Shown here piece after piece: positions 1-64,000 of a DNA stretch of 64,000 bases. The stretch's first letter is position 1, and every line of letters begins with the position of its first letter. The DNA is from Myxococcus stipitatus. Its GTDB lineage: Bacteria; Myxococcota; Myxococcia; Myxococcales; Myxococcaceae. The stretch covers positions 9,930,501 to 9,994,500 of the forward strand of contig NZ_CP147913.1 in the NCBI RefSeq assembly GCF_037414475.1, in the 5' to 3' direction. A program made the position numbers and the translations under genes. The notes beneath the pieces are model-generated. The model made no database searches. It had not been told where the DNA came from and saw nothing but the letters and a program-made list of their open reading frames with translations.

Positions 1-613
1 GGAGAAGGCCGAGGCCGAGCGGCGCGAGCGAGAGCGCGTGGAAGCCGAGGTCCTCCGCCGCCGCGCCGAGGAGCTGGCGGGCCAGGTCACCGTCCGCACG
101 GTGGAGAAGCGCAACTTCCTGGTCAACTTCGTGCCCTTCGGCGCGGGCCAGTTCCAACAAGGCCGCAACAGCCTGGGCATCGTCTTCGCCGCCACCGAGG
201 GCGCGCTCGCGGTGACGAGCGTCATCTCCTACTTCGCCTACGAGTCGCTCTTCGAGGAGCGCACCATCGAGCTGGACAATGTGCTCGACGAGGATGGCAA
301 GGCGTCCATCACCGTGCGCTTCATCCCCACCAACCGCGAGCGCCAGCGAGACACCTGGCAGCTGCTCAAGCTGGCGTCGGCGGCGGGCTTCTACACCATC
401 TACGCGCTGGGCGTGGTGGACGCGCTGTACCACCACGAGGACCAGGTGGTCCGCACCAGCGTGGAGACTCGCGATGCGCCCGAGGGCGACTCTCCCCGCT
501 CGGACGTCTCACTCACCTCTCCCCGGCGCCCTCGCATTCCCCGCCCCGCCGCCAGCCTGGGGCTGTACCCCACCGCCGGCGGACTCGGCGCCGCATTCAC
601 CCTTTCCTTCTGA
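1..613 (+). CDS. membrane protein of unknown function, 5' end outside window
   Basis: The frame is already open at base 2, so the N-terminus lies outside the window and about 203 residues are visible. They begin with a Glu/Arg-rich helical stretch, followed by a FVPFGAGQF motif and two hydrophobic segments (near LGIVFAATEGALAVTSVI and AAGFYTIYALGVV). The tail is Pro/Arg-rich and ends in a short Gly-rich sequence. The GAGQF-x-x-G motif before a membrane segment resembles small two-helix membrane proteins found at the end of lipoprotein or TPR proteins, but I cannot name a family. It lies 29 bases upstream of an FHA-type activator on the same strand and may be cotranscribed with it. A function is not assigned. 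Confidence 0.7.
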   Translation, partial: EKAEAERRERERVEAEVLRRRAEELAGQVTVRTVEKRNFLVNFVPFGAGQFQQGRNSLGIVFAATEGALAVTSVISYFAYESLFEERTIELDNVLDEDGKASITVRFIPTNRERQRDTWQLLKLASAAGFYTIYALGVVDALYHHEDQVVRTSVETRDAPEGDSPRSDVSLTSPRRPRIPRPAASLGLYPTAGGLGAAFTLSF

Positions 614-642
614 GCCCCTTCTCTCCAGGTACGTGAAGCCCT

Positions 643-2535
643 ATGGCCAGCCTCACCGTCCGAAGTCCTGATGGCAAGGTGCGTGAGATCGCCCTGCACA
701 AGCGCATCACCAGCATCGGCCGGAGCACGGACAACGACATCTCGCTCGACGATTCGCAGGTCCCCGACAGCGCCCTGCACATCACCTTCGACGGCACGCG
801 CTACGAGGTCGGCAGCCTGGGCGCCGTCTTCCAGGTCAATGGCAAGAAGCGGGACGCCCACGCGCTCGCCACCGGCGACGTGGTCCGCGTGGGCGGCACC
901 GAGCTGAAGTTCGCTCGCGAGGATGCCCCCCGTGCCCCCGCGCCCGCCACCCTCTCCGCGCACCGCGAGGCGCCCGCTCACGCCGACACGCCGGACTCCC
1001 ACACCACGGAGCTCCCTGGAGTCCCCGGCCGCGAGCTGGCCATGCTGCGCCGGCTCACCGCCTTCAGCGAGCGCCTGCTAGCCCTCTACGACGTGGAGCG
1101 CATCCTCGAGAGCTTGATGGATGAAGCCATCGAGGTGACGCGCGCCGACAAGGGCTTCCTCATCCTCATGGAGAGCGGGGACCCTCGCGTGAAGGTCGCG
1201 CGCAACGTCGCCCGGGAGAACATCGAGGACGCGGTGGAGAAGCTGTCCGACTCCATCATCGCCAAGGTCGTCAAGGAGCAACGGCCCCTCATCGTCGCAG
1301 ACGCGGTGGACACCCCGGAGTTCAAGGCCAGCGAGTCCGTGGTCAACCTGCGCGTGCACTCGGTCATGTGTGTGCCGCTGATGCACAAGGGTGACTTGTT
1401 CGGCGTGCTCTACGTGGGCAATGACCGGCTGGTGAACCGGTTCGAGCCGAAGAGCGCGGACATGCTCACCATCTTCGCGGCGCAGGCGTCGCTCGTCCTG
1501 CACAACGCGATGCTGGTCAACGACCTCAAGCTGGACAACACGGAGCTGCGGCGCAAGCTGGAGGACCAGCGCTACGGCGACATCGTCGGCGCGTGCCAGG
1601 GCATGCGCGATGTGTACAAGCGCATCGACAAGATTGCCCCCACGGACATCTCCGTGCTCATCACCGGCGAGACGGGCACCGGCAAGGAGCTCATCGCCCG
1701 CGAAATCCACCGCCGCTCGCCCCGAGGCAAGGGCCCCTTCATCACCATCAACTGCGGCGCCATCCCGGAGAACCTCCTGGAGAGCGAGCTGTTCGGCCAC
1801 GTGAAGGGCGCGTTCACCGGCGCGGTCGCCACCAAGGCGGGCAAGTTCCAGGCGGCCATCAGCGGCACCCTCTTCCTGGACGAGATTGGCGAGATGCCCC
1901 TGCAGCTCCAGGTGAAGCTGCTGCGCGCGCTCCAGGAGAAGATTGTCTACAAGGTGGGAGACAACCGCGGCGAACCCGTGGACATTCGCGTGGTGGCCGC
2001 GACCAACAAGGTGCTGGAAGAGGAAGTGAAGCGGAACACCTTCCGCGAGGACCTCTACTACCGGCTCAACGTCGTCACCCTGAAGCTGCCCCCGCTGCGC
2101 GAGCGCGGCGAGGACGTGGTGGTGCTGGGCAAGTTCTTCCTCCAGAAGTACTCGAAGGAGTTCAGCTCCCGGGCCAAGGGGTTCACTCCTTCCGCGGCCG
2201 TCTCCATGAAGAAGTACGGGTGGCCCGGCAACATCCGCGAGTTGGAGAACCGCATCAAGAAGGCGGTGGTGCTCTCGGACAAGCCGCTCTTGGGCTCGGA
2301 CGACCTGGACCTCAAGCCGGAGAACCTGGAGCCCATCATGCCGCTGCTCCAGGCCAAGGAAGAGTTCCAGAAGCGTTACATCAACGAAGTGCTCGCGCGG
2401 AACAACGGCAACCGCACCAAGACGGCCAAGGACCTGGGCGTGGACCCTCGCACCATCTTCAGGCACCTGGAGAAGCTGGAGGCGGAGAAGACCGGGCGGC
2501 CGCTGCCCCCCGAGGAGGGCGAGGAGCTGCTTTAA
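643..2535 (+). CDS. FHA-GAF sigma-54-dependent transcriptional activator
   Basis: A 630-residue bacterial enhancer-binding protein that would activate RNA polymerase carrying sigma-54. Domains in order: an FHA domain (about 1-95, with GRSTDNDI), a GAF domain (about 145-295), an AAA+ domain with Walker A GETGTGKE at 342-349, the sigma-54 contact loop GAFTGA at 389-394 and Walker B DEIGEM, and a C-terminal Fis-type helix-turn-helix (near NGNRTKTAKDLGVDPRTIFR). No receiver domain is present, so input is probably a phosphothreonine partner read by FHA plus a GAF ligand. FHA-type activators are a known myxobacterial speciality linked to Ser/Thr kinases. Two lipoprotein genes follow within 25 bases and may be in the same operon. 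The kinase partner is not identifiable here. Confidence 0.93.
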   Translation: MASLTVRSPDGKVREIALHKRITSIGRSTDNDISLDDSQVPDSALHITFDGTRYEVGSLGAVFQVNGKKRDAHALATGDVVRVGGTELKFAREDAPRAPAPATLSAHREAPAHADTPDSHTTELPGVPGRELAMLRRLTAFSERLLALYDVERILESLMDEAIEVTRADKGFLILMESGDPRVKVARNVARENIEDAVEKLSDSIIAKVVKEQRPLIVADAVDTPEFKASESVVNLRVHSVMCVPLMHKGDLFGVLYVGNDRLVNRFEPKSADMLTIFAAQASLVLHNAMLVNDLKLDNTELRRKLEDQRYGDIVGACQGMRDVYKRIDKIAPTDISVLITGETGTGKELIAREIHRRSPRGKGPFITINCGAIPENLLESELFGHVKGAFTGAVATKAGKFQAAISGTLFLDEIGEMPLQLQVKLLRALQEKIVYKVGDNRGEPVDIRVVAATNKVLEEEVKRNTFREDLYYRLNVVTLKLPPLRERGEDVVVLGKFFLQKYSKEFSSRAKGFTPSAAVSMKKYGWPGNIRELENRIKKAVVLSDKPLLGSDDLDLKPENLEPIMPLLQAKEEFQKRYINEVLARNNGNRTKTAKDLGVDPRTIFRHLEKLEAEKTGRPLPPEEGEELL

Positions 2536-2559
2536 CGCGGCCCCGGACGCACACCGGCG

Positions 2560-3150
2560 ATGGACTCGACCCCGCGGCGAGAACTCAAGGACCAGCGCTC
2601 AGGCCAGGGCTGGGCGTTGTGTGTGCTGGCGGCGAGCCTCGGCGCGCTGCTCGTGGGCTGCCTGTTCCCACAGGACGACACGCTGCTGGACGACGTCCCG
2701 CGCTTCATGAACCGCCCACCGCGCATCATCGAGACGCTGGTGTTGCCCCAGGAGCGCATCATCCGCGACTTCGGAGGCAGCCGCTGTGAGATCACGTTCG
2801 AGGTCGCCGTCGAGGACCCGGACGTGGACGACCGCATCAAGGTCCACTGGTACATCGACTACAGCCCCCAGGACCCGCGCGGGCCCTACCGGGAGATTCC
2901 CCTCACCAACAACGGTGAGGCGCGCCGTCCGGACCGGGGAACGCTGCGCATCAACCTGGCCTCCGCGAACGCGGAGCTGAGCACCCCCGGACAACACCTG
3001 GTGGAAGCCCTGGTGAGCGACGCGGAGCTCACGGACCGGCAGCCCGAGTCCCGCGTGGTGAACCTGCCGGACGGCGGCACCATCATCGACCCTGGCTTCG
3101 TCGTCAGCTACGCGTGGGTGGTGAACACCGTCCCAGGGAACTGCCGATGA
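2560..3150 (+). CDS. lipoprotein of unknown function
   Basis: A 196-residue protein with a positively charged N-terminus, a hydrophobic stretch and a lipobox LLVGC, indicating signal peptidase II processing and lipid anchoring. The mature part holds a predicted beta-rich region with the phrase EDPDVDDRIKVHWYIDY, which resembles extracellular Ig-like or PKD-like domains, and two further Cys that could form a disulfide. No family is recognised. It starts 24 bases after the sigma-54 activator, and its stop overlaps the start of the next lipoprotein gene (ATGA), so the two are translationally coupled and their products probably work together at the cell envelope. Confidence 0.8.
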   Translation: MDSTPRRELKDQRSGQGWALCVLAASLGALLVGCLFPQDDTLLDDVPRFMNRPPRIIETLVLPQERIIRDFGGSRCEITFEVAVEDPDVDDRIKVHWYIDYSPQDPRGPYREIPLTNNGEARRPDRGTLRINLASANAELSTPGQHLVEALVSDAELTDRQPESRVVNLPDGGTIIDPGFVVSYAWVVNTVPGNCR

Positions 3151-4760
3151 GGAGCGCTCACACCCGGCTCCTCCCGCTGGCGCTGGTGCTGGCGTGGAGC
3201 TCCGGCTGCGCCCTCATCGGGGAGGAGCCGGGGGCGTCCGTGCTCGTCTGCCGCTCCGACGCGGACTGCGCCGAGAACGAGGTGTGCTTCGTCGACGGAT
3301 GCGGGGACCCGGGCCAGGACATCGTCGTGGAGGTGACGCCCAACCCCGCCCTGGGGCTCTACGCGCAGGACTTCCCCGTGGGGCGCCTGCGGGCCGACCA
3401 CAACCTGGAGTTGTTCAAGGAGGCCTCGCTCAGCGGCACGACGCTGCGGACCACCGCCTCCGTGTCCCGCCCCTACTCCGAGCCCCTCTTCGTGCGCGCC
3501 GTGGGGACCAGCGCGCTCATCCCCGGCGTCTCGCGCTACCACGAAGCCGTGCTCGTGCCTGACAACGGGCGCTGGACGATGCCCGTGGCCGCCACCGGCC
3601 AGTACGCCGTCACCCTCCTGGCCGAGGACCCGAACGTCCCGCCCCAGACGACGCTGGGCACCGTGTCGCCGGGCGAGGCGCTCCCCATGGTGTGGCAGCT
3701 CCCCGCCGCGAACGCGGTCGTTCACGTCCAGGGGCGCGTGACGCGGCATGGGGGCGCGCCCCTGGACGAAGACCTGAAGGTGGAGGCGCTGGACGCCACC
3801 TTGACGCCGATATCGCAGCAGCGCCCCGTGGCCCGCGCGACGGGCGACTTCTCCCTCGCGCTGGCTCCCGAGGCCGCGCACATGAGCACGGTGCTGGTGC
3901 GGGTGTCCGCCGCGGGGGAAGGCTCGCTGCTGCCCCAGCAGACGTTCACCGTGGACCCGAGTGATCCGCTCCCGGCCCCCCTGGAGCTGGGCGACTTCGG
4001 GACACCCGTGCGCGTCTCGGGCCGGGTGGTGGCCCTGGACGGGCGCCCCGTGGCCGGAGCCACGGTGTCCATCCGCGGACGCGTCAGCGGCGGGGGCGCC
4101 TTCCAGAGCCCCGTGGTGAAGACGGGGCCCGAGGGCCGCTTCGCTCTGCGCTCCCTGCCCAGCCCCAGCGAGTCGCCGCTCCAGTTGGTGGTGGTCCCCC
4201 CAGCGGCCTCGAACGCGGGGCTCACCGTGGCGCCCGTCGTGGTGGCGCGCACGGACACGGTGTTGGCCGACGTGGTGTGTTTGAACCGGCGCGTGGCCAG
4301 AGGGCGGCTCGTCCAACCGGACGGAAGCATCGCGGCGGGCGTGCGGTTGATCGCCGAGCCGGTGGATGCCATCCCCGGACGCATGCTGCCGCCCATGCTC
4401 GCGTCGGAGACCATCACCGACTCCTCGGGTGAGTTCGTCCTCCGGTTGGACCCCGCGCTCTACCGTCTGGATGTGGTGCCGGGAGAGAACCTGCCTCGCG
4501 TCAGCCGCTTCATCTCCGTGCTTCCAGGCGACGAGAACACCGAGCAGATCGTCCCCCCCTTCGGACTCCAGCGCGGGCGCACCCTGCGCGGCCGCGTGCT
4601 GCTCAGGGGGCGGGAGCCAGGAGTGCCACCGGGCATGCCCTTCGCGTCCATCCGCTTCTACCGGGTGGTCAACGTCGAGGGACGGCCGGCCTCCGTGCTG
4701 CTGGGCCAGTCGGTGACGGACACGCTCGGCCGCTACACGGCGCTGCTGCCCGTGCGCTGA
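3147..4760 (+). CDS. lipoprotein with carboxypeptidase-regulatory-like domains
   Basis: About 537 residues. I place the start at the ATG that overlaps the previous stop codon (ATGA). An upstream in-frame start at 3114 would add residues before the signal peptide. The signal sequence ends in lipobox SSGC. A Cys-rich segment follows (CRSDADCAENEVCFVDGC), a pattern typical of myxobacterial surface lipoproteins. The rest contains several beta-sandwich units of the carboxypeptidase-regulatory type, recognisable by phrases such as GRVVALDGRPVAGATVSIRG and GRFALRSLP. These domains usually serve in adhesion or surface assembly. It is probably coexpressed with the preceding lipoprotein. The specific role is unknown. 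Confidence 0.85.
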   Translation: MRSAHTRLLPLALVLAWSSGCALIGEEPGASVLVCRSDADCAENEVCFVDGCGDPGQDIVVEVTPNPALGLYAQDFPVGRLRADHNLELFKEASLSGTTLRTTASVSRPYSEPLFVRAVGTSALIPGVSRYHEAVLVPDNGRWTMPVAATGQYAVTLLAEDPNVPPQTTLGTVSPGEALPMVWQLPAANAVVHVQGRVTRHGGAPLDEDLKVEALDATLTPISQQRPVARATGDFSLALAPEAAHMSTVLVRVSAAGEGSLLPQQTFTVDPSDPLPAPLELGDFGTPVRVSGRVVALDGRPVAGATVSIRGRVSGGGAFQSPVVKTGPEGRFALRSLPSPSESPLQLVVVPPAASNAGLTVAPVVVARTDTVLADVVCLNRRVARGRLVQPDGSIAAGVRLIAEPVDAIPGRMLPPMLASETITDSSGEFVLRLDPALYRLDVVPGENLPRVSRFISVLPGDENTEQIVPPFGLQRGRTLRGRVLLRGREPGVPPGMPFASIRFYRVVNVEGRPASVLLGQSVTDTLGRYTALLPVR

Positions 4761-4776
4761 CGCCGCCTCCGCGTCC

Positions 4777-5286
4777 TCAAGGCGACTGGGCCGCGGGGCT
4801 GTTGCTGGCGGCCTGGAAGGCCGCGTGGAACGAGTCCACCGTGCCGCCGACCTCGTCCGCGTACTGCACCGCGTGCGTGGTGTAGAGGTCCAGCACGACT
4901 TCCAGCCGGCGGTACACCGTGCGCAGCGGCGCACGCTCGCGGGACTGGAGGTCACACTCGGACTCGCGCACGCGCATCCGGTGCAGCCACTCCGTCCGGA
5001 AGCGCATCCATTCCTGGTCGGTGTCACGAGCGGGTGACACTCGCACCAGCTTCTCGCGCCCCGCTTCCAGTTCGTCCCACAGCGCGCGGGCGCCCGCCAG
5101 ACAGTCGCGGTAGCTGAGCGTCTGGGCCGCGGGGGGCAGCATCTCCGGCGTCATGGCCGCCACCGAGCGGCTCACGTTCCAGAGAATCCATACGGAGAAG
5201 ATGGCCGTCAGCGTGATGTAGATCCCATACGCGGCACCACGGTAGCGGCGGAAGCGGGGATCTTTCCGGGGGTCGGGGGCGGACAC
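4777..5286 (-). CDS. small single-pass membrane protein
   Basis: A 169-residue protein with a short charged N-terminus, one transmembrane segment (about residues 20-45, YGIYITLTAIFSVWILW) and a mostly helical domain rich in Arg and Glu that ends in a Ser/Pro/Ala tail. Two Cys (in YRDCLAGA and ESECDLQ) could pair. No known family is recognised. It converges on the lipoprotein gene that ends at 4760. Upstream on the same strand is a TPR gene separated from it by a strong hairpin, so it probably has its own promoter between 5287 and 5335. Confidence 0.7.
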   Translation of the reverse strand: MSAPDPRKDPRFRRYRGAAYGIYITLTAIFSVWILWNVSRSVAAMTPEMLPPAAQTLSYRDCLAGARALWDELEAGREKLVRVSPARDTDQEWMRFRTEWLHRMRVRESECDLQSRERAPLRTVYRRLEVVLDLYTTHAVQYADEVGGTVDSFHAAFQAASNSPAAQSP

Positions 5287-5335
5287 GGGGTCCAGGTCTT
5301 ATGACTGTGGACCCCGCGAGGCAACGCCTCCGTGT

Positions 5336-5362
5336 ATCCCCACCCGTCCACCGGGTGGGGAT
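5336..5362 (-). terminator. perfect 11-bp hairpin after the TPR gene
   Basis: Arms at 5336-5346 and 5352-5362 are perfectly complementary (ATCCCCACCCG and its reverse complement) around a 5-base loop. The hairpin starts 7 bases after the stop codon of the minus-strand TPR gene. No clear U-run follows, as is common in very G+C-rich genomes. Confidence 0.7.
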
Positions 5363-5369
5363 ATGGGGG

Positions 5370-6332
5370 TTACTGACCTGCCGGGCTCGCCGCCTGCGGG
5401 GCGGGGGCCGGAGCGGCGGGGACAGGGCCCGCGGCCTCCGTATTGCCGCTCATGGCCCGCTTCACGCTGGCGATGCGGCCACGGAACTGGGACTGGTACT
5501 GGCTGTTGAGGTAGGCACCGGCCGCGTCGCGGGCCGTCTCCAGCGCCTTCTCCATCTGCCCGACCTCCTGGTACGACTGGGCCAGGAGCAGCATGGCGTA
5601 GTCGCGCGTCTTGGCGCGGCGATCTCCCTCCACGAAGCGAGCCAGCAGGGGCACGGCCTTCTCGTGCTTGCGCAGCTGGTTGTACGCGATGCCCAGGTAG
5701 AAGGAGGCATCCAGCGCCTGGTCCTCGGGCGGGTTCATGGCCAGGAAGCGCTCCATCTCCGAGACGACCTGGGACATCTCGTTGCGCGTGTACGCAATCT
5801 TGCCGCGCGCGAAGGCCGCGTCACCCGACTCGCGGCGCAGGGCCGAGGCCCGGTCATTGAGGGCCTGGCGCTCCAGCGAGCTCAGCCGGGACGTGTCCAG
5901 CTTCATCAGCGCGTCGATGCCCTTGAGCCGCTCGTCGCCGGGGAGCGTGGTCATCATCTTGTAGACCTCGGCCGCGCCGCGCTGGGCCGTCTGGTGCGCG
6001 GACGTGTCCGAGCGCTGCTTCTCCAGTTGGCCCGTCAGGTCCGCGACCATCTTCTCCAGCCGCTCGCGCTCGCTGGTGGCGCTGGAGCTGCGGGCGTTGG
6101 TGACCATGATGGCCGCGCCGACCACGATGACCGCGAACAACACATACGCCGCCGCGGAAGACACCCACTGGCGCTTCTGGAAGTCCTCGTGCCGCTTGCC
6201 CACCGCCTTCACCTCCGCATGGAGGTTCTTCAGCAGGTTGTCACTCTTGATGACGAGGTTGCGTGCCTCAACGACTTCACGGCGGAGATCCGCCAATTCC
6301 TTATCAATCTCGGTCTTCGCCTGCTCTGGCAT
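5370..6332 (-). CDS. membrane-anchored coiled-coil/TPR protein
   Basis: The chosen start (MPEQAKTEIDKEL, 320 residues) has an AGGA ribosome-binding site 8 bases upstream. An ATG six bases earlier is too close to it. The N-terminus is a coiled coil (about 1-55), followed by one transmembrane segment (AAAYVLFAVIVVGAAIMV, about 62-80), a second coiled coil, and a helical-repeat region with TPR-like units (ASFYLGIAYNQLRKHEKAVPLL and YAMLLLAQSYQEVGQMEKAL). The C-terminus is Pro/Ala-rich. Such proteins usually scaffold assemblies at the inner membrane. No partner can be named. A strong terminator follows, so it is likely the end of its transcript. Confidence 0.8.
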   Translation of the reverse strand: MPEQAKTEIDKELADLRREVVEARNLVIKSDNLLKNLHAEVKAVGKRHEDFQKRQWVSSAAAYVLFAVIVVGAAIMVTNARSSSATSERERLEKMVADLTGQLEKQRSDTSAHQTAQRGAAEVYKMMTTLPGDERLKGIDALMKLDTSRLSSLERQALNDRASALRRESGDAAFARGKIAYTRNEMSQVVSEMERFLAMNPPEDQALDASFYLGIAYNQLRKHEKAVPLLARFVEGDRRAKTRDYAMLLLAQSYQEVGQMEKALETARDAAGAYLNSQYQSQFRGRIASVKRAMSGNTEAAGPVPAAPAPAPQAASPAGQ

Positions 6333-6486
6333 GGACATCTTCCTGGGCCCGGAAACGATCTCGGCCGATTCGCGCATCGTAAGGAGTTCTCCCGGTTCAA
6401 CGGCGATCAATTCCGAACCGGAACAACACGATGGCTTTGCCACATTTCCAGGAGCAAACAACCCGTTTGGCGCATGCCCGCCTGGG

Positions 6487-7206
6487 CTACAGGCCACTTC
6501 CCGGCAACGGCCGGTTCGTCTCGGGCGGAAAAGTGTACGTCACGCCGATTCCGAGCCAGCTCCCGCCCAGATTGAACGAGCCGATGCGAGCCTTCTCCGG
6601 CCCCGCGGGTCCCCGGAGGAACATGATGCGGTACTCAGCGGTGAGACCCCAGCGAGGAGACAGCCGCCAGGTCGCGCCCAGGGTTCCCGCCCAGGCCTGC
6701 ATGGTGTCTTCCTGGAGCGATTCTCCCGCGCGCTGTGAGCTGGCCAGCGCGGGGCCCGTGAAGATGCCCGCGAAGGGAACGAGGCCATAGGGGCCCACCT
6801 CCGGCAGCACCGTCTGGAAGCGCAGGCCCAGGAGCGCGCCGTAGCCCAGCGTGTTGACACGCCGCTCGCTGACAGGGCCTCCGTCCACGCCGGGCTCGGT
6901 GAGGTAGAGACGCGAGCCAGTGGCGAACAGGTCGATGCCTACTTCGACGAGGTCCGACAGTGAGTAGGCGAAAGAGGCCACCGCGAAGGGGCCACCGTCC
7001 GTCTTCCGGGCACGGGCGAGCCCCACGTTCTCATTCCGGCCGTACCAGCTGTTGTAGAAGGTCTCGTTGGACGTGACGCGCCAGCCACCTTGCACGGTGA
7101 TGCGGCCCACTCCGTCCATCGTCGTGGGGATGTCTTCGCCCTCGTCCTGGGCGACAGCGGGGGTGGCGAGCAACAGGGCAAGCGGCGGCAGGAGGCGACG
7201 GAGCAT
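6487..7206 (-). CDS. predicted outer-membrane beta-barrel protein
   Basis: A 239-residue protein. The start is set at MLRRLLPPLALLLATPAVAQ, a typical signal peptide with AxA cleavage before DEGEDIP. A longer upstream frame would put 34 unlikely residues before it. The mature part shows alternating hydrophobic residues typical of beta strands, with repeated Tyr/Phe/Trp near strand ends (GLTAEYRIMFLRG and GIGVTYTF). It most resembles small porin-like or OmpW/OmpA-type barrels, but no conserved family signature is visible. A 51-residue gene ends 19 bases upstream on the same strand, suggesting an operon. Confidence 0.8.
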   Translation of the reverse strand: MLRRLLPPLALLLATPAVAQDEGEDIPTTMDGVGRITVQGGWRVTSNETFYNSWYGRNENVGLARARKTDGGPFAVASFAYSLSDLVEVGIDLFATGSRLYLTEPGVDGGPVSERRVNTLGYGALLGLRFQTVLPEVGPYGLVPFAGIFTGPALASSQRAGESLQEDTMQAWAGTLGATWRLSPRWGLTAEYRIMFLRGPAGPEKARIGSFNLGGSWLGIGVTYTFPPETNRPLPGSGL

Positions 7207-7225
7207 CGGACTCGGGAGGCGAAGG

Positions 7226-7381
7226 TCAGGGGTGTTTGGAACGCACGGCGATTTCCAGGAACGTCGTCTTCTGCCGGCGCAGGGACGCCACCAGACAACG
7301 GATGACACACAGCGCGCCGAACTCGCGCAGCACCACGCCCAGGTTGGACATCACGTCCCGCAGGGTGATGACACCGCGCAT
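7226..7381 (-). CDS. small protein, 51 residues, unknown function
   Basis: A short frame beginning MRGVITLRDVMSNLG and ending IAVRSKHP. It is supported by a good ribosome-binding site (CAGGAG, 7 bases before the ATG) and by its position 19 bases upstream of the barrel gene on the same strand. It has a hydrophobic, Leu/Val-rich core with two Cys (GALCVIRC) and a basic C-terminal half. It could be a peripheral membrane peptide. No family is recognised, and the call rests only on signals and context. Confidence 0.5.
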   Translation of the reverse strand: MRGVITLRDVMSNLGVVLREFGALCVIRCLVASLRRQKTTFLEIAVRSKHP

Positions 7382-7544
7382 GGGGCCGCTCCTGTCGAAT
7401 GCGTCGCCGCGTGAGAGAGACTCGTTCCGGACCGCCGTGCCCGGTCCGCGCCGTGCTACAGGCGTGTCGCGCACCGTAGCAGTGGCCTCCCACGCGTCAA
7501 CTTCCTGGACGCCCGAGGCCTCGAACGGGCAGGCCTTCGGCGCC

Positions 7545-9425
7545 TCAACGCGCCCGGCGCTCCAGCTCGAGTAGCGGCATCTCCAGGACCACCACCGTGC
7601 CGTGACTGCAGGGCGGGTGGAAGTCGGCCCGGTCCAGTTCGCCCAGCAGCGCCCGCAGCTGCGCGTCCGTGAGCGGCACCGCCCCCGCCTTGCGCGCGGC
7701 ATGACACGCCATCACCCGCACCGCCTCCGCGAGCGTGACGGCATCCAGCGCAGCGCTTCTCGGCGGCAGCGCCCGGGCGAGCGCCTCCAGGAGCGAGCGG
7801 GCATCCGCCCCTTCCAACCCCGGAGGCACCGCCTTCAGCGCCACCGTCGTGCCGCCAAACGGCTCCACGTCCACACCCAGACGGGCAAGCGCCTCGCGTC
7901 CCTCGACGAGCGCCTTGGCCACCTGCACGGTGAACTCCAGCGTGGTGCCGAACAGGGACGGCGCGGGCGGGCCCTTCTCGTCGTCCAGCATGCGCAGGTA
8001 CGCCGTCAGCCGCGCGCGCTCCAGCGCGGCGTGGGGGTCCAGCACCACCAGCGTGCCGCCCGGCCCCTCGCAGATGTGGAAGCGGCCCCCCAACATGCCC
8101 ATGGGGCGAAGGGCGGCGAAGTAGCCCGGAGGCGGGGCCTCGTTGAGCTGGGGCTGGGCCTCGCCGAACGCGGGGGCACGCCCCACCGCGCCGCCCGCGA
8201 AGGGCAGCGACGAGGGAATCGCGGCCATGGCCCCCGGCGCACCGGAGAACGGCACGGGCGTCTGGGGGACCTGGGCGCCGCTCGTCGGAGCGTCCATGGC
8301 GGTGGGCAGCGGCGCGCCCCAGGAGGCCTCCTGCGCGCGGGTGAGGAAGCGCTCCACGGCGAGCGCGTAGTGCGCGGCATCGAGCGGCTGCGGGGCACCC
8401 GATGCGCTGGGGTCCACGCCCGCGCCCAACCAGGGCGCCGCGCGCAGCATCCGGTTCAACGCGGCGCTGATGGCCTCCTGCACGCCGCGGGCATCGGAGA
8501 AGCGCACCTCAAGCTTCTGAGGGTGCACGTTGACGTCCACCGCGATGGGGTCCACGTCGATATGGAGCACCACCACGGGCTGGCGCCCCGCCGCGAGGAA
8601 GTCCTGATAGGCGCGCTGGATGGTGCCGATGAGGCCCCGATCCCGGACGTAGCGGCGGTTGACGAAGGTGTAGAGGCCGCGCGCGTTGGGAAAGGTGAAC
8701 TCGGGTGAGGCCGCGTAACCGGTGACGCTGACGCCCAGCCGCCGCTCCTCCACCGGGAACAGGTGCGGGTGCGCCGATGGACCGAGCGCGGCGGCGATCC
8801 GCTCGCGGGGGTCCTCCGGACACGCCGCGCTCGAGAAGAGCTCGTTGCCCTCGTGGGTGGCGAAGAAGCCCACCTCCGGGTTGGCCAGCGCCAGACGGAT
8901 GACGGCCTCTTCGGCGTGCTTGAGCTCGGTGTCGCCCCGGCGCAGGAACTTGCGGCGCGCCGGCACGTTGAAGAAGAGGTCCTCCACGGTGATGACGGTG
9001 CCCACGCGGGGCGGCGCATCCTCCACCACCATGTCCACCCCACCCTCCAGCGTCACGCGTGTGCCCACGTCCGCGCCCACCTCCGCGGTGTGGAGCGAGA
9101 AGCGGGACACGGAGGCGATGGCCGGCACCGCCTCGCCCCGGAAGCCCATGGAGTCGATGTGGAACAGGTCGTCCAGTTCGCGCAGCTTGCTGGTGGCGTG
9201 GCGCTCCAGACACGTGGTGGCGTCCTGCCGGCCCATGCCGTGCCCGTCATCCGACACGATGATGCGGTCCACGCCCCCCCCGGCCAGGTCGACCCGGATG
9301 GTGCTCGAGCCCGCGTCGATGGAGTTCTCCACCAGCTCCTTCACGACGGAGGCGGGCCGCTCCACCACCTCACCGGCGGCGATCTTGTTGATGAGGACGT
9401 CACTGAGACGGGCGATGCGTGCCAT
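7545..9425 (-). CDS. mutL: DNA mismatch repair protein MutL
   Basis: A 626-residue protein starting at MARIARLSDVLINKIAAG. A start 17 codons upstream is not conserved-looking. The N-terminal GHKL ATPase carries ENSIDAG (33-39), DDGHGM (59-64) and GFRGEA. A transducer domain follows, then a Pro/Gly/Ala-rich linker (about 350-420) and a C-terminal dimerisation domain. MutL couples mismatch recognition by MutS to strand removal. The C-terminal nuclease site is degenerate: DPHAALERARLT (from D463) replaces DQHA-x2-E-x4-E and lacks the last Glu, and CSHGTV (C606) replaces CPHGRP. I therefore predict it does not nick DNA itself. A divergent epimerase gene lies 102 bases away. Confidence 0.96.
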   Translation of the reverse strand: MARIARLSDVLINKIAAGEVVERPASVVKELVENSIDAGSSTIRVDLAGGGVDRIIVSDDGHGMGRQDATTCLERHATSKLRELDDLFHIDSMGFRGEAVPAIASVSRFSLHTAEVGADVGTRVTLEGGVDMVVEDAPPRVGTVITVEDLFFNVPARRKFLRRGDTELKHAEEAVIRLALANPEVGFFATHEGNELFSSAACPEDPRERIAAALGPSAHPHLFPVEERRLGVSVTGYAASPEFTFPNARGLYTFVNRRYVRDRGLIGTIQRAYQDFLAAGRQPVVVLHIDVDPIAVDVNVHPQKLEVRFSDARGVQEAISAALNRMLRAAPWLGAGVDPSASGAPQPLDAAHYALAVERFLTRAQEASWGAPLPTAMDAPTSGAQVPQTPVPFSGAPGAMAAIPSSLPFAGGAVGRAPAFGEAQPQLNEAPPPGYFAALRPMGMLGGRFHICEGPGGTLVVLDPHAALERARLTAYLRMLDDEKGPPAPSLFGTTLEFTVQVAKALVEGREALARLGVDVEPFGGTTVALKAVPPGLEGADARSLLEALARALPPRSAALDAVTLAEAVRVMACHAARKAGAVPLTDAQLRALLGELDRADFHPPCSHGTVVVLEMPLLELERRAR

Positions 9426-9527
9426 GGCAGCCGTCCACCCTCCGCCACCCGGCGGACGTTGTCCAGCAAGAGGCACCCGGTGCAGGCTGACATTCGAGGG
9501 CGGCTGGGCTAACAGGAGACCCCGCGT

Positions 9528-10493
9528 ATGGACGTGTCACGACCAGGCAAGGGACGGTTGCGCGTCGCGGTGACGGGAGCCAGCGGCGAGTACGGCAAGC
9601 TGCTGCTGCCCCGCCTCGAGCGGGACCCGGATGTGGAGAGCATCCTCGTGCTGGACGTGGTGCGTCCGGACGGGGACAAGGTGGAGTTCCATCGGGTGGA
9701 CCTCACCCGGCACGACGCCGAAAGCGAGCTCACCGACGCGCTCTCCGAACGCCCCGTCGACGCGCTCTACCACCTGGCGTTCCTCTTCGGTCCCATCCGC
9801 AACGGCTCGCTCGCGCACGAGTTGGAAGTCATCGGCACCATGAACGTGCTGACCGCGGCGGGGCGGGCCCGGCTGCCTCGGTTGATTGTCCCCTCCCTGA
9901 CGGCGGTCTACGGCGCGAGGAGCAACAACCCGGCGCTGCTGCGCGAGGACTCGCCCCTGCAGGGCTGCCCCCACAGCCGCTTCGTCACCGACAAGGTGGA
10001 GGTGGAGGGACAGGTCCGAGCCTTCCGCGAGCGGCACCCGGACATGCAGGTGCTCGTGCTGCGCTTCGCGCCAGTGCTGGGCCCTTCCTTCGAGAACCCG
10101 GTGACGCGGCTGCTGACGCGCACATCCGTGGTCCCCACGCTGTTGGGGTTCGACCCCTTGTGGCAGGGCATCCACGAAGAGGACGCGGGGCGGGCCCTGC
10201 ACGTGGCCCTGCGGGCGCAAGCCTCCGGCGAGTTCAACATCGTGGGACGAGGTGTCCTGCCCCTGTCCGGACTCATCCGTCAGGCGGGTGCCCGCCCGCT
10301 CCCCCTCCCCGGCCCATTGTTCCGTGGAGCACTCCACGCGCTGGATGTGGTGGGCGCGGACATGTTGCCCGTGGTCCTCCTCGACTACATCCATTACTCG
10401 TGGGTGGCGGATGGCGAGCGCGCTGAAACCGCCCTCGGGTTCATCCCCTTCCACCACGTCCGGGACGCCGCCTCGGCGCTCAAGAGGAGCTAG
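9528..10493 (+). CDS. NAD-dependent epimerase/dehydratase (extended SDR)
   Basis: A 321-residue protein with an AGGAG site 9 bases before the ATG. It has a Rossmann fold starting VAVTGASGEYGKLLLPRL, an Asp at the end of the second strand (VLDVV) typical of NAD(H) preference, and the overall length of extended short-chain dehydrogenases acting on nucleotide sugars or similar substrates. The catalytic YxxxK is replaced by FVTDK (in HSRFVTDKVEVEG), so the usual Tyr acid/base is absent. Either it has changed chemistry or binds NAD without turnover. The stop is followed after two bases by an acyltransferase gene, pointing to a shared role, perhaps in lipid or glycolipid metabolism. Confidence 0.85.
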   Translation: MDVSRPGKGRLRVAVTGASGEYGKLLLPRLERDPDVESILVLDVVRPDGDKVEFHRVDLTRHDAESELTDALSERPVDALYHLAFLFGPIRNGSLAHELEVIGTMNVLTAAGRARLPRLIVPSLTAVYGARSNNPALLREDSPLQGCPHSRFVTDKVEVEGQVRAFRERHPDMQVLVLRFAPVLGPSFENPVTRLLTRTSVVPTLLGFDPLWQGIHEEDAGRALHVALRAQASGEFNIVGRGVLPLSGLIRQAGARPLPLPGPLFRGALHALDVVGADMLPVVLLDYIHYSWVADGERAETALGFIPFHHVRDAASALKRS

Positions 10494-10495
10494 AA

Positions 10496-12550
10496 ATGGC
10501 CAAGGGTGTCCTCGGCAACGATCCCTTCCAGCGGGGCGCCGCTTCCCGTGAGGGCGCGCCCGCCAAGCCCGGCCCCCACCAGAAGGAGCGCTCGCCCTCC
10601 GAGCGCGGGAGTTCCGACTCGAAGAAGTCGTCGAGTTCGCGCGCGGCCGCGTCCGCCCAGAAGGCCTCACCCGCCCGGGGCGCCAAGGCCTCCGCGTCGG
10701 GGCGCGCCAGCACGAGCGCGAAGAAGCCGCCTCGTGGAAAGCCCGCACCCGAAAAGACCGCGAAAGAAGCCGGGCGTGCCTCCGCGAAGGGCGCTCAGGG
10801 CTCCCGGGGTGGTGCGCCGGGAAGGCCCGGCAAGCAGCGGCCGGCCAGTGGGAGTGCCCCCTTCGCGAAGACCGCTGCCACGCAAGGCCTGGATACAAAC
10901 AACGAGGTGGAGCCGTTGCGCGAGCCCGCGGCCCCCGAGGCGCCGAGAGAGCCGCCTCCCGCGCGTGAGCCGGTCGTGACGGAGAAGTCGACGGGCAGGA
11001 CGGCCCGGCAGCGGGATGTGGACCACGCGCTCGCGGAGGCCCTGGCGGCCGAGGTCGCGGAGATCACCGCGAAGCACGCGGTGGACCAGGCGATGGACCG
11101 GCGTGCGGGCGAAGACGAGCCCGTGGACCGGCTGCTCGCCACGGAGATGGCCACCGAGCTCGCCGAGGCCGCGGTGGAGGAAGTCCTGGAGCACAGCCCC
11201 TCGAGCCGGCGCCCGGAGCGGGAGCGAGAGCTCGCCACCACCGTGGCCGCGCAGGTCGCGGAGAGCGCCGCGGAGCTCGCCGTCGCGGAGGTCATGGACC
11301 GGCGGGTGACCGGCTCGGAGCGCCTCGACGAGCGCGCCGCGGACAACCACGTGGACGAGTTGGATGAAGAAGAGCGCTTCGACGTCGAACTGCGCGAGGA
11401 CGCAAGGATGTCGGGCGCAGTGCTGGAGACGTACGAGTACGACAACACCCAGGATGGCGACGAAGACGCCTGGACGCGGTCCGCCGAACCCCACGCCGTC
11501 GATAGCGCCTCCGTGGAGCCGGAGGTGGAAATGCCAGACGCGACCCGCGACGAGTCTCCGCATGGCAGGCGAGGCCCGCTGTCACTGGTGCAGACCTCCG
11601 GAGACTCGGGCCCGGAGCCTTCCGTGGAACCATTCCGGGAGTCTGATGCCCCCCGCCCGCTCGCGGAGCGCGCCAGCGGCATGTTCTCCCTGGCCCGGGA
11701 GATCGCCGGGCAGGCGCTGGCCAGCGAAGGGCTGGGGCGCGCGTGGGGCGCGGTGCACGGCATGCTGGACGCGGTGCGCGCGGGCCTGGGCACGGGCGGC
11801 GGCGCCCACCTGGACGAGTACGGCAAGGACCCCTCGCTCGTGCAGCGGCTGGAGCCCGTGCTGGAGTTCCTCTATGGCCAGTACTGGCGCGTCAGCGCCC
11901 AGGGAGCGGACCACATCCCCGGGGGCGCGGTCATCCTCGTGGCCAACCACTCGGGAGCCCTGCCCTACGACGGCCTCGTGATGTCGCTGGCGCTCGCGCG
12001 CGAGCGACCGGACCTGCGCGAGCCACGCTGGCTCGTGGAGGATCAGATCTTCCACGCTCCCGTGCTGGGCACCCTCTTCAATCGCCTGGGCGCGGTGCGG
12101 GCGTGTCCAGAGAACGCCCTGCGACTGCTCGACGAGCAACGCCCCCTGGTCGTCTTCCCTGAGGGCTACCAGGGCCTGAGCAAGCCCTTCGCGGAGCGCT
12201 ACCGCCTCAAGCGCTTCGGACGCGGAGGCTTCGTGAAGCTGGCCCTGCGCACCGGAGCCCCCATCGTCCCCGTGGCCATCGTCGGCGCCGAGGAGACTTC
12301 CCCCATGCTGGGCCGGCTCCCCGCGAGCTTCCTGGGACTGCCCTACGTGCCCCTCACCCCGCTGGGTCCCCTGCCGCTGCCCGCCAAGTGGAGCATCCGC
12401 TTCGGAGAGCCCATTTCCATGGACGGACTGCCTTCCGAGGCCGCCGATGACCTGGGCGAAGTGGGACGCCTCACCGAGCGCACCCGCGAGGCCATCCAGG
12501 GAATGCTGCACAGCTTGCTGCGACAGCGGCGCTCCATCTTCGCGGGCTGA
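10496..12550 (+). CDS. PlsC-type acyltransferase with long low-complexity N-terminal extension
   Basis: A 684-residue protein. The C-terminal part (from about residue 440) is a lysophospholipid acyltransferase of the PlsC superfamily: NHSGALPYDG carries the catalytic His and Asp (in the HSGxLPxD spacing seen in some bacterial branches), and VFPEGYQG is the FPEG substrate motif. It should acylate a lysophospholipid or related acceptor at the inner membrane. The first about 170 residues are Ser/Lys/Ala/Pro-rich and probably disordered. Next come three degenerate repeats of about 35-40 residues rich in Ala, Glu and Val (about residues 175-280), then an acidic stretch. Coupled to the upstream epimerase gene by a two-base gap. 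Confidence 0.87.
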   Translation: MAKGVLGNDPFQRGAASREGAPAKPGPHQKERSPSERGSSDSKKSSSSRAAASAQKASPARGAKASASGRASTSAKKPPRGKPAPEKTAKEAGRASAKGAQGSRGGAPGRPGKQRPASGSAPFAKTAATQGLDTNNEVEPLREPAAPEAPREPPPAREPVVTEKSTGRTARQRDVDHALAEALAAEVAEITAKHAVDQAMDRRAGEDEPVDRLLATEMATELAEAAVEEVLEHSPSSRRPERERELATTVAAQVAESAAELAVAEVMDRRVTGSERLDERAADNHVDELDEEERFDVELREDARMSGAVLETYEYDNTQDGDEDAWTRSAEPHAVDSASVEPEVEMPDATRDESPHGRRGPLSLVQTSGDSGPEPSVEPFRESDAPRPLAERASGMFSLAREIAGQALASEGLGRAWGAVHGMLDAVRAGLGTGGGAHLDEYGKDPSLVQRLEPVLEFLYGQYWRVSAQGADHIPGGAVILVANHSGALPYDGLVMSLALARERPDLREPRWLVEDQIFHAPVLGTLFNRLGAVRACPENALRLLDEQRPLVVFPEGYQGLSKPFAERYRLKRFGRGGFVKLALRTGAPIVPVAIVGAEETSPMLGRLPASFLGLPYVPLTPLGPLPLPAKWSIRFGEPISMDGLPSEAADDLGEVGRLTERTREAIQGMLHSLLRQRRSIFAG

Positions 12551-12556
12551 CGACAC

Positions 12557-12594
12557 GCCGGACGCGCGGGCCTCGATGCCCGCCCGAGTCCGGC
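12557..12594. terminator. hairpin between convergent genes
   Basis: GCCGGAC at 12557-12563 pairs perfectly with GTCCGGC at 12588-12594, with a nested CGGGC/GCCCG stem inside. It lies between the convergent acyltransferase and diguanylate cyclase genes and could serve both. Confidence 0.5.
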
Positions 12595-12599
12595 ACGGG

Positions 12600-12623
12600 C
12601 TCACAGGCTCACAGGCTCACAGG
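12600..12623. repeat. three tandem copies of CTCACAGG
   Basis: Three perfect 8-base direct repeats directly abut the stop codon of the minus-strand GGDEF gene, followed by a partial fourth copy (CTCAGG) that contains the stop. A short tandem repeat of this kind can vary in number by slippage. Confidence 0.9.
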
Positions 12624-12624
12624 C

Positions 12625-13503
12625 TCAGGTGATGACGCGGTTGCGCCCCGTCGTCTTCGCCTCGAAGAGCTTCTCGTCCGCCGCGCGCACCAGGTCACCG
12701 GGCTCGCGGTGGCGAGGGTCCAGCACGGCCACGCCCAGGGACACCGTCACGGGAATGGACTGCCGGTCGAACTCGAAGCGCTGCTTCTCCACCAGCCGCC
12801 GCACCTTCTCGGCGAGCTGCTTCGCCCCCGGCAGCGCCACCTCTGGCAGCAGGATGGCGAACTCCTCGCCGCCGTAGCGGGCGAAGACGTCCTCGCGGCG
12901 GATGCGCGTGCGCACCGTGGACGCCAGCTGCTTGAGCACCGAGTCCCCCGCGAGGTGGCCGAACTTGTCGTTCACCTTCTTGAAGTGGTCGATGTCCAGC
13001 AGCACCAGGGACAGCACGCGCTCATAGCGCCGGCTGCGGGAGATCTCCCGGTCCAGCTGCTCGTCGAAGTAGCGGCGGTTGTAGATCTGCGTCAGGCCAT
13101 CCATCGTGGTCAGCCTGTAGATTTCGTCGTGGTAGGCGGCCTCGATGTTGCCGCCGGCGATGTACTTGAAGATGGTGCGGCCAATCTTCACCAGGTCGCC
13201 ATTGCGAAGCTCGCGCTCGCCCTCCACCAGCTCGTCGTTGACGAAGGTGCCATTGGTGGAGCCCGCGTCCCGAATCCTCACACCCTCGCGGGTGTTGGCG
13301 ATGGCCGCGTGGCTGCGGCTCACCGACTCCTGGTCAATCTGGATGTCCGACTTCGACGAGCGACCAATCAACGTCTCCGCGCGCGGCAAGTCGAACTTCC
13401 GCCCCAGGTCCAGGCCGTAGATCACCACCAGCGCCGCGTCGAGGTTGACCGGCCGGTCGGAGATCTTCGAGATGACCGTGACGACCGTCGTCTCCTTCTG
13501 CAC
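12625..13503 (-). CDS. FHA-GGDEF diguanylate cyclase
   Basis: About 292 residues from a GTG start preceded by GGAGGAG. An ATG at 13569 would add 22 residues but has no ribosome-binding site. An N-terminal FHA domain ([26 protein letters not shown]) should bind a phosphothreonine partner. The C-terminal GGDEF domain has the active-site loop GGEEF, DxDHFKxxND substrate residues and an RxxD inhibitory site (RRED) five residues before the loop. It would make cyclic di-GMP from GTP, with product feedback, under control of a Ser/Thr kinase read by FHA. It follows a large lipoprotein gene on the same strand after about 100 bases. Confidence 0.93.
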
Positions 13504-13607
13504 CGCTCCTCCAGCGAACCCCTGCGGGACGCTACCACCCAGCAAATCCCGAAAGCGAGCCAAGCCCATCTATTGATACACAACCGGCGACGTCTTCGCT
13601 CATCCGA

Positions 13608-16211
13608 CTAAGGGATGTCCACGCCTCTGATAACGGAGACAGGTGGGCGAAGCAGCGCCCCTTGTGTGTCCTCGAGCGCGGCGATGAGGGATACCCCCGT
13701 CCCCGAGCAGCTCGCAGGCAAGCGCAGTTCGACCTCGCCCGAGCCGGGTGAAACAGGGGTCTCACTCACCAGGGTGGCGTCACATCCTTTCCCACCCTTC
13801 ACGGTGACGCGAACGCGCCCCTGGGCCGCGGCGTCCACTCCTGGACGAAAGCCAGTGACCCGCACGCGAACGGCGCTGCCCCGGCCCAGCCGCTGCCCCT
13901 CCAGCTCGGGATAGAGCCACGCCACTTCCGGGCGTCCCATGTCCAACGCCGACACCGCGCGTGTGAGGTCCGCCACCCGAGCCAACCCCGGTTCCACCGC
14001 CGAAGCCAGCTCGGAGGGCCCCAGGTCCTCCGAGTTGCCGTCCATCACCTGGAGCGTCTCGACGCGCAGGAGCGAGCGGGAGCCCAGGTGGTCCCCGAAG
14101 TAGGTCCGGTCCTCGAAGCCCGCGGGAGGCACGGGCACGAGGAACCCCGCCTCGGCATCCGAGGGCGAGGCCAGCACCGTCCATCGGCGGCCCAGCCGGT
14201 TGGTGAAGACGACGCGGACCAGCGTCGCCGGGCCTGCCTCCATCACACGCAGCTCCCGCCCCTTCAGCTCCTGGGAGGCCTCCGTGTCGAAGTTGTAACG
14301 AGCCTGATCGGGGATGGGGAGGAACTGCGCGCCAGGTTCGACGGGGCGCTCGCCCATCGGGTCGAAGGTCGGCGCGGGAAGGGCCGCCACCACGAAGCTG
14401 GTCGGCGTGCCCGCGGAGGCATCGTCACGCGCCGAGCGGGAGGTGGCGCCCACCAGGACGCGGTAGGGCTGGCCCTCCAGGCCATGGTGCGCGGGGGCCA
14501 TGCGCATCGACAAGACACCCGGCAGTCCGAGGCGTGCGTCCGCATCCGCGTTCGGGTCCGAGGGCGCGACGTTCGCCGTGGCGCCGAAACCCAGCGGCAC
14601 GAGGCCTCGTCCTGGCACCGCCACGGTGCCCAGCGCGAAGGCCCGGTCCAGGTACACGCCCCGGTAGCGCGGCAGTGAGGGAACCCGTACGGCGAAGGGA
14701 AAGGCCAGACGGACTCCCTCGAAGTCCAGGGACACGAGCTCGGGATACGTCACCGCGTCGGGCCTCGGCGTCGCGTCGGGAAGGCCCGGTGTCGGCACCA
14801 GGCGGAACGCGGCATCACGCGCCACCGACGAATAGAAGCGGGGGGCCACCGGAAGGATGCGCCCCAGCAGGAGCAGCGGGTCCATCCCCGGCTCGACGGC
14901 GTTGAGCGACAGCGCGGTCATCGGCAGCGTCCCCGCCAACGACCACGCGGCGCGAGTGCCACACCGTCCCGCGAGAATCTCCGCCTCCGGGTCCAGCACT
15001 CCCCCCAACGAGGCGTCACACACTCCGGAGACACCTGGCGCGGCGGCGCGAGGTGCCGCGGAGCCCTCGAGCCACACCACCGTCCCGGAGGGAAGCGAGG
15101 TATCCCCCGAGCTCCCCGCCTCCACGTCCACCACGCGCTCGAAGCCCAGCAGGGACTCGGGCGTGAGCTCCGAGGCGAGCCCCGGCACCGACAGCCCCGT
15201 CATCGCCAGGCGGAGGTTGAGCGCCTGGGGATTGCTCACGAGCGCCTCGACGAAGGCGACCTGCACGCCTCCCGACAGGTCCAGCGGATTGCGCCGCAGC
15301 ACCAGACGCAGGTCGCGAACGTCGTCCGCGTCGTGCCGGGCCAGGGTGAGGTAGCCATAGTCCGGGTGGAAGGCGGAGACCTCCACAATCCCCGAGGCGG
15401 GGACCCACGCGGTGCCATCCGTCCCCGTCAATGCGCTCGCGAGCGCCACGCCCTTCGCGCCCGACACGGCGACGGTGGTCTTCGGCAGGGGGCGGCCCGT
15501 GAGCTCGTCCACCACCGACACACGCACGCCTTGCGCTGGAACGTCGGGGCTCAGCACGGTGACCTTCGCGGTGCAGATCGCCGTGCCGATGCGTGCCTCC
15601 ACCGCCTCACGCCCCTCCGCCTGCGCGGAGAGAGTGAAGGTGGCGCGGCGCTTTCGCTCCTTCTCCTTGCGCTCCACCGCGGGAGACAGCGCCCTCCACA
15701 CCACGTCGTCGGCGGGCACCACCGGACGCCCCGATGCATCCTTCACCCACACCTCGAAGGCCACGGAGACTCCGGGGCGGCCCACGACGACGTCCGGCGT
15801 TATCTGGCAGGACGCGGCGAGCGTGGGCGGCGGCGGCGGCACACAGGCGCCACTGCGGCAGACACTCTCTCCGGCGCAGTCCGCGTCCGAGGTGCACAGA
15901 CTCACCTCGCACTGATTCATGTCGCACTGACACCCCAGTTCGGTGTCACAGGCGGCAATCCGGTAGTCCGGCCCGCGCCGGCTGACGTCACAGTCCTTGC
16001 GCGACCGGCAGGAGGGCTCGCAGCGCGAAAGCACCGTGTTGCAGAAGAAGAACGCGGGATTCGGACAGTCCTGGTCCACGGCGCAGCTGACCGGGGGCCG
16101 CGGCGTTCCCGGCGTGTCCGAGTCATCCTTCCCAGGCGCGCACCCCGCCAGTGTCCCCACCAGGGCACACACGACCGCGGGAAGCACGAAGGAACGGGAC
16201 GAGGGGCTCAT
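13608..16211 (-). CDS. large Cys-rich lipoprotein with Ig-like/carboxypeptidase-regulatory region
   Basis: An 867-residue protein with a signal peptide and lipobox TLAGC. The first about 130 mature residues are Cys-rich with repeated CxxDxDC and CxxxxC elements (CAVDQDCPNP, CTSDADCAGESVCRSGAC), a pattern shared with the lipoprotein at 3147-4760. Next come a Pro run, an Ig-like domain and a carboxypeptidase-regulatory-type domain (VSVVDELTGRPLPKTTVAVSG), then about 500 residues of probable beta structure. It should sit on the periplasmic or outer face of the outer membrane and bind other surface components. No enzyme motif is seen. The role is unknown; similar large lipoproteins are abundant in myxobacteria. 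Confidence 0.85.
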   Translation of the reverse strand: MSPSSRSFVLPAVVCALVGTLAGCAPGKDDSDTPGTPRPPVSCAVDQDCPNPAFFFCNTVLSRCEPSCRSRKDCDVSRRGPDYRIAACDTELGCQCDMNQCEVSLCTSDADCAGESVCRSGACVPPPPPTLAASCQITPDVVVGRPGVSVAFEVWVKDASGRPVVPADDVVWRALSPAVERKEKERKRRATFTLSAQAEGREAVEARIGTAICTAKVTVLSPDVPAQGVRVSVVDELTGRPLPKTTVAVSGAKGVALASALTGTDGTAWVPASGIVEVSAFHPDYGYLTLARHDADDVRDLRLVLRRNPLDLSGGVQVAFVEALVSNPQALNLRLAMTGLSVPGLASELTPESLLGFERVVDVEAGSSGDTSLPSGTVVWLEGSAAPRAAAPGVSGVCDASLGGVLDPEAEILAGRCGTRAAWSLAGTLPMTALSLNAVEPGMDPLLLLGRILPVAPRFYSSVARDAAFRLVPTPGLPDATPRPDAVTYPELVSLDFEGVRLAFPFAVRVPSLPRYRGVYLDRAFALGTVAVPGRGLVPLGFGATANVAPSDPNADADARLGLPGVLSMRMAPAHHGLEGQPYRVLVGATSRSARDDASAGTPTSFVVAALPAPTFDPMGERPVEPGAQFLPIPDQARYNFDTEASQELKGRELRVMEAGPATLVRVVFTNRLGRRWTVLASPSDAEAGFLVPVPPAGFEDRTYFGDHLGSRSLLRVETLQVMDGNSEDLGPSELASAVEPGLARVADLTRAVSALDMGRPEVAWLYPELEGQRLGRGSAVRVRVTGFRPGVDAAAQGRVRVTVKGGKGCDATLVSETPVSPGSGEVELRLPASCSGTGVSLIAALEDTQGALLRPPVSVIRGVDIP

Positions 16212-16389
16212 AGACGGTGCGGCTCCGGGGGGCAGACGCCCGCGAACTTACAGGCATGGGGCCCGGCGCGCGACGGCGTGGAGGGATGTCGTCCTCCACG
16301 AGAAACCGTCGGACCCGGCCGGCCGCACTCCCTCCGCCGCGCAACGGGAAGGTTGGCTTTCAGGTTGCCACGAATCATCATCGCACGCG

Positions 16390-16689
16390 ATGGCCCGTGG
16401 CGAGCCCAAGTCCCTCGAGAACCTTCTTCCCCGTGTGTTGGCCCGCCTCGCCGGAGAATCCGGGCGTGCCCACACCCTGGCGCCCGTGTGGGCCTCGGTG
16501 GTGGGTCCACACATCGCACGCCACACCCGCCCCCGTTCGATGGAGGGGGGCCTCCTCATCATCACCGTGACGAGCGCGGAGTGGGCCCGCACGCTGGAGG
16601 CAGAGGCCCCGTCGCTTCGAGAGCAGCTCAATGAACGGCTGGGCGCCGGCACCGTGAGGGAGATGGCCTTCCACTGGGAGGCCCGATGA
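16390..16689 (+). CDS. DUF721/DciA-type protein
   Basis: A 99-residue protein starting MARGEPKSLENLLPRVLARL. The core motif pattern W-x-x-VVGPHIARHTRP, GGLLIITVTSAEWARTL and LREQLNERLG matches the DUF721 family, whose member DciA binds and loads the replicative helicase DnaB in most bacteria that lack DnaC. If it is the DciA of this organism it acts in replication initiation. Short DUF721 proteins of other functions exist, so this is an inference from family. The stop overlaps the start of the next gene (ATGA), so the two are coupled. The 178 bases upstream form a divergent promoter region with the large lipoprotein gene. Confidence 0.82.
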   Translation: MARGEPKSLENLLPRVLARLAGESGRAHTLAPVWASVVGPHIARHTRPRSMEGGLLIITVTSAEWARTLEAEAPSLREQLNERLGAGTVREMAFHWEAR

Positions 16690-18329
16690 TTGCCGTCCTC
16701 GTGCTGGCCGCCCTGCTGGGCGCGGCCCCCGCCCCCGGAAACACCGCGCCGCCCCCAAAGGCACCTGCGCCCAAGGTTCCCTCGACCCCCGCCGAGCAGA
16801 TGGAACAACAGGCGGCGCAGCACGTGGTGCGGGAGTTCGAGCGAGTGGGACGCCGCGCCCCCATCGAAGACACACCGCTCAACGCGGCCGCGCGACGGCT
16901 CGCGCAGGAAGCGCTCACGGGTGGATTCACCGGAGCGCCGGACCTGTTCACGCTCACGGAGGCCATCAGCGACTCCGGTGCGGCGGACCCCGCGCCTCGG
17001 GCCCTGGTCATCCGGGCCTGGGCCCACTCGCACATCCTCGAATCACTGCGCTCCCGCACCGACATCAACATGGACCGGGCCTCGCACTTCGGCGTGGGGG
17101 TGGCGCTGCAGGACAAGCGCGCCTCGCTGGTGCTGCTGCTGTCGGAGCGCAAGGTGGACCTGATGCCCTTCCCCCGCGTCATGCCCGGGGAGCGCGCCGT
17201 CGCAACGCAGTGTGGCCGGCTCATGCCTCCCCTGGAGCAGCCCGAATTCTACGTCACCCACCCCAATGGCGAGGTGAGCACCGTCCCCCTCAGCCGGCGA
17301 GGAACCCAGGGCGCCAACTTCTGTGCCCGCCTCGATTTCCTCACGCCTGGGACCTACACGGTGGAAGTGGTCGCGCAAGGGGACGCGGGGCCGGAAGTCG
17401 TGGCGCTGTTCCTGGCCCAGCTGGGAGAGGTTCGCCGGCGGGGAGACCGCGAAAGCCTGGTGGAGCCCAACTCCGTGGAGGAGGCGCGCCCCCTCCTCCA
17501 CGAGCGCATCAACAAGCTGCGCAAGGCCCACGGCTTGCCGGAGATGACCCCGGACCCGGTGCTGGAGCGCGTGGCCCAGACCTACAGCGACCGGATGGCG
17601 AAGGAGGGCTTCTTCGCGCATGTCGCCCCCGATGGCAGCACACTCACCGGCCGCCTGCCGCCGCCCGTGCGCCCTGGGGAGACTCCGGGTTCGGCCGCCA
17701 GAGCGCTCTCCGTCCAGGTCGGCAGCCGATTGCCTCCGGGCTCCCGCTACGTGCGCGCCGGGGAGAACCTGGGCCAGGCCGGAGGACCGCTCGCCGCGCA
17801 CTTCGGCATCGAGCACAGCCCGGGTCACCGCCGCAATCTGCTGGACCCGGGCTTTCGCTACATGGGGGTGGGAATCGCCTTCCGGCAGGTGGGCAGCCGC
17901 GCCGAGGCCCTGGTCACCGAGGTCTTCAGCGTCGCGTCTCCTGGCGCCACGGACTCGGAGAATCCGCAGCAGGAGGCCTATGACACCCTGGCCCGCTGGA
18001 GGGCGACGAAGAAGCTCCCGCCACTGGCGCGCAGCCAGGCCTTGGAGTCTCTCGCCATGGCGCACGTGAAGCGCGCGCTGGAGCTGGACCAGCCTACCGC
18101 CCAGCCCGGCGAGTCGGCGGTGCACGAGCGGGTGTTCCAGGTGATTCCCGACGCGGGAACGGCGTCGGTGGACTTCTTCGTGGTGTCAGACCCCAGCGCG
18201 CTCCCGGAGTCCCGCAGCGTCAGCGACGCCACCAACAACCGCGTGGGCGTGGGCATCGTGAGGGGTGACTCGAAACGATTTGGAGCGAATCAGTACTGGG
18301 TCGCCGTCATCTACGCCGCGGTCCACTGA
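16686..18329 (+). CDS. secreted CAP-domain (SCP-like) protein
   Basis: A 547-residue protein with a signal peptide (MIAVLVLAALLGAAPAPG) and a Pro-rich start. The N-terminal half (about 40-260) has helices and a region resembling a bacterial envelope domain, with no known family. A CAP/SCP-PR1 domain starts near residue 270: LLHERINKLRKAHGLPEM, a conserved HVAPDG segment, RAGENLG and SPGHRRNLLDPGFRYMGVGI. Bacterial CAP domains are thought to bind lipids or peptidoglycan-related ligands rather than act as enzymes. A second Ala/Arg-rich region follows, beginning YDTLARWRATKKLPPL, which looks like a partial repeat of the CAP start. Translation is coupled to the upstream DUF721 gene. Confidence 0.87.
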   Translation: MIAVLVLAALLGAAPAPGNTAPPPKAPAPKVPSTPAEQMEQQAAQHVVREFERVGRRAPIEDTPLNAAARRLAQEALTGGFTGAPDLFTLTEAISDSGAADPAPRALVIRAWAHSHILESLRSRTDINMDRASHFGVGVALQDKRASLVLLLSERKVDLMPFPRVMPGERAVATQCGRLMPPLEQPEFYVTHPNGEVSTVPLSRRGTQGANFCARLDFLTPGTYTVEVVAQGDAGPEVVALFLAQLGEVRRRGDRESLVEPNSVEEARPLLHERINKLRKAHGLPEMTPDPVLERVAQTYSDRMAKEGFFAHVAPDGSTLTGRLPPPVRPGETPGSAARALSVQVGSRLPPGSRYVRAGENLGQAGGPLAAHFGIEHSPGHRRNLLDPGFRYMGVGIAFRQVGSRAEALVTEVFSVASPGATDSENPQQEAYDTLARWRATKKLPPLARSQALESLAMAHVKRALELDQPTAQPGESAVHERVFQVIPDAGTASVDFFVVSDPSALPESRSVSDATNNRVGVGIVRGDSKRFGANQYWVAVIYAAVH

Positions 18330-18343
18330 CGCGCGTCGCGGGC

Positions 18344-18388
18344 CCGTGTGGGGCGCCCCTCTCTACAACGGGGCCTCCCCTCACACGG
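18344..18388. terminator. nested hairpin between convergent genes
   Basis: CCGTGTG at 18344-18350 pairs with CACACGG at 18382-18388, with an inner GCCCC/GGGGC stem (18355-18359 with 18370-18374). It sits between the CAP-domain gene and the converging small Cys gene, so it is probably a shared terminator. Confidence 0.55.
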
Positions 18389-18403
18389 TGAAGGCACACC
18401 CAC

Positions 18404-18637
18404 TCAAACCGGACGACGCTGGGTCGCGTAGGCCTCGAGCCCCATCTGAGGCGGAGCGGCCTCCTGGTACATCGGGCACTTCATGCACGTGAAGGACTGC
18501 CACCCACGCCGTACCGCTTCGTCCAAGCAGTTGTCGTACTGGTGGCAATTCAGATTGCGATGCGTCTCGACGCCGGCGCGCTTCGGGCCGGCCTCGGGAT
18601 TGATGGTTTGCGGCAGATCGGCTGGACACGGCTTCAT
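18404..18637 (-). CDS. small Cys-motif protein, 77 residues
   Basis: Starts MKPCPADLPQTINPEAGPK, with an excellent ribosome-binding site (GGGAGGG, about 5 bases before the ATG). The centre contains a pattern that looks structural: NLNCHQYDNCLDEAVRRGW followed by FTCMKCPMY, giving C-x5-C and C-x2-C pairs, five Cys in all. This suggests a small metal-binding or disulfide domain. I do not recognise a named family. The gene converges on the CAP-domain gene and has a 353-base upstream region shared with the divergent transglycosylase gene. It has no signal peptide, so a cytoplasmic zinc-ribbon-like role is the simplest reading. Confidence 0.7.
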   Translation of the reverse strand: MKPCPADLPQTINPEAGPKRAGVETHRNLNCHQYDNCLDEAVRRGWQSFTCMKCPMYQEAAPPQMGLEAYATQRRPV

Positions 18638-18990
18638 GGAGCCCTCCCTCTGTGCTGTTTCCCCCCCGAGCGCTGTGAACGAGCAGTGTTACCGGACGGC
18701 AGGTCCACCTGGACGGTGGCGGACCGGGGTAGCGTGCAACGGTCGCGCAAAGTAGTGATGCACCCCGGGTGACGCAACGGGTCGACTGGTGAGACCCAAG
18801 TGCACGTAATCGCCTGAACGCTTTCAGCGAATGACGACGGGTAGAAGACAGTACGCACCGGCCCGATGGCGCGCGGATTTAGGACTTGTCGGGCCGCCTG
18901 TCAAACCACCCCTCCCCCGTGAGAGGGGAATGATTGTCGAACCCATCTCGTTGGCTGGCCGCAAAGCCGCGTCGTGAAAGGAAGAATCAC
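18638..18990. other. 353-base divergent intergenic region
   Basis: Upstream of both the small Cys gene (minus) and the transglycosylase gene (plus). Locally less G+C-rich than its surroundings. A CCCCTC/GAGGGG hairpin with an 8-base loop lies near 18908-18927. I found no convincing promoter hexamers, no sigma-54 site and no RNA gene. Confidence 0.5.
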
Positions 18991-21129
18991 ATGAGCTGGA
19001 CGGGGGCGGTCGCGGGGTGGGTGCTAGGGGTGTCTCTGGGACAATCCCCGACAACCCTGGAGGCCGTTCGTCTTCATCACACCGAGGCGACCTCGCTGGC
19101 GCGGCGAGAGTGGGTGGCGTGCGTGGAGCAGAAGTGCCCCGACGCTGGCCGGCTGGCCTTGCTGGCGGGCACGCTGGCGTTGTCGGACGGGCACGCGGCG
19201 GAGGCTCGGGACATCCTGTCTGCGGGTCCCGCCCCTGCCCTGCTGGAGCCCTACCGTGCGTTCTATCTGGGCCAGGCGCGCTTCTATGCTGGGGATGCGC
19301 AGGGCGCCGCGCTCGACTTCGCACGTGTCGTGGAGGCCCCTGGAGCGCCGCTGGGGCTGGTGACCCGCGCGAGGGCGCGGCTGGGCGAGTCGCTCCTGAA
19401 GGCGGGCCAGGTGAAGCAGGCCGCGGGAGTGCTGGAGGCCGCGGTGAAGGCCATGCCCACACCGGAGCTGTACTACCAGCGGGCGCAAGCACGCGGCGAG
19501 TCGGGCAACAGCGAGGGCCAGCAGGCGGACCTGTTGACGGTGGCGCTGCGCTTTCCCTCGCATCCCTACGCCGATGACGCGGTGAAGTGGCTCATGGAGG
19601 AGCACCGGCCCGGAAAGAGCTGGGGCTTCGCGGAGCGGACGCAGCGCGCCGAGGGTTTGCTGTCGGGTGGCGCGGCGAAGCGGGCGTTGGATGAGTTGGA
19701 TGCGCTGAACGGAGCCAGGCTCACGAAGGAGCAGTCCGCCAAGGTCGCCCTGCTGCGGGCCAAGGGCCTCTTCGCACTCAACCGCGAGCCGGAGGCGGAC
19801 AAGGCGCTCGCCATCGCGAGGAAGGGCCCGGTGGCCATCGCCGCAGAGGCGGAGCTCCTCGTCGCGAGGCGGGTCCTTCGCGCGGATGAGAATGACAAGG
19901 CGCGGGCGCTGATGGCGGCACTGGACAAGAAGTACGCCTCGCAGCCGGCGGGCGAGGAAGGCGCGTTCTTCGCGGGGTGGATCGACTTGCAGGCGGGCCG
20001 CTTCGCGGAGGCGGCCAAGGCCTTCGCCGCGCATGGGGCGCGGTATGCACGCTCGCGGCGGCGAGAAGAGGGCTTGTGGTTCCGAGCCCTCGCGCACCTG
20101 CGGCTGGAGGAGTACGCGAAGGCTCGCGAGGCCCTGGACTCACTGGTGACGACGTTCCCCCGCAGCGGGCTCGTGCCGCAGGCGCGCTACTGGACGGCGC
20201 GCAGCCGGGAGCTGGGAGGCACCAGCGCGGCGGAAGTCACGCCCGAGTACGAGCGCCTCATCACCACGGCCCCCGCGTCGTTCTACGCGCTGCTGGCCTC
20301 GGAGCGGCTGCGAGAGCTGGGGCAGCCGGCCCCGGCGAGCTTCCCTCGCCCTCCCCTGGCATTGGAGCTGCCTCGCCCGCCCGAGCTGGCGCTGGCGGTG
20401 GAGCTGACACGCGCCGGCCTGTTCCGCGACGCGGCGGACGAGGTGGAGTCCCACGTGGGGAGGCTGCGCTCGGCGGAGCAGGCCCTGCCCTTCGCACATG
20501 CGCTCCTGGGCCTGGGAGAGTTCGGCCACGCGCACACCGTGGCGGCGCGGCATCTGTGGGGCCGCGCGTTCGGCTCGCGTGAGCCGGACGCACTCGCGGC
20601 CTTCTACCCTCGGGCCTTCTCGAGCGCGGTGGAGGCCGCGGCGACGGCGCAGAAGGTGGACCCGTTCCTGGTGTGGGCCATCATGCGGCGTGAGAGCGCC
20701 TTCAAGCCGGAGGTGATGAGCGCCGCCGACGCGCGCGGGCTGATGCAGATCATCCCGAAGACCGCCACGGAGATTGCCCTCAAGCTCTCGGAGCCGGCCC
20801 CCGCGCCCGCGGACCTCTTCTCCCCCGAGCGGAACATCCGCTATGGCGCCTGGTACCTGGCCCGGCTGATGGAGCGCTTCGCGCACCCGGTGCTCGCCGC
20901 CGCCGCGTACAACGCGGGCCCCGGCTCCGTCGCGAAGTGGGCCGTGGAGCGAGGCAACCTGCCGCTGGACCTCTTCGTGGAGTCCATCCCCTTCCGGGAG
21001 ACACGCGGCTACGTCAAGCAGGTGGTCGCGGACCTGTTCCTCTACCGCGCCTTCTACGGGGAGAAGGGCGAGCAGCCCCGGCTCTCGCTGGTGGTGCCCG
21101 CCCCCGCGAAGGAGGGCGTCGCCTTCTGA
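18991..21129 (+). CDS. soluble lytic murein transglycosylase (Slt-type)
   Basis: A 712-residue protein. The chosen ATG (MSWTGAVAGWVLGVSLGQ) has an AAGGAAG site upstream and begins a signal peptide. A start 19 codons earlier would place a basic stretch before it. Residues about 30-520 are helical repeats with TPR-like spacing, as in the doughnut region of Slt70. The C-terminal SLT domain (about 550-690) carries AIMRRESAFKPEVMS, with the catalytic Glu, then ARGLMQIIPKTA, the NIRYGAWYL motif and AAYNAGPGSV. The enzyme cleaves the MurNAc-GlcNAc bond of peptidoglycan in the periplasm, forming 1,6-anhydro ends, in wall turnover. No obvious operon partner. Confidence 0.93.
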   Translation: MSWTGAVAGWVLGVSLGQSPTTLEAVRLHHTEATSLARREWVACVEQKCPDAGRLALLAGTLALSDGHAAEARDILSAGPAPALLEPYRAFYLGQARFYAGDAQGAALDFARVVEAPGAPLGLVTRARARLGESLLKAGQVKQAAGVLEAAVKAMPTPELYYQRAQARGESGNSEGQQADLLTVALRFPSHPYADDAVKWLMEEHRPGKSWGFAERTQRAEGLLSGGAAKRALDELDALNGARLTKEQSAKVALLRAKGLFALNREPEADKALAIARKGPVAIAAEAELLVARRVLRADENDKARALMAALDKKYASQPAGEEGAFFAGWIDLQAGRFAEAAKAFAAHGARYARSRRREEGLWFRALAHLRLEEYAKAREALDSLVTTFPRSGLVPQARYWTARSRELGGTSAAEVTPEYERLITTAPASFYALLASERLRELGQPAPASFPRPPLALELPRPPELALAVELTRAGLFRDAADEVESHVGRLRSAEQALPFAHALLGLGEFGHAHTVAARHLWGRAFGSREPDALAAFYPRAFSSAVEAAATAQKVDPFLVWAIMRRESAFKPEVMSAADARGLMQIIPKTATEIALKLSEPAPAPADLFSPERNIRYGAWYLARLMERFAHPVLAAAAYNAGPGSVAKWAVERGNLPLDLFVESIPFRETRGYVKQVVADLFLYRAFYGEKGEQPRLSLVVPAPAKEGVAF

Positions 21130-21140
21130 CGCTCCCGCGC

Positions 21141-21833
21141 CTAACCGCGCGCGGCCATCCGCCGGAGGATCTCCGCCTCCATCGAGTGGACCACCTCCGA
21201 CAGCGGCAGCGAGCTGGAGTCCACGTGGATGGCATCCTCCGCGGCCTTCAGCGGAGCCACGGCGCGAGCGGAGTCATCCTTGTCGCGCTTCGTCTGGTCG
21301 GCGAGCACGTCATCGAGGCTGCTCTCCACGCCCTTCTGGAACAGCTCCTCGAAGCGGCGGCGGGCGCGCACCTCGGGGCTGGCCTCCAGGAAGAACTTGG
21401 CGTCGGCATCGGGGAACACCACGGTGCCGATATCGCGGCCCTCGAGGATGGAGCCCTTGCTCGACTCCAGCGCCAACCGCCGCTGGAGCTGGAGCAGCCC
21501 CGCTCGCACCACGGGGCGGCCGGACACCTGCGACGCGGCCATGGATATCTCCGGCGAGCGAATCTCCCCGGACACATCCTGACCGCCGAGGAACACCCGG
21601 TTCTCCTCGCCCACGACCTGGAAGTGGATGTGCACGCGCCCCAGCAGCTCACCCAGCCGCGCGTCATCGTCGTAGGCGATCCGCTCACGCGTCGCCGACA
21701 GCGCGACGCAGCGATAGATGGCGCCCGTGTCCACGAGCGAGAAGCCCAGCCGGCGCGCCAGCAGCTTCGACACGGTGGACTTGCCAGCACCCGCGGGACC
21801 GTCGATGGCGACGATGAAGCAGCGTGGGCTCAC
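21141..21833 (-). CDS. cmk: cytidylate kinase
   Basis: About 230 residues from a GTG start (VSPRCFIVAIDGPAGAGKST) with GGAGG seven bases upstream. The start overlaps the hisC stop (GTGA). Walker A is GPAGAGKST. DTGAIYRCVAL and LEGRDIGTVVFPDA are the CMP-binding elements of the family, and RRRFEELF with RDKDDS forms the lid. It phosphorylates CMP and dCMP with ATP for nucleotide recycling and DNA precursor supply. It is the last gene of accA-hisC-cmk. Length is typical. Confidence 0.96.
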   Translation of the reverse strand: MSPRCFIVAIDGPAGAGKSTVSKLLARRLGFSLVDTGAIYRCVALSATRERIAYDDDARLGELLGRVHIHFQVVGEENRVFLGGQDVSGEIRSPEISMAASQVSGRPVVRAGLLQLQRRLALESSKGSILEGRDIGTVVFPDADAKFFLEASPEVRARRRFEELFQKGVESSLDDVLADQTKRDKDDSARAVAPLKAAEDAIHVDSSSLPLSEVVHSMEAEILRRMAARG

Positions 21834-22921
21834 GAGAGGACCTCCCGCAATGCGCGCACACAGCGCGCGTTCTCCGCAGCCGTCCCCACGGAGATGCGCA
21901 GACACGTGGGGAAGCCGCCTCCGGCGAAGGGCCGGACGATGACCCCCTTGCGAAGCAGCAGCTCGTACAGCTCCGTGGACGGCCGGTGGAAGTCGGCGAA
22001 CACGAAGTTGGCATGGCTCTTCGTGAGGGAGATGCCCAGCTTCGGCAGCTCCGCCTCGAAGTAGCGCAGGCCCTGCCGGTTGTTCTCACGTGTGCGCTGG
22101 ACGTGCTCGGTGTCCTCCAACGCCGCGAGCCCCGCGGCCTGCGCCACCACCGTCAGGTTGAAGGGCATGCGCGTGCGCTGCACATACGCCGCCAGCTTCG
22201 CGTCCATCACCCCGTAGCCCAGGCGGATGCCCGCGAGCCCGTGAATCTTGCTGAACGTGCGCAGCGCCACCAGGTTGGGATGCCGGCGGAACAGCTCCAC
22301 GGCGCTGACGTACTCGGGCCAGTCGACGAACTCGAAGTAGGCCTCATCGTAGGCGATGAGGACCTCGCGCGGCACCGACGCCAGGAACTTCTCCAGCGCC
22401 TCGCGGCCGAACGCGGTGCCCGTGGGGTTGTCCGGGTTGGCCAGGAACACCAACCGCGTGCGCGGCGTCACCGCGCGCGCCATGGCCTCCAGGTCGTACT
22501 GGTAGCCCTCGCGCATGGGCACCTCGACGAAGGGCCGTCCATGCGCCTGCGCGGAGATGCGGTACGCGGAGAAGGAGTTCTTGCACAGGAGGATTTCGTC
22601 CTCCGGCGTGGTGAACGTGCGGATGAGCAGCTCGATGAGCTCGTTGGAGCCGCTGCCCAGGACCATTTCCTGCGGCTGCACGCCCAGCGAGTCCGCCAGC
22701 CGGCGCACCAGATGGAACGACGTCGCGTCCGGGTACAGGTGCACGTTGGACGACGCGCGCCGCATGGCCTCCAGCGCGCGCGGAGAAGGCCCGAGCGGGT
22801 TCTCGTTGGAGGCGAGCTTGATGACACCCGTCAGGCCGAACTCGCGCTCGGTCTCCTCGATGGGCTTGCCCGGCACGTACGGCTTGAGTGTCTCGACGTA
22901 GGTAGGAACGAGGGGTCGCAT
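21830..22921 (-). CDS. hisC: histidinol-phosphate aminotransferase
   Basis: A 363-residue PLP-dependent aminotransferase of fold type I starting MRPLVPTYVETLKPYVPG. Family features: the ASNENPLGPSP substrate element, NPDNPTGTAFG, DEAYFEFVDW with the PLP-contacting Asp and Tyr, TFSKIHGLAGIRLGYG with the Schiff-base Lys, and RTRMPFN with the substrate Arg. It converts imidazole acetol phosphate and glutamate to histidinol phosphate in histidine synthesis, and may also serve aromatic amino acids. There is no other his gene in the window. It lies 19 bases after accA and overlaps cmk by four bases. Confidence 0.95.
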   Translation of the reverse strand: MRPLVPTYVETLKPYVPGKPIEETEREFGLTGVIKLASNENPLGPSPRALEAMRRASSNVHLYPDATSFHLVRRLADSLGVQPQEMVLGSGSNELIELLIRTFTTPEDEILLCKNSFSAYRISAQAHGRPFVEVPMREGYQYDLEAMARAVTPRTRLVFLANPDNPTGTAFGREALEKFLASVPREVLIAYDEAYFEFVDWPEYVSAVELFRRHPNLVALRTFSKIHGLAGIRLGYGVMDAKLAAYVQRTRMPFNLTVVAQAAGLAALEDTEHVQRTRENNRQGLRYFEAELPKLGISLTKSHANFVFADFHRPSTELYELLLRKGVIVRPFAGGGFPTCLRISVGTAAENARCVRALREVLS

Positions 22922-22940
22922 GGCGGAAACGAGTAGCCCT

Positions 22941-23909
22941 TCAACGTCCGGAGAACACGCCCAGCGCGCGGAACTTCGCGTAGCGGTCCTTGACCAATCC
23001 ATCCGGCGACAGCTCGGCGAGCTGCCCCAGGTGCTTGCGCAGCGCCTTGCCCAACGCCTCGGCCGCCTTCGGAGGGTCCCGGTGCGCGCCCCCCGCGGGC
23101 TCTGCCACCACCTCGTCGACAATCTTCATCTGCAACAAGTCGCCCGCGGTGAGCTTCATCGCGTCCGCCGCCTTGTCCGCCTTGCTGGCGTCGCGGAAGA
23201 GGATGGAGGCGCATCCCTCCGGCGAGATGACGGAATAGACGCTGTTCTGGAGCATCAACACGCGGTTGCCCACGCCGATGGCCAGCGCGCCACCCGAGCC
23301 CCCCTCCCCCACCACGGTGGAGATGATGGGCACGCGCAGCCCGCTCATCACTTCCAGATTCACCGCGATGGCCTCGGCCTGGCCGCGCTCCTCGGCGCCG
23401 ATGCCCGGATAGGCGCCCGGCGTGTCCACGAAGGTGAGGATGGGCTTCTCGAAACGCTCCGCCAATTCCATCAGCCGGCGCGCCTTGCGGTAGCCCTCCG
23501 GGCGCGGCATGCCGAAGTTGCGCGCCATGTTCTCCTTGGTGTTGCGGCCCTTCTGGTGGCCAATCACCATCACCGGCTTGCCGTCGAAGCGCGCGAAGCC
23601 GCCGACGATGGACGGGTCCTCGCCGAAGTGCCGGTCCCCGCACAGCTCCACGAAGTCGGTGAACAGGAAGCGGACGTAGTCCAGGAAGTAGGGCCGCGAG
23701 GGGTGGCGGGACATCTGCACCACCTGCCACCGCGTCAGGTCGCTGAAGATCTCCGTCTGGAGCTTCTTCGCCTTCTTCTCGAGCTTGGAAATCTCCGAGG
23801 TGAAGTCCGCCGAACCACCCGTGGACAACGCCTTGAGCTCATCGATCTTCTTCTCCAGCTCGATGAGCGGGCGCTCGAAGTCGAGCGCGTAACTGATGCC
23901 AGTCGCCAT
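22941..23909 (-). CDS. accA: acetyl-CoA carboxylase carboxyltransferase subunit alpha
   Basis: A 322-residue protein, usual length for AccA. It begins with an N-terminal coiled coil ([20 protein letters not shown]), then ARHPxRPYxLDYV-type residues ([17 protein letters not shown]), [45 protein letters not shown] and the [10 protein letters not shown] oxyanion element. With AccD it transfers the carboxyl group from biotin carrier protein to acetyl-CoA, making malonyl-CoA for fatty acid synthesis. First gene of the accA-hisC-cmk run. accD is not in the window. Confidence 0.97.
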
Positions 23910-24011
23910 GGGCGCCGAACTAGCACCAGCGTCCTCTACCTTTCAACGCGCAAGCAGTTACGCACCGCACCGTGTCATGGTGGTGGACAACCACAAGCCC
24001 CACGGAACGCC

Positions 24012-24698
24012 ATGCTCCATGCCCTGCCGCTGCTCGTCCTGGTGCTGACCGCCTCGCCACCCGAGCCCTCCTCCCGGGCCCTCAACGCGGAGGGCTTCCA
24101 CCTCTACCGCGCCGGCCGCTATCCGGAGGCCCTGGAGAAGTTCCAGGCCGCCATGAAGGCGGACCCGGCCTACGCCCTGCCCCGCTACAACCTGGCCGCC
24201 ACGCTTGGCGTCCTGCGCAAGCAAGGCCACGTGTGTGAGTACAGCGCTCACCGGGACGTCATCGTCGAGCACCTCACCCAGGCCGTCCGGCTGGACACCC
24301 GCAGGCTGGCCCGCGCACGCCAGGACCCGGACCTGGACGGCATCCGCGACACCCTGGGCTGGCAGCGCCTCCTGGGGCTCAAGCCGGGACGCGAGGCCGA
24401 CGTGCCCGCCCTGCTCCAGGCCGTGTCCTGGTACGGCCCCGCGGCTGGCATCCACGGCAGCAAGCACAGCCTGCGCTTCCTGCCCGGCGGACGGGCCGTC
24501 CTGTGGACGCGCATCGTGGACGAACGGGGGGACGAGAACCACGGCGAGCTGCCCGGCACCTACACCGTGAAGGGGCGCCAGGTGGAGCTGCGGCTCATGG
24601 ACCAGAAACCTCGGAAGGGGACGCTGACTCGCGCCGGCGCCCTCACCTTCCCGGGGCTCGGAACCTTCACGGATTCCGAGCCGGAGTGCGACGCCTGA
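24012..24698 (+). CDS. exported TPR-containing protein
   Basis: A 228-residue protein starting MLHALPLLVLVLTASPPEP, a signal peptide. It is followed by one clear TPR pair (EGFHLYRAGRYPEALEKFQAAMKADPAYALPRYNLAATLGVL), a conserved-looking VIVEHLTQAVRLD helix, and a C-terminal beta region with a GTYTVKGRQVELRLMD strand pattern that resembles lipocalin-like or copper-resistance-type small domains. No family name can be given. It should be periplasmic. Divergent from accA (102-base gap) and converging on the ArsA-type ATPase gene with 13 bases between stops. Confidence 0.75.
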   Translation: MLHALPLLVLVLTASPPEPSSRALNAEGFHLYRAGRYPEALEKFQAAMKADPAYALPRYNLAATLGVLRKQGHVCEYSAHRDVIVEHLTQAVRLDTRRLARARQDPDLDGIRDTLGWQRLLGLKPGREADVPALLQAVSWYGPAAGIHGSKHSLRFLPGGRAVLWTRIVDERGDENHGELPGTYTVKGRQVELRLMDQKPRKGTLTRAGALTFPGLGTFTDSEPECDA

Positions 24699-24711
24699 AG
24701 CCCTGCTGGCC

Positions 24712-26682
24712 TCAGGCCGCCTTGATCTTCGCGGCCGGCGGGGACAACGCGTACCACGCGGTCCGGAACGCCTTCAGCTCGCGCAGGCCCGCGGGGTGAC
24801 GGCCCAGCGCGGGCGCCATCGTGACGGGCAGGCCCAGCTTCTTCTCGATGGCCTTCGCCGCGTTGAGCTCCAGCTTGCGGCGGTTCTCGCACTTCTCGCA
24901 GGTGGACTTGGGGCCCACGCGGTTGACGAGCACGCGCTCCACCGGCAGCTTCTTGTCCTTCAGGTACTCCACCACCCGCTCGGTGCGGGCCGCGGCCAGG
25001 TCCTCGCCGCGCGTGACGACCACGAAGCGCGCCTCGGTGGGAGACGCCAGCGCCTCCTCGAAGCGCTTGGCGTGCTTGATCATCCCGGCGATGTCGTCCG
25101 CCAGCTCGCCCAGGCCCTTGGCGCGGTGCTTGTTGAGCACCGTGTGCAGGGCGCCCAGCCACGTCTTCGCCGTCTCCGCCAGCTCCACCACGCGCACGGA
25201 GTTCACCACCGGCGACGAGTCCACCACGATGCGCTTGAACCGCTCCTGCACCAGCGCGTCCGTGAGCACGCTCATGGCCGCCAGCTCGTCGATGCCCGGC
25301 GGCGCGCACTCCAGCAGGTTGCGCAGGTAGAGCAGATCCGCGGGGACCTCGCTGCCCGTCTTGGGCGCGCCCTCGAAGGCCTTCTCCGCCTTCTCCTTCA
25401 GCCGCTTGCGCAGGGCGTTGAACCAACCCGCCATGTCCAACTCACGCGCGTAGAGGCCCTTGGTGCCCTTCACCTGCGTCTCGGTGTCCGTCAGCCGGCT
25501 CTGCAGCACGTCCGACAGCGAGTGCGCGGGGTCCGTGGAGATGAGGAGCACCGGCCCCTCCTTCTCCGTCAACGTCACCGCGGCCGCGGCCGCGCAGGAG
25601 CTCTTGCCCACGCCACCCTGACCCACGAAGAAGATGAGCCGCGTGGGAGGCAGCGGCGGCGCGGCGATGGGCGGCATGGACGGCGCGCGCACCAGGGCCG
25701 GAGGGCCCTCCGCCGCGGCGAACTCCAGCGCCTTCGTCTCCTTGCCACCCGCCCACGCCTTGGCGAACACACCCACGCCATCCAGCCCGCGCGGCGCCAA
25801 CTCCCGGCGCCCCAGCAGGTGCACCGGCACGGCCTTGTCCAGCGCCTGGAACTTGCGCACGTGCGGCGCCTGGAGGCCCCGGCGGCCCTGACACGCGGGG
25901 CACCCTTCGCGGTCCTCCACCTGGTTGACGACGACCTCCGTCACCGGCAGCCCGCGCTCGCGAAGCTGCATGAAGAGCATGCGCGTCTGCGCCTCGGGAA
26001 CGGGCTCCGCGAGCGCCACCAGGTGGAAGGCCGTGCGCGCGGGGTCCTTCAGCAGCCCCAGCAGCTTCTCCGCCTTCTGTCCCAGCCCTTCCAGGAAACC
26101 CGGCTCGGCCGCCGCGGCGGCCTCCGCCTTCTTGCCCTTCCCCGTGGCCGGCGCCGGCTTGTCGCTGCCCGCGCGCACCAGCCCCAGGAACTTGCGCAGC
26201 CCCACGGGTAGATCAAACAGCCGCAGCGTGTGGCTCGTGGGTGAGCAGTCCACGATGATCCGGTCGAACTCCTCGCCCTCCACCAGATCCACCACGTGGA
26301 AGAGCCCCACCAGCTCCTCCAACCCGGGGACCGCCTGCTGATAGAGCGAACCCAGCTCCTCCTCGGTGAAGTGCGTGCCCTTCGCGGCGGCCTTCTTCAG
26401 CGCGGGCAGGTACTGCGCCAGGAACGGCTTGAGCAGCGCGGACGGCTCGACCTCCAAGCCCCAGACGCCCCCCTCGCCCTTGCCAGGAACCAGCTTCGTG
26501 GGCTTCGCGGAGAGCTTCTTCTTCAGCAGGTCCGACAGCGAGCGCACGGGGTCCAGCGAAACGAGCAGCACCCGCTCCTTCGGGACCTCCTCCGACAACC
26601 GCAACGCGTACGCCGCCGCGAGCGTGGTCTTGCCAACCCCGCCCTTGCCGCCGAAGAAGTGAAGAACTCGCGCGTCGCTCAT
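24712..26682 (-). CDS. duplicated ArsA/Get3-family ATPase
   Basis: A 656-residue protein made of two tandem ArsA/Get3-type units. The start MSDARVLHFFGGKGGVGKTT is chosen because the deviant Walker A begins at residue 11. Unit 1: GGKGGVGKTT (11-20) and CPACQGRR (C261, C264). Unit 2: GQGGVGKSS (from G354) and CEKCENRRK (C595, C598). Both units also have DPxxSLSD switch-I elements (LDPVRSLSD, TDPAHSLSD). The C-x-x-C-x-x-R motif near the end of each unit matches the zinc-binding dimer site of Get3 rather than the arsenite site of ArsA. No arsB, arsR or arsC is nearby. It is a likely intramolecular pseudo-dimer in protein targeting or an unknown substrate transfer. Confidence 0.88.
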   Translation of the reverse strand: MSDARVLHFFGGKGGVGKTTLAAAYALRLSEEVPKERVLLVSLDPVRSLSDLLKKKLSAKPTKLVPGKGEGGVWGLEVEPSALLKPFLAQYLPALKKAAAKGTHFTEEELGSLYQQAVPGLEELVGLFHVVDLVEGEEFDRIIVDCSPTSHTLRLFDLPVGLRKFLGLVRAGSDKPAPATGKGKKAEAAAAAEPGFLEGLGQKAEKLLGLLKDPARTAFHLVALAEPVPEAQTRMLFMQLRERGLPVTEVVVNQVEDREGCPACQGRRGLQAPHVRKFQALDKAVPVHLLGRRELAPRGLDGVGVFAKAWAGGKETKALEFAAAEGPPALVRAPSMPPIAAPPLPPTRLIFFVGQGGVGKSSCAAAAAVTLTEKEGPVLLISTDPAHSLSDVLQSRLTDTETQVKGTKGLYARELDMAGWFNALRKRLKEKAEKAFEGAPKTGSEVPADLLYLRNLLECAPPGIDELAAMSVLTDALVQERFKRIVVDSSPVVNSVRVVELAETAKTWLGALHTVLNKHRAKGLGELADDIAGMIKHAKRFEEALASPTEARFVVVTRGEDLAAARTERVVEYLKDKKLPVERVLVNRVGPKSTCEKCENRRKLELNAAKAIEKKLGLPVTMAPALGRHPAGLRELKAFRTAWYALSPPAAKIKAA

Positions 26683-26958
26683 TGCCTTGTGGCCTTCCTT
26701 GTGCCCCCCCGGCGGCACCTTGATGCACACTCCAAACTTGCCGAGAAGAAGGCGTCGGAGTTGCCCGGTGCGTCGACCTGTACGGCCGGGCCCTCCCTGT
26801 GGGTGGGAGTCGACCACAGAATCCCTTGTCCAGAGGTCAAAAGTCAAGAATTGACGCGGGGTTTCGCGGAGGGTCGGCCCCTTTCGGCACCTCCCACCAC
26901 GGCCTCCGCGACAAGCCCTTGGAGCCGCTCCAACAGCGCGGAATCCGAAGGGGATTTC
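26683..26958. other. 276-base intergenic region, same-strand genes
   Basis: Between the stop of the response regulator gene and the start of the ArsA-type gene, both on the minus strand. It should hold the end of the former and no other gene. I see no strong hairpin, no promoter hexamers and no RNA gene. Confidence 0.4.
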
Positions 26959-28413
<1,455 letters not shown>

Positions 28414-28496
28414 GATGGAGACCTCCGGTACTGCGTCGTGACGCGAATGACGGTAGAGCCGACTCTGAGGGAGAAGCCCACCGCCCGGTACAGCCC

Positions 28497-29177
28497 TCAA
28501 GCACGAGGAAAACTCAGCCGGCAGCAACCACCCCGGACATGAAGCTCCACGCCCAACTGCGCACAGCGCAGCCCCAGCGCCGCCACCGCGTCCGCGAGCT
28601 CCGGTGAAGCCTCACCACCGCTGTCGTCCACTTCCAGCACCGCGGACGGGCCCTCCGCGCGCACCGTCACGCGCACCGAACCCCCGCCTTCCGCCCGCCG
28701 GAACGCCCGCAGCAACGCCTGGATGACGAAGAAGCCCAGCTCCGACGTGTCCGCCAGGCGGATCAACACCCCCGCCTCCACCGCCACCTGGACCGTCACC
28801 CGCCGCTTGCGGCCCTCGTGCGCCACCACCGCCAGCGCCCGCGTCGTCGCGTCCGACAGGTCCACCTCGCCCGCGCCGCCGCCCTTCGACACGATGAAGT
28901 CGGTGAACTGCCGCAGGATGCCGTCCACGCGTTGGATCTGCTCGCGCAGCGCCTTGAGGTTCTTCTCCTGCGACGGCGGCACCTGGCCTGTCTCCGCCTT
29001 CAGCTTCTCCGACAGCACCTCCAGGTGGATGGCCATCGCGTTGAGCGGGTTGCGGACGTCGTGCAGCAGGCTGTCCATCAGCGTTTGCACCGCGCCGTAG
29101 CGGGCCGCGCCCACCACGGGGTCCGTCGACTCCTGGACACGCGCCACGCTACTGGACACAGCCGTCGAGCTAACCAA
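28497..29177 (-). CDS. histidine kinase-like protein with degenerate ATPase domain
   Basis: A 226-residue protein from a TTG start (GAGGAG six bases upstream). It has no transmembrane segment. The HisKA dimerisation helix with the H-box is clear: SLLHDVRNPLNAM, with H39. The ATPase-like half is short and eroded: the N-box Asn is missing (LGFFVIQALLRAF), the G1 box is reduced to DDSGGE, and only a hint of G2 remains (ALGL). It probably cannot bind ATP in the usual way, and may act as a phosphatase, a phosphotransfer scaffold or a partner for another kinase. The response regulator is directly downstream, so it is likely its regulator. Confidence 0.8.
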   Translation of the reverse strand: MVSSTAVSSSVARVQESTDPVVGAARYGAVQTLMDSLLHDVRNPLNAMAIHLEVLSEKLKAETGQVPPSQEKNLKALREQIQRVDGILRQFTDFIVSKGGGAGEVDLSDATTRALAVVAHEGRKRRVTVQVAVEAGVLIRLADTSELGFFVIQALLRAFRRAEGGGSVRVTVRAEGPSAVLEVDDSGGEASPELADAVAALGLRCAQLGVELHVRGGCCRLSFPRA

Positions 29178-29233
29178 CGGAAACTCCTCGGGTTTTTCGT
29201 CTCCTCCCCTCGCCGCCTCCCCACCGCGGCCAA

Positions 29234-29262
29234 GAGTTAGGGAGCGCTTTCCACAACGTCAA
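29234..29262 (-). promoter_or_regulatory. sigma-70-like promoter for the kinase/regulator pair
   Basis: On the minus strand TTGACG (29262-29257) is followed after 17 bases by TAACTC (29239-29234). The -35 fits the consensus well and the -10 poorly. The distance to the TTG start at 29177 is about 55 bases. Confidence 0.4.
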
Positions 29263-29279
29263 CCCTGGGGCGGTAATTC

Positions 29280-29295
29280 TTGCCGGAACCGGCAA
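29280..29295. promoter_or_regulatory. palindromic operator-like site
   Basis: TTGCCGG and CCGGCAA separated by AA form a perfect 7-base inverted repeat. It lies about 18 bases upstream of the proposed -35 of the kinase gene, the usual place for an activator. It may be an autoregulatory site of the NtrC-type regulator. Confidence 0.45.
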
Positions 29296-29308
29296 ATTCC
29301 CGAGTGGA

Positions 29309-29349
29309 GTCGCCTACTTGAGGCCACTCCCGAGTGTTCTTCAGGCGAC
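29309..29349 (-). terminator. hairpin after the deaminase gene
   Basis: GTCGCCT (29309-29315) pairs with AGGCGAC (29343-29349), 15 bases after the stop codon of the minus-strand dCMP deaminase gene. An alternative GAGTGG/CCACTC pair overlaps it. Confidence 0.35.
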
Positions 29350-29364
29350 GTTTTCCGAGGTGAT

Positions 29365-29820
29365 TCAGCCAGCGGACGACACAGGGGGGCGCGCGGCATC
29401 GCCCAGGCCCACCAGCTCCAGCTTGAGCTGGGTGGCCACCTCGAAGATGCGAGGGTCCCGGTAGAACTCGCCGAAGACGACTCGCACCAGGCCCGCGTTG
29501 GCGATGAGCTTGAAGCACGGCCAGCAGGGGCTCGCGGTGGTGTAGATGGTCGCCCCGTCGATGGCCACGCCGTTGGTGGCCGCCTGGATGATGGCGTTGG
29601 CCTCCGCGTGCACCGTGGCCACGCAGTGCCCGTTCTCCATCATGTGGCCGACGTCATCGCAGTGGGGCAGGCCACGGATGGAGCCGTTGTACCCGGTGGA
29701 CAGGATGGTCCTCCCGCGCACGATGACGGCGCCCACGTGTTTGCGATCACACGTGGCGCGAGTGGCCACCTGCTTCGCGATGTCCATGAAGTATTGGTCC
29801 CACGAAACCCGTCCGGACAT
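29365..29820 (-). CDS. deoxycytidylate (dCMP) deaminase family protein
   Basis: A 151-residue protein of the cytidine/deoxycytidylate deaminase superfamily. The zinc site is HAEANAI (His and catalytic Glu) plus PCWPC (two Cys). DRKHVGAVIVRGRTILSTGYNG is the dCMP deaminase N-terminal signature, also found in ComEB. It would convert dCMP to dUMP for thymidylate supply. The gene stands alone between the protease gene and the kinase gene. ComEB-type membrane-uptake functions are not suggested by context. Confidence 0.92.
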   Translation of the reverse strand: MSGRVSWDQYFMDIAKQVATRATCDRKHVGAVIVRGRTILSTGYNGSIRGLPHCDDVGHMMENGHCVATVHAEANAIIQAATNGVAIDGATIYTTASPCWPCFKLIANAGLVRVVFGEFYRDPRIFEVATQLKLELVGLGDAARPPVSSAG

Positions 29821-29886
29821 GCGCTGTGCCTCCTCGTCGCCGGAGGGTGTAGCGCGGCGCGCGCGCGTGTCGAAAAAATGGGCGGC

Positions 29887-30765
29887 TCAGCGACCCGCAG
29901 CGTGAGCGACGCCCCCTTCTCCCGACAGGGAGTGGTCCAGGAGGCGACCAAAGCCCTTGGATTGCAGGAAGTCGCGCACCTTCGTGCTGGGCGCGGCGAA
30001 CGTCTCACCGGGCATGGGCACATCGAAGCTGTAGCTTTCCTCACGCACGGCGAAGTCCACCTGCGCGGTGCGGTAGCCCTCCACGACAGCGAGCAGTCGC
30101 CCCGTCTCCAGGCTGTAGACGCCACCGCCGGAAGCGCCGTAGCCGATGGGCGCGTCCGTCTTCACCGACTTCGGCCGGCGGGACTCCCCGTCCCACTCCA
30201 CCTGGGACACCATGCCACCAGAGAGCGAAAGCGCCCGGCCGAACGGCGAAGCCGCCACCACGACGTCCTCGCCCAGCTCCAGCTCTGCCTCGTCCGCCAG
30301 CGCCACCGCGGGCAGCGCCAACCCCGGCACCTTCACGAGCGCCAGGTCCACCTCCGGCACCTTCCCGGTGGCCACCACCTGCCCCTCGTGGGTCTCCACG
30401 TCTCCGCGGCGGTCCACCAGCACGCGAAGCCGAGGCTCCTTCAAGTCCTCCGTCACCACCGCGTGGGCATTCGTGATGACCCACGCCACCACTCCGTCGG
30501 AGCCCTGCTCGGAGCCCACCACCACGCCCGAGGCGCTGCGCCGCACGGTGTCCCCATCGGCCATCTGCAGCCGGACGTTGTGCGGGAGGATGCGCTGGAC
30601 CCGCTCCTTGCGCGACAGCCGGGCGGACGAGGAACTCGCCACCGCCGGCACCACCACCGCAGACACCTGGGGAGGCGCGGCCCGGCCATGCGGCAGCGCG
30701 GGTGCGCCAGCACACGACGCGAGGGCGAGCAGGGCGACAGGGGCGCCCAGGAAGAAGCGGGACAT
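29887..30765 (-). CDS. trypsin-like serine protease lipoprotein
   Basis: A 292-residue protein with lipobox ALASC, so it is probably lipid-anchored and exported. Chymotrypsin/HtrA-type fold: His in TNAHAVV (H101), Asp in VDLALVKV, and Ser in YGASGGGVY (GxSGG). It has no PDZ domain, unlike DegP, and is short. It may cleave periplasmic proteins or signal proteins at the envelope. It is the gene after prkA on the minus strand, but a strong terminator separates them, so it is probably transcribed alone. The 124-base upstream region includes a GCTGAAA/TTTCAGC hairpin at 30791-30815. Confidence 0.85.
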   Translation of the reverse strand: MSRFFLGAPVALLALASCAGAPALPHGRAAPPQVSAVVVPAVASSSSARLSRKERVQRILPHNVRLQMADGDTVRRSASGVVVGSEQGSDGVVAWVITNAHAVVTEDLKEPRLRVLVDRRGDVETHEGQVVATGKVPEVDLALVKVPGLALPAVALADEAELELGEDVVVAASPFGRALSLSGGMVSQVEWDGESRRPKSVKTDAPIGYGASGGGVYSLETGRLLAVVEGYRTAQVDFAVREESYSFDVPMPGETFAAPSTKVRDFLQSKGFGRLLDHSLSGEGGVAHAAGR

Positions 30766-30849
30766 CGACTCTCCGGGATGAAGGGACAGCGCTGAAACGT
30801 GAACTCGCTTTCAGCTCCCATCTTCCCCAGGCCCTGTCCCTGTTTGAAA

Positions 30850-30879
30850 GCAGGCGCCCGAGCGGGCACGGCCGCCTGC
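30850..30879 (-). terminator. rho-independent terminator after prkA
   Basis: GCAGGCG at 30850-30856 and CGCCTGC at 30873-30879 form a perfect 7-base stem. On the minus strand the hairpin lies 10 bases after the prkA stop and is followed by TTTCAAAC. Confidence 0.65.
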
Positions 30880-30889
30880 CCGCTCCGCG

Positions 30890-33136
30890 TCAGGCGTAGC
30901 GCTTCTTCATCAGGAACAGGATGGCGTCCTTCGCGCAGTTCTCGCAGTAGCCATACCGCTCCGCCATCGTCTTGAGCGTGCTCTGCACCTGCGCCTGCTC
31001 GCGCGGCGTCAACAGACCCCGGTCCTCGGAGAGATACTTGAGGACGTTCTCCTTGTTCTTGCGCAGCACCCGCTTGCGCTCCTCGAAGTAGTGGTCTCGC
31101 AGGCGCTTGAACATGTCCGGGAAGATGCGCGGGTAGTCCATCGTCGCATCGGGGTTGTCCAGGCGGTGCGCGCCGATGGACGCGATGAGGGCCCGGCGGA
31201 ACTCCGCCGCGTCCTCGCCCCGGGGCATGACGATGGCCTCCACCTCCTGCATGCGCTGCTCGTCTGGCTTCTCCATTTCACCTGTCACCCGGTTGCGCAT
31301 CTTCTCACCGCGCACCCAGTGACTGACACCTTGGATGTAGCGCTCCACCACCTCGCGGTACTGGCCTTCGGACACCAGGCCCATGGACTCGCGGACCTCG
31401 GTGTCCACCCGGTCCAGGTACTCCGCTTCGGCCATGCGCACGAACGCCTCATGGTCGTGGTAGCCGTCCAGCACCTCCTGGAGCAGGAACTCGTAGACGC
31501 TCTTGTCCTTGCAGATGGCCTCCAGCTCCTCCAGCACCGCGAGCCCGGTGAGGCACTTGTAGTCGGGGTTCTGCGCGGCGTTGAACAGCGCCGTCTTGAT
31601 TTCGCGCGCGCTCGCCCCCACGCGGCCCTCGTAGTTGGGGTACGCGTCCGACTCGGTGAACAGCTCCTCGCGCAGCTTCCGCAGCTCCTTGGTGTTGGCC
31701 AGGCTGAGCCGGTCCGGCGGCGCGCCCTCTTCGTACAGGTGGAGCTTCTCCACCGGCGTGACGTGGTCGATGAGCTCCTTCACGTCACTGGGGTAGCGGT
31801 CCGGAATGGGCTTCTTCAGCCGCGTGAGCACCGCCCACATGGACGCCACCTCCGTCGCGTGGGGCGCCACGTGTTTGCCCACCGTCGTCGTGGACACCTG
31901 GGCGTCGTAGATCTGCTGCTCGGTGCGGTAGCGGCGCAGGTAGGGCACGCGCACCAGCTCGATGCGTCCCTTGAACGACGCGAAGTCCGGCAGCTCCTTG
32001 AAGGCCCCCAGGTGCTTCTCGTTGGACGAGGCGATCAACACCTCGTCGAGCTGGAGGACGAAGGGCTCGAGGGGCACCTCGCTGGTCTCGCTGAAGCCCA
32101 GCAGATACTTGAATGCCTCCAAGGGCCGCTTGAGCAGGTCCGCGTATTCGATGAGGCCCCGGTTGGCGTGCACCAGCGGGCCGTGGGGCTCGAACAACAC
32201 CGTGCTGTGCAGCGGCGCGGGCACGTTGAGCTGGGTGCGGTCCGCGGTGATCTGTTGCACGATGGCGTCCACGCTCATCTGCGGCTCCACCGTCACGGTG
32301 CCCACCTGGTAGCGGCGCGACACGTAGAAGCGCTCCACCTGGACGTGGCGCATCACCTTGAGCCAGTCGCCGTTGTACGAGTTGAGCAGCGCCGTGTAGA
32401 TGCGGCGGCACTTGGAGCACAGCTCCCCGTCCCGCACGTAGGCGGAGAGGATGAAGTCCCCCGTCTCCCCGTCCCCGTTGCCCAGCCCCTTCTTCTTGAG
32501 GGCCGCCTCCAGCACCTTGCGGCGATCTCCAGGTGGCATGGCGAACAGAGGATGATCTCTCAGCTCACACGGCATGCGCAGGTCGATGGCCTCCGCGTCC
32601 AGATGCGCGAAGGTCGTCAGCTCCTCGCTGCCGTCCGTGCGCTCGCCGAAGCCGATGGAGCCCTTGATGAGCTTCTCGGACGGAAACACCCAGGCGATGC
32701 GGTACAGCGCGCCCTGCGGCTGGCGCGAGTACGTCTCCATGCCCGCCTTGAGCGCGTTGACCAGGGTCGACTTCGCGCTGCCGTTGGGACCATGGAGCAG
32801 GATGAGCTTGTTGATGCGGCCGGCGCGCACGAAGTTGCCCAGCACCCGGTAGATGGCGTTCTGCACCTCCTCCTGCCCCGCCACCCGGCCGTCGCGGTCG
32901 CTGCCCTCCGCGTCGAAGACCTTGAAGCGCCGGATGGTCCCCGTCGGATGCGGAACCATCTGCGTGCCGAAGTGGTCCATCACGTCCCGCAGGTACTGGG
33001 CCGCGTTGCGCGCCTGCGCCCGAGGGTCATTCAAGAAGAGCGACAGATACTCCTCGAAGGACAGGATCGAACGGTTCTTGACGAAGTCGGCGCTCACCTG
33101 CGTGCCCACTTCCTGCAGATAACCCTTCGCGTCCAC
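30890..33136 (-). CDS. prkA: PrkA-type serine protein kinase (AAA+)
   Basis: A 748-residue protein, longer than the about 640 residues of E. coli YeaG and Bacillus PrkA. The start has AGGAG seven bases upstream. N-terminal AAA+ module with Walker A GPNGSAKST (from G116), and the conserved FEEYL, DHFGT and RRFKVFD segments of PrkA. The C-terminal PrkA domain ends in YGYCENCAKDAI. A second Cys pair, CSKC, lies inside the AAA part. PrkA proteins act in stress, stationary phase and sporulation, as an AAA+ ATPase and possible Ser kinase. The usual partners YeaH and SpoVR are not next to it. A divergent Hsp70 gene lies 340 bases away. Confidence 0.93.
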   Translation of the reverse strand: MDAKGYLQEVGTQVSADFVKNRSILSFEEYLSLFLNDPRAQARNAAQYLRDVMDHFGTQMVPHPTGTIRRFKVFDAEGSDRDGRVAGQEEVQNAIYRVLGNFVRAGRINKLILLHGPNGSAKSTLVNALKAGMETYSRQPQGALYRIAWVFPSEKLIKGSIGFGERTDGSEELTTFAHLDAEAIDLRMPCELRDHPLFAMPPGDRRKVLEAALKKKGLGNGDGETGDFILSAYVRDGELCSKCRRIYTALLNSYNGDWLKVMRHVQVERFYVSRRYQVGTVTVEPQMSVDAIVQQITADRTQLNVPAPLHSTVLFEPHGPLVHANRGLIEYADLLKRPLEAFKYLLGFSETSEVPLEPFVLQLDEVLIASSNEKHLGAFKELPDFASFKGRIELVRVPYLRRYRTEQQIYDAQVSTTTVGKHVAPHATEVASMWAVLTRLKKPIPDRYPSDVKELIDHVTPVEKLHLYEEGAPPDRLSLANTKELRKLREELFTESDAYPNYEGRVGASAREIKTALFNAAQNPDYKCLTGLAVLEELEAICKDKSVYEFLLQEVLDGYHDHEAFVRMAEAEYLDRVDTEVRESMGLVSEGQYREVVERYIQGVSHWVRGEKMRNRVTGEMEKPDEQRMQEVEAIVMPRGEDAAEFRRALIASIGAHRLDNPDATMDYPRIFPDMFKRLRDHYFEERKRVLRKNKENVLKYLSEDRGLLTPREQAQVQSTLKTMAERYGYCENCAKDAILFLMKKRYA

Positions 33137-33476
33137 GGTGGCTCTCCTCGTACGGATACGGGTCAGTTCGATCTAGCCATGGCCTCGGTCCCGCGCAGGC
33201 CGCCGAGCCCCCTTGCAAACCATTTCCGCCGCTCCCCCCGAAGTCCAGGGCCCTTTGCCGGCATGTCCGCCAGCCCACGCGCTCGGGCCGCTGGTCGCCC
33301 TCCAGGGAAGAAAGTAGCCCGGTTGCACTTTTCGCCCGGCATCGTGCGGGGTTCCAGGGTTTCTCAGGGTCCGCCCTGGGGCCGCGGAGGCGTGGGTGTA
33401 AGCATACTCGCGTGGGGGGCCGGGGTGAGATACCGTCCAATCCTTCTCTTCGGTGCCCACCCGGAGTCCAAACACG
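33137..33476. other. 340-base divergent promoter region
   Basis: Between prkA (minus) and the Hsp70-like gene (plus). It should contain both promoters. I found no clear -35/-10 pair, no sigma-54 consensus, no CIRCE-type inverted repeat and no RNA gene. Confidence 0.45.
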
Positions 33477-34997
33477 ATGCACAAGGAGCCCATCATCGGC
33501 ATCGACCTCGGCACGACGAACTCGTGCGCGGCGATTGTCGAAGACAGCGGGAACGTCAAGCTCATCCCCTACAAGGGCGGTGAGTACACCATCCCCTCCA
33601 TCTTCGCGATCGACGACAAGGGGAACGAGCTCATCGGCTACGAGGCCAAGCGCCAGTGGCAGCTCAATCCGCGCAACACCGTCTACGGCTCCAAGCGTCT
33701 GGTGGGGCGCACGTTCGGCAGCGACGTCGTGGACACGATGAAGAAGGTCGTGGCGTACAACATGCGCCCCGGCAAGAAGAACGAAGTCACCCTGGACGTG
33801 GGCAAGAAGGAGTTCACCCTCCAGGAAGTGAGCGCGAAGATTCTCGGGAAGATTCGCGAGGTCGCCTCCAACTACCTGAAGACGCCCATCAAGCGCGCGG
33901 TGGTGACGGTTCCGGCCTACTTCAATGACAGGCAGCGCCAGTCGGTGAAGGACGCGGGCAAGCTCATCGACCTGGAGGTCGTGCGCATCATCAACGAGCC
34001 CACCGCGGCCGCGCTCGCCTACGGCGTGGGCAAGGGCCTGAAGGAGAAGGTCGTCATCTACGACCTGGGCGGCGGCACGTTCGACGTCTCCATCATCGAG
34101 ATCCGGGATCGCGTCTTCGAGGTGAAGTCCACCGGCGGCGACGTGTTCCTGGGCGGCATCGACTTCGACAACGCCATCATCCACCACGTCCTCAAGGACT
34201 TCGCGGCCAAGACGGGCATCGACCTTGCCACGGACCCGGTGGCGATGCAGCGCATCAAGGACCTGGCCGAGCGCACCAAGATCGACCTCTCCGCGCGTGA
34301 CGAGGTCCCCTTCAACATCCCCTTCATCACGATGACGTCCCAGGGCCAGCCCCTGAACATCGAGATGAAGTTCACCCGGAAGATGCTGGAGCAGCTCACC
34401 AACCACCTCGTGGACCGCACGCTGCAGATGGTGGCCCGGGTGCTGGTGGATTCCGGACTGTCCACCAAGGACGTGGACGAGGTGATGCTGGTGGGCGGGC
34501 AGACGCGCATGCCCATCGTCCAGGACCGGCTGACGAAGTTCTTCGGCAAGCCCCCCAGCAAGGGCGTGCACCCGGACGAGGCCGTCGCCATCGGCGCGGC
34601 GCTCTACGCGCACTCGCTCCAGGACGACACCAACCTGCGCATCCAGCTGTTGGATGTGATTCCCATGGCCATCGGCCTGGAGAAGGCGGGCGGCGCCTTC
34701 CACGTCGTCTTCCCGCGCAACGCGCCCATCCCCAACGCCAAACAGCTCCTGGCCACGACGAGCATGGACAACCAGACCGAGCTGGCCATGCGCATCTTCC
34801 AGGGCGACCACGAGATGGTGGTGCGCAACGACATGCTGGGTGAGTTCACTTTCTCCGGCATCCAGCAGGCTCGCGCCGGCGGCGTGCAGGTGGAGATCAC
34901 CTTCGACGTGAACGTGGAAGGCATCCTCTCCATGCGCGCCCGGGACCCGGCCACCGGCCGGGAGATGAACACCACCGTGCGCGTGACGCAGAGCTGA
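33477..34997 (+). CDS. Hsp70 (DnaK-like) chaperone lacking the lid domain
   Basis: A 506-residue protein. The start MHKEPIIGIDLGTTNS is preferred to a GTG eight codons earlier. The nucleotide-binding domain is complete: IGIDLGTTNS, VVTVPAYFNDRQRQSVKDAG, INEPTAAALAYG, YDLGGGTFDVSII and VMLVGGQTRMP. The beta substrate-binding domain is present and ends at ARDPATGREMNTTVRV. The helical lid and C-terminal tail found in DnaK (about 638 residues) are absent. No grpE or dnaJ is adjacent. It is a specialised Hsp70 paralogue. Its stop is one base from the stop of the convergent kinase-cyclase gene. Confidence 0.93.
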   Translation: MHKEPIIGIDLGTTNSCAAIVEDSGNVKLIPYKGGEYTIPSIFAIDDKGNELIGYEAKRQWQLNPRNTVYGSKRLVGRTFGSDVVDTMKKVVAYNMRPGKKNEVTLDVGKKEFTLQEVSAKILGKIREVASNYLKTPIKRAVVTVPAYFNDRQRQSVKDAGKLIDLEVVRIINEPTAAALAYGVGKGLKEKVVIYDLGGGTFDVSIIEIRDRVFEVKSTGGDVFLGGIDFDNAIIHHVLKDFAAKTGIDLATDPVAMQRIKDLAERTKIDLSARDEVPFNIPFITMTSQGQPLNIEMKFTRKMLEQLTNHLVDRTLQMVARVLVDSGLSTKDVDEVMLVGGQTRMPIVQDRLTKFFGKPPSKGVHPDEAVAIGAALYAHSLQDDTNLRIQLLDVIPMAIGLEKAGGAFHVVFPRNAPIPNAKQLLATTSMDNQTELAMRIFQGDHEMVVRNDMLGEFTFSGIQQARAGGVQVEITFDVNVEGILSMRARDPATGREMNTTVRVTQS

Positions 34998-34998
34998 G

Positions 34999-36975
34999 TC
35001 AGACGCCGGGGCTGCCCATCATCGGCGTGGTGTCCTCGGAGGCCACCACGCCCGCGCCCTCGGCCCGCAGCAGCTCGAAGACGGTGAGCGACGTGGCGGT
35101 CCCCGGCAGCTGCTGTTCTCCCAAGGGCGCGTAGACATAGGGCTCCCGGGACCGCGTACGCGTCCTGTCGCTGAGGAGCACCTGTCCTCGGCCCGCCATC
35201 GACGCGAGCCGGGCCGCCGTGTTCACCGCGTCCCCCAGCACCGTGTAGTCGAGCCGGCCGGACGCCTTCGCGCCGATGCTCCCCGCCACCAGGTCTCCCG
35301 AGTCCAGCCCCATGCAGACGCCGTGCGCATAGGGCGCGGCCTCGCCTCCTCGCGCGGCCAGGGTCTCCAACTGCCGGCGGATGGCGAGACAGGCCTCCAG
35401 CGCGCGGTCCACGTGCTCGGGGCCGCGGAACACGGCCATCACCGCGTCACCGACGAACTTGTCCACCGTGCCACCGCGCGCGAGCACCTCCGGGACAATG
35501 GCCTCGAAGTTGGCGTTGAGGCGCCGCAGGGACTCCGGGGGCGCCGCCTGGCGCAACACGGGGGTGAAGCCATCCACGTCGATGAAGACGACGGTGCCCT
35601 CCACCCATTCGCCCGCCATGGCCTCCGTGCCCTGCAACATGGGCGGAATGCGCTCCAGCACGCCGCCGGGGACGAACATGCGCAACAGCCCGTTCTCCTC
35701 GGTGTAGCGCACCGTGCGCCGCAGCTCACGCACGTGCTTGAGCGTCTTGACGAGGGTGGCCTCCAGGTCCGGGAAGTCGATGGGCTTGGTGATGAAGTCA
35801 AAGGCGCCCCGGTTCATCGCCGTGCGCAGGTTGCTCATGTCGCCATACGCGGAGACGATGACCACGCGGACGAGCGCGCTCACCTCCCCCACGCGCGACA
35901 AGAACGTGAGCCCGTCCATCCTGGGCATGTTGATGTCACACAGGACGACCGCCGTGTCCGGGTGCTGGCGCAGCTCCTCCAGCGCCTCCTCTCCGTCCGA
36001 GGCGAAGAGGAACTGGTAGACGGAGCGGCGGATCTGCTTGCGGAAGCTCTGCTCCATCATCACCGCGACATCGGGCTCGTCATCGACCACCAGCACCTTG
36101 GCCGGCCGGAACGGGCGCCCCGCCTCGACTCGCGCGGAGAAGGCCGAGGCCAGCTCGTGCGCGGACTGGAAGCGCGCGGACGGCTCCAGGTCGAGCGCTC
36201 GCGCGAAGAAGGCATCCACCTCCGCCCCCAGCTCGGGCACCAGCGTGGAGGGAGCAACCGCGGGAGGCGGTGAGTTGCCCAGCCGCATCTGCCGCAGCGA
36301 CTCGAGCGGAAACGGGTGCTGGCCGGTGAGCGCGCGATAGGCCACCACGGCCAGGGCCCACAAGTCGCAGCGATGATCCAACCGGGGCGACAGGCTCCGC
36401 AGCTGCTCGGGACTCATGTACCGCGGAGTCCCCGCCATCTCCTCGTCCGGGTGCGGATGCGCGGCGCCACCTTGGGTCAACAGCGCGAGCCCGAAGTCGA
36501 GCACCTTCACCACTTCACCGGACGCGCTGCGGGACAGGAACAGGTTCGCGGGCTTGAGGTCGCGGTGAATCACCCCCGCGGCGTGCGCGGCCGTCAGGGC
36601 CTGCGAGGCCTGCACCAGCAGACGCTCCACCATGGCGAGCGACAACCTGCCGCGCCGGTTCAGCAGCGCCTCCAGGTCCTCGCCCTCCAACAGCTCCATG
36701 ACGATGTAAGGCGTCTCACCTGCCAGGTCACAATCATGGACCTGGATGACATGCGGACTCTGGAAGCGGGCGATGGCTTGGGCTTCCCACTCGAACTGGC
36801 GCAAAGAATGCGCGGTGGGCGCGCAGTGACTCGCCATCAGCTTGAGGGCCACCCGGCGCTGGAGCTTGGGATCCACCGCCACCCAGACGGTGCCCATTCC
36901 GCCGCCCGCGAGCATTCGCTCCAGGACGTATCGCCCGCCGATGACACGCGGCTGAGACAGATCAAGTTCGTTCAT
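34999..36975 (-). CDS. Ser/Thr kinase - receiver - class III nucleotide cyclase fusion
   Basis: A 658-residue protein starting MNELDLSQPRVIGG. A start 11 codons upstream lacks support. Kinase (about 15-290): GGGMG at 24-28, K45, HRD at 137-139 and DFG Asp D160, all intact. Receiver (about 305-425): VLVVDDEPD and phosphoacceptor D347 in VLCDINMPRMDG. A linker follows. Cyclase (about 455-640): metal-binding D466 and D510, base-recognising K506 (KFVGD) with LDYTVLGD, and NTAAR transition-state residues. The Lys/Asp pair points to adenylate cyclase. The protein would link phosphorelay input, Ser/Thr phosphorylation and cAMP in one soluble chain. No transmembrane segment. Confidence 0.93.
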   Translation of the reverse strand: MNELDLSQPRVIGGRYVLERMLAGGGMGTVWVAVDPKLQRRVALKLMASHCAPTAHSLRQFEWEAQAIARFQSPHVIQVHDCDLAGETPYIVMELLEGEDLEALLNRRGRLSLAMVERLLVQASQALTAAHAAGVIHRDLKPANLFLSRSASGEVVKVLDFGLALLTQGGAAHPHPDEEMAGTPRYMSPEQLRSLSPRLDHRCDLWALAVVAYRALTGQHPFPLESLRQMRLGNSPPPAVAPSTLVPELGAEVDAFFARALDLEPSARFQSAHELASAFSARVEAGRPFRPAKVLVVDDEPDVAVMMEQSFRKQIRRSVYQFLFASDGEEALEELRQHPDTAVVLCDINMPRMDGLTFLSRVGEVSALVRVVIVSAYGDMSNLRTAMNRGAFDFITKPIDFPDLEATLVKTLKHVRELRRTVRYTEENGLLRMFVPGGVLERIPPMLQGTEAMAGEWVEGTVVFIDVDGFTPVLRQAAPPESLRRLNANFEAIVPEVLARGGTVDKFVGDAVMAVFRGPEHVDRALEACLAIRRQLETLAARGGEAAPYAHGVCMGLDSGDLVAGSIGAKASGRLDYTVLGDAVNTAARLASMAGRGQVLLSDRTRTRSREPYVYAPLGEQQLPGTATSLTVFELLRAEGAGVVASEDTTPMMGSPGV

Positions 36976-37150
36976 GTTGGTTCGCCCTGAGCGGCGCGAT
37001 GATGGCACAAGGGGTCCACACTCGATACTCCATCAGCGCGCTCCCTACCCAGGCGGACGGGCCGCGCCGCGCGAGGCGCCAACGCCGCGCATGATACTGT
37101 GCCCACCGCCCCCCGCCCGCGACCTTCGCCGCACTACCCACTGAGGCGTC

Positions 37151-39382
37151 ATGAACGAAGCGCCCAAGCCATCCGTGTCTCCGCTTCCCTTCCCCGTCCC
37201 TCGCGACGAGCCGCCTCCCGCGCCTCCGCACGAACCAGACGGAACGACTTATCCCGGACTCCAGGTCCCTCCAGGACTGAAACCCGGAATGCCGCGCAAC
37301 GCGATGACGTCGGACCGGACGCCATACACGCGCGAGCCGCTCAAGGTGCTCGCGGGCACCCTGCCCCCGGACCTCCACGGCCACGTCTACGTCGCGGGCC
37401 CCAGCGTGCACGCGGGCTCACCGGCCCTGGCCTCGGACGGATTGGTGCTGCGGCTCGACTTCGACGGCGCACAGGCGACGTTCAGCTCCGCCATCATGAA
37501 GACGCCGTCGTACTACGCGCGCGAGCCCGTCAACGAAGGTGAGACGTCGCGAGGTCCGCTCACGCGCTACCTCAACGAGTTCCGGGACACCACGCTCTCG
37601 GATGTCTCGATTGCGCTGGGAGCGCAGGAGGCTCCCAACACGGCGCCCTTCCTCGTCGAGGGCGAGAACATGTTGCTCGTCACCACGGACGCGGGCCGTC
37701 CGTGGGCCATCCACCCGCTCACGCTCAAGGCGTACACACCGCTGGGATACAAGCGCGAGTGGAAGGCGGCCGTCCCCGCTCCCTGGGCGTTTCCGCTGCT
37801 GCAGAGCACCGCGCACCCCGCGTTCGCTCCCGAGCCCGCGGTCCCCATCTCGCCGGAGAAGGAGTCCCAACAGAAGCCGCGCTTGTTCTTCACCAACCAC
37901 GCGCCCAAGTGGCCGCTGGGTGATGGCTGGACGCAGCTGGTGACGTGGGACACCTGGGAGAACCGCCTCCACCACTGGGAGCTCATCGACGCGGCCACTG
38001 GCAAGCCCGTGGTGACGCAGTCGCTCCATCAAATCGCCGTCACGCGTGACTACGTGGTGCTGCTCGACAGCAACTTCCCGGTCAACTTCTGGACCATCGC
38101 AGCGCAGGCGGCGCTACCGGGCATGACGCGGGTGCAGCGGTTCGTGGATCGCATCACGTCCGAGCCTTCATATCCACAGGCGGTGTTCTGGGTGGTGAAG
38201 CGCTCGGACCTGCGTCCTTCGCCGGGCACGTTGTCGCGCGATGACCCGCCGCGGATTCCCGCGTACCGCTTCCAGTCCGGAGGCGGCGGCCTGCACTTCG
38301 CCGCGCGCTACGAGAACCCGGACGACGTCATCACGTTGGTCGCCGGTCACTCGCCGTCCGAGGACCTGTCCCACACCCTCAAGGAGGGCGACCTCCTCAT
38401 CAACGGCCATCACGCGCAGGCATACCAAGAAGGCATGCCCACGGCGGTGCCGATCACACGCAGCTCGCTGGGGGTGCATCGCATCGACATGCGCCGGCTG
38501 CGCATCGAATCCAGGCTGCACGCGCACGACGACTTCACCTGGGGCCTCACCGTGTTCTCCAACGCGGGCCTCATCAACGGCGAGCTCGAGACGAACCTGC
38601 GCATGTACCTGCGAGAGGTGCCGAGGCTCCGGACGCAAGGGGGCCCGGACGAAGTGGAGAGCGGGATGCAGTGGGGCATCCCGGATGACGCGCTCGCCAT
38701 CTACTTCAACTCGGATGGCTTCACGGCGGACATGGTCCCCGAGCACCTGTATCAGCTCTACAAGCCCATCGTCGGAGACAAGGCGGGCCTGCCCATCCAG
38801 GAGGGCCGGGCCGCGAGCTTCTTCAAGTTCTTCGTCCACTCCGGCCGCTTCGAGGGGTACGTGCTCCCCACCGGCTGGTTTGGCTTCGCGCCGCAGTTCG
38901 TGCCGAGCATCAAGCTGCCGAAGGTGCCTTACTGGAAGGGCTACGTCGTGGCGCTCGTGGTGTCGGACCCGACGCCGGACCTGCCGCCCAACTCCACAGG
39001 CGACGAGGTGTGGATCTTCGACTCGGAGAACATCGCGAAGGGCCCCATCTGCCGACTGGGCAGCCGGAACTTCGACGTGGGCATGACGCTTCACACCACG
39101 TTCCTGCCGCCGGGCCTGGGGGAGCTCCTCGATGGCAACGTCCCCGACGGACCGCCATACGCCGTCAACGTGCGCGAGGACTACGACGTCGACGAGATTC
39201 AGAAGACCTACGAGGACTGGCTGCCGGGCCTGTTCCCCCGCGTCCCCAAGGTGCTCTTCACGCCGTGGAAGCTGGGCGTGAAGTGGGTGCTCAACTTCCC
39301 GAAGCTGCGCAAGGTCTTCGAGCGGGACGTGTATCCCCACTTCCCGCTCCGTCCACCCGAGAAGCATTCCAAGAACGAGTGA
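37151..39382 (+). CDS. carotenoid oxygenase family protein
   Basis: A 743-residue protein, longer than the about 500 residues usual in the family. The RPE65/carotenoid cleavage fold is recognisable from LKVLAGTLPPDLHGHVYVAGP, SLHQIAVTRDYVVLLDSNF (a His-containing strand), GGGLHFAARYENPDD and the C-terminal HTTFLPPG. Several of the four iron-binding His can be proposed but I cannot assign all by eye. It probably cleaves carotenoids or apocarotenoids to aldehydes. There is no signal peptide; the Pro-rich N-terminus may be disordered. It converges on a CrtI-type desaturase gene, which supports a carotenoid role. Confidence 0.86.
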   Translation: MNEAPKPSVSPLPFPVPRDEPPPAPPHEPDGTTYPGLQVPPGLKPGMPRNAMTSDRTPYTREPLKVLAGTLPPDLHGHVYVAGPSVHAGSPALASDGLVLRLDFDGAQATFSSAIMKTPSYYAREPVNEGETSRGPLTRYLNEFRDTTLSDVSIALGAQEAPNTAPFLVEGENMLLVTTDAGRPWAIHPLTLKAYTPLGYKREWKAAVPAPWAFPLLQSTAHPAFAPEPAVPISPEKESQQKPRLFFTNHAPKWPLGDGWTQLVTWDTWENRLHHWELIDAATGKPVVTQSLHQIAVTRDYVVLLDSNFPVNFWTIAAQAALPGMTRVQRFVDRITSEPSYPQAVFWVVKRSDLRPSPGTLSRDDPPRIPAYRFQSGGGGLHFAARYENPDDVITLVAGHSPSEDLSHTLKEGDLLINGHHAQAYQEGMPTAVPITRSSLGVHRIDMRRLRIESRLHAHDDFTWGLTVFSNAGLINGELETNLRMYLREVPRLRTQGGPDEVESGMQWGIPDDALAIYFNSDGFTADMVPEHLYQLYKPIVGDKAGLPIQEGRAASFFKFFVHSGRFEGYVLPTGWFGFAPQFVPSIKLPKVPYWKGYVVALVVSDPTPDLPPNSTGDEVWIFDSENIAKGPICRLGSRNFDVGMTLHTTFLPPGLGELLDGNVPDGPPYAVNVREDYDVDEIQKTYEDWLPGLFPRVPKVLFTPWKLGVKWVLNFPKLRKVFERDVYPHFPLRPPEKHSKNE

Positions 39383-39513
39383 GCCTCACTCCAGCGCTGG
39401 TGATGGCGCCTCCAAGGACGCCAGCACCTGGAGCGCGCCGTCGGGCGTGACCACCAGACACGCCCGATGCAGACGATGCACAGACGGCCATCCGACCCCT
39501 CTCTTCGCACGAA

Positions 39514-41043
39514 TCAATCCTCGGCCATGACCGCGTCCAGGATCTTGGCCGAGCACAGCACCGCGGGCAGTCCCGCGCCGGGATGAGTCCCCGCGCCCAC
39601 GAGGTAGAGCCGCTCCACGTCCTCGCTCTTGGCCTGGGCCCTGAGGAACGTGGACTGCAACAAGGTGGGCGCGAAGCTGAACGCCGCCCCCCGGAAGGAA
39701 CGGAGCTCGTCCCGGAAGTCCTCCGGCGTGAAGACGCGTGAGGTCACGAGCTCCGACTCCAGTCCAGGCAACACGCTCCGAGACAACCGCACCGCGAGCT
39801 CGCGCCGGAACACCTCCGCCCTCGCCTTCCAGTTCGAGCCGTCTCCGAGATGCGGCACGGGAGCAAGGACGTAGAACGCATCATGCCCCGCGGGAGCCAA
39901 TCCCGAATCGGTCGCGGTGGGCCGGTGCAGATACAGCAACGGTTCATCGGACGCGGGGCCCGAGCCCGACAAGCCCGCGAACATGTCTTGGAAGTCCCGG
40001 CCGAACAGCAGCGTGTGGTGTGCCACCTCCGGGTACTGACGGCGTGTGCCGAAGTACCAGAGGAACACGCTCATCGAGTACCTCGCTTGCTGGACACGTG
40101 CATCCGACCAATGGTCGCGAACCTGGTCGGGTACGAGGAACCGGTACGTCCACGCGGCATCCGCGTTGGAGACCACCGCGTCCGCGCCAAGCCACTCCCC
40201 GGTCCCCAGCCTCACGCCCGTGGCCGTGCGGCCGTCCACGGTGATCCCGGAGACCTCGCTGCCGTACCGCACGTCTCCGCCGAGTGACTCGAGCAGCGAC
40301 ACGAGCCCGCGCACCAACGCCCCCGTTCCGCCCACGGGGAAGAACGAGCCCCAGCGCCGTTCCACGTATTGGATGGAGGTGTACACCGCGCTCGCGGGCA
40401 GGAAGGGGCTCCCGCCGATGAGGAGCGGATGAAAACTCAGCGCCTGCCGCAGGCGTTCATCCTTCACGTGTTTCGAGACCAGGCCGTACATCGACCGGAA
40501 CGCTTCCTCACGCAGCAGGGCCGGCGTGTATGGCGCGAGGCTCAAGACATTCGGCACCGGCGCGCTCATCAACGGGCCGATGCCCGCTTCGTACATCCGC
40601 TCGACACGCGCGGAGAGCGACTCGTAGCCCGCCACGTCGCCCGGCGAGAACAGTCGAACGGACTGAAGCATCGCGTCCCGGTCGGCGTGGTAGTCGAACG
40701 TGGAGCCATCCGGAAACCGCATCCGGTACAGCGGCGTCACCGGCCGCAACGTGACATGGTCCGACAGGCGTTGCCCCGCCAGGGTCCAGAGCTCCTCGAG
40801 CAGGTGCGGACACGTGATGACCGTGGGGCCCGCGTCGAAGGTGAAGCCCTCCTGGTGGAAGGCATGGGCCCGGCCACCCGGTCCTTCCCGGCGCTCCAGG
40901 ACGGTGACCCTCCAGCCCCTCGCGGCCAGGCGGACGGCGGCGGCCAGGCCGCCAAAGCCACTGCCGATGACGAGCACACGCCTGCCGCCTCGCCGCGTGG
41001 CCCCCATCACCCTGGTTGAAGAATTCATCACCACGCGGTCCAT
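39514..41043 (-). CDS. CrtI-type phytoene desaturase/isomerase
   Basis: About 509 residues. The start is placed at MDRVVMNSSTRVMGATRRG; ATG codons at 41028 and 41007 are alternatives. The frame stays open far upstream on the minus strand, but that is antisense to the hybrid kinase gene. FAD-binding dinucleotide fold: VLVIGSGFGGLAAAVRLAARG, LERREGPGGRAHAF, and the C-terminal YLVGAGTHPGAGLPAVL of the CrtI family. It should introduce or isomerise double bonds in a carotenoid precursor. It neighbours a carotenoid oxygenase gene, separated by about 130 bases. No crtB or crtE is in the window. Confidence 0.93.
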   Translation of the reverse strand: MDRVVMNSSTRVMGATRRGGRRVLVIGSGFGGLAAAVRLAARGWRVTVLERREGPGGRAHAFHQEGFTFDAGPTVITCPHLLEELWTLAGQRLSDHVTLRPVTPLYRMRFPDGSTFDYHADRDAMLQSVRLFSPGDVAGYESLSARVERMYEAGIGPLMSAPVPNVLSLAPYTPALLREEAFRSMYGLVSKHVKDERLRQALSFHPLLIGGSPFLPASAVYTSIQYVERRWGSFFPVGGTGALVRGLVSLLESLGGDVRYGSEVSGITVDGRTATGVRLGTGEWLGADAVVSNADAAWTYRFLVPDQVRDHWSDARVQQARYSMSVFLWYFGTRRQYPEVAHHTLLFGRDFQDMFAGLSGSGPASDEPLLYLHRPTATDSGLAPAGHDAFYVLAPVPHLGDGSNWKARAEVFRRELAVRLSRSVLPGLESELVTSRVFTPEDFRDELRSFRGAAFSFAPTLLQSTFLRAQAKSEDVERLYLVGAGTHPGAGLPAVLCSAKILDAVMAED

Positions 41044-41187
41044 GACACACCCGGTCCTCGCGCTCCACCGCGACGAGCAGCCCGCCGACCAGCGAAGACA
41101 CCAGGTCCTGTTGCGAGCCCAGGAGGGCGCGGCTAGCCTGCCGCTCCCAAGGGGGGGTGTCGCGCCCCTGCGCGCACAGGTTGAGCA

Positions 41188-44100
41188 ATGATTGAAGTCC
41201 CTGGCTACCGAAGCGACAGAGTTCTCTCCTCCTCGGGTCCCTTCCATCTCCTTCGAGCAACACGCGTGGATGACGGCACCTCGGTCACCCTGAAGGTCGC
41301 CGACCCCTCTCGCCCCGCATCCTTGGCGAACCGTCTCCGGCATGAGTTCGAGCTGACTCAAGCCCTGCGACTCGACGGCGTCCTCCATCCCCTGGCCTTG
41401 AACGAGTCGCGCCCCGGCACCTCCGCGCTGGTGCTCGAGGGGTTTGGTGAGAAGACCCTCGCCCAGCGGCTGGCCTCCGAGCGCCTCGACTTGCGCTCCG
41501 GATGCCGGCTCGCCGTCGCCCTCGCGCGCGCCGTGGGACAGCTCCACGCCGCGGGCATCCTGCATCGAGACCTCCAGCCAGCCTCGGTGCTGCTGGGCGC
41601 CGACGGGACGTCCGTGAAGTTGACGGGACTCACGCTCGCCACGCGACGGGCCCGCACGGAAGTGGCACCCGTCGCGCCTGAGCGGCTCGAAGGGACACTC
41701 GAGTACTTGTCTCCCGAAGGCACGGGGCGCACGCACCGGAGCGTCGACTCGCGCAGCGACTTCTACTCGCTCGGTGTCATGCTGTTCGAGGTGTTCACCG
41801 GCCGCAGGCCCTTCGCCGACACCGATGCGTTGGGCCTCGTCCACGCGCACGTCGCGCTTCCACCGCCCTCTCCTCAGGCGCTCTCGCCAGAGCTCCCGCG
41901 TCCGCTCGCGGCCCTCATCCTCAAGCTGTTGGCCAAATCGCCGGAGGACCGATACCAGAGCGCGTATGGGCTGGTGGCGGACCTTCAGCGCTGCCTCGAT
42001 GCGTTGGAGGCTCACGGCGCGGTGCCCGACTTCGAGCTGGGCACGAAGGACGTCCCCGAGCGCTTCGCCGTTCCCGAAAAGCTCTACGGCCGGGAGTCGC
42101 AACAGGCCGCGCTGAAGTACACCTTCGAGCGTGCGGCCTCGGGCCGCTCCGGCTTCGTGCTCATCACGGGCGGCGCGGGCATGGGGAAGTCCGCGCTCAC
42201 CGGCACCCTCAAGCGGCCCGTCTCGGAGAAGCACGGCCTCTTCGTGCGCGGCAAGTACGACCAACTCCTTCGTGATGCCCCCTACAGCGGCATCTTCGAG
42301 GCGTTCCGCGAGGTCGCCCGCAGCCTGCTTGGTGAAGAGCGGCTGGAGGATTGGCGTCAGCGGCTGCTGGAAGCGCTCGGTGGCATGGGCCGCCTGGTGG
42401 TGGACGCGGTCCCGCGCATGGCGTTGGTGCTCGGTGAACAACCGCCTGTTCCGGAGCTGGACCCCGCCGAGTCGGAGCTCCGGTTCCAGCTCGTGTTGCG
42501 CAAGCTGATGGGCGCGCTCGCCACGCCGGAGCATCCACTCGTCATCGTGCTCGATGACCTCCAGTGGGCGGACAGCGCCAGCCTCCAGCTCCTGCGTCTG
42601 CTGTTGTCGGACAAGGGACTCAACCATCTGCTCGTCGTCGGCGCCTGCCGCACCGAAGAGCTGGGCCCCGACCATCCGGTGGAGGGCCTGTTCCAGTCGT
42701 TGCGCGAGGCGGGCACCCCGGTACAACGCGTGGACCTGGAGCCGCTGTCCCCCGCGCAGCTGTCGCGACTGGTGAGCGATGTATTCCCCGCAGCGGCGGG
42801 ACAGCGGGACACGCAACTGGATGCGGTGGTGCTCTCGTTGACGGAGGGCAATCCCTTCTTCGCGGTGCAGCTGCTGCGCGCGTTCTTCGAGCGAGGGCTC
42901 GTGCGCTTCGACGCGGAGGGCGGTGGGTTCCGTTGGGACGGAGGTGCACTGAGAGGCCAGGACTTCAGCGACGGCGTCGTCGCGCTGCTCACGGCCCGAA
43001 TCCGCGAGCTGAGCCCCGAGGCCCAGGCCCTGCTCCCCATGGCCGCGGCGCTCGGCCATACGTTCACCTCTCGCAACCTCGCCGTCGTCACGGAGCAGTC
43101 GCCGCAACGAGCGGAGGCGACGCTCGACGAAATCGTCCAGGCGGGCCTCGTCTATCCCGTGGGAGAGCGCCTCACGGACACGGAGCGCGCGGACAGCTTC
43201 CAGTTCGCCCATGACCGCGTTCAGCAGGCCGCGCTCGAGCTCACTCCCGCGAGCCAGCACGCGGAGGTCCACGCCCGCATCGGCCGCTTGCTCTTGCGCC
43301 ACACGCCTCCCGAGCTGCTGGACGAGCAGCTCGCGGACATCGTGAATCACTTCCATCTGGCGCTGCCCGTGCTGAAGGACACAGAGGAGCGGCACCGCGT
43401 GGCGGCGCTGGACCTGCGCGCGGGACGTGGAGCCAAGTCTCGCGGCGCCTGGACGGCCGCGCTGCGGCTTCTGTCGACGGGCCGGCAGCTCCTGGGCGAT
43501 GAAGGCTGGTCGAAGAGCCGCGCCCTCGCCTTCGACCTGCATGTCGAGGCCGCCGAGGCCGCCTATCTCGCGGCCGACTTCGAGCAGATGGAGCGGCTGG
43601 CTGGAGCGGCGCTCGCCCATGCGGCGGACCGCATCGAGCACGTGCGCGTGCACCTGGTGCGCCTCCAGTGCCACTCCCACCGCGGTGAGCATGCGCGCGC
43701 GGTGGACCTGGGCCTGGAAGTCCTGGCGAAGCTGGGCCAGCACCTCCCCGCGCAGCCCAAACAGCCGCATGTCCTGGCCGCCGTGGCGAAGACCAAGGTG
43801 CTCTTGGGGCTGCGCAAGCCCGAGGACCTGGAGTCGCTCCCCGAGCTGAAGGACCCGCTGCTCCTGGCGACGCTGCGCCTGATGATGAAGCTGTCCACGG
43901 CCGCGTTCATGTCGCGGCCCCTGCTCTTCCCGCTCATCGTGCTGCGCACCCTGCAGCTCTCCATCCGCCATGGCGCGACGGGAGCATCGGCCTTCGGGTA
44001 CGTGGGCTACGGGTTGATGCTCAGCGTCCACCTCGGCAATCCCGAGGAGGGCTACCGCTACGGCCGGCTCGCGCTCAAGACGCTGGACCGCTTCGGCGCG

Positions 44101-46506
44101 GAGAGCCTGCGCGCCATGGTGCACTTCGTCTTCAACCTGTTCATCCGCCACTGGAAGGAGCCGCTGTCGACGTGCATCGACGACTTCTTCACGGGCGCGA
44201 CCAAGGGGCAGGAGTCTGGTGACATCGAGTACTTCGCGTACAACGCGAGCGCGGGCTGCGCGGCGTCGCTCATCGGTCGCGATGGCCTCGCCGCACACGG
44301 TCCACGCGTCGACCGCTTCCTGGACCTGCTCGCGTCGCACCAGCACAAGAACGTGCCGTTCCTCCAGTTCACCCGGCACACGCTCGACCAGCTCACGGGG
44401 GCCTTCACCGGCGACATAGAGGCCCGCGAGCGGGACATCCTCGCCCCGTATCATCAGCTCGGGTATGCCAATGGCATCGCCTCCTGCGATGTCATGCGCA
44501 CCATGCGGCGCTGGCTGTGGGGCGATGCACGAGGCGCGCTCGAGAGCGCCGCGGCGGTGGATGCCCACGCGGAGCTCATCGCCGGGCAGATCTACCTGCC
44601 CTGGTACAAGTTCTTCCAGGGCCTGGCACTCCTTCAGCTCCACCCCACTCGAGGCCCCCTGGAGCGCATCCGCGCATCGCGCTCCATCGACTCGCTCCGC
44701 AAGCAGATGCGAGCCTGGGCACGTATCGCGCCCATGAACTACGCGGCACGCGCGGAGCTGCTCGACGCGGAGCGCGCCCGCGTGGATGGGCGCGCCGAGG
44801 AGGCCGCGGACGGCTATGACCGGGCCATCCGTCTGGCCCGTGAGCATGGCCTGTCGCTCGACGAAGGGGTCGCCTGTGAGCAGGCCGCGCGATTCCACCT
44901 CACCGCCGGCAAAGAGCGCGTGGCCCGCGCCTATCTCCAGGAGGCTCGCGACGCCTATGTCCACTGGGGCGCGCGAGCCGTCGCCACGCGCCTGGAACGC
45001 GAGCACCCGCGTCTGTTGACGACCGCGCCTGCGGAGCCCGTGCACACCGAGGAGTCCGCGGGCACACCACTGGCCGCGTTGGACATGGCCTCCGTGTTGA
45101 AGACGGCGCGCGCGCTGTCCGGCGAAATCGTCCTGGACAAGCTGCTGCGCAAGATCATGACGCTTCTCATCGAGAACGCGGGCGCGCGCCGGGGCTTCCT
45201 CATTCTCAAGCGGACCGAGGGGCTCTTCATCGAAGCGGAGGGCTCCGTCGACGGCGCCCGCGTGCTGCTGGAGCATGCCGTACCCGTGGAGTCCTCCACC
45301 GCGCTGCCGGCCTCCATCGTCCACTACGTCGTGCGCACCGGGGAGACGGTGATTCTGGACGACGCCGCGGCGGAGGAGCCCTTCTCCGAGGACCCCTATG
45401 TCCGCAGCGCACATCCCAAGTCCGTGCTGTGCAGCCCGCTGTTGAAGCAGGGCTCGCTCACCGGCGTGCTGTACCTGGAGAACGACGCGACGCGAGGAGC
45501 CTTCACGCCCGAGCGGCTGGAGGTGCTGCGCCTGTTGTCCTTCCAGGCCGCCATCTCCCTGGAGAACGCGGGCCTCTACGCGAGCCTGGAGGAGTACAGC
45601 CACACGCTGGAGCGGCGCGTGGACGAGCGCACCGCGGAGCTTCAGGCGAAGAACGTGGAGCTGGCCGGGACACTCACCCGCATCCAGGAGATGCAGCGGC
45701 AGCTCGTGGCGCAGGAGAAGCTGGCCTCGTTGGGCTCACTCACGGCCGGCATCGCCCATGAGCTGCAGAACCCGCTCAACTTCGTGAACAACTTCTCGGA
45801 GCTCTCCGCCAAGCTGGCCACCGAGCTGGACTCCACGCTGCGGGGCATGATGGACCGCTTCGACGCGACGACGGTGCAGGACGTGCTGGAGACGCTGGAG
45901 GACTTGAAGCAGAACTCCCAGCGCATCCAGTCCCATGGCCGCCGTGCGTCCGGCATCATCAAGACGATGTTGCGCCACTCGCGCCGCTCGGAGGGTTCGC
46001 GCAGCCGCGCGGACCTGAACGTCCTGATTCGCGACAGCGTCAACCTGGCCGTGCAGGGACTACGGGCCCGCCAGGGCGCATCCACCGTGGAGACGGAGAC
46101 GGAGTTCGACACATCCGTGGGCAACGTCGAGCTGGTCGCGGGCGACATCAGCCGCCTCATCATCAACATCCTCGACAACGCCTTCTACGCCACCGTGCAG
46201 AAGCAGCGCACCACAGCCACGGGCTTCGTGCCCCGCGTCCAGGTCGTCACGCGGCGGCAAGGCGACCGCGTGGAGCTGCGCGTGCGCGACAACGGCTCGG
46301 GCATCCCCATGGAGATTCGCGAGCGGCTCTTCGACCCGTTCTTCACCACCAAGCCCGCGGGCTCGGGCACCGGCCTGGGGCTGTCGCTCTGCCACGACAT
46401 CGTCCAGGAGCACCAGGGCGACATCCGGGTGGAGAGCGTCGTCGGCGAGTTCACCGAGTTCATCATCACCATCCCCGCCCCACCCTCGAGCGCCATCGTC
46501 GCCTGA
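41188..46506 (+). CDS. pseudokinase-AAA-TPR-GAF-histidine kinase hybrid
   Basis: A 1772-residue cytoplasmic multi-domain protein. Order: Ser/Thr kinase-like domain (about 1-275), AAA16-type ATPase with GGAGMGKS (from G328) and LVIVLDDLQWAD, a long helical/TPR region (about 600-1270), a GAF domain (about 1290-1450), a coiled coil, and a HisKA plus HATPase_c kinase with H1524 (GIAHELQNPLNF), N1664, VRDNGSGIP and GTGLGLS. This architecture is known in cyanobacteria and myxobacteria. The first domain is degenerate: HRDLQPAS (H126) has Gln for Lys, and TGL (T146) replaces DFG, so it is probably a pseudokinase. The histidine kinase looks active. No receiver gene is adjacent. Confidence 0.94.
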   Translation: MIEVPGYRSDRVLSSSGPFHLLRATRVDDGTSVTLKVADPSRPASLANRLRHEFELTQALRLDGVLHPLALNESRPGTSALVLEGFGEKTLAQRLASERLDLRSGCRLAVALARAVGQLHAAGILHRDLQPASVLLGADGTSVKLTGLTLATRRARTEVAPVAPERLEGTLEYLSPEGTGRTHRSVDSRSDFYSLGVMLFEVFTGRRPFADTDALGLVHAHVALPPPSPQALSPELPRPLAALILKLLAKSPEDRYQSAYGLVADLQRCLDALEAHGAVPDFELGTKDVPERFAVPEKLYGRESQQAALKYTFERAASGRSGFVLITGGAGMGKSALTGTLKRPVSEKHGLFVRGKYDQLLRDAPYSGIFEAFREVARSLLGEERLEDWRQRLLEALGGMGRLVVDAVPRMALVLGEQPPVPELDPAESELRFQLVLRKLMGALATPEHPLVIVLDDLQWADSASLQLLRLLLSDKGLNHLLVVGACRTEELGPDHPVEGLFQSLREAGTPVQRVDLEPLSPAQLSRLVSDVFPAAAGQRDTQLDAVVLSLTEGNPFFAVQLLRAFFERGLVRFDAEGGGFRWDGGALRGQDFSDGVVALLTARIRELSPEAQALLPMAAALGHTFTSRNLAVVTEQSPQRAEATLDEIVQAGLVYPVGERLTDTERADSFQFAHDRVQQAALELTPASQHAEVHARIGRLLLRHTPPELLDEQLADIVNHFHLALPVLKDTEERHRVAALDLRAGRGAKSRGAWTAALRLLSTGRQLLGDEGWSKSRALAFDLHVEAAEAAYLAADFEQMERLAGAALAHAADRIEHVRVHLVRLQCHSHRGEHARAVDLGLEVLAKLGQHLPAQPKQPHVLAAVAKTKVLLGLRKPEDLESLPELKDPLLLATLRLMMKLSTAAFMSRPLLFPLIVLRTLQLSIRHGATGASAFGYVGYGLMLSVHLGNPEEGYRYGRLALKTLDRFGAESLRAMVHFVFNLFIRHWKEPLSTCIDDFFTGATKGQESGDIEYFAYNASAGCAASLIGRDGLAAHGPRVDRFLDLLASHQHKNVPFLQFTRHTLDQLTGAFTGDIEARERDILAPYHQLGYANGIASCDVMRTMRRWLWGDARGALESAAAVDAHAELIAGQIYLPWYKFFQGLALLQLHPTRGPLERIRASRSIDSLRKQMRAWARIAPMNYAARAELLDAERARVDGRAEEAADGYDRAIRLAREHGLSLDEGVACEQAARFHLTAGKERVARAYLQEARDAYVHWGARAVATRLEREHPRLLTTAPAEPVHTEESAGTPLAALDMASVLKTARALSGEIVLDKLLRKIMTLLIENAGARRGFLILKRTEGLFIEAEGSVDGARVLLEHAVPVESSTALPASIVHYVVRTGETVILDDAAAEEPFSEDPYVRSAHPKSVLCSPLLKQGSLTGVLYLENDATRGAFTPERLEVLRLLSFQAAISLENAGLYASLEEYSHTLERRVDERTAELQAKNVELAGTLTRIQEMQRQLVAQEKLASLGSLTAGIAHELQNPLNFVNNFSELSAKLATELDSTLRGMMDRFDATTVQDVLETLEDLKQNSQRIQSHGRRASGIIKTMLRHSRRSEGSRSRADLNVLIRDSVNLAVQGLRARQGASTVETETEFDTSVGNVELVAGDISRLIINILDNAFYATVQKQRTTATGFVPRVQVVTRRQGDRVELRVRDNGSGIPMEIRERLFDPFFTTKPAGSGTGLGLSLCHDIVQEHQGDIRVESVVGEFTEFIITIPAPPSSAIVA

Positions 46507-46522
46507 GGGCCGGACATGAGAA

Positions 46523-46553
46523 GGCCCCTCGCTCCACGCGGGAAGGAGGGGCC
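46523..46553. terminator. hairpin between convergent genes
   Basis: GGCCCCTC (46523-46530) pairs perfectly with GAGGGGCC (46546-46553). It lies between the hybrid kinase gene and clpX, which converge, so it can terminate both. Confidence 0.55.
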
Positions 46554-46583
46554 AGGGGCAACAGCGTCAGGGACGAGGCGGCG

Positions 46584-47864
<1,281 letters not shown>

Positions 47865-48034
47865 TGCCGCCTCCGAGTTCGCCGACCCCGGGACTTGCCG
47901 GAGCCACATCGCCGTCCACCGCTCCCCTACCCAAACGGCCTGCCCACGTCTCGAACAGCCGCCGGGCCCACCTACATGGGGCCCACAACCACTATAGGGC
48001 CCTCCCCCCTGGGCAGGAAGCCCAACGGTGCGGG

Positions 48035-48066
48035 CCCGTTACGGAGCGTACAGCGTCCGCAACGGG
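48035..48066 (-). terminator. hairpin between the 48088 gene and clpX
   Basis: CCCGTT and AACGGG form the outer stem and CGGA/TCCG an inner stem, separated by one mismatch. It lies 21 bases after the stop of the minus-strand gene at 48088. No U-run follows. Confidence 0.5.
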
Positions 48067-48087
48067 TGAGCGTTCAGTAACAGCGGC

Positions 48088-48726
48088 TCAGGCGTCCGTC
48101 ACGCCCGCGGCGAACTCCTCCACGTCATCCGCCAGCGCGGCTGCCCGCTCGGCGACGGCGTTCGGAATCTTCCGGCACCCCGCCAGCTCACTGGCCAGCT
48201 TCCGGGCCATGGACGCCAGCTTGCGCACCTGGAGGCTCTCCGGAGGAGGCTCTGGGGGCGGCCGGGGGAACCTCTCCGTGAACTCCTTCTTCAGCTCGGT
48301 CGGCGACTTCTCCGGGCTCCAGATGCTGTCACGTAGGGATTTGTATTCAGTGGGCGACAACTGGCCGCGCTCCTCCGCGTCGGCCAGCACTTCGATGACC
48401 TCGAAGGCGGGCGCCTTCTCGGGGAACTCCTGAGCCCGCAGCTCTTCCTCGGGCTCGTGCTTGGCCAGGAAGCTGAAGGAGCGGGTGAGCTTGAGGGCCG
48501 TCTGCTTCTTGATGTGCAGTTCCTTGAGACAGTAGGCCTCGAAGGTGGGGTGGCCCCACTCCTCGAACTTCGCCTCGTCCCGGACCTGCACGAGCAGCCT
48601 GCCCAGCTCGGCCCAGGTGGACTTGAAGCGCTTGGCGGCCAACAGCACGGTGTGACGGAAGGTCCCCGGCGGAACGCTCAACGCCTTCTTCGCGATTTCG
48701 GTCTCGGCAACGGATGCGGCGGACAT
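48088..48726 (-). CDS. hypothetical helical protein
   Basis: About 212 residues starting MSAASVAETEIAKKALSV. An in-frame ATG six codons upstream is equally possible. Almost wholly predicted helix, with a conserved-looking central motif WAELGRLLVQVRDEAKFEEW, followed by a segment with two Cys-free aromatic patches (FEAYCLKELHIKKQTALKL, SFSFLAKHEP) that reads like a DNA- or protein-binding helical domain. A Pro/Glu linker and a C-terminal helix with one Cys follow. No signal peptide or membrane segment. No family is recognised. It lies between the GYF/AgmX-type gene and clpX on the same strand. Confidence 0.7.
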   Translation of the reverse strand: MSAASVAETEIAKKALSVPPGTFRHTVLLAAKRFKSTWAELGRLLVQVRDEAKFEEWGHPTFEAYCLKELHIKKQTALKLTRSFSFLAKHEPEEELRAQEFPEKAPAFEVIEVLADAEERGQLSPTEYKSLRDSIWSPEKSPTELKKEFTERFPRPPPEPPPESLQVRKLASMARKLASELAGCRKIPNAVAERAAALADDVEEFAAGVTDA

Positions 48727-48771
48727 GGCCCCGGTATGGGGCATGCCCGGGAGGTGGGCAAGAAAGTGGCC

Positions 48772-49689
48772 CTAGCCCCGCTTGCCCAGGGTGAACGACA
48801 GCCCCACCGTCGCCCGCTCCCCCTCGTACGCCCGGAAAGGCCACTTCTGCAGCTCCGTGAAGAGGCAGTCGAAGAGTGGCCCCTTCTTGAACTGAGGGTT
48901 GTCCACCCACAGCTTGCTGACCCGGCCGTCATTGCCGATGACGAACTCCAGGGGGATTTTCGCCGCCAGCCCCGGGCTGCGCGCGGCCTCCTCCTTGAAG
49001 CAGCGGAAGAGCGTGGACTTGTTGCCCGCGACGATGCGGTTGATGGCGGACTGGTCGAACTGCTGCGCGACCTGCATGCCGTCCGGGTCGGTGACCACGT
49101 TGCCCGAGGGACGCGGCGGCTTGCGATCCACCGAGGCGACCGCCGTGGGCTTGCCGCTGCCTGTCGAGGGCTTGCCGCCGCCCGCCGTCCCCGTCTCACC
49201 CTGCTTCGGCTTCACCGTTCCCTGGGTCGGGTACTCGAAGAGTTCTTCTTCGTCCTGGCGCGCCTGCGCCACGCGGATGACGGGGGCCTCCATCTCGATG
49301 CCCTCGAACTCGTCCTCGCCGAACCAGCCGTGCACCGCGGCGTTGCGCGCCAGGAGCAGGCCGCCCGTGCCCAACACCAGCGCCAGTCCCCCGGCGACTC
49401 CGCCCAGCACCATCATCCGTTTGCGGTTCTTCTCCCGCTCCACCAGGACCGCGGCGTCCACTCGCGCGCGTGCCTCGGCGAGCGCCACGTGGACCTTGAA
49501 GGGTTCCACGTCCTTCATCGCGTGGAAGTCCCGCTCACCGGCGAGCGCCAGGAGGGACTCGGGTGTCAACTCACCCGTCTTGAGCTTCTCCACAATCTGA
49601 GCGCCACTCACCGGCCCGAGAACCAGGTCTCCATGCCGGAAGAGCCACTGCCCATCCACGTCCGCCGCGAGTTCTTGTCCAGCCGCCAT
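48772..49689 (-). CDS. GYF-domain protein with AgmX/PglI-type C-terminal domain
   Basis: A 305-residue protein. The N-terminus (about 10-60) has a GYF_2-type domain (WLFRHGDLVLGPVSGAQIVEKL). A membrane segment follows at about 93-113 (MMVLGGVAGGLALVLGTGGLLLA), then a Gly/Lys/Pro-rich linker and a C-terminal domain with FRCFKEEAARSP, PLEFVIGNDGRVSKLWVDN and FDCLFTELQKWPF. That last pattern is the TonB-like AgmX/PglI C-terminal domain of GltJ (AgmX) in gliding motility. It is much shorter than GltJ and lacks its zinc finger and other N-terminal parts. It may be an envelope-spanning adaptor. No other glt gene is nearby. Confidence 0.85.
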   Translation of the reverse strand: MAAGQELAADVDGQWLFRHGDLVLGPVSGAQIVEKLKTGELTPESLLALAGERDFHAMKDVEPFKVHVALAEARARVDAAVLVEREKNRKRMMVLGGVAGGLALVLGTGGLLLARNAAVHGWFGEDEFEGIEMEAPVIRVAQARQDEEELFEYPTQGTVKPKQGETGTAGGGKPSTGSGKPTAVASVDRKPPRPSGNVVTDPDGMQVAQQFDQSAINRIVAGNKSTLFRCFKEEAARSPGLAAKIPLEFVIGNDGRVSKLWVDNPQFKKGPLFDCLFTELQKWPFRAYEGERATVGLSFTLGKRG

Positions 49690-49733
49690 TTCGCGCGCGA
49701 GTATCCCGTGTTACCCCGAGACCTCGCAACGCC

Positions 49734-50585
49734 GTGCTCACATCAACCTCCAAGCGGATTCCCGTCGCACTGTGGCTCTGGTACCTCGGTGGGAACTTCC
49801 GCGGCTTCCAGCGCCAGCCCCAAGGCCCCACCGTCCAGGAGTCCCTGGAGGAGGCGCTGCGGGCGGTCGGCGTCCCCGCCACGGTGATGCCGGCCGGGCG
49901 CACGGACCGGGGCGTCCATGCTCGGATGCAGGTGGTGAGTGTCCGGCTGGAGGCCGGGGACTCCCCGGAGTCACTCGCCCAACGGCTTCCCGCGCACCTG
50001 CCCCCGGGGCTCGGGCTGTGCCTGGTCCGAAGGCCCCGCTCCTTCCATGCGCAGTGGAGCGCGAGCGGCAAGGCGTACCGGTACCGGTTCCAGTTGGGCG
50101 GCGCGGTGGCGCCGGAGTGGGCGCCCTACGCGCTGGATGTGGCGGGTGAAGTCGGGCTCCAGGGCCAGGGCCACCGAGTCACACCTGAACGTGTGGCGGA
50201 CCTGCTCGCCCTGGCGGCGGGCACGCGTGACTTCATCGCGTTCCATGAGAAGTCCAGCCCCCGCAAGCTCCGCGCGCTGGAGTCCGCCACCGTGCATGAG
50301 CTCGGGGGAGGATTGTTCGAGGCGCGGCTGAGCGGGGATGGCTTTGCTCGCTACCAGGTGCGCTACGTGGTGGGTGGCGCGCTGAAGGTCGCGGCGGGGC
50401 TGCTGCCAGAAGAAGCGTGGCGTTCAGCCCTGGAGACGGGGGCGGCCATGGAGGGCTTCAAGGCGCCCGCTCACGGCCTGCTGCTCTGGGAGGTTCGCTA
50501 CCCTCCCGATGTGGATCCCTTCACCGCCCCAGAGCGCCTCCAGCCTCCGGGGCTGCCGCGAGAGCCACCCTTCCTTCCCGGGTGA
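49734..50585 (+). CDS. truA: tRNA pseudouridine(38-40) synthase
   Basis: About 283 residues from a GTG start. TruA features: LWYLGGNFRGFQRQP, the catalytic motif AGRTDRGVHA with Asp, KAYRYRFQ, AAGTRDFIAFH and FARYQVRYVVGGAL. The enzyme makes pseudouridine at positions 38-40 of tRNA anticodon stems. The C-terminus extends slightly past the fold in a Pro-rich tail. Divergent from the GYF gene by 44 bases and converging on the ribbon-helix-helix gene with 24 bases between stops. Confidence 0.94.
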   Translation: MLTSTSKRIPVALWLWYLGGNFRGFQRQPQGPTVQESLEEALRAVGVPATVMPAGRTDRGVHARMQVVSVRLEAGDSPESLAQRLPAHLPPGLGLCLVRRPRSFHAQWSASGKAYRYRFQLGGAVAPEWAPYALDVAGEVGLQGQGHRVTPERVADLLALAAGTRDFIAFHEKSSPRKLRALESATVHELGGGLFEARLSGDGFARYQVRYVVGGALKVAAGLLPEEAWRSALETGAAMEGFKAPAHGLLLWEVRYPPDVDPFTAPERLQPPGLPREPPFLPG

Positions 50586-50609
50586 CACGCGGTGGATCCA
50601 CCACGGCCG

Positions 50610-50774
50610 TCAGTCGACGAGCCGCTCCTCATACTTCGCCAGCAGATCCGAGATGGCCTCCCGAAGGTACTCGCTCTGGCGGATGCGCGTGGAGCGCGAC
50701 AGCTCCTTCAGGGCGTCGAGCTTCTCGCGGTTGAGCCGGAAGACCACCGAGGTGAGGCGGGGATTCATGTCCAA
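50610..50774 (-). CDS. ribbon-helix-helix (CopG-type) regulator, 54 residues
   Basis: The protein reads LDMNPRLTSVVFRLNREKL, then a DALKELSRSTRIRQSEYLREAI helix pair. This is the ribbon-helix-helix pattern: a short strand with alternating residues (TSVVFRL), helix A, and a turn followed by helix B with SEYLREAI. The start is a TTG with GGAGG eight bases upstream; the ATG two codons later would be 14 bases from it. It binds DNA as a dimer. There is no toxin-like partner beside it. The same-strand barrel protein gene lies 59 bases upstream. Confidence 0.8.
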   Translation of the reverse strand: MDMNPRLTSVVFRLNREKLDALKELSRSTRIRQSEYLREAISDLLAKYEERLVD

Positions 50775-50833
50775 GTGCGCGACCTCCTACAGATGCGCAC
50801 ACCATCTCACAGGCCTGGTGGATCGCAAGATTT

Positions 50834-51373
50834 TCACTCGGATCCGCCTACCGGGAAGATCCACTGCAGCCCGGTGAAGGCCTCGGCATCGGCGCGGAGT
50901 CCGGATCCAAACCCGAGCGTGAGCCCGAGCCCTCCGTACACCGCGAACCACTCCGAGAAGGTGTGACGCAGGCCCAAAGCTACGCGAGGCCCCAGCCACG
51001 GCCCAGAAAACGGCCGCACAACGACGGAGAGATCCACGAACGACTGCCAGGCCTCGAGTCCAAAGACGTTGCGGTAGCCGGCGATCAGGGAGAGGTCCGG
51101 CTCCCGGACGCTGCCGCGGATCAGCACGAAGACCTCATCCCCCTCGTGCCCCACCGTGAGGCTGGCCCCCACGTCGAGGAGCGCATCCAGCCCCTTCACG
51201 GAGTCCTCGTCCGAGCGATCAATGAACTCCGTGTAGGACGCCCCCGGGCCCAGGATCAGCGAGAAGGCCTGGCGGTCCCGATACGGCGAGTCCACGTACT
51301 CGGCGGCCCGAGCGACGCCGGGTGAAGCCAGCGCGACCCCGAGTGCCACGACTCTCGCGGAGGGTGTCAGCAT
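50834..51373 (-). CDS. small predicted outer-membrane beta-barrel protein
   Basis: A 179-residue protein with signal peptide MLTPSARVVALGVALASPGVARA. The mature chain has alternating hydrophobic/polar strands, Gly-rich turns and aromatic girdles (SLIAGYRNVFGLEAW, WFAVYGGLGLTLGFGSGL). About eight strands are predicted. No family name can be given. It starts 28 bases after larE on the same strand and may be in one operon with it and the ribbon-helix-helix gene. Confidence 0.75.
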   Translation of the reverse strand: MLTPSARVVALGVALASPGVARAAEYVDSPYRDRQAFSLILGPGASYTEFIDRSDEDSVKGLDALLDVGASLTVGHEGDEVFVLIRGSVREPDLSLIAGYRNVFGLEAWQSFVDLSVVVRPFSGPWLGPRVALGLRHTFSEWFAVYGGLGLTLGFGSGLRADAEAFTGLQWIFPVGGSE

Positions 51374-51401
51374 GCGTCTGATCGGCCCGCGCGGATCACC
51401 A

Positions 51402-52295
51402 CTAGCTGACGACCGGGAGCGAGAAGCCCGAGGTCCCCTGGCTCGCGGGCTTCGTCACGCCCGCCGCCTCGTTCAACCGGCCGGAACGGAACGGCTCCAG
51501 ATCCAACGCCACGAACTTGAACCCCAGGGCCAGGAAGGCCGAGTTGATCCGCTGGCGCACGTCCACGGAGAGGAACTTCTCGTACTCCTCGGCGGCCACC
51601 TCCAGCCGCGCCACCTCGCTGTGGTAGCGCACGCGGAACTGGCGGAAGCCCAGCTTGCGCAGCTCCGACTCGGCCGAGGCGATCTGCAACAGCCTGTCCC
51701 GCGTCACCGCCGTGCCGTAGGGGATGCGCGACGCCAGGCACGCCATCTGAGGCTTGTCCCACGTGGGCAGCCCCAGCGCCTGGCTCCACGCGCGAATCTC
51801 CTCCTTCGTCAGCCCCGCCTCCGCCAGCGGCGACACCACCGCGTGCTCACGCGCCGCCTTGTGCCCGGGCCGGTGGTCCTTGAAGTCGTCCGCGTTGAAG
51901 CCGTCCAACACCACCGCCAGCCCCAGCTCCGCGCGGCGGGCCTCGCAGATGTCATACAGCTCGGTCTTGCAGAAGTAGCAGCGGTTGGTGGGGTTGGCCG
52001 CGTACTGGGGGTTGGCCAGCTCGTTGCTGCCGAGGACGACATGCCGGGCGCCCAGCCGCTCCGCCAGCTCACGCGCCTCCTGCGCCTCTTCGGGGGCCAC
52101 CGAGGCCGACAGCGCCGTGAGCGCCAGGGCCCGCTCCCCCAACTCCTCCACCGCCACCTTCAGGACGAAGGTGGAGTCCACGCCGCCCGAGAAGGCCACC
52201 AGGGCACTGCCATGGGCGCGCAACGAGGCACGCATCGCCTCCAGTTTCGGTCTCGACGACTCACACAGGGCCTGGATTCGCTCGGGGCTCAGCAT
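51402..52295 (-). CDS. larE: ATP-dependent sacrificial sulfur transferase LarE
   Basis: A 297-residue PP-loop enzyme with an AGGAG site six bases before the ATG. PP-loop SGGVDST binds AMP. Cys106/Cys109 (NRCYFCKTELY) and C186 in CLASRIPYG match LarE; the last aligns with the sacrificial Cys of Lactobacillus LarE, which gives its sulfur to the pincer cofactor of lactate racemase. No larA, larB or larC is in the window, so the acceptor is unknown and another sulfur use is possible. The hairpin at 52315-52357 precedes it. Downstream is a barrel protein. Confidence 0.93.
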   Translation of the reverse strand: MLSPERIQALCESSRPKLEAMRASLRAHGSALVAFSGGVDSTFVLKVAVEELGERALALTALSASVAPEEAQEARELAERLGARHVVLGSNELANPQYAANPTNRCYFCKTELYDICEARRAELGLAVVLDGFNADDFKDHRPGHKAAREHAVVSPLAEAGLTKEEIRAWSQALGLPTWDKPQMACLASRIPYGTAVTRDRLLQIASAESELRKLGFRQFRVRYHSEVARLEVAAEEYEKFLSVDVRQRINSAFLALGFKFVALDLEPFRSGRLNEAAGVTKPASQGTSGFSLPVVS

Positions 52296-52314
52296 GCGGG
52301 ACTCCTAAAACGGA

Positions 52315-52357
52315 AGGGCCCCGGATTGCACGCGCATCACGCGGCAATCGGAGCCCT
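52315..52357 (-). terminator. terminator between the CysC-like gene and larE
   Basis: A long, nearly perfect inverted repeat with a one-base bulge: AGGGC-CCCGGATTGC against GCAATCGGAGCCCT. On the minus strand it is followed by TTCCGTTTT. It lies 20 bases upstream of the larE start and so could also act as an attenuator. Confidence 0.6.
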
Positions 52358-52396
52358 CTTCACTGCCTGGAACGAGGGCCTGCACGGCCCCCTGAC

Positions 52397-53179
52397 TCAG
52401 CGGCCCTTGCCCTTCGCGGACTTCTTCGCCGCGGGCGTCGGCTTCGCGACTCGCGCTGCCCGCGTGGCCGGACGCGACTTGGCGCCCTTGTCCGCCTTCG
52501 CCGCCTTGGCGGCCGCCTTCGGCTCCTCCGCCCGGCGCGCCTTGGCCCCACCCTTTTCGGCCTTCTCAGCCTTCTCGGCCTTCTCACCCTTGGCCGGCAG
52601 CGGGTTGGCCTTCATCTTCTTGCCGGTGATGATCTTCAGCTCCTCCGTGGTCATGTAGCCAAGGTCCAGGAGCGACTGGAAGATCTTCGCCGCGCCGTCC
52701 TCCACGGACTCCACGTCGGAGTGGATGGTCACCTCGGGCGAGGTGGGCGGCTCGTAGGGCTCGGTGATGCCCACGAAGTTGGGGATCTCCCCGTTGAGCG
52801 CCTTCTTGTAGCGGCCCGTGCTGTCGCGCTCGATGAGCTTCTCGGTGGGGCAGTCGACGTAGACCTCGACGTACCGGCCGATGCTCCGGCGATTCTCCTC
52901 GCGCTTCGCCTTGTACGGGCTCACGCAGGGAACCAGCGCCGCGACGCCATTGCGCGTCAGCACGTTGGCGACATAACCCAGCCGCCCGGCAATCGTGTTG
53001 CGCTCCTCCTTGGAATCGCCCAACCCCGCCCACAGCTCATCGGCGAGCTCGCCCTCATCGAGGATCTCCACATTGCGGCCCACCTGACGGAGCCGCGCCG
53101 CGATGTAGGCGGCAGTGGTGCTCTTCCCGGTACCAGACATGCCGGTCAGCCAGAGGGTGAATCCAGTGTTGGAGGCCAT
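52397..53179 (-). CDS. adenylylsulfate kinase-like protein (CysC-like) with basic tail
   Basis: A 260-residue protein starting MASNTGFTLWLTGMSGTGKS. Walker A is GMSGTGKST. CSPYKAKREENRR and FVGITEPYEPPTSPE match the CysC region that binds APS. The first substrate motif is changed: CysC has DGDNVRHGL and here it is DEGELADELW, and the ENIRR-like stretch is altered. So it may phosphorylate another substrate. The C-terminal about 60 residues are Lys/Ala-rich with repeated KAE units. APS kinase normally completes sulfate activation to PAPS. Preceded by a promoter-like sequence at 53259-53287 and followed by a terminator. Its neighbours handle sulfur. Confidence 0.83.
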   Translation of the reverse strand: MASNTGFTLWLTGMSGTGKSTTAAYIAARLRQVGRNVEILDEGELADELWAGLGDSKEERNTIAGRLGYVANVLTRNGVAALVPCVSPYKAKREENRRSIGRYVEVYVDCPTEKLIERDSTGRYKKALNGEIPNFVGITEPYEPPTSPEVTIHSDVESVEDGAAKIFQSLLDLGYMTTEELKIITGKKMKANPLPAKGEKAEKAEKAEKGGAKARRAEEPKAAAKAAKADKGAKSRPATRAARVAKPTPAAKKSAKGKGR

Positions 53180-53258
53180 AAGGGTTTTCAACTCCCTGCG
53201 TCCGGAGCGCTTCTTGCAGGCCGCGTTGGGACGCCGCAGATCCAGAAGATGCGCGTGG

Positions 53259-53287
53259 TTATAGACGAAAACCCACGCACTTGACAA
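53259..53287 (-). promoter_or_regulatory. sigma-70-like promoter of the CysC-like gene
   Basis: On the minus strand TTGTCA (53287-53282) is followed after exactly 17 bases by CTATAA (53264-53259), within an A+T-rich patch. The distance to the ATG at 53179 is about 80 bases. Confidence 0.55.
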
Positions 53288-53369
53288 TTCACACACACCT
53301 TTCCGCAGGTAGGGGGAGCGGGCGGCCAAGTGCCTGCACCTATTCAGCTTTTTCGTTCTTGCAATGGTC

Positions 53370-53394
53370 TTTTCAGACCCTGCGCGTCTGAAAA
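53370..53394. repeat. inverted repeat over the JAMM gene stop codon
   Basis: TTTTCAGAC (53370-53378) and GTCTGAAAA (53386-53394) form a perfect 9-base stem with a 7-base loop. The stop codon lies within the left arm. It could protect the 3' end or end the operon transcript, though no T-run follows on the minus strand. Confidence 0.6.
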
Positions 53395-53801
53395 TCGCCA
53401 CCTCGCCACTCATACTCGGACACCCAGGTGACCCGGCCCCGGTGTACGGATGCAATGAGATAGGAAACTCCCGGCAGGAGCGGATGCCCCGTCGGAGCAG
53501 CCTGGGCGCGGTCTTCCGCCGAGAAGGTGGGGGGCGCGTCCACATGCGAGTGGAACACCGTGACGACCTGTTCTCCTCGTGACTCCACCTCGAGGCAGAG
53601 CGCCAGCCACTCCTCGGGTGCGAAGGCGTAGGCCCGCGTGGGACAGGGCGAGGCGTTACGCAGGGGGCAAACGCGCCACGCCCCCTCCCGAGCACCCTGG
53701 AGGATCACGCCACAGCCCTCGTGCGGGTAGCTGCGCTCCAGATGCCGGAGGAGCTCCTCGCGCACGGCTTCGGGCCAGCGCGAATCCGGCCAGGTCGTCA
53801 C
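53373..53801 (-). CDS. JAMM/MPN metalloprotease
   Basis: A 142-residue protein with a GTG start that overlaps the stop of the E1-like gene (GTGA). JAMM zinc site: E28 (PHEGCGVI), H84 and H86 with S94 and D97 (HSHVDAPPTFSAED, i.e. HxHx7Sx2D). Length and motifs match the small bacterial Mec+/CysO-type JAMM enzymes, which remove an amino acid (cysteine) from a ThiS/MoaD-like carrier or trim its tail. The neighbouring carrier already ends in Gly-Gly, so release of a bound product is more likely than maturation. Last gene of the operon. Confidence 0.9.
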   Translation of the reverse strand: MTTWPDSRWPEAVREELLRHLERSYPHEGCGVILQGAREGAWRVCPLRNASPCPTRAYAFAPEEWLALCLEVESRGEQVVTVFHSHVDAPPTFSAEDRAQAAPTGHPLLPGVSYLIASVHRGRVTWVSEYEWRGGDFQTRRV

Positions 53802-54439
53802 GGCGAGGCGGGACCCTGACGAGCGGTGCACCGAGAACAGAGCCGCAGCTCCATCTCCTCCAGGTTTCCGGGGGGGACCAGCCACCGGCCCCCCAACGCG
53901 GGACCCAGTCCCAGACGGAGCCGCTGGAACACCACGGCGCCCAGCGCGCCCAGCGCCCCGCCCAGCGCGCCGTCTGGAGGAGAGCCGAGATGCCGCACCG
54001 TCTCCCCGAAGCACCAGACACACCCCTCGGGGCCGCGGAACACCACGCCCGCCCGAGCACCGTCCCCACAGAGCGCGACCCAGGGGGCATCGCCGCTCCA
54101 GGCCGAGGGCAGCTCCGCGAGCATTCCTCCGCTCGCCTGTGGGTTGGCCGCGTCCGGGTTCAGCGCGGGCACCTCGCGCGCCAGCGCCGAGGCGACGGGC
54201 TGCCCCACGTCGGCCGCGGACACCAGGAAGCCCGGGGACCAGGGGCCCATCGTCAGCGAGCCCACTCCCGCCACGGGCGTCCCTCCCCCGACGAGATACG
54301 CGGCCGCGGTCAGCCCCGAGGCCCCCGTGGCATCCACCCGCGCGCCACCGGCCAGGAGCGCCTCCTGGCCACGCCCCCCCACCTCGCGCAGGAGGATCTG
54401 CCGGGAGTAGCGAAGAATCTGATCTTCACGCAGGGCCAT
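53798..54439 (-). CDS. degenerate E1-like (ThiF/MoeB-related) protein
   Basis: A 213-residue protein. It keeps the N-terminal arm of the family, MALREDQILRYSRQILLREVG, with R13 where MoeB has its trans-acting Arg14. The glycine loop is changed to GASGLT (from GLGGLG), the ribose-binding Asp region reads VAGVGSL, and GQPK is GQPV (Lys lost). Two Cys pairs remain that match the zinc site (C140/C143 and C201/C204). The catalytic Cys region is absent. I infer an inactive partner subunit that completes the active site of the other E1 paralogue. It starts 6 bases after the carrier gene and overlaps the JAMM gene. Confidence 0.82.
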   Translation of the reverse strand: MALREDQILRYSRQILLREVGGRGQEALLAGGARVDATGASGLTAAAYLVGGGTPVAGVGSLTMGPWSPGFLVSAADVGQPVASALAREVPALNPDAANPQASGGMLAELPSAWSGDAPWVALCGDGARAGVVFRGPEGCVWCFGETVRHLGSPPDGALGGALGALGAVVFQRLRLGLGPALGGRWLVPPGNLEEMELRLCSRCTARQGPASP

Positions 54440-54445
54440 GTGTCA

Positions 54446-54718
54446 TCAACCTCCCGCCATCGCGGGAATGAGGGTGAGGCGGTCCACGTCCTTCACCGGG
54501 GTGTCCAGGGCCTCCAGGCCGCGGATGTCCTCGTCGTTGAGGAAGACGTTGACGTAGCGCCGGACGGCGCCGTGCTCGTCCAGGAGCTTCACGCCGATGC
54601 CCGGGTAGCGCGCGTCCAGGTCCTTCAGCACCTCGCGAACCGTGGTTCCAGAGGCCATCACCTCCGCCTGGTTCCGCGTCAACGGGCGCATCGTCGAGGG
54701 GATCCGAATCGTCGCCAT
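54446..54718 (-). CDS. ThiS/MoaD-type sulfur carrier protein
   Basis: A 90-residue beta-grasp protein starting MATIRIPSTMRPLTRNQAEV. TTVREVLKDLDARYPGI, VNVFLNDEDIRGLEALDTPV and the final RLTLIPAMAGG match the MoaD/ThiS family. The C-terminal Gly-Gly is the site that E1 enzymes adenylate and convert to a thiocarboxylate. It starts with the RBS region between two genes: 7 bases after TusA and 6 bases before the degenerate E1. It would be the sulfur donor for a cysteine-, thioacid- or homocysteine-type product. Confidence 0.92.
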   Translation of the reverse strand: MATIRIPSTMRPLTRNQAEVMASGTTVREVLKDLDARYPGIGVKLLDEHGAVRRYVNVFLNDEDIRGLEALDTPVKDVDRLTLIPAMAGG

Positions 54719-54725
54719 GGCGCCC

Positions 54726-54965
54726 TCACCCGCCCTGCTTGCGGAGCACCAGGCGGTGCGTGCCATCCTCGCGCGCCTCGAGGGAGACGACCTCATGCCC
54801 CTCCTCCCGCGCGCTGCGAGGCACGTTCTTCAGGGGCTCGGAGCCTCGGAGGATGATCTCCAACAAGGCCCCCGGAGCCATCGCCTCCAGCCGAAGCTTC
54901 GTGCGCACGTAGGTCATGGGACAGACCTCTCGGGTGATATCCAGCGTCGCCACGGGCTCACTCAT
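54726..54965 (-). CDS. TusA-family protein with C-terminal Gly-Gly
   Basis: A 79-residue protein of the TusA/SirA fold. The active motif is CPMTYVRTKL, with C15 as the persulfide Cys. LEIILRGSEPLKNVPRSAREEGHEVV follows the usual fold. The C-terminus reads LRKQGG, a Gly-Gly end that is unusual for TusA proteins, which commonly end in a beta strand. It may pass sulfur to the carrier or the E1 enzyme. Second gene in the operon, 18 bases after the MoeB-type gene and 7 bases before the carrier gene. Confidence 0.92.
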   Translation of the reverse strand: MSEPVATLDITREVCPMTYVRTKLRLEAMAPGALLEIILRGSEPLKNVPRSAREEGHEVVSLEAREDGTHRLVLRKQGG

Positions 54966-54983
54966 GATCCACGCCCCCGTCCC

Positions 54984-55751
54984 TCATCGCGCGCATGCGC
55001 CCTCCTCGCCCGGAAACGCGGGCACATCGCTGACGGCGCAGCCGGGGCACTCGGGGGCACGCACGACACGGGTCCGCCGTCCCAGCAGCGTGAGTCCATC
55101 CAGCACCTGCAACAGGGCCTCGCCGGGAACCCGCCGCGAGGCCCCCGCCAACAGCTCCAGCACCATCAGCGCCTGCACCGCGCCGACCAGCCCCGCGAGC
55201 GAGCCCAGCACTCCGGCCTGCGCACACGTGGGCACCGCATCCGGCGAGGGCGGCGTTTCATAGAGGCACCGAAGACACGGGCCGCCCGGCTCCACCCGCA
55301 TCGCCTGCCCCTGCATCCGCAGCACCCCGCCGTAGACCAGCGGCACCCCCGTCAGCACCGCCACGTCCGAGAGGAAGAACTTGGTCAGCACCCCATCCGT
55401 CGCGTCGATGACGGCGTCGTGCGCGCGGAAGAGCCCCTCCACGTTGTTCGCGTCCACCCGCTCGGGCAGCGCCTCCGCGGACAAGGCCGGAAACGCGCGC
55501 GCGAGCCCCGCCACCGCGGACTCCGCCTTGTTCCGGCCCACGTCCCCAGGCCGGTGCCACAGCTGCCGGGGCAGGTTCGTCACGTCGACCTGGTCCGGAT
55601 CCGCCAGCGTCAAGTGCCCGACACCCGCCTGGGCCAGCGCCAGGGACGCGGGACAGCCGAGCCCACCGGCGCCCACGATGAGCACCCGTGAGCGCTCGAT
55701 ACGGGAAGCCTGGGGAATTCGAGGATGGTGATGCTCTTCTGGACCGTGCAT
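54984..55751 (-). CDS. MoeB/ThiF-type E1-like adenylyltransferase
   Basis: A 255-residue protein starting MHGPEEHHHPRIPQASRIE. A longer frame upstream is not supported. The nucleotide loop GAGGLG (27-32), LADPDQVDVTNLPRQL with Asp and Arg, GRNKAES with the Lys, and the C176 region VPTCAQAGVLG (catalytic Cys) are intact. Zinc Cys are C159/C162 and C235/C238. The N-terminal arm RYNRQI of MoeB is missing: 22 residues precede the first strand. It adenylates the C-terminal Gly of the carrier protein. First gene of the five-gene operon; upstream is a divergent lipoprotein gene 125 bases away. Confidence 0.92.
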   Translation of the reverse strand: MHGPEEHHHPRIPQASRIERSRVLIVGAGGLGCPASLALAQAGVGHLTLADPDQVDVTNLPRQLWHRPGDVGRNKAESAVAGLARAFPALSAEALPERVDANNVEGLFRAHDAVIDATDGVLTKFFLSDVAVLTGVPLVYGGVLRMQGQAMRVEPGGPCLRCLYETPPSPDAVPTCAQAGVLGSLAGLVGAVQALMVLELLAGASRRVPGEALLQVLDGLTLLGRRTRVVRAPECPGCAVSDVPAFPGEEGACAR

Positions 55752-55876
55752 CGATTGCTGCTCCGCGAGGGCGGATGCGAATAACGTGCGGGGCCCTGCG
55801 TCGCACCTTGCGACAGAGGGGCTCAAGCGCCCCTTCCACCGTCCCGCTTCGCGGCGGACTCCCTCTGCCAGGACAT

Positions 55877-56296
55877 ATGAAAAACCTGACCGGCGTGCTC
55901 GTCTTTTCCACCACCCTGATGCTCGTGCTCGGCTGCCACAAGAACACCGGCGAGAACCCGGGCCCCTCCGACAGCGGACAGGTGCCCTCGAGCACCGCGC
56001 CCTCCAGCACCTCGAAGACCAGCACGGACTCGGGTGCGGCCAGCCCCGACGCCTCGACCGTCAAGGATGCCGCGGGAGAGCCCGCCCGGACCGACGCCGC
56101 GCTCGAGGCGTGCGTGGACAACTGGCTGAAGAAGCACAAGCTGGACGCGTACGGCAACGCCGAGGGCACCATGTACGCCGGCGGCACGCCCCTCTTCGAC
56201 GAGCGCACCGGCGAGTCGAAGGACCGCATGGCGTTCGTCTTCGCCAACCACCCCGAGGCCCGCAAGGTCTGCATGCAGCCCTCGAAGACCCCGTAG
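55877..56296 (+). CDS. small lipoprotein
   Basis: A 139-residue protein with signal peptide and lipobox VLGC (MKNLTGVLVFSTTLMLVLGC). A Ser/Thr/Pro/Asp-rich linker of about 45 residues follows, then a folded C-terminal domain with two Cys (LEACVDNWLKKHKL and ARKVCMQP) that can form a disulfide. No family is recognised. Possibly a periplasmic binding or assembly factor. Divergent from the MoeB-type gene. Confidence 0.75.
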   Translation: MKNLTGVLVFSTTLMLVLGCHKNTGENPGPSDSGQVPSSTAPSSTSKTSTDSGAASPDASTVKDAAGEPARTDAALEACVDNWLKKHKLDAYGNAEGTMYAGGTPLFDERTGESKDRMAFVFANHPEARKVCMQPSKTP

Positions 56297-56314
56297 CAGC
56301 CCCGGTGCCACGCG

Positions 56315-56335
56315 CCTTCCCGCTCGCCGGGGAGG
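56315..56335 (+). terminator. hairpin after the small lipoprotein
   Basis: CCTTCCC pairs with GGGGAGG (one G-U pair) around a 7-base loop, 18 bases after the stop codon. An outer GTGCC/GGCAC pair is possible. No T-run. Confidence 0.35.
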
Positions 56336-56394
56336 CACGCGGAGCACCCCAGGGATTCCCGCACACCCGGCGGCTCTCGTAAGCTGCCGGCCCA

Positions 56395-57678
56395 ATGGAT
56401 TCCAATCTCGCCCTGGGCGAGGAGACCCCGGCCAATGACCTCCGCGCCCGCGTGCGAGAGGTGCTCTCGCGCCGCAAGCTGACGGACAGCGTCTCCACCG
56501 AGCAGGCCACCGCGTCGTGGGAGCAGGACCGGTTCGTCGCCCGGGCCCGCGCCCTCTTCTACGCGCGAATGATGTTCCTCACGCTGGGCCTGCTCATCCT
56601 CGCGGTCCCCACGTGGAGCGGCTACTTCGGGCTCACCGGCGCCTTCTCCTTCCTGGGCTACTTCACGATGCTGCTCTACAGCGTCGCGAACCTGCTCGTC
56701 ATCGACCACCCCAAGGCCGGCCGCTGGGTGACGTACACGACGCTCTGCCTGGACCTCGTCATCCTCGTGGTCCTCATCGCCAAGCCCCAGGTCGGCGGCG
56801 GTCTCCAGAGCCCCCTGCTGGCCACGCAGCTGCTGTTCACCACCCTCTTCTCCATCCTCTACCCGAAGCCGCTCGCCATCCTCCCTCCGCTGCTGGCGCT
56901 GCCCATCACCACGCGGTTGGACCTGCTGCTCAACCGCTCCGTGACGGCCGTGGAGCTGCTCACGCTGCTCTGGTACCTGGCGCTCAACTTCATCATCGTC
57001 TACGTGCTCGTGTACCTGAACGAGCGCGAGGCCGCCGCGCACCGCGAGGTCGTCGCCCTCCAGGGAGACCTCAAGGAGCTGGCCGTCGTCGAGGAGCGCA
57101 ACCGGCTGGCCCGCGAGATTCACGACGGCCTGGGCGCCTCGCTCTCGTCGATGATCATCCAGGCGGAGTACATCCTGAACCTCGCGCGCGAGGAGGGCCT
57201 GCGCTCGGAGATTCGCGAGCTGAAGGTCACCGCCGAGGAGTCCATCGAGGAGCTGCGCCGCAACCTGCGCATGATGCGCGAGGACTTCGAGCTGGCGCAG
57301 GGCCTGGAGGACTACGCGAAGACCTTCCAGGAGCGCACGGGGATGACCATCCAGTTCGAGCGCACCGGCCTGCAGCGCAAGCTGTCTCCCGACGCGCAGC
57401 TCGCCCTGTTCCGCATCCTCCAGGAGTGTCTCTCCAACGCCGTGAAGCACGCCGAAGCGAAACTCGTGCAGGTGAAGCTCGACTACACGGGCGACCACGT
57501 GCATCTCATCGTGCGCGACAACGGCAAGGGCTTCGACCCGCAGCGCACGCCTCGCGGCCACTACGGCCTGCTCAACATGCGTGAGCGCGCCATGAAGCTC
57601 AACGGCCAGCTCATCGTCGACTCGTCACCCGGCACTGGTGCCCAGGTGGCCTTCTCCCTCCCCTGCCCTCCCCCTTGA
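56395..57678 (+). CDS. membrane sensor histidine kinase (NarL-type, HisKA_3)
   Basis: A 427-residue protein. N-terminal coiled region, then about six transmembrane segments (about 58-205), a coiled linker, and a HisKA_3 dimerisation domain with REIHDGLGASLSS, H243 being the phosphoacceptor. The HATPase domain has LQECLSNAVKHA and VRDNGKGFDP, then GLLNMRERA. No periplasmic sensor domain is obvious, so the membrane part itself may sense. Its stop overlaps an in-frame TTG (TTGA) at the beginning of the response regulator frame, showing tight coupling with that gene. Confidence 0.93.
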   Translation: MDSNLALGEETPANDLRARVREVLSRRKLTDSVSTEQATASWEQDRFVARARALFYARMMFLTLGLLILAVPTWSGYFGLTGAFSFLGYFTMLLYSVANLLVIDHPKAGRWVTYTTLCLDLVILVVLIAKPQVGGGLQSPLLATQLLFTTLFSILYPKPLAILPPLLALPITTRLDLLLNRSVTAVELLTLLWYLALNFIIVYVLVYLNEREAAAHREVVALQGDLKELAVVEERNRLAREIHDGLGASLSSMIIQAEYILNLAREEGLRSEIRELKVTAEESIEELRRNLRMMREDFELAQGLEDYAKTFQERTGMTIQFERTGLQRKLSPDAQLALFRILQECLSNAVKHAEAKLVQVKLDYTGDHVHLIVRDNGKGFDPQRTPRGHYGLLNMRERAMKLNGQLIVDSSPGTGAQVAFSLPCPPP

Positions 57679-57689
57679 CCGGAGCCTCC

Positions 57690-58454
57690 GTGGACGCCCC
57701 GCTGCCCCCCACCTCTCCCGCTCAGTCCCCCATCCGCGTCTTCGTGGTGGAGGACCAGACGAAGATCCTCAAGAACCAGCTGCGCCTCTTCGAAGGCCAC
57801 CCCGACATCGAAATCGTCGGCACCGCGCTCTCCGGTGAGGCCGCGCTCGAGGAAGTCCCCCGCGTCATGCCCGATGTCCTCCTGCTGGACTTGGGCCTGC
57901 CACGCATGAGCGGCATCGACGTGACCCGCGAGGTCAAGGCCGTCTATCCGAAGATTGAAATCCTCATCTTCACCATCTTCGACGAGGAGGACAAAGTCCT
58001 CGAGGCCGTGAAGGCGGGGGCATCCGGGTACATGCTCAAGGGCTCTCCGGTCGACAAGATCATCGAGGCCATCAAGGAGGTCCGCGCGGGTGGCACCGTC
58101 ATCCAGCCCAACCTCGCGCGAAGACTGCTCCGCCACTTCCGCGTGGATCCAGACACCACGCCCGCCCCCGCCGCTGACAGCGCCCCCGCGAGCACGCCCC
58201 CACCCGAGGCCGCCTCGGCGCCCTCCGAGAGCCCCTCCACCGAGGAGCCCTTGCTCAAGCCGCTCTCGGACCGCGAGCGCGAAATCCTCCAGCTCATCGC
58301 CAAGGGCGTCTCCAACAGCGAGGCCGCGCGCCTGCTCAATCTGAGCAAGGCCACCATCCGAACCCACCTCGAACACATCTACCGGAAGCTCGAGGTGACC
58401 AACCGCGTCGAAGCCGTCACCGAGGGCATCCGCAAGGGCCTCATCTCGGTGTGA
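57690..58454 (+). CDS. NarL/LuxR-type response regulator
   Basis: About 254 residues from a GTG start with GGAG five bases upstream. A TTG at 57675 is an alternative that would overlap the kinase stop. Receiver with D67 (VLLLDLGLPRMSG). A Pro/Ala/Ser-rich linker of about 45 residues follows, unusually long for the family. LuxR-type HTH: LSDREREILQLIAKGVSNSEAARLL and KATIRTHLEHIYRKL. It is the partner of the upstream kinase. The target is unknown. Confidence 0.93.
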   Translation: MDAPLPPTSPAQSPIRVFVVEDQTKILKNQLRLFEGHPDIEIVGTALSGEAALEEVPRVMPDVLLLDLGLPRMSGIDVTREVKAVYPKIEILIFTIFDEEDKVLEAVKAGASGYMLKGSPVDKIIEAIKEVRAGGTVIQPNLARRLLRHFRVDPDTTPAPAADSAPASTPPPEAASAPSESPSTEEPLLKPLSDREREILQLIAKGVSNSEAARLLNLSKATIRTHLEHIYRKLEVTNRVEAVTEGIRKGLISV

Positions 58455-58473
58455 CGCATCCCCTGGCCGCGCG

Positions 58474-59730
58474 TCAGAGGCCCGACTGGCCCGCCGCCTC
58501 CACGACGAGGTCGGCGTAGCGATTGATGGGGTCCTCGGGCCGCGTTCCGTCCCGGAAGTAGAACGTGTGGGCATCCCACGCGTCGGGGCGCGCGTCATTG
58601 GCGAACATCCACAGCGCGCCCGCCCCCACACCCGACACACGCATGCACTCCAGCCACCCGCGATACAGCGCGCGCCGCTGCGAGAGGTCCAACGCCCCTT
58701 CGTTCATCAAGCCCAGCTCCCCCACCAGCAGCGGCTTGCCCAGCCCGCTCGCGATGGCCGCGTGCTCGCGAATCCATCGGGCCCCGGCCTCGGCCGTGTC
58801 CGCGTCCTCCAGGCCCCATGATTCCGGATAGAAGTGCACCGACGCGAAGTCGATGTACGGCGACGCGGTGTTGCGAGTGAAGCTGGAGCCCGGCGTGCGC
58901 AACATCGAGCTCCTCGTACGGGACCAATAGGCCGCGTCGTACCCTTCCGGCGACGGCTCGAAGCCCTCTTCCCCCGTGCCCACCAGATGCCCTGGAGCAC
59001 GCGACTTCACCTCGCGGGCGATGACATCGACCCACGCGCGCATGCGTGCACCTTCCGCGTCCAGCCCTCTGCCGCGAGGCTCATTGAGCAGCTCCCACGC
59101 CAATACAGCCGGATGGTCTCCGTAGCGGATGCCATCCTCCGTGTTCACCCGCTCCAACGTCCTCGCGACGTGCTCTTTGTAAAGCGCGATGACCGTGGGG
59201 TCGGTGAAGAAGCGAGGATCTCCTTGCACGGGTGCAATCAGGCCCGCCCACTCCACGTACTGACGGGCGCCACCATAGGCATCCCAGTAGTTGCCCAAGG
59301 TCAACACCAGTCGAACGCCGTGGGCCCGTGCTCGCGTGAGCACCCGATCCAACCCTCTCCAGGCGACCTCGTCGTACTGGAGCGGCGCCACCTGGATGGC
59401 ACTGTCTCCTCGCTTCTCGGGAGCATCGTTATGCCCATTGGTGCGCAACGCCACGACCCCCAACGCGGCCGCCTTCGCCAGCACCTCCTCCACCACGGGG
59501 GACTGCCGAAACCCCCGCCGTACATCTCGCGCGGCCTCTTCCTGGAGGAAGTACGCGTTGAGCACCATCCCACTCGAGGGAAGACGTCCCAGACGTTGAG
59601 GCACGGCGCTCGCGCAGTCAGCGGCCACGGCCTCCAGCATCACCGGGTCACCATCGCCACACCCCCACAGCAAGAACGACGCGATGAGCGCGAGGTGACG
59701 AAGCCGGCACAGCGAGGTCATGGAACGCAT
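58474..59730 (-). CDS. glycoside hydrolase family 5-like lipoprotein
   Basis: A 418-residue protein with a signal peptide and lipobox LLWGC. The start MRSMTSLCRLRH is chosen; MTSLCRL three codons later is equally possible. GH5-type TIM barrel: NEPRG acid/base E217 (LAWELLNEPRG) and nucleophile E338 (LLVGELGLMNE). LVLTLGNYWDAYGG and SVHFYPESWG match mannanase-type enzymes (substrate-binding loop). It probably cleaves beta-mannan or a related beta-1,4-glycan outside the cell. It lies opposite an ABC transporter ATPase gene. Confidence 0.87.
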   Translation of the reverse strand: MRSMTSLCRLRHLALIASFLLWGCGDGDPVMLEAVAADCASAVPQRLGRLPSSGMVLNAYFLQEEAARDVRRGFRQSPVVEEVLAKAAALGVVALRTNGHNDAPEKRGDSAIQVAPLQYDEVAWRGLDRVLTRARAHGVRLVLTLGNYWDAYGGARQYVEWAGLIAPVQGDPRFFTDPTVIALYKEHVARTLERVNTEDGIRYGDHPAVLAWELLNEPRGRGLDAEGARMRAWVDVIAREVKSRAPGHLVGTGEEGFEPSPEGYDAAYWSRTRSSMLRTPGSSFTRNTASPYIDFASVHFYPESWGLEDADTAEAGARWIREHAAIASGLGKPLLVGELGLMNEGALDLSQRRALYRGWLECMRVSGVGAGALWMFANDARPDAWDAHTFYFRDGTRPEDPINRYADLVVEAAGQSGL

Positions 59731-59751
59731 CGTAATCCATAGGATAGGTTC

Positions 59752-60642
59752 GTGCCCGACATGGAGCTCCGACTCGAAGGCGTGTCCAAGACGTATCCCA
59801 ACGGCACGCGAGCGCTTCACGACGTCACCCTCACCATCCCGCGAGGCATGTTCGGTCTGCTCGGCCCCAACGGTGCCGGGAAGTCGACACTCATGCGCAG
59901 CATCGCCACGCTTCAAGAGGTCGATGGCGGAAGCATGAGCTTCGACGGCATCGACATCCGCAAGGACAAGGACCGCTTGCGTGATGTGTTGGGGTTCCTG
60001 CCGCAGGACTTCGGCGTCTATCCCAAGGTGACGGCGTGGGACATGTTGGACCACCTCGCGCAGCTCAAGGGCTTGTCTCAGCGTCGCTCGCGCCATGACG
60101 CGGTGAAGGCGCTGCTCACCAAGGTGAACCTCTGGGAGCACCGCGACCGCCGGCTCGGCGGTTTCTCCGGCGGCATGAAGCAGCGCTTCGGCATCGCCCA
60201 GGCGCTCCTGGGAGACCCCAAGCTGCTCATCGTCGACGAGCCCACGGCGGGCCTGGACCCCGCTGAGCGCTTCCGCTTCCACAACCTGCTCGCTGAAATC
60301 AGCGCGGACGTCGTGGTGCTGCTGTCCACGCACATCGTCTCGGACGTGGCGGACCTCTGCCAGAACATGGCCATCCTCGCCCAGGGGAGAGTGGTGACCA
60401 GCGGCCATCCGCTCCGCCTGGTGGACTCGCTGCAAGGCCGCGTGTGGAAGCGCTTCGTCACGAAGCAGGAGGAACTGGACGCCCTGACGCAGCAGCTGAC
60501 GGTCATCGCCGTGCGGCGCGTGGCGGGACAACGCCTGGTGCATGTCCACGCGGAGAGCGCCCCCGAGGGCTTCGAGCCCGCCAACCCCGACCTGGAGGAC
60601 GTCTACTTCCACGCGCTCACCGGCGCGTCGAAGGCGGCGTGA
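59752..60642 (+). CDS. ABC transporter ATP-binding protein
   Basis: About 296 residues from a GTG start; an ATG three codons later is an alternative. Walker A is GPNGAGKST, the signature is FSGGMKQRFG and Walker B is LLIVDEPTAGLDP. H-loop: STHIVSDV. It has the length and C-terminal extension of export-type ATPases (CcmA/NatA-like). It energises the permease-peptidase fusion encoded 11 bases downstream. Confidence 0.94.
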   Translation: MPDMELRLEGVSKTYPNGTRALHDVTLTIPRGMFGLLGPNGAGKSTLMRSIATLQEVDGGSMSFDGIDIRKDKDRLRDVLGFLPQDFGVYPKVTAWDMLDHLAQLKGLSQRRSRHDAVKALLTKVNLWEHRDRRLGGFSGGMKQRFGIAQALLGDPKLLIVDEPTAGLDPAERFRFHNLLAEISADVVVLLSTHIVSDVADLCQNMAILAQGRVVTSGHPLRLVDSLQGRVWKRFVTKQEELDALTQQLTVIAVRRVAGQRLVHVHAESAPEGFEPANPDLEDVYFHALTGASKAA

Positions 60643-60653
60643 GCGAGAGCCCC

Positions 60654-63600
60654 ATGTTCAGCGCACTCGCAACCTTCGAACTGCGGCGCCGGGTCAAGAT
60701 GATCTCGACCTGGGTCTACGCCGCCGTCCTGGCGGGGGCCGGCCTCCTGCTCATGCTGGCCGCGGGAGGTGTCTTCAGGGGCGTGGCGGCGAACTCGGGC
60801 TCCGAGCGTGTGCTCGTCAACAGCCCTCACGCGCTCTACGGCACCATCAACGGCATCGCCCTCTTCGGTCTGTTCATGGTGGCGGCGGTCTTCGGGCAGG
60901 CCGCGCACCAGGACTTCGGCCACAAGACCTGGATGCTGGTCTTCACCAAGAACGTGAAGAAGGCACCGTACCTGCTCGGCCGGTTCCTGGGGGCCTACGT
61001 CTTCAGCGCGGTGTTGCTGCTCACGCTGGTGCCCGGCCTGCTCGCGGGGACCCTGGGCGTGTGGATGGTCGACAAGACGCAACTGGCGCCGCATCAGACA
61101 TTCGCTTACGTCTGGCCGTATCTCGTGGGCGTCTGGCCCACGTTGTTCTTCGCGGGGAGCGTGTTCTTCTCCCTGGCCGCGCTCACGCGCCGCATGGCCC
61201 CGGTGTACGTGGGCGTGGTGGTGCTGGTGCTCGGCTATGTGGTGCTCAGCTCCCTCATGTCGGACCTGTCGAACCGGTCCATGGGCTCGCTGCTGGACCC
61301 CTTCGGGTTCATCACCTTCGAGAACGTCGCGCGGTACTGGACCCCCGCGGAGCGCAACCGCGACCTCATTCCCTTCACGGGCGCGCTGCTCGCCAACCGG
61401 CTCTTGTGGTGCACGGCCGGCGTGCTGCTCCTGGGTCTCACCGTCGCGCGCTTCCGCACCGACGTGGAGGAACACGGGGGGAGCGGGCACGCCCACCAGG
61501 CCGAGGAGTCCTCCGCGGCGCTCGCCCTCCCCGTCGTCACCGCCACCCCCAGCGTCCAGAGCTGGGTTCGGACGGCGGCCAGTTCCGCGTGGCTGGCCTT
61601 CCGCGACGTGTACCGCTCACCGGTGTACTGGTCCTTCGTGGTCGCGGGCCTGGGCACCGTCATCCTCTACATGTCCATCATCAAGGACATGTATGGGACC
61701 GCCACCCTGCCGTTGACGTGGCAGGTCCTGGAGCGGGCCACGGATGCCTTCCGGCCCTTCGTGCTCATCCTCATCACCTTCTACGCCGGTGAGCTGGTGT
61801 GGAAGGAGCGTGACGCGGGACTGGGCGACATCGTCGATGCGACGCGTGCGCCCACCTGGGTCGGATACTCCGCGAAGCTCGGGTCCCTGCTGCTGGTCGC
61901 GCTCTCGCTCCGGGTCACCGTCGCATTGGCGGCGCTCGTCACCCAGGTCACACGAGGGTTCTTCGATATCGAGGGGTCGCAGTACTTCACCAGCATCCTG
62001 CTGGTCGACTTCTCGCACGACCTCCTGATGTGCGTGCTCGCCTTCGTGGCGCAGGTCATCATCCACCACAAGTACCTGGCGTACCTGGTCATGGTGCTCC
62101 ACTTCGCCATGCAGGCCGCGCTGAACCTCGTGGGCGTGGAGGACCGCCTGGTCCGCTATGCCTCCGGCCCCTCCGTGCCGTACTCGGACATGAATGGCTA
62201 TGGCCCCTTCCTGGGTGCAGTCGCCTGGTACCGGCTCTACTGGTCCAGCATGGCCGTGCTGCTGCTCGCCGTGGGCGCGATGCTCGTTGTCCGTGGACGC
62301 GGCACCGCATGGAAGGAGCGGCTGCTCCAGGCTCGAGCCCGTCGCACCACGGGCTGGAAGTGGAGCGTCGCGGTGGCCGCGCTCGTGTTCGTGGGCACGG
62401 GCGCGTTCCTCACGTACCACACGCGCGTCCTCAATCCCTACGAGACGGAGAAGGACAGCGAGCGGATGACGGCTCGCTACGAGAAGGAATACAAGTCGTT
62501 CGCCGCCCTGCCCCATCCGCGCGTCACGGATGTGGATGTCACGTTCCACATCCACCCGAAGGAGCGGCGCGTGGAGGCCCTGGGCACCTACCGCGTGCGG
62601 AACAAGACCGAGCAGCCCATCTCGAAGGTGCTCCTGTCCCTGTCTCGCGACGCCCGGGTGCGCAAGCTGACACTGGCGGGCATCGAGCAGCCCTCGAAAC
62701 ACGACGAGCCCCTGGGCCTCTACGTCTACGAGCTCACCACGCCGCTGTCACCCGGGGCCGAAGCGGACCTCGTCTTCGACCTGGAGTTCGCGCCGTCCGT
62801 GCTGGTGCATGGCTCGGTTCGCCCGGACATCGCCGAGAACGGCACGTTCTTCCACAGCACCCACCTGCCCACGCTGGGCTACCAGGCGGAGCTGGAGCTG
62901 GAGGAGGACGGAGACCGCAAGGAGTACGGGCTCGCGCCGAAGGAGCGGATGGCGGACCGCGACGACCCGAAGGCCAAGGCCAACAACTACATCACCGCGG
63001 ACGCGGACTTCGTCACCTTCCGGGCCACGGTGAGCACGTCTCCGGACCAGATCGCTGTCGCCCCGGGCTACCTGGAGAAGGAGTGGACCGAGGGTGACCG
63101 GCGCTTCTTCCGCTACGCCATGGACCAGCCCATCCTCAAGTTCTACTCCGTGCTGTCCGCGCGCTACGCCGTGGCCCGCGACACCTGGAATGGCGTGGCG
63201 CTGGAGATCTATCACCACCCCAAGCACGTCTATAACCTGGACCGGATGATGCGCGGCATGAAGGACGCGCTCGCGTACTGCTCGGAGAACTTCGGGCCCT
63301 ACCAGCACCGGCAGGCGCGCATCCTCGAGTTCCCTCGCTACGGCAGCTTCGCCCAGTCCTTCCCCAACACGATTCCGTACTCGGAAGCCGTCGGCTTCGT
63401 CGCCCAAGTGCGCGATGGCCATCCCGACGACCTGGACTACCCGTACTACGTCACCGCGCATGAGATTGCCCACCAGTGGTGGGCCCATCAAGTGGTGGCC
63501 GCGAACGCCCAGGGCGCCACCATGACGTCGGAGACGCTGGCCCAGTACTCCGCGCTCATGGTGATGAAGAAGCTCTACGGGCCGACAAAGATGAAGCGCT

Positions 63601-64000
63601 TCCTCCGGTACGAACTGGACAAGTACCTCGTCGGCCGCGCCTTCGAGCGGCAGAAGGAGATGCCCCTGTCCCGCGTGGAGAACCAGCCGTACATCCACTA
63701 CCAGAAGGGCAGCCTCGCCATGTACGCGCTGCAGGACTTCATCGGCGAGGAGCGGGTCAACCGCGCCTTGAAGCGCTACGTGGAGAAGGTCCGCTTCAAG
63801 GGGCCTCCGTACACGGGCTCCACGGAGCTGATGGGCTTCCTGCGCGAGGAGACGCCGCCGGAGTACCAGTACCTCATGGAGGACCTCTTCGACACCATCA
63901 CGCTCTATGACAACCGCGTGTTGTCAGCGACGACGCGACCGAACTCGAAGGACGGCTGGGACGTCACCCTCAAGATCCTCGCCAAGAAGTACCGGAGCGA
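60654..64000 (+). CDS. ABC permease fused to M1-family metallopeptidase, 3' end outside window
   Basis: At least 1115 residues and still open at the window end. The N-terminus (about 1-590) is a polytopic ABC-2 type permease in two blocks of about six segments separated by a Glu/His-rich loop. From about residue 610 the chain is an M1 gluzincin peptidase domain: HEIAHQWW (zinc His936 and His940, catalytic E937), then E960 in MTSETLAQY after 19 residues. The gluzincin consensus is usually given as 18 residues between the second His and the Glu. The peptidase should lie outside the membrane. Permease-M1 fusions are known in several phyla; the substrate is unknown. Confidence 0.92.
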   Translation, partial: MFSALATFELRRRVKMISTWVYAAVLAGAGLLLMLAAGGVFRGVAANSGSERVLVNSPHALYGTINGIALFGLFMVAAVFGQAAHQDFGHKTWMLVFTKNVKKAPYLLGRFLGAYVFSAVLLLTLVPGLLAGTLGVWMVDKTQLAPHQTFAYVWPYLVGVWPTLFFAGSVFFSLAALTRRMAPVYVGVVVLVLGYVVLSSLMSDLSNRSMGSLLDPFGFITFENVARYWTPAERNRDLIPFTGALLANRLLWCTAGVLLLGLTVARFRTDVEEHGGSGHAHQAEESSAALALPVVTATPSVQSWVRTAASSAWLAFRDVYRSPVYWSFVVAGLGTVILYMSIIKDMYGTATLPLTWQVLERATDAFRPFVLILITFYAGELVWKERDAGLGDIVDATRAPTWVGYSAKLGSLLLVALSLRVTVALAALVTQVTRGFFDIEGSQYFTSILLVDFSHDLLMCVLAFVAQVIIHHKYLAYLVMVLHFAMQAALNLVGVEDRLVRYASGPSVPYSDMNGYGPFLGAVAWYRLYWSSMAVLLLAVGAMLVVRGRGTAWKERLLQARARRTTGWKWSVAVAALVFVGTGAFLTYHTRVLNPYETEKDSERMTARYEKEYKSFAALPHPRVTDVDVTFHIHPKERRVEALGTYRVRNKTEQPISKVLLSLSRDARVRKLTLAGIEQPSKHDEPLGLYVYELTTPLSPGAEADLVFDLEFAPSVLVHGSVRPDIAENGTFFHSTHLPTLGYQAELELEEDGDRKEYGLAPKERMADRDDPKAKANNYITADADFVTFRATVSTSPDQIAVAPGYLEKEWTEGDRRFFRYAMDQPILKFYSVLSARYAVARDTWNGVALEIYHHPKHVYNLDRMMRGMKDALAYCSENFGPYQHRQARILEFPRYGSFAQSFPNTIPYSEAVGFVAQVRDGHPDDLDYPYYVTAHEIAHQWWAHQVVAANAQGATMTSETLAQYSALMVMKKLYGPTKMKRFLRYELDKYLVGRAFERQKEMPLSRVENQPYIHYQKGSLAMYALQDFIGEERVNRALKRYVEKVRFKGPPYTGSTELMGFLREETPPEYQYLMEDLFDTITLYDNRVLSATTRPNSKDGWDVTLKILAKKYRS

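Follow-up and report, generated by a model that had tools for sequence, protein, structure and literature searches.

A candidate two-gene E1 with active and inactive halves in a sulfur-carrier operon of Myxococcus stipitatus and its relatives

In the known bacterial E1s MoeB and ThiF, which are homodimers, each subunit carries both an N-terminal arm and an active site. Eukaryotic E1s (SAE1-UBA2, NAE1-UBA3 and the single-chain UBA1/UBA6) have an active and an inactive half, and in Uba6 the adenylation residues are reported to include an arginine from the inactive half (PMC9391358). BilD, a bacterial antiphage E1, is described as one chain with an inactive and an active adenylation domain and a catalytic Cys domain (PMC11354881). 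The yeast Tcd1-Tcd2 heterodimer acts on tRNA; according to its description, an inactive ThiF domain lends an arginine finger to the active one, and Tcd1 retains this ThiF domain together with a C-terminal domain (PMC13139853). In the mycobacterial CysO-CysM-Mec-MoeZ pathway, MoeZR is described as a single E1 that carries a rhodanese domain (PMC3227635).

The operon described here lies in a window of 64,000 nucleotides from M. stipitatus (contig NZ_CP147913.1, positions 9,930,501 to 9,994,500) and resembles each of these systems in part (Table 1). Its product E1a has the fold and active site of MoeB and ThiF (Z about 30) and E1b keeps their arm, but here the two are split over two genes. As in the eukaryotic E1s there is an active and an inactive half, and by VIA-align the tethered model of the pair superposes on chains of the UBA1 type; unlike them, E1a and E1b are without a Cys half-domain or a ubiquitin-fold domain, and the carrier is a sulfur carrier. 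The BilD chain is set apart by its description (PMC11354881) from two genes in a cysteine/sulfur operon, and Tcd1-Tcd2 differs in being eukaryotic. A carrier closest to CysO, a JAMM protease and, in the operon of relatives, a cysteine-synthase-type PLP enzyme resemble the mycobacterial pathway, from which the two-gene E1 and the presence of TusA differ. We consider it probable that the E1 is an obligate heterodimer of E1a and E1b, which activates the CysO-like carrier of the operon with the arm lent in trans.

Table 1 Features of the operon, in window positions
Feature	Position	Strand	Basis
E1a, catalytic half: MoeB-type adenylyltransferase without N-terminal arm, 255 aa	54984..55751	-	Pfam ThiF, MoeB 1jw9 alignment, invariant active-site columns
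TusA-like sulfurtransferase, probable persulfide donor by inference	54726..54965	-	Pfam TusA 3.2e-20
CysO/ThiS-type sulfur carrier, 90 aa, Gly-Gly C-terminus	54446..54718	-	Pfam ThiS 2.9e-16
E1b, non-catalytic half: keeps the RYSRQ arm and two CxxC pairs but no nucleotide site, 213 aa	53798..54439	-	Alignments, purifying selection
E1b Arg10-Tyr11-Ser12-Arg13 codons	54401..54412	-	Arg13 lies opposite the arginine finger of MoeB (Arg14) in the alignment
JAMM/Mec-type metalloprotease	53373..53801	-	GTG start overlaps E1b stop codon; Pfam Prok-JAB 1.7e-22, obtained with the start placed two codons further up

E1a had one ThiF domain (residues 16–235), scoring 201.7 bits against the Pfam profile, with the match beginning only at profile position 16. 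It is an adenylation domain with GxGGxG and the equivalents of Arg73, Lys86 and Asp130; GAGGLG, NLxRQ, GRNK, DATD and the Cys of the Cys187 region were all kept. The alignment with Escherichia coli MoeB (1jw9) began only at residue 29, and the RYxRQ arm with Arg14 was absent from the E1a sequence. The MoeB-type active site is thus complete, and the preliminary description of a shortened arm that lacks RYxRQ was correct. It had also considered that a proper upstream start might bring the arm back. The 300 bases upstream of the ATG at 55751 offer a single in-frame start, the TTG at 55826, and the 100 residues that they encode in this frame contain no RYxR[QH], which rules this out. E1a remained below the NCBIfam equivalog cut-offs for MoeB (PRK08762, 210 vs 449 bits) and adenyl_thiF (180 vs 275 bits). 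Across 26 aligned E1a, GxGGLG and the equivalents of Arg73, Lys86, Asp130 and Cys187 were invariant (26/26). In the E1a class as a whole, NLxRQ and the Lys were found in 74/74, the Asp motif in 73/74 and the Cys in 72/74, counts that are partly built in, as both the E1a and the E1b class were defined by motifs.

The N-terminus of E1b is MALREDQILRYSRQILL. This arm region aligned with MoeB and ThiF (E about 1e-5), a Val stood at the position of MoeB Lys86, and none of the nucleotide-site motifs was left. The second half of the earlier claim, an arm Arg in a protein that has lost its nucleotide site, was thereby confirmed. Structurally, E1b was as close to human SAE1 (Z 14.9) as to ThiF and MoeB. 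Two CxxC pairs, CVWC and CSRC, which the preliminary description does not mention, persist in E1b, where they presumably bind zinc.

The loss of every nucleotide-site motif, a Pfam ThiF score of 12 bits (cut-off 28.1) and a highly variable length would all fit a functionless, decaying duplicate. In several lineages E1b was about 88 to 129 aa long, although these short forms come from draft assemblies, in which assembly errors could truncate the frame. Against decay, dN/dS was 0.09–0.23 in eight within-genus comparisons, indicating purifying selection, and E1b was retained beside E1a in most of the classified genomes (below). The equivalent of MoeB Arg14 was one of only five invariant columns in the aligned E1b (28/28), and the finger position was Arg in 79/79 distinct arm-bearing E1b, for which the arm-recognition pattern demanded Arg or Lys. 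Selection and conservation led us to reject a pseudogene, and we give a functionless E1b almost no credence.

The best PDB match of the carrier was 3dwg chain C (1.2e-19), which we take to be M. tuberculosis CysO, and JAMM1 chains were present among the four PDB matches of the protease. A gene of the PALP family (cysteine-synthase-type PLP enzymes) was located between E1b and the JAMM gene in the eight relatives read; in the M. stipitatus genome, enzymes of this family are encoded elsewhere, with 43% identity or less. An antiphage conjugation operon was considered and rejected: E1a matched PADLOC E1-E2 models through its E1 domain, and E1b, the carrier and the JAMM protease gave no match (E 0.001).

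A further arm-bearing MoeB-type gene is present in the genome (G000:C1:739791, L001). E1b could then be a regulator or inhibitor capping E1a, which would be active in combination with a different arm-bearing E1 of the cell. The tight packing of the operon, with gaps of 6–18 bases and one overlap, argues against this, and so do seven relatives of the same family which show neither half and keep an ordinary MoeB. We regard a capping role as improbable.

That the two losses go together was borne out across the sampled genomes of the phylum, in a pattern not due to chance. Armless-active E1a-type genes had arm-only E1b-type neighbours in 76 of 107 classified genomes, or 77 after correction of a misread start in G147, a genome that had looked unpaired owing to a motif present by chance ahead of the start. 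The genomes are not a random sample, 67 belonging to the window's own family. TusA lay between E1a and E1b in 63 of the 76 paired genomes. Among the other classified genomes, two had both halves decayed, two were cut by contig ends (G109 and G114) and 26 had neither half at the examined loci; the whole-genome E1a profile search covered 35 genomes, and in G053, counted among the 26, the contig ends inside E1a.

The same division was visible without alignment in a motif table of 407 ThiF-type ORFs; as several surveyed loci overlap, the counts that follow are of distinct cores. Four of four active-site motifs without an arm were found in 72 cores, at least one of which (L100) is an ordinary E1 with an RYxKQ arm. 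An arm with none or one of the motifs was found in 76 cores, and an arm with three or four in 116, mostly ordinary single E1s. The remaining 15 were fragments, decayed copies or other ThiF types. Six ORFs classed as E1b had no arm: contig-end fragments in G001, G023 and G029, and decayed copies in G139 (twice) and G137.

Two broader searches were less specific. A profile search of the phylum gave a match in at least 181 of 195 genomes, a figure that includes ordinary MoeB and is not an E1b count. A scan of further contigs used one short pattern, which also matches ordinary MoeB; the 80 loci retained from among the matches listed say little about other phyla. Both E1a and E1b were present in five of these loci (L136–L140; Citreicoccus, Corallococcus, Myxococcus and Archangium), some on the same contigs as genomes of the phylum survey; the other loci gave 110 ORFs of the ordinary E1 class and not one of the E1a or E1b class.

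In G137 and G139, the E1b arm was lost together with the active-site motifs of E1a. Both belong to one genus, so this joint decay is perhaps a single event. Extra copies can depart from this coupling: in three genomes of family f5, an additional pair consisted of a decayed E1a' and an E1b' that still had its arm.

In a tethered AlphaFold2 model, E1a and E1b packed confidently in the manner of an E1 (pTM 0.82), both domains being mostly above 90 pLDDT. The E1b arm appeared to be ordered by E1a, its pLDDT rising from 61–77 for E1b alone to 94–95. The tether was made by reading through stops, and AlphaFold2 has seen MoeB and UBA1, so that an E1-shaped dimer may be favored regardless. An alignment of unpaired E1a and E1b rows to the tethered reference was left out of the folding, as the E1b rows fell on the E1a half. 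By VIA-align, the whole model superposed on UBA1, UBA6 and UBA7 chains over 372–388 residues (2.9–3.6 Å, Z 26–30). The Foldseek alignments to UBA chains were poor (rmsd 11–16 Å, TM-score by query length 0.42–0.55), and the best Foldseek matches covered one domain only.

In MoeB and ThiF, catalysis reportedly does not depend on the arginine finger (PMC13139853). Loss of the arm therefore need not kill a homodimer, and the role of the arm in E1b may be partly structural. E1a could then work as an armless homodimer, and E1b would stand outside catalysis, serving as a scaffold or conferring specificity, for instance as a docking site for TusA, the carrier or the JAMM protease. The JAMM gene adjoins E1b in many of the mapped loci, and in G032 and G146 the two share one open frame, as would suit a scaffold. 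No natural fusion of E1a with E1b was noticed in the loci read. Such a role would leave unexplained why the arm Arg is invariant in the aligned E1b while the remainder decays, and why arm and active-site motifs disappeared together in G137 and G139; moreover, the predicted complex has E1b in the place of the second subunit. We consider a scaffold unlikely, though it is the strongest of the alternatives. Of the heterodimer proposed in the preliminary description, the co-occurring losses and, by prediction, the packing held up; a catalytic need for the arm is weakened by the reported dispensability of the finger (PMC13139853).

For the heterodimeric E1 with its arm lent in trans, we infer a complex in the cell, its catalysis, the source of sulfur and the product as follows. 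E1a would bind ATP-Mg and adenylate the C-terminal Gly-Gly of the carrier. E1b would fill the second place of a MoeB-type dimer and insert its arm into the active site of E1a, where Arg13 would touch the ATP phosphates, like the MoeB finger or the arginine that the inactive half contributes in eukaryotic E1s. The sulfur of the carrier thiocarboxylate would then come from TusA, a cysteine synthase (encoded beside E1b in some relatives and elsewhere in this genome) would build the carrier-cysteine adduct, and the JAMM protease would release cysteine.

Arm and active site were combined in a single E1 beside TusA and ThiS in G163 and in two Nitrospirae loci, and this arrangement is likely the ancestral state. 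A single MoeB-like gene was probably duplicated to give the pair, the two copies then losing complementary parts. In the phylogenies, E1a was monophyletic with 96/94 support in one tree and in 54% of the bootstrap trees of a later one. A joint clade of E1a and E1b was neither rejected (p-AU 0.346) nor shown, with E1b on a long branch. E1a grouped with bacterial MoeB, in a tree that contained no eukaryotic E1. An origin separate from that of the eukaryotic heterodimeric E1s is therefore likely.

The preliminary description had suggested that such a division of labor in a bacterial sulfur-carrier operon would be new. Among the open-access titles and abstracts listed in literature searches, none reported an active/inactive E1 split over two genes in such an operon, and to that extent the claim stands; it does not extend to bacteria as a whole, since BilD is described with both halves in one chain (PMC11354881). 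Active/inactive E1 pairs are thus already known from eukaryotes and, as one chain, from BilD, and the two-gene form of this operon would add to them.

It has long been asked how symmetric homodimeric E1s gave rise to the active/inactive pairs of the ubiquitin system, and this phylum seems to have undergone the same change separately. Its living relatives show the likely single-gene ancestor, full-length and strongly reduced inactive halves, and joint losses. On balance, we lean toward an E1 that is obligately heterodimeric, that arose in bacteria independently of its eukaryotic counterparts and whose inactive subunit is still shrinking in several lineages toward a bare arm-carrier, so that one phylum would show intermediates between a homodimeric sulfur-carrier E1 and a SUMO/NEDD8-like division of labor. 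For annotators, the results provide a way to recognize E1b genes, several of which lie below the Pfam cut-off. With this range of forms, soil bacteria allow direct tests of the order in which the losses occurred and of whether the arginine finger is needed.

E1a, the catalytic half of the putative heterodimeric E1, aligned with E. coli MoeB only from MoeB residue 29 onward and retained by alignment the equivalents of Gly41, Arg73, Lys86 and Asp130, which a review gives as residues of the MoeB site (PMC12355090). The preliminary description had it lacking the N-terminal RYxRQ arm, and no other start restores one: neither E1a itself nor the 100 residues read in frame upstream of its start contain an arm. 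E1b, the non-catalytic half, aligned with MoeB across the arm, with Arg13 opposite MoeB Arg14 (the finger) and a valine at the Lys86 position; in MoeB, Asp62 acts at the ribose. The E1b profile matched ThiF and MoeB along most of the length of these two proteins (E 4.6e-27 and 5.3e-26), followed by Uba4, by the inactive halves SAE1, NAE1 and the N-terminal halves of UBA7 and human UBA1, and also by the active half of yeast Uba1. The operon is compact: from E1a to E1b its first four genes are separated by 18, 7 and 6 bases, and E1b overlaps the protease gene.

Genes of the operon encoding the two proposed E1 halves
Gene product	Position	Strand	Family assignment
E1a	55751-54984	minus	Pfam ThiF
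TusA-like protein	54965-54726	minus	Pfam TusA
Sulfur carrier, 90 residues, C-terminal Gly-Gly	54718-54446	minus	Pfam ThiS
E1b	54439-53798	minus	score under Pfam ThiF cut-off
JAMM protease	53801-53373	minus	Pfam Prok-JAB

In all 26 aligned E1a the active-site columns were invariant and the arm absent, and the Arg14 equivalent was one of five invariant columns in 28 aligned E1b. Alignment-free motif sorting of 407 ThiF-type ORFs, counted as distinct cores, gave 72 armless cores with 4/4 active-site motifs (at least one being an ordinary E1 with an RYxKQ arm), 76 with the arm and 0–1 motif, 116 with the arm and 3–4 motifs, and 15 outside these groups. The two losses, whose joint occurrence in relatives the preliminary description proposed to survey, did go together: armless-active and arm-only genes were neighbours in 76 of 107 classified genomes of the phylum, 26 showed neither and two had both decayed (G109, G114 and G147 fell outside these classes through contig ends or a chance motif). 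Pairs were found in the window's family, in seven other families of the order and, outside the class, in two families (f12 and f18; G070 and G165). Between the halves of the 76 pairs lay TusA and the carrier (43), TusA only (20), the carrier only (9) or neither (4). The finger was Arg in 79/79 distinct arm-bearing E1b, the recognition pattern demanding Arg or Lys there. Since E1b frames range from ~88 to 234 aa from the arm onward (contig- and locus-end pieces and two frames continuing into the protease omitted), the arm and C-terminal helix appear to survive longer than the nucleotide fold.

E1b and the JAMM protease shared a single stop-free open frame in G032 (L070:3366-4358) and G146 (L230:3101-4237), apparently as natural fusions. 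E1a and E1b were adjacent and in the same frame in G153 (L261) and G154 (L262), the matched stretches being separated by 25 and 136 bases; these genomes (2.3–2.7 Mb) are much smaller than most of their own family. Two complete MoeB-type genes, both with arm and active site, lay ~1.8 kb from one another in several loci of Nitrospira and other Nitrospirae (L142–L215).

Two genomes of one genus (G137, G139) have lost active-site motifs of E1a, NLxRQ among them, together with the arm of E1b. A whole-genome search with the E1a profile showed an ordinary MoeB in seven genomes of their family (G033, G106, G108, G133, G135, G138, G140), and the loci read there contained neither half. Three family f5 genomes carried, besides an intact pair, an extra pair of decayed E1a' and arm-bearing E1b', which argues against strict coupling of the losses. 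These extra pairs (L216, L218, L220; G055, G087, G097) had neither TusA nor ThiS alongside and consist of two apparently inactive E1 halves retained together.

The pair was predicted as a single chain from the sequences of 22 genomes with E1a and E1b in a common frame, stops being read through into a disordered tether. The G035 model reached pTM 0.82, with both domains mostly >90 pLDDT and the tether (residues 233–315) <50, from a network already familiar with these folds and with the proteins tethered. The E1b arm blocks scored 95 and 94 beside E1a versus 77 and 61 for the same E1b folded alone with the sequences of those 22 genomes. By VIA-align, the whole model superposed on UBA1, UBA6 and UBA7 chains over 372–388 residues, more than either single domain holds (rmsd 2.9–3.6 Å, Z 26–30); Foldseek alignments to the same chains were poor (rmsd 11–16 Å), its top matches covering one domain. 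E1a alone superposed on ThiF and MoeB (Z ~30), and E1b alone was nearest human SAE1, level with ThiF and MoeB (Z ~15).

E1b had a dN/dS of 0.09–0.23 against eight congeners (simple Nei-Gojobori count), with few amino-acid changes in the arm. In the tree, E1a was placed among bacterial MoeB and E1b formed a single long-branched clade; with less diverged E1b, a joint clade was not rejected (p-AU 0.346) and E1a monophyly lost firm support. An origin of the pair by duplication within a TusA-ThiS-type operon fits an arrangement seen in G163, a member of the same class, and at two Nitrospirae loci: one E1 that has both arm and active site, adjoining TusA and ThiS.

MoeB and ThiF are homodimers with ATP bound by both subunits (PMC12355090), whereas here E1a keeps the active site and E1b only the arm. 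Their arginine finger is reported to be non-essential (PMC13139853), so E1b may have conserved it for positioning, or because this enzyme depends on it more strongly. Pairs of an active and an inactive half occur in eukaryotic E1s (PMC12355090, PMC9391358), in yeast Tcd1-Tcd2 (PMC13139853) and in bacterial BilD, which has both halves in one chain (PMC11354881) rather than in two genes of a sulfur-carrier operon. A 2006 survey of such operons describes ThiS/MoaD-E1-JAB types, some including cysteine synthase and some not, where the E1 is single and fused to rhodanese; its entry 'Adeh' may be a myxobacterium (PMC1779556). Our searches of the open-access PMC literature yielded no report of an active/inactive E1 split over two genes within a bacterial sulfur-carrier operon.

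The top solved-structure relative of the carrier was 3dwg chain C (1.2e-19), which we take to be the M. tuberculosis CysO. In 8/8 relatives read, a PALP (Pfam) gene, on our reading a cysteine synthase, separates E1b from the JAMM protease; in the genome of the window, genes of this kind lie only away from the operon (≤43% identity). With its CysO-type carrier, its JAMM protease and the PALP gene of relatives, the operon looks like part of a pathway for cysteine or sulfur of the CysO-CysM-Mec type. Downstream (window 51402-53179, minus strand) lie an APS kinase (Pfam APS_kinase) and a PP-loop protein, presumably LarE-like from its appearance, and the operon may therefore belong to a larger sulfur cluster.
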